This document shows positions 1 through 20,309 of a stretch of 20,309 bases of DNA, one piece after another. The notes under the pieces were generated by a model. The model had not been told where the DNA came from, searched no databases, and worked only from the letters and a program-made list of their open reading frames with translations. The stretch comes from a virus: IMG/VR virus record IMGVR_UViG_3300036832_000370, positions 1-20,309 of that record. One strand, written 5' to 3'. Every line of letters starts with the position of its first letter. Position 1 is the first letter of the stretch. Made by a program: the position numbers and the translations under genes.

Positions 1-386
1 ACCATGACCCCTTTACGGACCCGCCCCTCGAGCATGGCGACGACGGCCGGATCAGCCGTCTTGCCGAAGCTCGACGCCGCCGCCGCCGCCGCTAGCTTCA
101 CGTACTCTTCCACGAACGCCCGCGGCACCGCCGTGCCGTCCCAGAACACCGCGCCCTGGGCGTCGAGCGCGGCGTGGACCGACGCCACCTTGTCGAGCAG
201 CAGCGCCTGGTCGGATGCGATCGGCGTTTCGTCGGAGGCGATGACGCCCAGCTCGACCAGCGCCATCGTCGCGAGCGTCGCGACGGGAATCATTTCCGTC
301 AGCGTCGGGCTGTCGTCCAGCGGCACCACGCGCACGCCGAGGCGGCGCAACGCCTGCTGCGCGATGGTGGCGACCGGCACGGCCAT
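1..386 (-). CDS. Head-tail connector/adaptor-like protein, partial (C-terminus beyond left edge)
   Basis: The gene starts at ATG 386 and runs off the left edge after 128 codons with no stop. It begins 3 nt after the stop of the preceding 51-codon gene (TGAGCCATG), so it belongs to the same minus-strand head operon. The N-terminus (MAVPVATIAQQALRRLGV) and a second similar stretch, PVATLATMALVELGV at about residues 34-48, look like an internal duplication of a helix-turn unit. A further helical stretch ends in SSFGK. This pattern recalls the gp4-like tail accessory or head-tail adaptor proteins of P22-type podoviruses, which sit under the portal. Position after portal, scaffold and capsid genes agrees. 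Family assignment is from memory of the pattern and is moderate; that it is a real gene is well supported by frame, spacing and context. Confidence 0.6.
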   Translation of the reverse strand, partial: MAVPVATIAQQALRRLGVRVVPLDDSPTLTEMIPVATLATMALVELGVIASDETPIASDQALLLDKVASVHAALDAQGAVFWDGTAVPRAFVEEYVKLAAAAAASSFGKTADPAVVAMLEGRVRKGVM

Positions 387-389
387 GGC

Positions 390-545
390 TCAGTGCGCCG
401 CCGCGCCCCGGACGCTCGCCGGCGGCGGCGGCGGGATGTCGCTTGGATCGGTCAGGATGCCGGCGGCGAGGCTCGAGACGCGGGTAGCCGTGCCGCTGCC
501 GGACGTCGCGTGCGCCGCCTGGATGTCGGCCTGGGCCTTGATCAT
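390..545 (-). CDS. Small hypothetical head-operon protein (51 aa)
   Basis: The frame opens with ATG at 545 and stops with TGA at 392-390. The start overlaps the stop of the upstream gene in an ATGA (545-542), and the next gene begins 3 nt later, so it fills the gap exactly. The product starts MIKAQADIQAAHATSGSG and contains a run of five prolines (about residues 38-42) before an Ala-rich tail. No domain is recognised. Its coupling to both neighbours is the main reason to call it a gene. It may be a minor head protein or a small structural linker, but this is only inferred from location. Confidence 0.6.
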   Translation of the reverse strand: MIKAQADIQAAHATSGSGTATRVSSLAAGILTDPSDIPPPPPASVRGAAAH

Positions 546-907
546 CCCTCGCCGGCCGCCTCGCGCGCCTTGCGCACCTCAGGCGTTGGCGGCGGTCCGG
601 ACGGTGCCGCCGGGTCAAGCCCGAGTTCGACCATGTGGGCAGCGTAGGCCGCGCTGTTCTCCTCGATGGTCGTCGCGGCGCCTCCACGTGCCCCGAGCGA
701 GCCGGCGCCGTTGAAGTCGAGGATGATCTGCGCGCCGATCGAGCCCGCCGCCTGGGCCGCCTCGCGCGCGGCTTTCTGCTCGGGCGTTTCGGCGGGCGCG
801 GGGGCCGCTTTGTCCTTGGTGTCGGTCGGCGCAGCCTTGTCCTTGGTGTCGGCCGGCTTCGGCTCGGCGCCGCCGCCTGAGCCGGATGTCGTGGGGGATG
901 TTGCCAT
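542..907 (-). CDS. Hypothetical Ala/Lys/Pro-rich protein (121 aa) after the capsid/HNH genes
   Basis: ATG 907 is preceded by a strong Shine-Dalgarno AAAGGAG at about 8 nt, unlike most genes here, so it is probably translated independently. It lies 23 bp after the HNH gene. The N-terminal 40 residues are low complexity (Ser/Gly, then Lys/Ala/Pro) with the octapeptide DTKDKAAP repeated at residues 20-27 and 29-36. The rest (about 55-121) is less biased and includes GAQIILDFNGAGSLGARGG. In head operons of this kind a small protein often follows the capsid gene, so a minor capsid or head-decoration role is possible. No family is recognised, and the function is unknown. Confidence 0.7.
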   Translation of the reverse strand: MATSPTTSGSGGGAEPKPADTKDKAAPTDTKDKAAPAPAETPEQKAAREAAQAAGSIGAQIILDFNGAGSLGARGGAATTIEENSAAYAAHMVELGLDPAAPSGPPPTPEVRKAREAAGEG

Positions 908-930
908 GGGGTTGGCTCCTTTCGATTGTG

Positions 931-1752
931 TCAGATCAGCAGGCCGTTGCGTTGCGCGAACGCGATCGGGTCGGTGGCCGACTTACGCAAGTTGCAGTTC
1001 GCACAAGCGATGACGAGGTTGTTCGGCCAGTTGGTGCCGCCCTTCGAGAGAGGCACCAGATGGTCAACGTGATAGTTCTTCTTTGCTGGCTTCGCGCACC
1101 AATGGCACCTCCAGCGTTGTGCCTCTCCAATGCGTTTGATGTCGGCGCCGGTGTGGCTGCCCTCGGCGTTCGCCTCCCGACCGCGGCGCCGAAGTTTGAT
1201 GGCCCGGAAAGCCTCGGGGTTTTCCTTGCGCCACAGGTCCGCCTTCTCTGGATGTTTCTCGCGCCACCGCTGCGTCCTGGCAGCGCTCCTTTCTGGGTTG
1301 GCCTTCGCCCATTGTCTGTTCGTCTCGGCGATCTTCTCCTTGTTCACCGCACGATAGGCCGCCATCTGCTCCTGGTTGGCTGCCTGCCACTTTAGCGACC
1401 GTGCGATGCTTGCGGTGGGATCGCGGTGGTACCGTACACGGCCCTGTTCCCTGATCTTTTCGGGGTTGGTTGCCATGATCAGTTCATAGCGCACCTTCGA
1501 CTGTGCATTTTTTTCAGGCCGATGCTGGTCGTCCCATTCTTTGGTCCGACGCCGTTTCCCTTCCAGCGTGGCCTCGTCCATGGAATGAACGCGGGTGCAT
1601 TCAATGCACTGTCCATCGACCGTTTTGCGTTCGCTGACGTGACCCCGCTTGCAGGGCTTCGTCTCGCCCATGAAGTATCGGCGCAAGCCCGCGGCCTGGG
1701 CCTGCTTACGTGTGACGACAGCCCCGTCATAGGGTACATATTCCAAAGCCAT
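931..1752 (-). CDS. HNH endonuclease, free-standing, next to the intron-split capsid gene
   Basis: A 273-aa protein from ATG 1752 (MALEYVPYDG), with TAGGTG about 8 nt upstream. An in-frame ATG at 1851 would add 33 residues that cross a hairpin and look non-coding, so 1752 is preferred. The N-terminus has a zinc-binding signature, CKRGH at residues 34-38 and CIEC at 49-52, known from phage homing-type HNH proteins. The middle is a Lys/Arg/Glu-rich helical region with NPEK-like repeats (about 60-180). The C-terminus is a classical HNH nuclease: CHWC 216-219, HVDH 228-231 and CANC 250-253. The family cuts double-stranded DNA with a beta-beta-alpha metal fold. It starts 120 bp after the stop of capsid exon 2, outside the group I intron. 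A homing role in support of that intron is inferred from this placement. Confidence 0.9.
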   Translation of the reverse strand: MALEYVPYDGAVVTRKQAQAAGLRRYFMGETKPCKRGHVSERKTVDGQCIECTRVHSMDEATLEGKRRRTKEWDDQHRPEKNAQSKVRYELIMATNPEKIREQGRVRYHRDPTASIARSLKWQAANQEQMAAYRAVNKEKIAETNRQWAKANPERSAARTQRWREKHPEKADLWRKENPEAFRAIKLRRRGREANAEGSHTGADIKRIGEAQRWRCHWCAKPAKKNYHVDHLVPLSKGGTNWPNNLVIACANCNLRKSATDPIAFAQRNGLLI

Positions 1753-1783
1753 GATTTCGCACCTATCCTGCGTTTTGTGGTCA

Positions 1784-1818
1784 GAGAGCCAGTGGTGTTC
1801 GAAGCACCACTGGCTTTC
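1784..1818 (-). promoter_or_regulatory. Strong hairpin in the leader of the HNH gene
   Basis: AGCCAGTGGTG (1787-1797) and CACCACTGGCT (1805-1815) form a perfect 11-bp inverted repeat around a 7-nt loop. Two outer pairs plus one G-U wobble extend it to 1784-1818. It lies between the capsid stop (1873) and the HNH start (1752). No U-tract follows on the minus strand, so it is not a canonical intrinsic terminator. It may be an RNA-processing or transcript-stability element separating capsid from endonuclease expression; that role is inferred. Confidence 0.6.
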
Positions 1819-1872
1819 GCTATTTACCACACAATCATGGGTGTGATACATCGTTATTTCATTCCGATGTCG

Positions 1873-2009
1873 TTACGCATCTGCGACACTGGAAGTATAG
1901 ATCGTCACGCAGCCTGCGTCTACCGGCTTTGTCTGATCCACCGTTGGATCGATACCAAAGCGCAATTTCCCGATACCCCTCATCTCCTGGAGTCCTACCC
2001 CGTGCATGT
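1873..2009 (-). CDS. Major capsid protein, exon 2 (C-terminal 44 residues)
   Basis: This is the missing C-terminus of the capsid gene. Read from A2009, the first two bases complete a Tyr codon begun by T2287, and the frame continues MHGVGLQEMRGIGKLRFG to TAA at 1875-1873. In N4-gp56-type capsids, as recalled, the segment DYG(F/Y)MHG-(I/V)G-EMRG, then K-RFG-DPTVD and a terminal V-(T)-(F/Y)TS-VADA follows directly after the AWAQR-KST region, which here ends exon 1. Exon 2 has no start signal of its own and would be read only from spliced RNA. Exon 1 (964 nt from ATG 3250) plus exon 2 (137 nt) gives 1101 nt, a multiple of three, for 366 residues. Confidence 0.85.
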
Positions 2010-2286
2010 CCGACGTTTCGGGTAGGTATCGTTTCTTCGCCAGTGGTCGCGAGGCACTGACCGCCCTCTCGGGCTGCTACCGGTCGCCCGGTAGATGAGA
2101 TCATATCATCACCCCAATGGGGTGTCGGGCGCTTCGGGGCGCTTGCCCCTACTCCCTTGCGGGATGATCGTTGCACCTTCCAGCCTTGCGGCTGGCTTGG
2201 CTCAGTATTGTCTCGATGTGAGAGGTTCACTGAGTTCACCCGATTTGCAACCGTCCATTAATGGACGGTGGGGCCCATGCTATTTA
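2010..2286 (-). ncRNA. Group I intron (IA2-like) inside the major capsid gene
   Basis: The continuous capsid frame ends at TAA 2260-2258 inside this segment, and capsid coding resumes at 2009. Group I features visible on the minus strand: the 5' exon ends in U (2287) and the intron ends in G (2010). The internal guide pairs G2274 with U2287 as the wobble and CCC 2273-2271 with exon GGG 2290-2288 (P1). GCATG 2280-2276 pairs with exon-2 CATGC 2008-2004 (P10). ACCGTCCAT/ATGGACGGT (2250-2269) forms P2. CTCAGT (2234-2229) with ACTGAG (2206-2201) forms P4, followed by GAACCTCTC and GAGACAAT as in T4 td. AAGGTGCAACGATCATCC (2178-2161) matches the R-type element, and its GATCATC pairs with GATGATATGATC (2110-2099) to form P7. 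There is no ORF inside. The assignment rests on core motifs and on restoration of the capsid frame; splicing is not shown. Confidence 0.88.
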
Positions 2287-3250
2287 ACCCATAGTCACGC
2301 GTATTCGTCGTCGACTTCATCCTTTGCGCCCAGGCCACGCCGAGCGCCTGCGCGCCGCAGAGCACGGAGGCGGCGACGTCGATGCCACCGGCGCCGGCTC
2401 CCGGAATAACCGGCATCTCGGGGATTTCGCGGATGATGATGCCGTCGTAAAGAATATCGCCAGCCGTGAAGAGCGGATTGTCGCGCCCGCGGTCCCACGC
2501 GTATTGCAGCGTGTTGATGATCGTGGTGTCGAGCAGCAGGTCGCGGAACACGAGGCTCGGCATGAAGCAGACGAACCACTCTTCGTCGTCGTTGACCGAG
2601 ATCGGCCGGATGCGCGGCGAGGCTGAGCGGGCCATGCGTTTGGCGAGCGTGAGGATAGGCGCGCTCATACGGTCACCCGGCGATGCGATGGTGAGCAGCG
2701 CGGTGGCCATGACGCCCGAGGCCGCGTTGGCCTTCTGGTGGCCGAACAGCACGCGGTCGGCGTTGTTGACCATCCAGGCGTTGCGCTGGGCGGCCGTGGC
2801 GGTGGAATACGGCACCTGGACCGAGCCATCGGCGGTCATCGCCTCGAGCGAGGTAATGATGTCCGACCGCATCTTCTCCAGTTCCCAGTTCATCAGCGCT
2901 TCGCGCGCGGCTTCCCTGAGGTCGATGACGGACTTCTGCTCGTCCCATTCGCTGACCGCGACCGCGTGGCGGAACGCCGAGACGACGAGGTTCAGGCTTC
3001 GGGCGTTGAGGATTTCCTCGTTGCCCTCGAGGATCGTGTTCCCGGTCACGCCCGCCCCGACCAGTCGGCGCACGGTCGGGAACACGATGGTATCGCCGGG
3101 CTTGCGCGTCAGGTCTTCCCTGACCTGGATCATCGAGCCCATGGTGGTGCCCATGTAGCGGGCGAACTGGTTCTTGCGGACGTACTCGGTGAAGAAGTCC
3201 GAATCCCAGATAAGCGGAGTCAGCCCTGGTCGGGCTGCGGTCAGGTTCAT
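2287..3250 (-). CDS. Major capsid protein, exon 1 (N4-gp56 type)
   Basis: Exon 1 encodes 321 residues of the shell protein, from MNLTAARPGLTPLIWDSDFF to AQRMKSTTNTRDYG, plus the first base of the next codon. Recognisable family traits are the N-terminal W-(D)-FF-EYVRKN-F-RYMG segment, the GDTI-FP strand with G-TGN-ILEGNEE, and the C-terminal AQALGVAWAQR. ATG 3250 is chosen; an in-frame TTG at 3259 is an alternative, and GGGAAA lies about 10 nt upstream of it. Without splicing, translation would add LNSMGPTVH and stop at 2258, losing about 45 conserved residues. The gene follows the scaffold-like gene and a small hypothetical gene, the usual head order. The protein would assemble the icosahedral head around the scaffold. 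Confidence 0.87.
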
Positions 3251-3305
3251 GTCGGCCAATGCTTGGGTTTCCCGCGTCGGGGTTGATTTTACGAGTGCGG
3301 ATTGA

Positions 3306-3494
3306 ACCCAGGCGGCGGGCCCGATCGTTTAACGCCCTGCGGCATTTGCACCCGATATCACCCCGGCGGCGGGTCCGCCGTTTACGCCCGGCGGCGGCGG
3401 CTCGCCCCCGAGGGGACCCCTGGGGCGACGCCCGTTAAGCCCGGCGGCGGCTTGCCTTCACGTCCGCGTTACGTCCGATTACGCCCGACGGCGG
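3306..3494. repeat. Array of GCCCGGCGGCGG-type repeats before the capsid gene
   Basis: Imperfect copies of (A)CGCCCGGCGGCGG start at about 3306, 3332, 3360, 3384, 3438 and 3481 on the plus strand. The first intervals are 24-28 nt and the next is 54 nt, about twice that; the last is 43 nt. The array fills most of the gap before the capsid start and runs into the end of the 3435-3740 reading frame. It may be a protein-binding array, a structured leader, or expansion of a GC-rich motif. The spacing regularity is seen; any function is open. Confidence 0.5.
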
Positions 3495-3740
3495 CGATTG
3501 CGGTTGTTCAGGCAGTGCCGTTGGTGACGATAAGGGGGAGGATTCGGCAACAGCGGCGAGGATTAGTTTAGCGTCGGCGCATGACTCTTGCATAGTGGCG
3601 AGTTTTTGGGCCGCGTTTTCCGGCAGCCGGCGTTGCAGGCGCCCGGCGTAGATGATCGCGGTGATGATCGCGAGGTCGTTCACCCGGCGTGGCCATACAG
3701 GCGTGAAATCCGGTTTGGAGGGCGGAAGATCAGGGTCCAA
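3435..3740 (-). CDS. Hypothetical protein between scaffold and capsid genes (up to 101 aa)
   Basis: An open frame lies on the coding strand of the head operon between the scaffold-like gene (stop 3846) and the capsid. The longest version starts at TTG 3740, inside the loop of a hairpin. A GTG at 3683 would give an 82-residue protein. Neither has a clear Shine-Dalgarno, so the start is unresolved. The central part (VNDLAIITAIIYAGRLQRR and on to about residue 65) looks like two amphipathic helices and has ordinary GC-rich third positions. The tail is Ser/Pro-rich and overlaps a repeat array. No family is recognised. It could be a real small head gene or a chance frame in structured DNA. Confidence 0.42.
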   Translation of the reverse strand: MDPDLPPSKPDFTPVWPRRVNDLAIITAIIYAGRLQRRLPENAAQKLATMQESCADAKLILAAVAESSPLSSPTALPEQPQSPPSGVIGRNADVKASRRRA

Positions 3741-3766
3741 CTGATCTTCCGCTGAGCCACGCCGGG
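3683..3766. repeat. Nested inverted repeats (84 nt), potential cruciform or RNA stem
   Basis: Outer arms CCCGGCGTGGC (3683-3693) and GCCACGCCGGG (3756-3766) are a perfect 11-bp inverted repeat. Inside them GCGGAAGATCAG (3722-3733) and CTGATCTTCCGC (3741-3752) form a perfect 12-bp inverted repeat with a 7-nt loop. The right inner and outer arms are 3 nt apart and the left ones 28 nt apart, which gives a long stem with one large bulge. No U-run follows on either strand. It sits between scaffold and capsid genes and may control or process the capsid mRNA. Confidence 0.6.
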
Positions 3767-3845
3767 GGGCGGTCCGTGAAAGCGGGCCGCCTGCCTGGAA
3801 AACATAAGTAACGCGGCGGAATTCAGCAACATGGAAGAGCGGCGA

Positions 3846-4661
3846 TCACCTACGCCGAGGCTCCCGGCGAAGGATATCATCCAGTGCAGGCGGACCTGCG
3901 TAGCCATTCGTCGCGCGTCCTCCCGAGGACCGGACATTGGCCAGCGACGGCGGCAGCCCGGCAGCGGGCGAGACCGGCGGGGCATTCCCGTTCCCCCGCT
4001 CCTGCTCCCATTTCTGCCGTAAGCGGGCCTCGTACGCCGCCGGATCGGTGCCGATTTCGTCGTGCAGGCGCGCCGTGGCGTTGCTGTCGAGCATCCACTG
4101 GTACGGGTGCGGCGTGTTGTAGAGCTGCGACCACAGCCGCCCGTCGCCCTCGGCCCGTTTCTTGAAGTAGCCGACCTCGTCGTCGATCTTCTCACGGCCG
4201 TGCTTGTCGACCGCGAGCATCTCCGAGACGTTCAGCCGCTCGTTCAGCACCACCCCGGTCACGCGCTGGTGGTAGCCCTGCGGGTCCTGTGCCGGGTCGA
4301 TCGGGACGAACGGCGGCGGCGCGGCGGGCGGCGCGGGCGGCGGCTTCTTCGCGGCCTCGAGTTGTTCGCGCAGCAGCCGCGCCTCGGTCTCGGCGGCGAT
4401 GACCTTGCCCTTCCAGTCCGTCCGCGCGCGCTGGAATGCGTCGATCGGCACCGAGCGCCCGTCGGTGGACAGCGCAGCCGGGTCGTCGTCGGGCTCGGCC
4501 GCGGGCGCCTTCGCCTCGCCCTTGGCTTCCCTGGGGGCCTCAGGCGGCTTCTCGGGCGTCGCGGCGCGTTCCGGGGGCGCCGGTTCGGCGGGCCTCTCAG
4601 GGGCTCCCTCGGGGGGCTGCGCGCCGCTGCTCAGGAATGCGTCAAGCTGGCTCTCGCTCAT
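3846..4661 (-). CDS. Putative head scaffolding protein (271 aa)
   Basis: The start is ATG 4661 (MSESQLDAFLSSG), which overlaps the upstream stop in ATGA. A frame extension to 4685 lies inside the preceding gene and is not used. Residues 12-62 are low complexity, rich in Pro, Ala, Glu and Lys. Residues 72-106 (VPIDAFQRARTDWKGKV, then an Ala/Glu/Leu heptad-like run) are predicted helical or coiled coil, then a Pro-Ala linker (107-120) and a helical C-terminal half. A charged, disordered start, a coiled coil and position before the capsid gene are typical of internal scaffold proteins that guide shell assembly and then leave the head. Sequence similarity to a named scaffold was not recognised, so the role is inferred from composition and gene order. 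Confidence 0.68.
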   Translation of the reverse strand: MSESQLDAFLSSGAQPPEGAPERPAEPAPPERAATPEKPPEAPREAKGEAKAPAAEPDDDPAALSTDGRSVPIDAFQRARTDWKGKVIAAETEARLLREQLEAAKKPPPAPPAAPPPFVPIDPAQDPQGYHQRVTGVVLNERLNVSEMLAVDKHGREKIDDEVGYFKKRAEGDGRLWSQLYNTPHPYQWMLDSNATARLHDEIGTDPAAYEARLRQKWEQERGNGNAPPVSPAAGLPPSLANVRSSGGRATNGYAGPPALDDILRREPRRR

Positions 4662-5770
4662 TGTTGTTGGTTCCCGTTGCCCCATTGGCTGCCGGCGCCC
4701 GCCCCGATCAGGCCGGCGATGCCGTAGCGGCGCACCAGATCGATGATGCTGTCGTTGAAGGTGACGTAGTTCCGCGATCCTTCGCCCGTCGACCTTGAGC
4801 CTGCATCTAAATACCTGATGCCGGGGATGCCCGCGTTTTGGAGGCGTTGCGCCGCGATGGCGGCTGCCTCCTTTCGGGTGGCATTGTTCTCAACTGTCGC
4901 TCCGCGCGCGAGCCAGTCATGCGCCATCTTCCCGGTCATATAGGGTGCGTCGGGCACTCCGAGCGAAGACAATGCCTCGCGCGCCACCGGATGCTGCTCG
5001 CTCAGCGGCTTGTCCCAGTCGAGGAAGTGCTCCGGCTCGGCGTTGAGGTTGACCTCGTACATGTGGCCTTGCGGTTGTACCGGAGGAGGTAATGGCTGGG
5101 GCAATGACGACATGCCGTTCTCTCGCCAGTACTGAAGAATATTCGCAACCTCTTTCGCATACGCACCGTTTGGATCGTTCCACATTTCCGTGTTGGCTTT
5201 AAGCGCGGCGTCGAAATCGCCCCGGTAATCTTTTACAAGGCCCCGCGCGTCTTCCAGCGCCAGAGCCGGGTCCGCCACCGGTATCTTCGGCGTCAGCGCA
5301 TCCCGATACCCCCGCGCCACGCCCTCGTTCTCGGCGAAGTACAGCCCGTGCCCGTAAGCCTGCTTGCCCTCGCCGGTGCCGATCTTGCTGGCGTCGAACG
5401 CATCGAAGCCGTGCGGGCTGCCGTGATACGCCTTGATCGCCCCCAGCAGCCCGCCGCCCGCGATCCCACCCGTATCGAAGCCCAGCATCGGATTGTCCAG
5501 CCGCGCCTGCGCCTCTGGCGTCAGTCCGCCCGTCCGCTGGTCGATCGTGCGCGCATAAGCGTCGTTCGCCGACACGCCGGGTGGGATCTCGCCCTGCAGC
5601 GGCGTTGCCGCGCTCACCTGCTGCCCCGGCCGCATCGTCTCGGTGCCGACCGGATTGCCAGGGTCCCAGATCTGCCCGTCGCTCCGGCCGAGCAACTGGT
5701 TCAGCGTCAGCGGCTGCGATGGATCGACGTCATCGCGCAGCAACGTATTGCGCCACAGGTATCCGCTCAT
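4658..5770 (-). CDS. ADP-ribosyltransferase-like (ART) protein in the head operon (370 aa)
   Basis: ATG 5770 overlaps the portal stop in ATGA, and its own stop overlaps the scaffold start in the same way, so it is co-translated with head proteins. The first 110 residues are unrecognised and end in a Gly-rich stretch. From residue 112 comes the ART signature: AYHGSPHGFDAFD (114-126), KIGTGEG, then AYGHGLYFAEN (138-148). A C-terminal NYVTFNDSIIDLVRRYG segment resembles the strand that closes the domain. Polyvalent-protein ARTs of phages (ART-PolyVal) share the YHGSP and G-GLYFAE motifs and would use NAD+ to modify a protein or nucleic acid target. A virion-carried, injected effector, like T4 Alt, is an inference from the operon position. 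Target and activity are unknown. Confidence 0.78.
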   Translation of the reverse strand: MSGYLWRNTLLRDDVDPSQPLTLNQLLGRSDGQIWDPGNPVGTETMRPGQQVSAATPLQGEIPPGVSANDAYARTIDQRTGGLTPEAQARLDNPMLGFDTGGIAGGGLLGAIKAYHGSPHGFDAFDASKIGTGEGKQAYGHGLYFAENEGVARGYRDALTPKIPVADPALALEDARGLVKDYRGDFDAALKANTEMWNDPNGAYAKEVANILQYWRENGMSSLPQPLPPPVQPQGHMYEVNLNAEPEHFLDWDKPLSEQHPVAREALSSLGVPDAPYMTGKMAHDWLARGATVENNATRKEAAAIAAQRLQNAGIPGIRYLDAGSRSTGEGSRNYVTFNDSIIDLVRRYGIAGLIGAGAGSQWGNGNQQQ

Positions 5771-8370
5771 GGCCCATTATTTCCCGCTGTTCCGCCTGTG
5801 CCATCCGGCGGTGCGAGCGCGTTGTGGCGGGCGATCATCATGTCGTTGATGCGCTGCACCGTCTGGTGGCGGATGTCGTTCGTCCGCGCCGCCCCCTCCG
5901 CCAGCTTCGCCTCGTCGACCGCCGCCTTCGCCTGCTTGCTCCTGAGATCGGCCGCCGCGTGCGCCCCGGCCATCGCCAGCACCTTCGGATCGATCAACCC
6001 GGCGTTCAGCGCGTCGATCAGCGGCTGGCCGTAACGCGCCACCGCCGACCGCTGCAACACATACTCGCCAGGCTTCGCCGTGATGAACCCATCGTCCGGA
6101 CCCGCCGGGTTTGGCCCCGCCATGGGCGTCACCGGCGAAGATGGCCCAGGCGAAAGCGTGCTCTGGATCGGGCCACCCGTGGCATACGTGCCGGGGAACT
6201 GCCCCAGAACCTCAATCCCCGGCGACTGGTTGAGGTTGCCCTGATCGACGCCGGGCATGGGATAGCCTTGATCCGCATAGAACGGCGCGACCATACCGGG
6301 ATCGGTGAACCGGTTGGCTGGCGGCAACCGGTCGTGGAAGTCGCGCGGCGGCGCCACCCGCTGCACCAACCCACCGCTCGCATGCGGCCCGCCCATCGCC
6401 ATCTGAACGTCCGGGGGCACCACAGTCCCCGGAGCGGACGGCGGGTCAGGCGGCGCCGACATGTCCACGAACCCCTGATGCATGTCCGCGATGTGATGCA
6501 CGCTCGCGTGCTGCCGCTCCTTGGCCAGCGCGAAGTCCGCCGCCGCCTTGCCCTGCTGCGCCGTGATGTCCGCCTGCGCCTTGTCCTGCGCCATCTTCTG
6601 CACGACCTGCTGCTGCTGCGCCGCCGCCTGCTGATGCTCCTTGAGCTGCTGCAGAAGCTGGTCCTTGTTCCGCAGATTGCTCGCCGCGATCAGGATCTCC
6701 GGCGGAATGAGCCCCGGCTGCGTGCCGGCCAGCTGGATCAGCACCTGGAACTGCTCGGCCTGGATCGATGGCACATCAATCCCCTCCTCGATCGTGATGT
6801 CGATGTCCATGGCACCGATGTCGTTCTCGACCCGGATCACCTGCTCGAGGCGCGGATCGCCCGGCACGATCTGCAGCCGCTGCATCGCCACCGCGCGCTG
6901 CTGCTCGGGCATCGCCGCCAGTTCGTCCATCAGGCGCACCGGCTGGTTGATCCCAACATACTTCGTCGTTCCGAGATCGTCGGTGATCCGCACCCACCGC
7001 CCCGCCGTCCAGTATTGCCGCGCCGCCATCCACGCAATCGCATAGACCTTGCGCGACCACAGCCGCAGCGCGTCGGCGATCGGCTCGTTCTGCGCCGAAC
7101 CGCCCGCCTGCTGCGCCAGGATCGCGCGCCCGCTCAGTTCCCTCGGATCGCTGCCGGACATCGAGGCGTTCGGCCCACTGGCCTGCATCTCAGCCGTCGC
7201 GTGCTGCAACAACTTGAACTGCCCCTCCGCCAGCTGCGCGCCGTCGGCGATCTCGAACTTGAATCCGGGGTTCACGACGACCATGCCGTCCGGCCGCGCG
7301 ATCTCACGCCGCGCCTTGTCAACGTCCGTCACCGCCCCGTCTTCCAACACCACCTGCTTGACCGACAGCAGGTGCAGCGCCTTGCTGCGCCGCTTGTTGA
7401 TCTCGTCCTGTTCGCTGATCAGGTCACGAACCATCCCGAAACGATTGTTCTCGCGGTCGATGTAGGCCGATGCCATGACCAGTCCGGACGCGCTCTTACC
7501 GCGGTCGTCCAGAAACGGCGAGCGCATCGGCTCGGCCAGGAACCCGACGCGCGTCAGCGTCGCGGTCCACCAGACGTTCCTCTCGTCCCAATGCACCTGC
7601 ACCACGCGCACGCGCTCGCGGCGGCTGTCGGTCCATACCACCGCGTCCGGCCGGTCGCCGTAGCCGCCATACACGCCGGCGTTGCTCGAGAACGTGTCGC
7701 TGATCAGATCCCGCGCCTCAGGCCACATCTCAACGGCCTGGTCACGATCCATCCAGATCACGATCCCTTTGTATCGCGCGTCGCTGAAGTCCCAACGCCG
7801 CGAATGGATGTCCCAGAACAAACGGTCATACGGCACCTGCGTGATCGTGATGTCCGCACCACCTTTGCCATCATCCTCAAGCCCCAGTTCAGCGCCGCCG
7901 ACGCCCTCGACCAGCAGGTTCTCGTAAACAGCGCTGCGGATCACCGGAAAGTCGTTGTCGTCAGCGATGTACCGTAACCCCTGCGTCGCCGCGTCGGCCT
8001 TGTCGTCGTCCGACGGGTTACGGCTAAACGCCTTCGGGTCGGTGCGGCTCTTGCGCTCCAACCCGCACATCAGTTGCACCTTCCGGCTACAGTAGTTGAT
8101 CGTCACGTCGGGTTGGCCGCGCAGCTTCAGCGCGGCCAGTTCGTCGCTCGTCCACTGGTAGCCCGAGACATAGTCGCGATCCCGCTGCGACAGCCGCCGC
8201 CCGTCCGTCGTCGTCAACTCACACTCCTCGAACCAGCGGACCAGTTTGGCGTGCAGTTCGTCGAGATCGCGGGGATACACGCCAGGATCAGCACCCGGAC
8301 CCGGCTGAGGCCGGCTTGCCTCGGCGGCCTCGGGCGAAGTCGGCGGATCGGGGTAAAGCGCCTGGCTCAT
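5767..8370 (-). CDS. Portal protein, P22 type, with long C-terminal extension (867 aa)
   Basis: ATG 8370 overlaps the upstream stop (ATGA). Residues 1-30 are Pro-rich. The portal core follows: D-DYVSGYQW at about 66-73, a QPDVTINYCSRKVQLMCG segment (86-103), then a long body with the clip and stem region, including VRDLISEQDEINKRRSKALH (314-333), where portal subunits line the DNA channel. A Gln/Ala-rich helical stretch (572-620) resembles the barrel. About 225 further residues are Pro/Gly-rich and contain DGFITAKPGEYVLQ near 770, a motif also met in other phage virion proteins. The portal is the dodecameric DNA gate at one head vertex and docks the terminase. Size and order (terminase, portal, scaffold, capsid) agree. 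The assignment to the P22 branch is from pattern. Confidence 0.87.
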   Translation of the reverse strand: MSQALYPDPPTSPEAAEASRPQPGPGADPGVYPRDLDELHAKLVRWFEECELTTTDGRRLSQRDRDYVSGYQWTSDELAALKLRGQPDVTINYCSRKVQLMCGLERKSRTDPKAFSRNPSDDDKADAATQGLRYIADDNDFPVIRSAVYENLLVEGVGGAELGLEDDGKGGADITITQVPYDRLFWDIHSRRWDFSDARYKGIVIWMDRDQAVEMWPEARDLISDTFSSNAGVYGGYGDRPDAVVWTDSRRERVRVVQVHWDERNVWWTATLTRVGFLAEPMRSPFLDDRGKSASGLVMASAYIDRENNRFGMVRDLISEQDEINKRRSKALHLLSVKQVVLEDGAVTDVDKARREIARPDGMVVVNPGFKFEIADGAQLAEGQFKLLQHATAEMQASGPNASMSGSDPRELSGRAILAQQAGGSAQNEPIADALRLWSRKVYAIAWMAARQYWTAGRWVRITDDLGTTKYVGINQPVRLMDELAAMPEQQRAVAMQRLQIVPGDPRLEQVIRVENDIGAMDIDITIEEGIDVPSIQAEQFQVLIQLAGTQPGLIPPEILIAASNLRNKDQLLQQLKEHQQAAAQQQQVVQKMAQDKAQADITAQQGKAAADFALAKERQHASVHHIADMHQGFVDMSAPPDPPSAPGTVVPPDVQMAMGGPHASGGLVQRVAPPRDFHDRLPPANRFTDPGMVAPFYADQGYPMPGVDQGNLNQSPGIEVLGQFPGTYATGGPIQSTLSPGPSSPVTPMAGPNPAGPDDGFITAKPGEYVLQRSAVARYGQPLIDALNAGLIDPKVLAMAGAHAAADLRSKQAKAAVDEAKLAEGAARTNDIRHQTVQRINDMMIARHNALAPPDGTGGTAGNNGP

Positions 8371-8603
8371 TGCTGCCGCCTCCGTTTCAGCCCGCTTAAT
8401 TTTCTGTGATCGGCCATGATTTGCTTCGCGGTAAGTTTCGCTCCCGCCAAACCCAAGGGCGCCATCAGGATGTCAACAATCAGGTTGATCTGTTCCGGAG
8501 TAGCCTGCTTCACATCGTCACAGCCCATCAGTTTCAGGAGGCGAGCAGTGAGTTCGAGGCCCTCATTATAACCGTAGAGCAATGCCTCATCGTCGTCCTT
8601 CAT
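8367..8603 (-). CDS. Small hypothetical protein before portal (78 aa)
   Basis: The gene starts at ATG 8603 within an ATGA overlap and ends in an ATGA overlap with the portal start. The product is acidic at the N-terminus (MKDDDEALLYGYNEGLELTA), helical in the middle (ATPEQINLIVDILMAPL) and strongly basic at the end (KLSGLKRRRQQ). No family is recognised. The helices and a charged tail would suit a small protein that binds a partner or DNA during packaging, but this is speculation. Precise coupling to both neighbours makes it a confident gene. Confidence 0.82.
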   Translation of the reverse strand: MKDDDEALLYGYNEGLELTARLLKLMGCDDVKQATPEQINLIVDILMAPLGLAGAKLTAKQIMADHRKLSGLKRRRQQ

Positions 8604-8878
8604 GTGATTGGCCTTTTACGTTCGTCTTCCAGCGCCGCCGCCATGACAACCCTTACCCAACCCTCAAGAGCCGCGATGCGCTCCTGGTAATTGCCCCAGC
8701 TGGCATAGTACGCATTCTCGTCAATCAACTCCGCCCACTTGCGGGGATCAGCACCGAGTTCATCCGCGAACTGTGCTCGCAACGCGTCCCAATCCCCGCC
8801 CGTCGCCCGCAGTGTCCGCTGAAGTTCAGTGTTGCGTCTGCTCCAGTAACCGGGCGGCCGCGGTGGCGCCTCGCTCAT
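8600..8878 (-). CDS. Small hypothetical protein, terminase-portal interval (92 aa)
   Basis: ATG 8878 and the stop at 8600 both lie in ATGA overlaps with neighbours. The sequence is helical and Trp-rich (for example GYWSRRNTEL, GDWDALRAQF, RKWAELIDENAYYASWGNY), and it ends AALEDERKRPIT. That ending resembles the upstream 68-aa protein, which ends ARADERKRPVP after a similar W-(L/V)R helix, so the two may be partial paralogues. No domain is recognised. Position between terminase and portal suggests a packaging or head-assembly accessory. Confidence 0.82.
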   Translation of the reverse strand: MSEAPPRPPGYWSRRNTELQRTLRATGGDWDALRAQFADELGADPRKWAELIDENAYYASWGNYQERIAALEGWVRVVMAAALEDERKRPIT

Positions 8879-9081
8879 GGCACCGGCCTCTTGCGCTCGT
8901 CCGCCCGCGCCGCCTGCATCGCATCATCCAGCAGCGAACGCAGCCACTCACGATCCAACGTGAAGCCCGGAGTGCCGGCCGCACGCGCCAGCGCCGCGTC
9001 CGTCCATATGTCAACGTCAGCACCCGCCAGACGCAGAAACTCAGCCCCCGTCATCGTGCCAAAGTCAGGCTTCTCGCTCAT
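8875..9081 (-). CDS. Small hypothetical protein after the large terminase (68 aa)
   Basis: ATG 9081 overlaps the terminase stop (ATGA). The product begins MSEKPDFGTMTGAEFLRLAG, continues with a helical core (DIWTDAALARAAG) and ends in DREWLRSLLDDAMQAARADERKRPVP-type sequence, whose last residues match the next gene's C-terminus. Two consecutive small proteins with the DERKRP ending suggest duplication. Function is unknown. The gene is supported by overlap on both sides and by its place inside an otherwise continuous coding block. Confidence 0.8.
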   Translation of the reverse strand: MSEKPDFGTMTGAEFLRLAGADVDIWTDAALARAAGTPGFTLDREWLRSLLDDAMQAARADERKRPVP

Positions 9082-10511
9082 GCGATCCTCCAGTCCCGCG
9101 TTTCGCCGCCGTCACGATTGAAAGCTTCGTTCCAGGAATCGCGGATCGGGACGACCGTCGCATCTCTGACGTAGGGCCTGCTCATAAGCCCGTATCTTAC
9201 GCTGTCGCAACAATGATCTTCCGACTCCGTATCTATATCCTCTGCTCGATGCGCGTCATGTTGCATCGCGGGAAGTGTGCGGATCGTGTGAACCGACGTC
9301 GCGAAGAACACCACCATCGGCCGCCCGTCCCCATCACCGACAAGCCGCGCCCTGACCTGATCCCAGCCGCCCATCGCGCCACGCCCCGGCACGCGCTTGT
9401 TGTCCGCCGGGCGCCAGATCACGCGCCGCTGCGACATCCGCTGCGCGATGCTCGGCCCGCCGTCCTCAGCGAAGATCGCCGGATCAGCCACCCCGGTGAT
9501 CACGCCCGTCGGCGTCGGATCATCCCGCTCCAGCGCCTTGATCGCGTCGGCCACCTGCTCAGCCGTCATCCGCAGCCCAACGTTCGGCTCGCCCGGCTTC
9601 ATGCCGTAGTACTCCCTGTAATTGACCAGACAGCCGCGCGCGAACTCGGGGAGGCTGCCGTCGCTCACCGCCCACCACTGACAGGCGAACGGCCGGGCAC
9701 TGCCCCAATCGAACGAGCGGAACCGCGCCCAGTGCTCCGGAAGCGCGCGAGGAGACACCACGTGCCGGGCACTGTCCCACTCGCTGAAGAACGCTCCCGC
9801 AACGACCGACCAATCACCGAACAACCAGGCTCGGACGAGTTCTGGCGAGCCGGATGCCTTGAGGCGCTGGACGTAGTCCTCGCCCAGATACGCGTTGTCG
9901 GTGACGCGGGAGGGTATGAATATCCGCTCAAGCCCGCTGTCCTGGTCGACGATCTTGTGCCATCCCAGCGGCGCCGGATCGATGTAACGGGCACGCACCC
10001 AGCCGTGGCCTGGACCGCCCGGATTGCCCGTGAGGCGCATGCCGACCGGCACGCCCGCGCCGGAACGCAGCGTCGCCATGAGTTTCATGATCGGCGCCGG
10101 GCTCGGGAAGTTGCCAACTTCCTCGATGTAAACGCGGGTCAGACTTTGTCCTTGATACGCCTCGGCGTCAGCGTCGCGGTCGAGGTAAGCGTAGGTGATG
10201 CGCGCGCCGTTCGGCATCGTGAAACGCATCGGGTTATATGTCGCCGTCGCGCCGACCCGGCTGTAGATCATGCGCGCCCGCTCGAACGTCTCCAGCAACT
10301 CCGTCCGCGTGCGCCTGACCATCAGACCGATCGCGTCGGGGCCGTAGGTCGCGGCATGCGTCGCCCATTCGCCGATCACCGCGTCCGTCTTGCCGCCGCC
10401 GCGACTGCCGCCGAAGAACGTTTCAAACACCGGGCACGCGATGAATGATTTCTGCGGACCAGGCTGCGGTTCCCATGCGGTCGGGCGGTCATCGGCGAGG
10501 GTTGCGCTCAT
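9078..10511 (-). CDS. terL: Terminase large subunit (477 aa)
   Basis: The start is ATG 10511 (MSATLADDRPTAW), inside an ATGA overlap with the upstream gene. A frame that extends to 11111 crosses regulatory DNA and a plus-strand gene and is rejected. The N-terminal ATPase has Walker A GGSRGGGKT at residues 34-42 and Walker B RVYIEEVGNF at 126-135. A TGNPGGPGH segment lies at about 161-169. The C-terminal RNase H-like nuclease shows the acidic residues D268 (FDWG), D343 (VADPAIF) and D436 (CCDSVRYGLM). Length is usual for the family. The protein cuts concatemeric DNA and drives it into the prohead through the portal. No classical small subunit was recognised; the gene just upstream and the DUF5681-like gene at 11766 are candidates. 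Confidence 0.95.
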   Translation of the reverse strand: MSATLADDRPTAWEPQPGPQKSFIACPVFETFFGGSRGGGKTDAVIGEWATHAATYGPDAIGLMVRRTRTELLETFERARMIYSRVGATATYNPMRFTMPNGARITYAYLDRDADAEAYQGQSLTRVYIEEVGNFPSPAPIMKLMATLRSGAGVPVGMRLTGNPGGPGHGWVRARYIDPAPLGWHKIVDQDSGLERIFIPSRVTDNAYLGEDYVQRLKASGSPELVRAWLFGDWSVVAGAFFSEWDSARHVVSPRALPEHWARFRSFDWGSARPFACQWWAVSDGSLPEFARGCLVNYREYYGMKPGEPNVGLRMTAEQVADAIKALERDDPTPTGVITGVADPAIFAEDGGPSIAQRMSQRRVIWRPADNKRVPGRGAMGGWDQVRARLVGDGDGRPMVVFFATSVHTIRTLPAMQHDAHRAEDIDTESEDHCCDSVRYGLMSRPYVRDATVVPIRDSWNEAFNRDGGETRDWRIA

Positions 10512-10777
10512 TCCTCGCTCGGGTCGCGCGGCGGCCATCCGGGTGTGCCCAACGCATCCCTGGCGATCTTGCCTACGCCCTCGACGGCGTGGCGCATGGC
10601 ATGGGCCGACAGCCGGTCCAGCGTCATGCCATTGGCCGTCAGGACAGCGTGTGCCCGCGCCAGATACGCGGCATCCGGCTCGGGGAACACTGACAGCGGA
10701 TAAGCCTCGGACCAGCGCGCTATGCTGTGCAGCGCCGCTTCCATGCGCTCGCGATCGCAATCGCAATCGCGGATCAT
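10508..10777 (-). CDS. Hypothetical protein upstream of terL (89 aa), possible small terminase
   Basis: The stop lies in an ATGA overlap with terL. The start is uncertain. ATG 10777 gives MIRDCDCDRERMEAALHSIA; GTG 10852 would add 25 residues encoded by DNA full of TGTCC repeats, and ATG 10744 is also possible. None has a clear ribosome-binding site. The core ARWSEAYPLSVFPEPD, followed by a helix and LTANGMTLDRLSAHAMRHAV, recalls a small protein common in alphaproteobacterial phages and prophages that has no known function, as far as remembered. Its place directly before the large terminase makes a small-terminase or packaging role possible, but no HTH is visible. Confidence 0.75.
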   Translation of the reverse strand: MIRDCDCDRERMEAALHSIARWSEAYPLSVFPEPDAAYLARAHAVLTANGMTLDRLSAHAMRHAVEGVGKIARDALGTPGWPPRDPSEE

Positions 10778-10814
10778 AACGTAGCCGCAACCGACATGCG
10801 TGATACGCCCGCTT

Positions 10815-10917
10815 CTGTCCGTAAACGGTGTCCGTTGCAAACGTCTGTCCACAATGCCGTTTTGCTATATTCCGGACATGGTAAATCCACCTGTCCGTAT
10901 ACGCTCGTTTTTGGACA
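10815..10917. promoter_or_regulatory. Cluster of six TGTCC(G/A) half-sites in the divergent region
   Basis: TGTCCGT occurs at 10816-10822 and 10829-10835, TGTCCA at 10846-10851, the inverse CGGACA at 10873-10878, TGTCCGTA at 10892-10899 and inverse GGACA at 10913-10917. CTGTCCGTAWACG appears twice (10815-10827, 10891-10903). CGGACA and TGTCCG at 10873-10897 form an inverted pair. The cluster lies between the leftward terminase genes and the rightward cassette, so it may be an operator for divergent transcription; TATATT (10866-10871) could be part of a promoter. Confidence 0.5.
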
Positions 10918-10941
10918 CCCCACTGTTGTGTTAGTTGCCGC

Positions 10942-11001
10942 GTTTCGCACCGGGCGAAACATGCCTGCCATGCGTTCATGGCACTGGTTTCGCACCGGGC
11001 G
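10942..11001. repeat. Two direct copies of GTTTCGCACCGGGCG
   Basis: A 15-bp sequence is repeated exactly at 10942-10956 and 10987-11001, 45 bp apart start to start. The first copy continues to AAAC, so it also forms an inverted repeat (GTTTCGC and GCGAAAC). Both lie upstream of the plus-strand cassette starting at 11047, where they could bind a regulator. CATATT at 11008-11013 right after the second copy could serve as a -10 element, though no good -35 is seen. Confidence 0.5.
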
Positions 11002-11046
11002 GAATGGCATATTGTCGTCATCGAAACACACAACGGAGTGACGAAC

Positions 11047-11325
11047 ATGACCAACACCAACATGCCGAAGCTTTCCAACCGGGCACAAAAGGCCCTCGAC
11101 GTTCTGGCCAACGGCGGCCGCTTTGTGAACCGGCTGGAACGGAACAGCTACACCGGCCGCGAGCAGTTCCAGAAGAGGCTGCTGGCTGATGGCCGCTGGG
11201 GTTCGGTTGTTTCCGGCATCGGCCACGCAGCGTTCCATGAGCTCGATCGGGCCGGGTTTCTTGCTTACGCGCCCGGCGAGTGGACCAGCGTGACTGAGGT
11301 TTACAAGCTGAGGACAGCGGCCTGA
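11047..11325 (+). CDS. Hypothetical protein, possibly winged-helix-like (92 aa), first gene of plus-strand cassette
   Basis: ATG 11047 is preceded by GGAG at about 8 nt (ACGGAGTGACGAAC). An in-frame extension to 10978 runs back through the repeat region and is not used. The sequence begins MTNTNMPKLSNRAQKALDVL and has helices and a turn (NGGRFVNRLE, SYTGREQFQKRLL), then FHELDRAGFLAYAPGEW, which resembles the recognition helix plus wing of small DNA-binding proteins. That likeness is weak and only suggestive. The gene is on the opposite strand to all neighbours within 5 kb apart from its two followers, so it probably belongs to a separately transcribed cassette. Confidence 0.72.
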   Translation: MTNTNMPKLSNRAQKALDVLANGGRFVNRLERNSYTGREQFQKRLLADGRWGSVVSGIGHAAFHELDRAGFLAYAPGEWTSVTEVYKLRTAA

Positions 11326-11361
11326 CAGCCGCTTCCCCCACCCCACACCGGAGACACCGAC

Positions 11362-11583
11362 ATGAGCAACACGATCACTGTCCAGAACCCATGGAGCAAA
11401 GCAATCCACCATGTCGATGTTACGGACATGACGCAAAACCGCCTCGATGCCCTCGTAATGCTGATGGACGACGATATTCGGGAAGAGCTTTGCTACGAAG
11501 GCCACGCGACGCCTGGCGCTTTCTTCGCCGCTTACGCTGATCGCGTCGGCATGGAAGCCGCTGGCGCGATCTGGCACGCCTGA
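11362..11583 (+). CDS. Hypothetical acidic protein (73 aa), second gene of plus-strand cassette
   Basis: ATG 11362 has a good Shine-Dalgarno (CCGGAGACACCGAC before ATG). Its stop overlaps the next start by one base (TGATG). The C-terminal part contains LMDDDIREELCYEGHATPGAFFAAYADRVG in separate helices, a pattern that recalls small plasmid and phage proteins with a DD-IRE segment, of unknown function. It carries its own translation signal and follows the 92-aa gene by 36 bp, so the two are probably co-transcribed. Confidence 0.75.
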   Translation: MSNTITVQNPWSKAIHHVDVTDMTQNRLDALVMLMDDDIREELCYEGHATPGAFFAAYADRVGMEAAGAIWHA

Positions 11584-11765
11584 TGGCCCGCCCGCGTCTG
11601 GACCCTGAACGGGTGCTGACGTCGGCCGAGCGCCGCGACCGCAGCCGCGAGAGGCACCGCCAGAGGCTCGAGGCGTGGCGCGCTGCTCTGGAGCGGATCG
11701 CTGAGGCCACCCGGCTGGACGACGCCCGCAAGGCTGCTGTTGAGGCGCTCGCGGCGGGCGACTGA
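11583..11765 (+). CDS. Small Arg-rich helical protein (60 aa), third gene of plus-strand cassette
   Basis: ATG 11583 overlaps the preceding TGA by one base. The sequence starts MARPRLDPERVLTSAERRDR, then continues as a highly charged, single long helix with many Arg, Glu and Ala residues. Short proteins starting with this (R)PRLDPER-LT-AERR pattern are often met in phages and plasmids and may bind nucleic acid; no function is known to me. The stop codon abuts the stop of the opposing minus-strand gene, forming TGATCA at 11763-11768, with no space for a terminator. Confidence 0.68.
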   Translation: MARPRLDPERVLTSAERRDRSRERHRQRLEAWRAALERIAEATRLDDARKAAVEALAAGD

Positions 11766-12143
11766 TCATTTCACCACCGGCGGATCGCGCGGGGCCTCGT
11801 TCAGGGGCTCCGCGTCGATTGTTTTGGGCGCGTAGATCGCCAACCACTGTTCGGTGGTCTCGCAGGCTGCCGGAGCGCGGATGACGTATGACAGCGGATT
11901 TTCCGGATCGCCGCTGATCTGCTGTTTCGGCTTTCCCCAGCCACGGTCGAGCAGCGCGACGGCGGCGGCGACACGCTCACGCGGGCTTTTCAGGGCAGCC
12001 ACGAGCGTTGCGATGGCTTCTTCGGTGTGCGCTCTGGCGAGCGCCTCGATGCCCTTGGCCCGCCCGCCTGGGTTTCCGCTCTTTCCGGGAGCGAAAGTTC
12101 CCGGTCGCCTGCTGACAGCCTGCTGTGAGGATTGTTCGCTCAT
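11766..12143 (-). CDS. DUF5681-like protein, terminase-associated (125 aa)
   Basis: ATG 12143 lies in an ATGA overlap with the upstream zinc-binding gene. The N-terminus (FAPGKSGNPGGRAKG, residues 17-31) is the G-SGNPGGR-K signature of DUF5681-type phage proteins. It is followed by a helical segment (AHTEEAIATLVAALKSPRER, then AAAVALLDRGWGKPKQQIS) that typically completes the family. The family is commonly found near terminases and may act as, or with, a small terminase. Here the plus-strand cassette separates it from terL, which is unusual. The role in packaging is inferred from location and family habit. Confidence 0.78.
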   Translation of the reverse strand: MSEQSSQQAVSRRPGTFAPGKSGNPGGRAKGIEALARAHTEEAIATLVAALKSPRERVAAAVALLDRGWGKPKQQISGDPENPLSYVIRAPAACETTEQWLAIYAPKTIDAEPLNEAPRDPPVVK

Positions 12144-12430
12144 GCGTAGGGGTTCTCGTCGTCGTCAACGCTGACAGCGAGATCGCTGGCTCGCACGCGC
12201 CGCTCTGACTTCACCCTTCGCCCTGGCGCTTTGCATGCGTCACAGCGTCTTCGTGGGCCGGTGAATTTAGATGTTGTCAGGACGACGAAAGGCGAGCCGC
12301 ACGAGGGGCAGACGGTATCCCAGGCGATCAGCGTGATTTCCTCGCCGTTCAGTTTGACATGCTTCTGGGTTGCGATCGGCCGGTAGCGTTGCCCGTCCCA
12401 TTCGATCGCTAAGTCGTCCGGAAGGTTCAT
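12140..12430 (-). CDS. Zinc-binding protein with two CxxC pairs (96 aa)
   Basis: ATG 12430 (MNLPDDLAIEWDGQRYRPIA) is chosen; a TTG at 12442 would add only four residues. No strong Shine-Dalgarno is visible. Residues C41/C44 (CPSCGSPF) and C63/C66 (CDACKAPG) form a probable zinc ribbon, flanked by beta-strand-rich N-terminal sequence and a basic stretch, RRVKSERRVR. Such small zinc proteins usually bind nucleic acid or a protein partner. The gene lies just downstream of the repeat locus and the helicase gene, so a replication accessory role is possible. It is coupled to the DUF5681-like gene by ATGA. Confidence 0.78.
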   Translation of the reverse strand: MNLPDDLAIEWDGQRYRPIATQKHVKLNGEEITLIAWDTVCPSCGSPFVVLTTSKFTGPRRRCDACKAPGRRVKSERRVRASDLAVSVDDDENPYA

Positions 12431-12489
12431 GGCTGGTTGCAACCTACGCTAGAGTATTTCTGGTTGTATTTTTTCATTCCCCTTCCGGT

Positions 12490-12638
12490 AATGCGGCCGA
12501 GATTGCGGCCGAGATCGCGTTTTCCGGGTAGCTGAAACGTAAAAGTTGGCCGCCCGTAGGAAGCGGCCAACTTGTTACGTAGTACCCGGAAAAAACAAGT
12601 TGGCCGCGGACGAATGCGGCCGAGATTGCGGCCGAGAT
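12490..12638. repeat. Symmetric repeat locus, candidate replication origin or centromere
   Basis: A 26-bp sequence occurs twice without mismatch (12490-12515 and 12613-12638); each copy holds two GCGGCCGAGAT units. Between them lie TTTTCCGGGTA (12520-12530) and its inverse TACCCGGAAAA (12583-12593). Inside these, AAGTTGGCCGC (12543-12553) and inverse GCGGCCAACTT (12563-12573) form a hairpin lengthened by ACGTAA (12537-12542) and TTACGT (12575-12580) with one unpaired base. AAGTTGGCCGC recurs at 12597-12607. The order is A-B-C-C'-B'-C-A. It lies 8 bp after the stop of the helicase gene in a non-coding gap, with a nearby ParB-domain gene. Origin, partition-site and terminator functions are all possible. 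Confidence 0.72.
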
Positions 12639-12646
12639 TTGGGGGG

Positions 12647-13924
12647 TCAAACATCATCTTGGCCGCCGTCGTCCTGCCACTCATGGTTGTATGGCAAACC
12701 TGCGCGAGAGCGAAGCCCGACGCGATCCCTCGTCCCGGCGTGACTGCTTTCCTTCCATGTGGCTTTCGTCAGGTGCCCCAGTCGTAGCATTTCCTTCAGG
12801 ACCTTGCGCTGTGCCGCCAACGCGGAGACGCCAGCGGCCTCCATCACTGGCCCCAGGGTTCGCACTGTGTTTGTCAGTTGCGGCGAGTATGGTCCGGTTG
12901 ATGTCCCTTTCTCGACGGCTGCCACGACCGCGTCGACCAGTTGTTGGGACAGTTTGGAGGATGGTGGTGTCCATGGCATGCAGCGCACGACCTCCTCGCC
13001 GTTGATATCGACGGCGAGACGCTCGAACCACTCGCTGTCCTCTGGCGCGGAATAGTTGAGTTTTGACGAAGCCGATCCGACCCGGAAATAATACCCCCGG
13101 CGATCCACATCGATGCCCATGCTTTCAGCCTGCGCCACCGTCATCTTCTTGACCGCCAGTTCGAATCTGGTTGCGTTAACGATATCGCCGCCGCCGCGCA
13201 CGTTGTTCTGGTCGGCGCTGTCGCTGTCGTCACCCGACTTGTTATCGTGATGCATTGGCACGAGCGCACAGCTGAACCGCTGCGAGAACGCCCGCATCAT
13301 GACGAACACCCGGCGCATGAGTTGGTTGTCGTTTTCCGGCACGGCGTTGAGTGCGACGAGCGGATCGAGGAACACGCCGTCTGGCTGGATCTGTTCGCAG
13401 TGTCGTTCGAGTTCGCTCCAGCATTTCGTAATTCGGACGGCGCCGCGTTCGTCGATATCGAACATGGTAGCGTCTCCGGCGGGTCCGACGCAGACACGAT
13501 AGAGCCATCCCTTCAGGTCTTTTGGCGTGGCGCCGAACCATTCGAGAGTTGATGAGATGCGGCGCATTTGCTCGGTGGCATTGTCCTCGAAATTGGTGAG
13601 GACAATCTTGGCCCGTCCCTTTGGCTGGAGGCGTCCGAACGGGACACCCAGGGCGAGTGCGCAGGCCCATGCGATTGCCAGTTGCGACTTCCCGCCGCCG
13701 CCCGGTCCGTGTGGGAGGGTGATTTCCCCGCGCATGAGGTATGGGGCTGCCAGCCAGGGGCGCGGGGGCAAAGTCGCGGGGTCCCATGGTTCATCGGTGA
13801 CGACGAGGGCGTTAGCGAGGGCCTGCTTTGCGTTGAGGCCGTCAACTTGTGCGATCAGGGCGTCGTACGCTTCCTGGCTGATTGGATTGCCGAAGGCATC
13901 GGTCGGCCCCTTGTGTTCATCCAT
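12647..13924 (-). CDS. RepA/AAA_25-type replicative helicase-like ATPase (425 aa)
   Basis: ATG 13924 overlaps the upstream stop by 8 bp. The RecA-fold ATPase core begins after about 60 residues: Walker A GPGGGGKS at 73-80 (preceded by RGEITLPH), Walker B DGVFLDPL at 182-189, and an ALVPMHHDNK strand-loop at about 220-229 like motif 3 of hexameric RepA/DnaB-type helicases. GGGDIVNATRFELAV follows. The C-terminal 130 residues contain a probable winged-helix region (VMEAAGVSALAAQRKVLKEML). AAA_25/RepA proteins unwind the origin or load on the fork during phage and plasmid replication. Location beside a repeat locus supports replication. No primase was recognised nearby. The precise subfamily is uncertain. 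Confidence 0.85.
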   Translation of the reverse strand: MDEHKGPTDAFGNPISQEAYDALIAQVDGLNAKQALANALVVTDEPWDPATLPPRPWLAAPYLMRGEITLPHGPGGGGKSQLAIAWACALALGVPFGRLQPKGRAKIVLTNFEDNATEQMRRISSTLEWFGATPKDLKGWLYRVCVGPAGDATMFDIDERGAVRITKCWSELERHCEQIQPDGVFLDPLVALNAVPENDNQLMRRVFVMMRAFSQRFSCALVPMHHDNKSGDDSDSADQNNVRGGGDIVNATRFELAVKKMTVAQAESMGIDVDRRGYYFRVGSASSKLNYSAPEDSEWFERLAVDINGEEVVRCMPWTPPSSKLSQQLVDAVVAAVEKGTSTGPYSPQLTNTVRTLGPVMEAAGVSALAAQRKVLKEMLRLGHLTKATWKESSHAGTRDRVGLRSRAGLPYNHEWQDDGGQDDV

Positions 13925-14318
13925 TGCGCCGCACTCCCTGCTCGGCGTCCGCGACCACGGCGGTGACTTCCTTCTCGGCGAGCGGGAATCCCGCGTCGCC
14001 GTTGATCGTGTGTGCCTCGGCGAGGACCGCGTTGCGTGGCTTGCCAGCCCTGAGCATTTGCCAGGCGATGCGGCTGACGCGTTGCTGGGTGATTTCGCGC
14101 ACGATCTGCTGGTTGCGGATTTCCTGGCTCATTTCCCACTGGAGCAGCTTCGCCGTGTCGAGCACGCGCTCCCAGCCGGCGCTGGCCTGTTCGTCCATCG
14201 CGGCCAGGATCAGCGCGGAATTGGCGTGGTGCCTGGCCATCCAGCCACGGACGACGGGCCGGGCGAGCGCGCGCGCGGTGGCGTGGATGTCGGGAGTGCG
14301 TGTGGTGTTGGCGCTCAT
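13917..14318 (-). CDS. Hypothetical helical protein before the helicase (133 aa)
   Basis: ATG 14318 has a strong Shine-Dalgarno (AAGGGGGA, about 9 nt upstream); another ATG at 14325 is too close to it. The stop overlaps the helicase start by 8 bp, so the pair is coupled. The product is predominantly helical (for example HHANSALILAAMDEQASAGW, then EMSQEIRNQQIVREITQQR). No domain is recognised. A helicase loader or partner is possible from position only. It is the first gene after a terminator-like hairpin and an operator-like site, so it may head a separate transcription unit. Confidence 0.78.
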   Translation of the reverse strand: MSANTTRTPDIHATARALARPVVRGWMARHHANSALILAAMDEQASAGWERVLDTAKLLQWEMSQEIRNQQIVREITQQRVSRIAWQMLRAGKPRNAVLAEAHTINGDAGFPLAEKEVTAVVADAEQGVRRNG

Positions 14319-14366
14319 CGCGCATGTCCCCCTTGTGCGGCGGGACGCGAGGCGCTAGTTACACCG

Positions 14367-14381
14367 AACCGATACGGTGAC
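14367..14381 (-). promoter_or_regulatory. Operator-like site shared with the repressor region
   Basis: The minus-strand 15-mer GTCACCGTATCGGTT is identical to plus-strand 17296-17310 just before the repressor gene. It fits the TAACC-N5-GGTTA operator pattern with two mismatches (TCACC-GTATC-GGTTC). It lies 49 bp upstream of the 133-aa gene start and after a terminator-like hairpin, where it could let the immunity repressor control a second leftward transcription unit. No convincing -35/-10 pair was seen with it. Confidence 0.55.
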
Positions 14382-14411
14382 CCAGGCGCCCTACGCCTCG
14401 GGTGTTGCAAT

Positions 14412-14444
14412 AAGGCCTCGGCGTTAGCACCGCCGGGGCCTTTT
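14412..14444. terminator. Intrinsic terminator-like hairpin
   Basis: GGCC-T-CGGCG (14414-14423) and CGCCG-G-GGCC (14431-14440) form a GC-rich stem with one internal mismatch and a 7-nt loop. It is flanked by AA on the left and TTTT on the right. Read on the plus strand it has a U4 tail; read on the minus strand, the direction of the genes here, the tail is only UUAUU. It may be a weak or bidirectional terminator that separates the 204-aa gene from the helicase unit. Confidence 0.55.
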
Positions 14445-14490
14445 GCGTTGATACGGCACGGATCGCCGCGCCGCAATGTGGATCTGGCGA

Positions 14491-15105
14491 TCATTTGCGT
14501 GCGATGCGAGCCGCCCCTGGTTGCCGCCGGCCAAGTTTGGCGACGCGGTCGCGCAGCCGGATGACCTCGGCTGACAGTTCCGGCGTCGTCTCCTCCAACC
14601 CGTGCAGTTTGATGCTGTGCAGCACGTCGTCGAGTTGCTCGATGGTGCGCGCATTCACCTTGCGCTGGATGTATTCCAGATGGTCGGTGAGTTGCTCCTC
14701 GGTCAGCCTGGGGGCGATCCGGCGCAGTTCCTGGAGCAGCGCCTTGGTGTCGCGGTAGACCTGGCGCATGCCGTGGTCCATCCGGTCGATGATCCGGACC
14801 GGCCCGCGTAATGTCCGCACCGCGATCGGCACGGTGCCGAAGACCCGTTGCGTCGTTCCCTCCCGCCCGACGACTTCCAGCGTGTAGCCGTGCTTCAGCC
14901 GCATGAACCGGTTGATGGCCTTGCGATGCTTGTCTCGCTCGTCCATCCAGATCACCCATTCGTCGCTGCCGCGGCGCGGCACGGCCTCGATCAGACCGTG
15001 CACGGACATGATCTGATTGAGTGTCGCGCTGTCGAGCGTGCCGGCGCGCGCCTCGGTCTCGTCAAAGATAATCGTCGCCAGCGCGGCATAATCCGTTTTC
15101 TTCAT
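14491..15105 (-). CDS. Hypothetical protein downstream of ParB-like gene (204 aa)
   Basis: ATG 15105 overlaps the ParB-like stop (ATGA). The N-terminal half (DYAALATIIFDETEARAGTL and WVIWMDERDKHRKAINRFM) is mixed; the C-terminal half (from about residue 115) is nearly all helix, with charged heptad-like stretches (LRRIAPRLTEEQLTDHLEYI, VIRLRDRVAKLGRRQ). It could dimerise through a coiled coil. No family is recognised. It is co-translated with the ParB-domain protein and may be its partner. It is the last gene before a terminator-like hairpin. Confidence 0.78.
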   Translation of the reverse strand: MKKTDYAALATIIFDETEARAGTLDSATLNQIMSVHGLIEAVPRRGSDEWVIWMDERDKHRKAINRFMRLKHGYTLEVVGREGTTQRVFGTVPIAVRTLRGPVRIIDRMDHGMRQVYRDTKALLQELRRIAPRLTEEQLTDHLEYIQRKVNARTIEQLDDVLHSIKLHGLEETTPELSAEVIRLRDRVAKLGRRQPGAARIARK

Positions 15106-16280
15106 GTGCTCTTCCCCCCTACGATCCGCAGCGGTTTAATGCCGACTTTGGCGGCTTTCTTCAGCGCGGCGCCTATCGTCATCAGTGCGTCGTTGCATTC
15201 CATCAGCCGGCTGATCGTCGACGGCGTCATGTCGGCGCGCAGGCCGCCGAGAGCGTCCGCGACGGTCGTCAGATCACCGCATGCTTTCGCCGCGCGTTTC
15301 AGTCCGATCGATAACTCGACGACGGCGCTTTCCACGCTGATCGCCAAAGCCTCGGCCTCCAGCTGCGCCTTTTCATACGACGACTTTGAGCGACTGGCGC
15401 GGAACTCGGTCATCACGCGCCTGATATTGGCACGTGTCAGCCGCTCCTCTCTGGGTTGTTCAGTGCGCGCGTATTGCTTGCCGGCGCGTTTTCCCCTGGC
15501 GCTCTTCGACGCCGTTTTCGGTTGTGGCTCTTTCAATGACGCCAGGACAAAACAGGCTATCGCTTCCTGTTCGGTCGCCGGAATGTTCATCCGCTTCGCG
15601 GTGTCCGCGAACTCCTTGACGTGGGCGGTGTCGGTGAACTTAGCCAGGGCGGCACTACTGAGTTTCGGTGGCTCCGTTGATGCGACCGCTTTGGGGTTGC
15701 GTTGGCTGTGCCACTCGCCCAGGCGGCCGATATCCCGGTATTCCTGCAAAGCGAGCCTGATGGGGCCAAGCGGCAATGTGTTGTTGAAGTAGCGGGCAAT
15801 GACCGGCTCGCCTGGCGCTGCTCCATCGCGGATGGCGGCAATGGCCTGTTGGTCGTTGCCCTCTTTCAACCCCTCAAAATATTTTGAGGGGTTATTGCCA
15901 TGTACGATATCCGGAAGCACCCGCTCGACCGCCGCGAACACGGCCTCTCTGTAGGTCTTGTATTCATCACGCCCGAACTGGGTGACGTTCTCGTCCGCCA
16001 TTGCGCGGATCATGCCGTCGTCATCCAGATCGCGGACGGTAAACGATGCGACCTCGATCCCGGCCTCCCGTGCCGCCTGGATGCGAGCGTGGCCAAACAC
16101 CAGTTGGTAACGGCCTTTTTCGTTGGGATGCGGGCGAACAACCAAACTATCCCAGAACCCGTTGGACGCGATCGACGCGATCAGGTGATCGATGTGCTCA
16201 CGCTGTAGCGGATTGCCTTCGAGATCACGATACGGATTAGGATCGATCACGGCCAGTCGCAGGCGGTCGATGGTTGGCAT
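15102..16280 (-). CDS. ParB/Srx-domain protein (392 aa), no ParA partner seen
   Basis: ATG 16280 (MPTIDRLRLA) has a good Shine-Dalgarno (AGGGAGGG, about 7 nt) placed inside the end of the upstream gene; an upstream in-frame extension lies inside that gene. Residues 5-110 are a ParB-N/Srx domain: the IDPNPYRDLEGNPLQREHI segment, SLVVRPH at 45-51, the nucleotide-contacting FGHARIQAAREAG motif (62-74) and ENVTQFGRDEYK (97-108). A central helical region could hold the HTH, and a Lys/Arg-rich linker (about 270-300) precedes a helical C-terminus. ParB proteins bind centromere-like sites and hydrolyse CTP; phage versions can also be nucleases or regulators. No ParA gene is in the window. Its DNA target may be the repeat locus at 12.5 kb, which is inference. 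Confidence 0.85.
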   Translation of the reverse strand: MPTIDRLRLAVIDPNPYRDLEGNPLQREHIDHLIASIASNGFWDSLVVRPHPNEKGRYQLVFGHARIQAAREAGIEVASFTVRDLDDDGMIRAMADENVTQFGRDEYKTYREAVFAAVERVLPDIVHGNNPSKYFEGLKEGNDQQAIAAIRDGAAPGEPVIARYFNNTLPLGPIRLALQEYRDIGRLGEWHSQRNPKAVASTEPPKLSSAALAKFTDTAHVKEFADTAKRMNIPATEQEAIACFVLASLKEPQPKTASKSARGKRAGKQYARTEQPREERLTRANIRRVMTEFRASRSKSSYEKAQLEAEALAISVESAVVELSIGLKRAAKACGDLTTVADALGGLRADMTPSTISRLMECNDALMTIGAALKKAAKVGIKPLRIVGGKST

Positions 16281-16284
16281 TTCG

Positions 16285-16602
16285 TCACCCTCCCTGTCGT
16301 GCGATGTCATCGACCCGGCGCAACAGGTCCGGATCGGCATCGCGCGCCATATTGGCGGAGAAGTTGACGAGGAACTCATCGAGCGGCACGACGCACAACT
16401 CGATGTCCTCGCTCGCCATCTGGTCGTGGGGAGGCGCGGCGATGATGATCAGGTCGCCGGCGAAGCAGACCTTTTCGCCACCGCCGGGTATGCCGAACAG
16501 GTGGATCAGGGCCAGTGCGCGGCGTTGTCCGGGATCGGTGATGTCGCGGAAGGCGTCGTCTTCCCAGTCGCACGGGGTGTGGATCTCGGATATGGAGGTC
16601 AT
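16285..16602 (-). CDS. Hypothetical protein between VRR-NUC and ParB-like genes (105 aa)
   Basis: ATG 16602 (MTSISEIHTPCDWEDDAFRD) lies in an ATGA overlap with the VRR-NUC stop. An in-frame extension to 16791 lies wholly inside that gene and has the composition of an antisense or off-frame read, so it is rejected. The protein is acidic with hydrophobic strands (KVCFAGDLIIIAAPPHD, DIELCVVPLDEFLVNFS). No family is recognised. It is co-translated with the nuclease upstream and ends 4 nt before the ParB-like start. Confidence 0.8.
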   Translation of the reverse strand: MTSISEIHTPCDWEDDAFRDITDPGQRRALALIHLFGIPGGGEKVCFAGDLIIIAAPPHDQMASEDIELCVVPLDEFLVNFSANMARDADPDLLRRVDDIARQGG

Positions 16603-17000
16603 GCCGACACCCTCCCGCGCAACGGGACGCCCGCCGCCGCGACCGCGTCCACGGCCTCGGTGACGGAGCGGACCACGGCGACCGGAAATCCCGCGTGCGA
16701 CAGCCGGGTGTGCAGCGCCTTCTGGGCCGGCGAGAGGCTGCCGTAGCGGTGCCGTTTCAATTCCAGCAGCACGCACCTCCCGCGCCACCACACTGAACAG
16801 TCCGGAAATCCCGCCAGCGCGCCGAGCCGCTTCCTGCGGGCGCCCTCGATCGCCGAGGCCGCGTTGCGCAGCTCATGTGTGTTGAACACGGCGTCCGCGG
16901 GTAACAGCACGCGCAGGGCGCTGTAGACGGCGTAGTGCAGGTCATCCTCGGGCGGGACGTACGACGTCAGCCGGAACGCCGGCTTGCGCGCCGCGCTCAC
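16599..17000 (-). CDS. VRR-NUC domain nuclease (133 aa)
   Basis: The start is GTG 17000, in a GTGA overlap with the Cro-like gene's stop. The fold elements are visible in order: E18 within PPEDDLH, a helix, then GFPDCSVWWRG (64-74) with the catalytic D67, the (L)LELK strand with E80 and K82, and GSLSPAQKALHTRLSHAGF (87-105) with Q93, followed by a final strand VAVVRSVTEA. This is the minimal stand-alone VRR-NUC layout common in phages, a PD-(D/E)XK-type endonuclease linked to cleavage of branched DNA structures. It probably helps resolve replication or recombination intermediates. It is the second gene of the leftward early operon. Confidence 0.9.
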   Translation of the reverse strand: MSAARKPAFRLTSYVPPEDDLHYAVYSALRVLLPADAVFNTHELRNAASAIEGARRKRLGALAGFPDCSVWWRGRCVLLELKRHRYGSLSPAQKALHTRLSHAGFPVAVVRSVTEAVDAVAAAGVPLRGRVSA

Positions 17001-17197
17001 GCCGCCATCCTCTCAGCGCAAAAAAAATCGTTGGGCGTCACCTGGCCCCCGGTCTCCCGCAGAATGGCCACCAGCACGTCCGAGCGCGGCTTGCGCCCGA
17101 GCAGGTATCTGTGCACTGCCTGGGGGGTCACGCCGATCCGGGCAGCGAACGCCGCTGCGGTTACATCGCGGTCGGTGAGCCAGTCCTTCAGGCGCAT
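16997..17197 (-). CDS. Cro-like HTH regulator (66 aa)
   Basis: ATG 17197 (MRLKDWLTDRDVTAAAFAAR) starts the leftward operon, divergent from the repressor gene. Residues 13-35 form a helix-turn-helix: AAAFAARIGVTPQAVHRYLLG, the usual layout of XRE/Cro family proteins. It has no additional domain. No Shine-Dalgarno precedes the ATG; the predicted -10 box ends only 5 nt before it, so the transcript may be leaderless. Size, orientation and the palindromic operator in its promoter point to the role of Cro, which would compete with the repressor for shared operators. It is followed by the VRR-NUC gene in GTGA overlap. Confidence 0.87.
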   Translation of the reverse strand: MRLKDWLTDRDVTAAAFAARIGVTPQAVHRYLLGRKPRSDVLVAILRETGGQVTPNDFFCAERMAA

Positions 17198-17202
17198 GAG
17201 GC

Positions 17203-17231
17203 AGCTAACCCTACCGGTTAGCTTGCGTCAA
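17203..17231 (-). promoter_or_regulatory. Leftward early promoter with palindromic operator
   Basis: On the minus strand -35 TTGACG (17231-17226), a 17-bp spacer and -10 TTAGCT (17208-17203) fit a sigma-70-type promoter. A perfect palindrome, AGCTAACC-N5-GGTTAGCT (17223-17203), fills the spacer from 2 nt after the -35 and ends as the -10. Any repressor bound there would block the polymerase. The same layout is found at 17750-17778. The ATG of the Cro-like gene is only 5 nt beyond the -10. Confidence 0.68.
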
Positions 17232-17238
17232 CCACTCC

Positions 17239-17255
17239 TTAACCCGAGATTAACC
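17239..17255. promoter_or_regulatory. Direct pair of operator half-sites
   Basis: TTAACC occurs at 17239-17244 and again at 17250-17255, separated by 5 nt, the same spacing as in the palindromic operators but in direct rather than inverted orientation. It lies between the Cro-like and repressor genes. It may hold two weak half-sites for the same protein. Confidence 0.4.
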
Positions 17256-17266
17256 GGCACCCTTCC

Positions 17267-17287
17267 ATGCCAACGCCGCGTTGGCAT
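17267..17287. promoter_or_regulatory. Second palindrome type in the immunity region
   Basis: ATGCCAACG (17267-17275) and CGTTGGCAT (17279-17287) form a perfect 9-bp inverted repeat around CCG. Its sequence and 9-3-9 spacing differ from the TAACC-N5-GGTTA operators. It lies immediately upstream of the probable repressor promoter (CATATA at 17285-17290). It may be the site of another regulator such as the Cro-like protein. Confidence 0.6.
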
Positions 17288-17295
17288 ATAGGGGA

Positions 17296-17312
17296 GTCAC
17301 CGTATCGGTTAC
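17296..17312. promoter_or_regulatory. Operator before the repressor gene
   Basis: GTCACC-N5-GGTTAC is a near-palindrome with one mismatch that fits the TAACC-N5-GGTTA pattern of the two early operators. It lies about 12 bp before the repressor ATG (17325), at or just after the expected transcription start. Binding there would suit negative autoregulation of the repressor. Confidence 0.6.
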
Positions 17313-17324
17313 TGAGGTTATCCA

Positions 17325-17684
17325 ATGTCAAGCAATCGTATCTGGGAACTGCGCCGTTCGATGCGGGTGACCGCGCAGCAGCTGGCCGACGCCATCGGGA
17401 CGACGCCGCAGCACATCGGCCGTCTCGAAAAGGGAACGCGCCCGCTAACAGTCGAATGGATGCAGAAAATCGCGGGCGTCCTGGGGGTTGAGCCAGCTGC
17501 CTTGCTCACGTCTGACAAGCACGTCCCTGGCGGCGACGAGCAGATCTACGAAGCTTTCCTGCTCGATAGCTGGCGCCGCCTCAGTCATGAGGAGCGCGCC
17601 CGTGTCGCCCGTCTGATCCTCGATCTCGGCAGGGGCTGCGACCCCGCGAGACGGAAATCTGATCAACTGACAGCCACCGGCTGA
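17325..17684 (+). CDS. XRE-family immunity repressor (cI-like, 119 aa, no protease domain)
   Basis: ATG 17325 is preceded by TGAGG at about 8 nt. Residues 7-60 form an XRE helix-turn-helix domain: LRRSMRVTAQQLADAIGTTP (9-28), recognition helix QHIGRLEKGTR, then WMQKIAGVLGVEPAALL. The remaining 60 residues (DEQIYEAFLLDSWRRLSHEE, then RARVARLILDLG) are helical and probably dimerise. There is no S24 peptidase domain, so induction would need an anti-repressor or other signal and not the usual RecA-triggered self-cleavage. Divergence from a Cro-like gene and four related operator-like sites around it strongly suggest it controls lysogeny. The 5-nt spaced TAACC/GGTTA sites are its likely targets. 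Confidence 0.86.
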   Translation: MSSNRIWELRRSMRVTAQQLADAIGTTPQHIGRLEKGTRPLTVEWMQKIAGVLGVEPAALLTSDKHVPGGDEQIYEAFLLDSWRRLSHEERARVARLILDLGRGCDPARRKSDQLTATG

Positions 17685-17749
17685 ACCAAGAAAACACATT
17701 TCCGGCGCCATTAAACTTCCCCTTTAGCGGCGAACAGATGAAAAGTCTC

Positions 17750-17778
17750 TGGACAGTTTATAACCGCTGCGGTTATAA
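17750..17778 (+). promoter_or_regulatory. Rightward early promoter with palindromic operator
   Basis: -35 TGGACA (17750-17755), a 17-bp spacer and -10 TTATAA (17773-17778) form a good promoter. The perfect palindrome TTATAACC-N5-GGTTATAA (17758-17778) starts 2 nt after the -35 and ends as the -10, exactly as at the leftward promoter. Transcription would start near 17785, about 27 nt before the first gene at 17812. Confidence 0.72.
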
Positions 17779-17811
17779 GTGCCTCGCAACACCGCCCGAG
17801 GCACCTCCGTC

Positions 17812-18309
17812 ATGTCAGCAATTGTTTCCTACCCTGGTAACCGTCCCGACACATTAAAGCGTCAGGCGTCCGACACAAGCCGTTATAGCGAAACGACATG
17901 CACGCAATGCGGCGGAAGCCGTCGCGATCACACGCAATTAACGTGCATTTACTGCGGCGGTGACGGCACCCGCGCCGCCGAGATCCGCATCGACCTCGCC
18001 GACCTGGTCGCCGAGGCGCTGGACGCGGCCACCGGCATCGACATCTCCTGGCACCGCGCCGCCAGGGCCATTATCACGGCGCTCGAAGCCAACGGCCTCG
18101 ACGTGCTGACGATGCGGACGTCCCCGCTGCCGCTGGTCGAGCGCAGCGTGCATCTGCGGCTGGTCCGGATCGCCGGCGTGATCGCCGCTACGCACCCGGC
18201 CGAAGCCAGCCAGCTCGACCGGCTGAGCCTGGACGTCAAACGCCTCGAGACCTGGGCCGACGACGTCGTCGCCGAGGCCGCCGCCGATGCCAGAAAGGAA
18301 CGGCTGTGA
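17812..18309 (+). CDS. Zinc-ribbon hypothetical protein, first gene of rightward operon (165 aa)
   Basis: ATG 17812 (MSAIVSYPGN) is chosen. A GTG at 17779 in frame would begin at the -10 box and cannot be transcribed from the predicted promoter. Cysteines C30/C33 (CTQCGGS) and C45/C48 (CIYCGGDGT) form a probable zinc ribbon. Residues 54-165 are helical (for example LADLVAEALDAATGIDISWH and LDRLSLDVKRLETWADDVV). A GAGG lies about 12 nt upstream of ATG, too far for a strong ribosome site. Family is unknown. It is coupled to the Gp157-like gene by GTGA and would be expressed early. Confidence 0.8.
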   Translation: MSAIVSYPGNRPDTLKRQASDTSRYSETTCTQCGGSRRDHTQLTCIYCGGDGTRAAEIRIDLADLVAEALDAATGIDISWHRAARAIITALEANGLDVLTMRTSPLPLVERSVHLRLVRIAGVIAATHPAEASQLDRLSLDVKRLETWADDVVAEAAADARKERL

Positions 18310-18782
18310 GTGGAGCCCAGGAGAGCGTCCGTGCGCTGCACAAGGCGGCGCTCGACAGCTACCGCCCGACCGTCGAGCCGGGCAGGCGCCTGGTATCGTC
18401 CGTCAAGGCGGCGACCGAGGCGACCGATATCATCCTGGTGATGCAAAGCCTCGTCGATGTCATCATCGCGGCGGAAGGCCTGCAAACAGCCGCGGAGGCC
18501 GCCGTCAAAGCGGCTCGCGCCGCGCTCTCGTCCGAGATGCAAAACACAGGTGCCACAAGCATACAGTGCGAGCACCATGGGGCTCATCTGGCACGCAGGC
18601 AGGCGTTTCTTTCGATAGACGATGAAGCCTTGATATCGCGCGATTATTTTGTGCAGCTTCCGCCGCAACTGGACAAGAAAGCGCTCAAAGCCGCCCTGCA
18701 AAACGGGCCTGTCCAGGGCGCATCACTGGTGACGCCGAACGACATGTCGCTTGTGATCCGCTCGAAGAGCGCGAAGTCATGA
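18306..18782 (+). CDS. Siphovirus Gp157-like protein (158 aa)
   Basis: GTG 18306 overlaps the previous stop (GTGA). The N-terminal two thirds are helical (SVRALHKAALDSYRP, SLVDVIIAAEGLQTAAEAAV). The C-terminus shows the pattern of Gp157-like phage proteins: LSIDDEALISRDYFVQLPPQ, then LDKKALKAALQNG, PVQGASLV and SLVIRS at the end. In that family a helical part is followed by an IP-(D/E)-Y/F-P-LDKKA-KAALK-G-(V)PGA-L segment; some members are annotated as resistance or recombination accessory proteins. Presence ahead of a RecT-like gene fits a recombination module. The assignment rests on the C-terminal pattern only. Confidence 0.7.
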   Translation: MSGAQESVRALHKAALDSYRPTVEPGRRLVSSVKAATEATDIILVMQSLVDVIIAAEGLQTAAEAAVKAARAALSSEMQNTGATSIQCEHHGAHLARRQAFLSIDDEALISRDYFVQLPPQLDKKALKAALQNGPVQGASLVTPNDMSLVIRSKSAKS

Positions 18783-18958
18783 GCGCGGAATTGGCCAAAA
18801 TTGAAGCCGGTTATGAGTTCGTCTCGTCGGTGGCCCCGCGTGCCGTGGACGATAAGCAAAACCTCATGTGGCTCGGCTGGGCGTTGCGGGAGGCGTTCGT
18901 GGCCGGAGCTGAATGGCAGGAGCGGCGAGAGGATACCGCCGCGGAGAGGAAATCATGA
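18779..18958 (+). CDS. Small hypothetical protein (59 aa)
   Basis: ATG 18779 overlaps the previous stop, and its own TGA (18956-18958) overlaps the next start at 18955, both ATGA. The product begins MSAELAKIEAGYEFVSSVAP and contains a helix NLMWLGWALREAFVAGAEW, ending in a charged tail ERREDTAAERKS. The WLGWALREAF-AG--W pattern recalls small phage proteins of unknown function. Coupling on both sides makes it a convincing gene despite its size. Confidence 0.78.
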   Translation: MSAELAKIEAGYEFVSSVAPRAVDDKQNLMWLGWALREAFVAGAEWQERREDTAAERKS

Positions 18959-19119
18959 GCAACAGCACCGCCTGGCGTTACTGTGCCGAATGCGACGGCG
19001 AGGGCCTGGTATGGCACGGCCGGCGAGGCCCGAACGATCCGGATGGACACGAGGAACTTTGCGAGACGTGCGACGGCGAGGGTGTCGTCGCTGTCGAAGA
19101 CGAGGAGGAACTGGTATGA
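18955..19119 (+). CDS. Small double CxxCxGxG zinc-binding protein (54 aa)
   Basis: ATG 18955 and the stop at 19119 both lie in ATGA overlaps. Two DnaJ-like motifs are seen: C10-C13 (CAECDGEGLVW) and C36-C39 (CETCDGEGVV), so the protein is essentially one zinc centre made of two repeated halves. The tail is acidic (EDEEELV). DnaJ-type zinc-finger fragments in phages may act in protein-protein contacts. Function is unknown. Together with the 165-aa protein it gives this operon two small zinc-binding products. Confidence 0.78.
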   Translation: MSNSTAWRYCAECDGEGLVWHGRRGPNDPDGHEELCETCDGEGVVAVEDEEELV

Positions 19120-20024
19120 ACGCGATCGCACCTGTCGCCATGGGCTTCGGCGAGATCGAGCGGCTGGCCGTGTCGATTGCGAAAAGCGGGCTTTTCGGGA
19201 TGAAGACGCCCGAGCAGGCGATAGCACTGATGGCGATCGCGCAGGCCGAGGGCCGCCACCCGGCGCTGGCGGCTCGGGACTATGACGTGATTCAGGGCAA
19301 GCCCTCAAAACGAGCCGAGGCGATGCAGCGGGACTTCCTGCAGGCGGGCGGAAAAATCGAGTGGCACGCGCTCGACGACACCCTTGCCGACGCGACGTTT
19401 TCGCACCCGCAGGGCGGGACTGTCCGCATCACATGGGACATGAAACGCGGCAACGTGGCTGGCCTCGCCGGGAAAGAGAACTGGAAGAAATTCCCGCGCC
19501 AGATGCTGCGCAGCCGCACCATCAGCGAGGGCGTGCGCACCATCTGGCCGATGGCGACTTCAGGCATGTATGTCCAGGAGGAAGTCGCCGACATGCCGCC
19601 CCACGTCGCGCCCGAGGCGCGCTACACGCACGACGGTCCGACGATCGAGCACGAGCCACCCCCGACGCCGACGCCGCCGCCACAAGAGTCCACACCCCCG
19701 AAGCGGACCTGGGCCGTGCTGCTCGACGAGATCGAGGTGCGGTTCCGTGACGCCGCCACGGCCGAGGCGGTAGATGCGCTGATCGCGAGCGACGAGGTGC
19801 AGAAGGCCATGGACGGGGCCAGGAACGGCGCCCAGACGCGGCTCACGAGCATCATCAAGGCGGCGGTGGACAGGACGTCACGCGAGCAGCGTGCCTCTGG
19901 CACGACGCCGCCAGCGCCGACCCCGCCCCCAGCCCCCGCCATCGACGACGGTTGGCCGTCCCTCGACGACCTCGACCGCGACCTCGCTCCCCAGGGGGCG
20001 CCTGTTCCGGAGGCTGTCCCATGA
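19116..20024 (+). CDS. RecT-like single-strand annealing protein (302 aa)
   Basis: ATG 19116 (MNAIAPVAMGFGEIERLAVS) overlaps the previous stop; a frame reaching back to 18801 overlaps two coupled genes and is not used. The core (about residues 10-160) shows the pattern of RecT-type phage recombinases: KTPEQAIALMAIAQAEGRHP (30-49), ARDYDVIQGKPSKRAEAM (53-70), FLQAGGKIEWHALDD, TFSHPQGGTVRITWDMKR (94-111) and FPRQMLRSRTISEGVRT (126-142). A Pro/Thr-rich linker (about 180-200) leads to a helical C-terminal region and an acidic, Pro-rich tail. These proteins anneal homologous single strands. A partner exonuclease is not in view; the next gene is cut by the edge. Function is inferred by pattern. Confidence 0.8.
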   Translation: MNAIAPVAMGFGEIERLAVSIAKSGLFGMKTPEQAIALMAIAQAEGRHPALAARDYDVIQGKPSKRAEAMQRDFLQAGGKIEWHALDDTLADATFSHPQGGTVRITWDMKRGNVAGLAGKENWKKFPRQMLRSRTISEGVRTIWPMATSGMYVQEEVADMPPHVAPEARYTHDGPTIEHEPPPTPTPPPQESTPPKRTWAVLLDEIEVRFRDAATAEAVDALIASDEVQKAMDGARNGAQTRLTSIIKAAVDRTSREQRASGTTPPAPTPPPAPAIDDGWPSLDDLDRDLAPQGAPVPEAVP

Positions 20025-20284
20025 CCAAGATCGTATCGCTGCGCGTTGAGTTCGCGGTCGACGACGACGTCACGCTCGCCGTGGCGAAACCAGTCCTGGC
20101 GGCGATCCTGGCCGAGCAGGCCACCCAGCACGTCCGCGTCGATGAGGGCGAGACTGCGCGCATTCATTGGGGCACCGCCGAGATCCGCCAGGGTCCGGAG
20201 CAGCGTCCCCCCGGCAGGCGCCAGGCGCGCCGCCTGACGCGGCTGCAGGCCGTCGGGGAACTCATGCCGGAGGCGGGGGAATGA
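20021..20284 (+). CDS. Hypothetical protein after the RecT-like gene (87 aa)
   Basis: ATG 20021 overlaps the previous stop, and its TGA overlaps the next ATG. The N-terminus is strand-rich (MTKIVSLRVEFAVDDDVTLA), followed by a helix (AKPVLAAILAEQATQHV) and an Arg/Gln-rich C-terminus (GPEQRPPGRRQARRLTRLQA). No family is recognised. It is firmly embedded in the coupled early operon and may assist recombination or be one of the many short early proteins of unknown role. Confidence 0.78.
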   Translation: MTKIVSLRVEFAVDDDVTLAVAKPVLAAILAEQATQHVRVDEGETARIHWGTAEIRQGPEQRPPGRRQARRLTRLQAVGELMPEAGE

Positions 20285-20309
20285 ACGCCGACGTGTTTCT
20301 CGCGATCCC
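20281..20309 (+). CDS. Start of the next gene, cut by the right edge
   Basis: ATG 20281 overlaps the previous stop in ATGA. Nine complete codons are visible (MNADVFLAI) before the window ends. Too little remains to suggest a function. The tight overlap continues the pattern of the operon, so it is most probably a true gene start. Confidence 0.65.

Follow-up and report, generated by a model that had tools for sequence, protein, structure and literature searches.

A predicted HEG-less group I intron in a phage major capsid gene, with a free-standing HNH endonuclease gene directly downstream

Group I introns that are spliced from the major capsid message of a phage are already known from mycobacteriophage LittleE and lactococcal phage Tuc2009 (PMC3706429), and collaborative homing is known as well. 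Splicing of the LittleE capsid intron was proven by RT-PCR and protein sequencing. The intron described below shares with it the location in a major capsid gene, the U preceding the intron and the G at its end. It differs in being 277 nt long and free of a homing endonuclease gene (HEG), whereas the LittleE intron, found in an actinobacterial siphovirus, comprises 819 bp and encodes a LAGLIDADG-like protein. Tuc2009 likewise carries a group I intron in its capsid subunit gene; this case is taken from its citation in PMC3706429, and the likeness is one of intron type and host gene. A HEG-less intron in a structural gene, of 265 bp, is reported by the same source for mycobacteriophage BAKA. It lies in a tail gene, its sequence is shared with the intron at another site, in the LittleE capsid gene, and the passages of PMC3706429 used here describe no linked free-standing HNH gene for it.

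The other described likeness concerns the neighbourhood. In cyanophage psbA and in T3/T7-like phages an ORF-less group I intron adjoins a free-standing endonuclease gene (PMC3984707, PMC10448857), and collaborative homing was defined for just this layout (PMC3984707). The endonuclease target in those systems was shown to be the insertion site, whereas the present evidence is co-occurrence and the host gene encodes the capsid. Podoviridae sp. ctDrO704 (MW202512.1) and Phage C72C1 (OQ984150.1) likewise have a major capsid gene that is split, with a group I intron core resembling ours, the former differing by an HNH-like ORF inside the interruption, near the capsid N-terminus. The stretches viewed of both records bear no intron annotation. 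In C72C1 (OQ984150.1, 8530–9731; L262) the major head protein is annotated as two genes with the intron core between them, along with three likely spurious ORFs on the opposite strand. The first-pass annotation of our locus had called its intron unreported-looking. This holds for the record itself, the search of annotated phage records having returned short core matches only, but not for the category, since capsid-gene introns are published (PMC3706429).

The window, i.e. the whole stretch of DNA analysed, is a 20,309-base IMG/VR record of a soil-type virus of bacteria and probably a fragment. Pfam and PHROG searches identified in it genes for a P22-type portal, a terminase, a PF13252 capsid protein and an HNH protein. 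A scan of genome contigs with the spliced capsid protein found no relatives, and therefore no host can be named. The features of the locus, all on the minus strand, are:

2287–3259, minus strand: major capsid gene exon 1, codons 1–324 and the first base of codon 325, with start TTG 3259 or ATG 3250 (ORF list; Pfam PF13252; PHROG 334 major head protein; alignment with 80 relatives)
2010–2286, minus strand: predicted group I intron of 277 nt without a homing endonuclease ORF (RF00028 at 59.2 bits; empty site in the nearest relative; covariation; 17/17 homologous copies)
1873–2009, minus strand: major capsid gene exon 2, from the second base of codon 325 to the stop, 137 nt (frame and length equal in intron-free relatives)
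1783–1830, minus strand: leader of the HNH gene, consisting of a -10-like element GTGGTAAAT followed by GCGA, by a hairpin that covaries and by TCTGACCAC (conserved in 19 leaders)
931–1752, minus strand: free-standing HNH endonuclease gene (273 aa) that immediately follows the capsid gene, a putative trans-acting homing enzyme (PF01844, E 7.4e-11; PHROG HNH families)

The capsid ORF runs from 3259 to 2258 on the minus strand, and its stop falls within 2010–2286. Removal of this interval (2287 joined to 2009) gives a single frame ending at 1873, which comprises 369 codons from TTG 3259; counted from ATG 3250 it has the 366 codons that the first-pass annotation had reported along with the stop at 2258. 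Across the exon joint the spliced capsid reads DYGYMHGVGLQEMRGIGKLRFG. The match to Pfam Phage_capsid_3 extends from E 1.2e-40 and profile positions 13–324 of 376 for the unspliced product to E 4.3e-48 and positions 13–375 of 376 for the spliced one.

These frames by themselves could be read in two other ways. The insertion might be a non-splicing one that truncates the capsid protein, in a pseudogene or through an assembly error; the unspliced frame, open to 2258, still covers most of the capsid profile. Alternatively, one protein encoded in two frames might be joined by a programmed frameshift or readthrough, which would have to skip 277 nt containing stops. Both readings are addressed by the relatives. 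IMG/VR was searched with the spliced protein, and the best 80 of 169 relatives were taken. All 80 capsids are continuous across the junction, one of them (L080) being interrupted elsewhere in the gene, and relatives have no extra residues at this position. In the nearest relative, L001 (96% identical), the empty site is exact and ungapped (GGC TAC ATG CAC GGC against GGG T|AC ATG CAC GGG in the window), and clean empty sites are present in other intronless alleles too. The C-terminus that the first-pass annotation had predicted for the joined frame is thus the one found in the intron-free proteins. L001 also lacks the HNH gene: its next gene starts 11 nt past the capsid stop, where the window has 931–1752.

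The same intron interrupts the same codon in 18 other records, collected by pattern scans with the intron-core sequence and one HNH search. The 17 readable junctions, window included, all have a U before the intron and a G at its end, and excision restores the frame in each, with the motif DYG[YF] or DYDF; intron lengths are 250–284 nt. Recurrence in 18 other metagenome contigs, restoration of the frame in 17/17 copies and compensated base pairs that include the pairing of P1 with the exon (see below) speak against truncation, which we regard as very improbable. A frameshift or readthrough, contradicted already by the empty sites, is less probable still. The pseudogene and the frameshift readings were both rejected on the empty sites and the covariation.

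A group I intron is the reading that these data favour. The run of Infernal with Intron_gpI on the minus strand that the first-pass annotation had proposed gave a positive result (cmscan; RF00028, 2302–2077, minus strand, 59.2 bits against a gathering score of 50, E 5.5e-13). It is the sole Rfam family matched in the window, and the homologous introns of relatives match it likewise. The longest stop-free stretch within the 277 nt is 82 aa and the HNH matches lie outside the intron, which itself encodes no endonuclease. A canonical P1–P9 structure was drawn by hand onto an alignment of 16 sequences and its pairs were then counted. The helices discussed below are:

2271–2290, minus strand: P1, exon GGGU (2290–2287) with the internal guide GCCC (2274–2271), the 5' splice site lying at a U-G wobble; almost every aligned copy forms this helix
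2125–2243, minus strand: P3, UCGGGUG (2243–2237) with CGCCCGA (2131–2125); 100% of cells paired in 16 copies, two pairs compensated
2201–2234, minus strand: P4, CUCAGU (2234–2229) with ACUGAG (2206–2201), P5 inside; 99% of cells paired
2099–2169, minus strand: P7, the guanosine-binding helix, pseudoknotted with P3, GAUCA (2169–2165) with UGAUC (2103–2099); 100% of cells paired, one pair changed from U-A to C-G in 6 copies
2077–2094, minus strand: P9, CUACCGG with CCGGUAG; 100% of cells paired, with compensation in 5 of the 7 pairs

Standard pairs make up 93.8% of the cells, a percentage that favours the window, on whose sequence the structure was drawn; the compensations are independent of this. 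Changes on both sides affect 28 pairs, with 101 compensated cells over the 16 copies. None of 500 shuffles reached the observed compensation, and sliding the partners by 1–3 columns gave at most 7 pairs and 15 cells. The covariation score is 0.304 against at most 0.073 when slid. The pseudoknotted P3/P7 core with P4–P6 and P8 shows compensatory changes, P6 being paired in 100% and P8 in 94% of cells. The U-G wobble of P1 at the end of exon 1 and the terminal intron G are present in 17/17 copies at this site. P1 itself is compensated, as GACU with GGUC in L108 and as GCGU with GCGC in L080; the exception in the alignment, L123, is mis-aligned there and its pairs can be read by eye. Chance is excluded because of the covariance score, the 28 doubly compensated pairs and the frame restored in 17/17 copies.

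The type, strand and both boundaries of the intron given by the first-pass annotation agree with the Intron_gpI match, the empty site and the frame-restoring copies, and its P1 (GGGU with GCCC, with the U-G wobble), P2, P4 and P10 (GCAUG with CAUGC) are all present. P7 is present as well, its precise strands being GAUCA (2169–2165) and UGAUC (2103–2099). By comparison, then, the intron structure and the exact junction are established, and 2010–2286 very probably is a self-splicing group I intron interrupting codon 325 of the major capsid gene; the comparative support for this predicted splicing is very strong. The capsid RNA would fold after transcription so that exon GGGU pairs with the guide GCCC; the intron would then excise itself at GGGU|U...G|ACAUG and leave the normal message for the 369-aa capsid protein.

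Two extra hairpins, P7.1 and P7.2, between P7 and the 3' strand of P3 are the mark of subgroup IA. Both occur in the hand-drawn model at this place and both covary; judged by these hairpins alone, the intron may be called IA-like. The P6a hairpin as drawn fits the relatives poorly, the peripheral loop being variable in them. This loop is exchanged as a block, GGTTCGCGGTTCCAGTCCGCGTTC in L104, L111, L121 and L124–L126 against CCCGCCCGATAGGCGGG in L083 and L118, in introns that are otherwise similar.

Three observations go beyond the first-pass annotation: the intron recurs in 18 related records, there are other insertion sites, and an HNH gene is linked to the intron. On a tree of 101 capsids the introns appear at scattered and separate spots, and the sister of the window, L001, is intronless. 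Intron core identity exceeds exon 1 identity in 100 of 120 pairs, a comparison whose weight is lowered by ribozyme constraint; examples are L126/L125 (intron 0.996, exon 1 0.894), L121/L125 (0.966, 0.80) and L104/L111 (99.2%, 90.9%). In L126/L125 the identity peaks at the intron and exon 2 (0.996, 0.993) and drops on both sides, including within the HNH gene, and therefore argues for conversion in that pair, centred on intron and exon 2. Comparison of capsid classes revealed no general co-conversion tract and no exon 2 recoding in HNH-positive alleles: in all of the classes exon 2 DNA has diverged further than exon 1, and the classes overlap in their GC3 drop. As far as the sequences tell, the HEG-less intron moves horizontally between phages.

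How it moves may be connected with the gene next to it. An HNH homologue comes immediately after the capsid gene in 14 of 17 informative records with the intron and in 22 of 73 without it (Fisher p 1.6e-4, uncorrected for relatedness). These rates are not population estimates, as intron sequence served to find the records with the intron, and those without it are the best 80 of 169. A Pagel-type test of correlated evolution on the exon 1 tree, which left out two records found through the HNH gene itself, gave LR 18.6; none of 98 simulations under independence was as high or exceeded 8.5. The intron and the HEG are thus inherited jointly above expectation, and the layout of a HEG-less intron beside a free-standing HEG is that of collaborative homing. 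This is the likeliest route: the downstream HNH enzyme would cut capsid genes that lack the intron, close to the insertion site, and repair would copy the intron, exon 2 and the HNH gene together.

Points against such trans homing are the 22 intronless HNH carriers, the 3 intron-bearing records without HNH, the divergent HNH proteins and the missing general signature of co-conversion or recoding. A strict linkage of intron and HNH gene was ruled out by the carriers that lack the intron. The records with only one of the two also speak for a different explanation, in which the intron splices while the HNH gene moves independently of it and reaches the place behind the capsid gene through intronless homing of its own, the place being a shared recombination hot spot. 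Very different HNH proteins adjoin similar introns (37% aa identity between the window and L083), and turnover of HEGs is a published alternative for free-standing HEGs next to introns (PMC10448857). The association nevertheless survives the tree-aware test made without the HNH-ascertained records. We give independent insertion somewhat less than an even chance, and mobility of the intron by collaborative homing via its HNH neighbour, with a putative cleavage step, about an even one.

The leader of the HNH gene is a conserved element too. In the window and the leaders of 18 related HNH genes, 11 of the 13 hairpin pairs show double-sided changes. The -10-like element reads TG-n-TATAAT in several relatives and may be a promoter; the element after the hairpin reads TCT[AG]ACCAC. 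No Rfam family matched the leader at its gathering score. A symR-like match (E 2.7e-6, 38.9 bits against a gathering score of 61) was taken as a hairpin coincidence.

Close kin of the intron occupy two other sites of the same capsid gene, and P1 is re-matched at each. In L080 the intron follows codon 28 (codons 28/29, CGT|TAACTG...AAAG|CGA, by eye), and in L123 it lies at codon 328, 13 nt further downstream than the window site (GGGGT|CCAG...ATTG|CGG, by eye). These two introns are 94% identical despite their different sites. L253 has two introns in one capsid gene, the first of them read by eye and below the Rfam cut-off. For this N-terminal intron (L253, 1340–1616) the frame-consistent junction would make it end in A, not G. 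Relocation within one capsid gene, with a re-matched P1, has occurred occasionally in relatives, perhaps by reverse splicing or by off-target cutting.

Related introns at three capsid sites (codons 28/29, 325 and 328) with guides matched to each speak for another way of spreading, or at least of reaching new sites: the intron would splice in reverse into capsid mRNA, which is very abundant, and reverse transcription and recombination would follow. The concentration of kin found by core sequence in major capsid genes (see below) is the bias expected if abundant mRNA is the target. A homing enzyme cutting off target also explains relocation, however, capsid genes are also targeted by free-standing HEGs (PMC10448857), and the pathway is without direct experimental proof according to a review (PMC3984707); we consider this route rather unlikely.

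Kin were collected by intron-core sequence alone, with the present capsid family excluded; IMG/VR being uneven, the result is a lead rather than a survey. Exons beside these introns form at least 40 clusters (at least 104 loci). Major capsid genes account for at least about 16 clusters (at least about 55 loci) from six PHROG families besides 334, as assigned from representatives and partly by hand. Other exons among the matches listed belong to ATPase (at least 13 loci), DNA polymerase, ribonucleotide reductase, terminase, tail sheath and psbA genes. L142, L122, L179, L129, L203, L194, L237, L181, L150, L137 and L140 have related cores whose neighbouring exons belong to at least six further major capsid families. 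In Vibrio phage R16F (OP793884.1, 81692–84228; L261) the terminase annotation falls into four pieces, with a related intron core among them, and there are probably several unannotated introns.

The kin suggest a capsid preference of this intron lineage; by contrast, genes of nucleotide synthesis and DNA metabolism are stated to be the favoured hosts of phage group I introns (PMC12350094). Tentatively, a lineage of small HEG-less group I introns might have specialised on phage major capsid genes of at least seven PHROG families (334, 1328, 3437, 267, 283, 371 and 1357), moving within one gene to new sites with re-matched guides and spreading either through neighbours that act in trans or through reverse splicing, with abundant capsid mRNA as the target; we hold this broader proposal to be doubtful at present.

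Gene callers truncate these capsid proteins and lose their C-termini, so that taking introns into account in annotation corrects a core marker gene of uncultivated phages. Among known examples of such elements the comparative evidence for this intron is unusually good, and what deserves following is how the intron relocates inside one gene and why its kin prefer capsid genes. The series of alleles with and without the intron, with and without the HNH gene and at three sites in one gene makes two long-standing questions testable, namely how introns without a HEG keep their mobility and whether reverse splicing carries group I introns to new sites.
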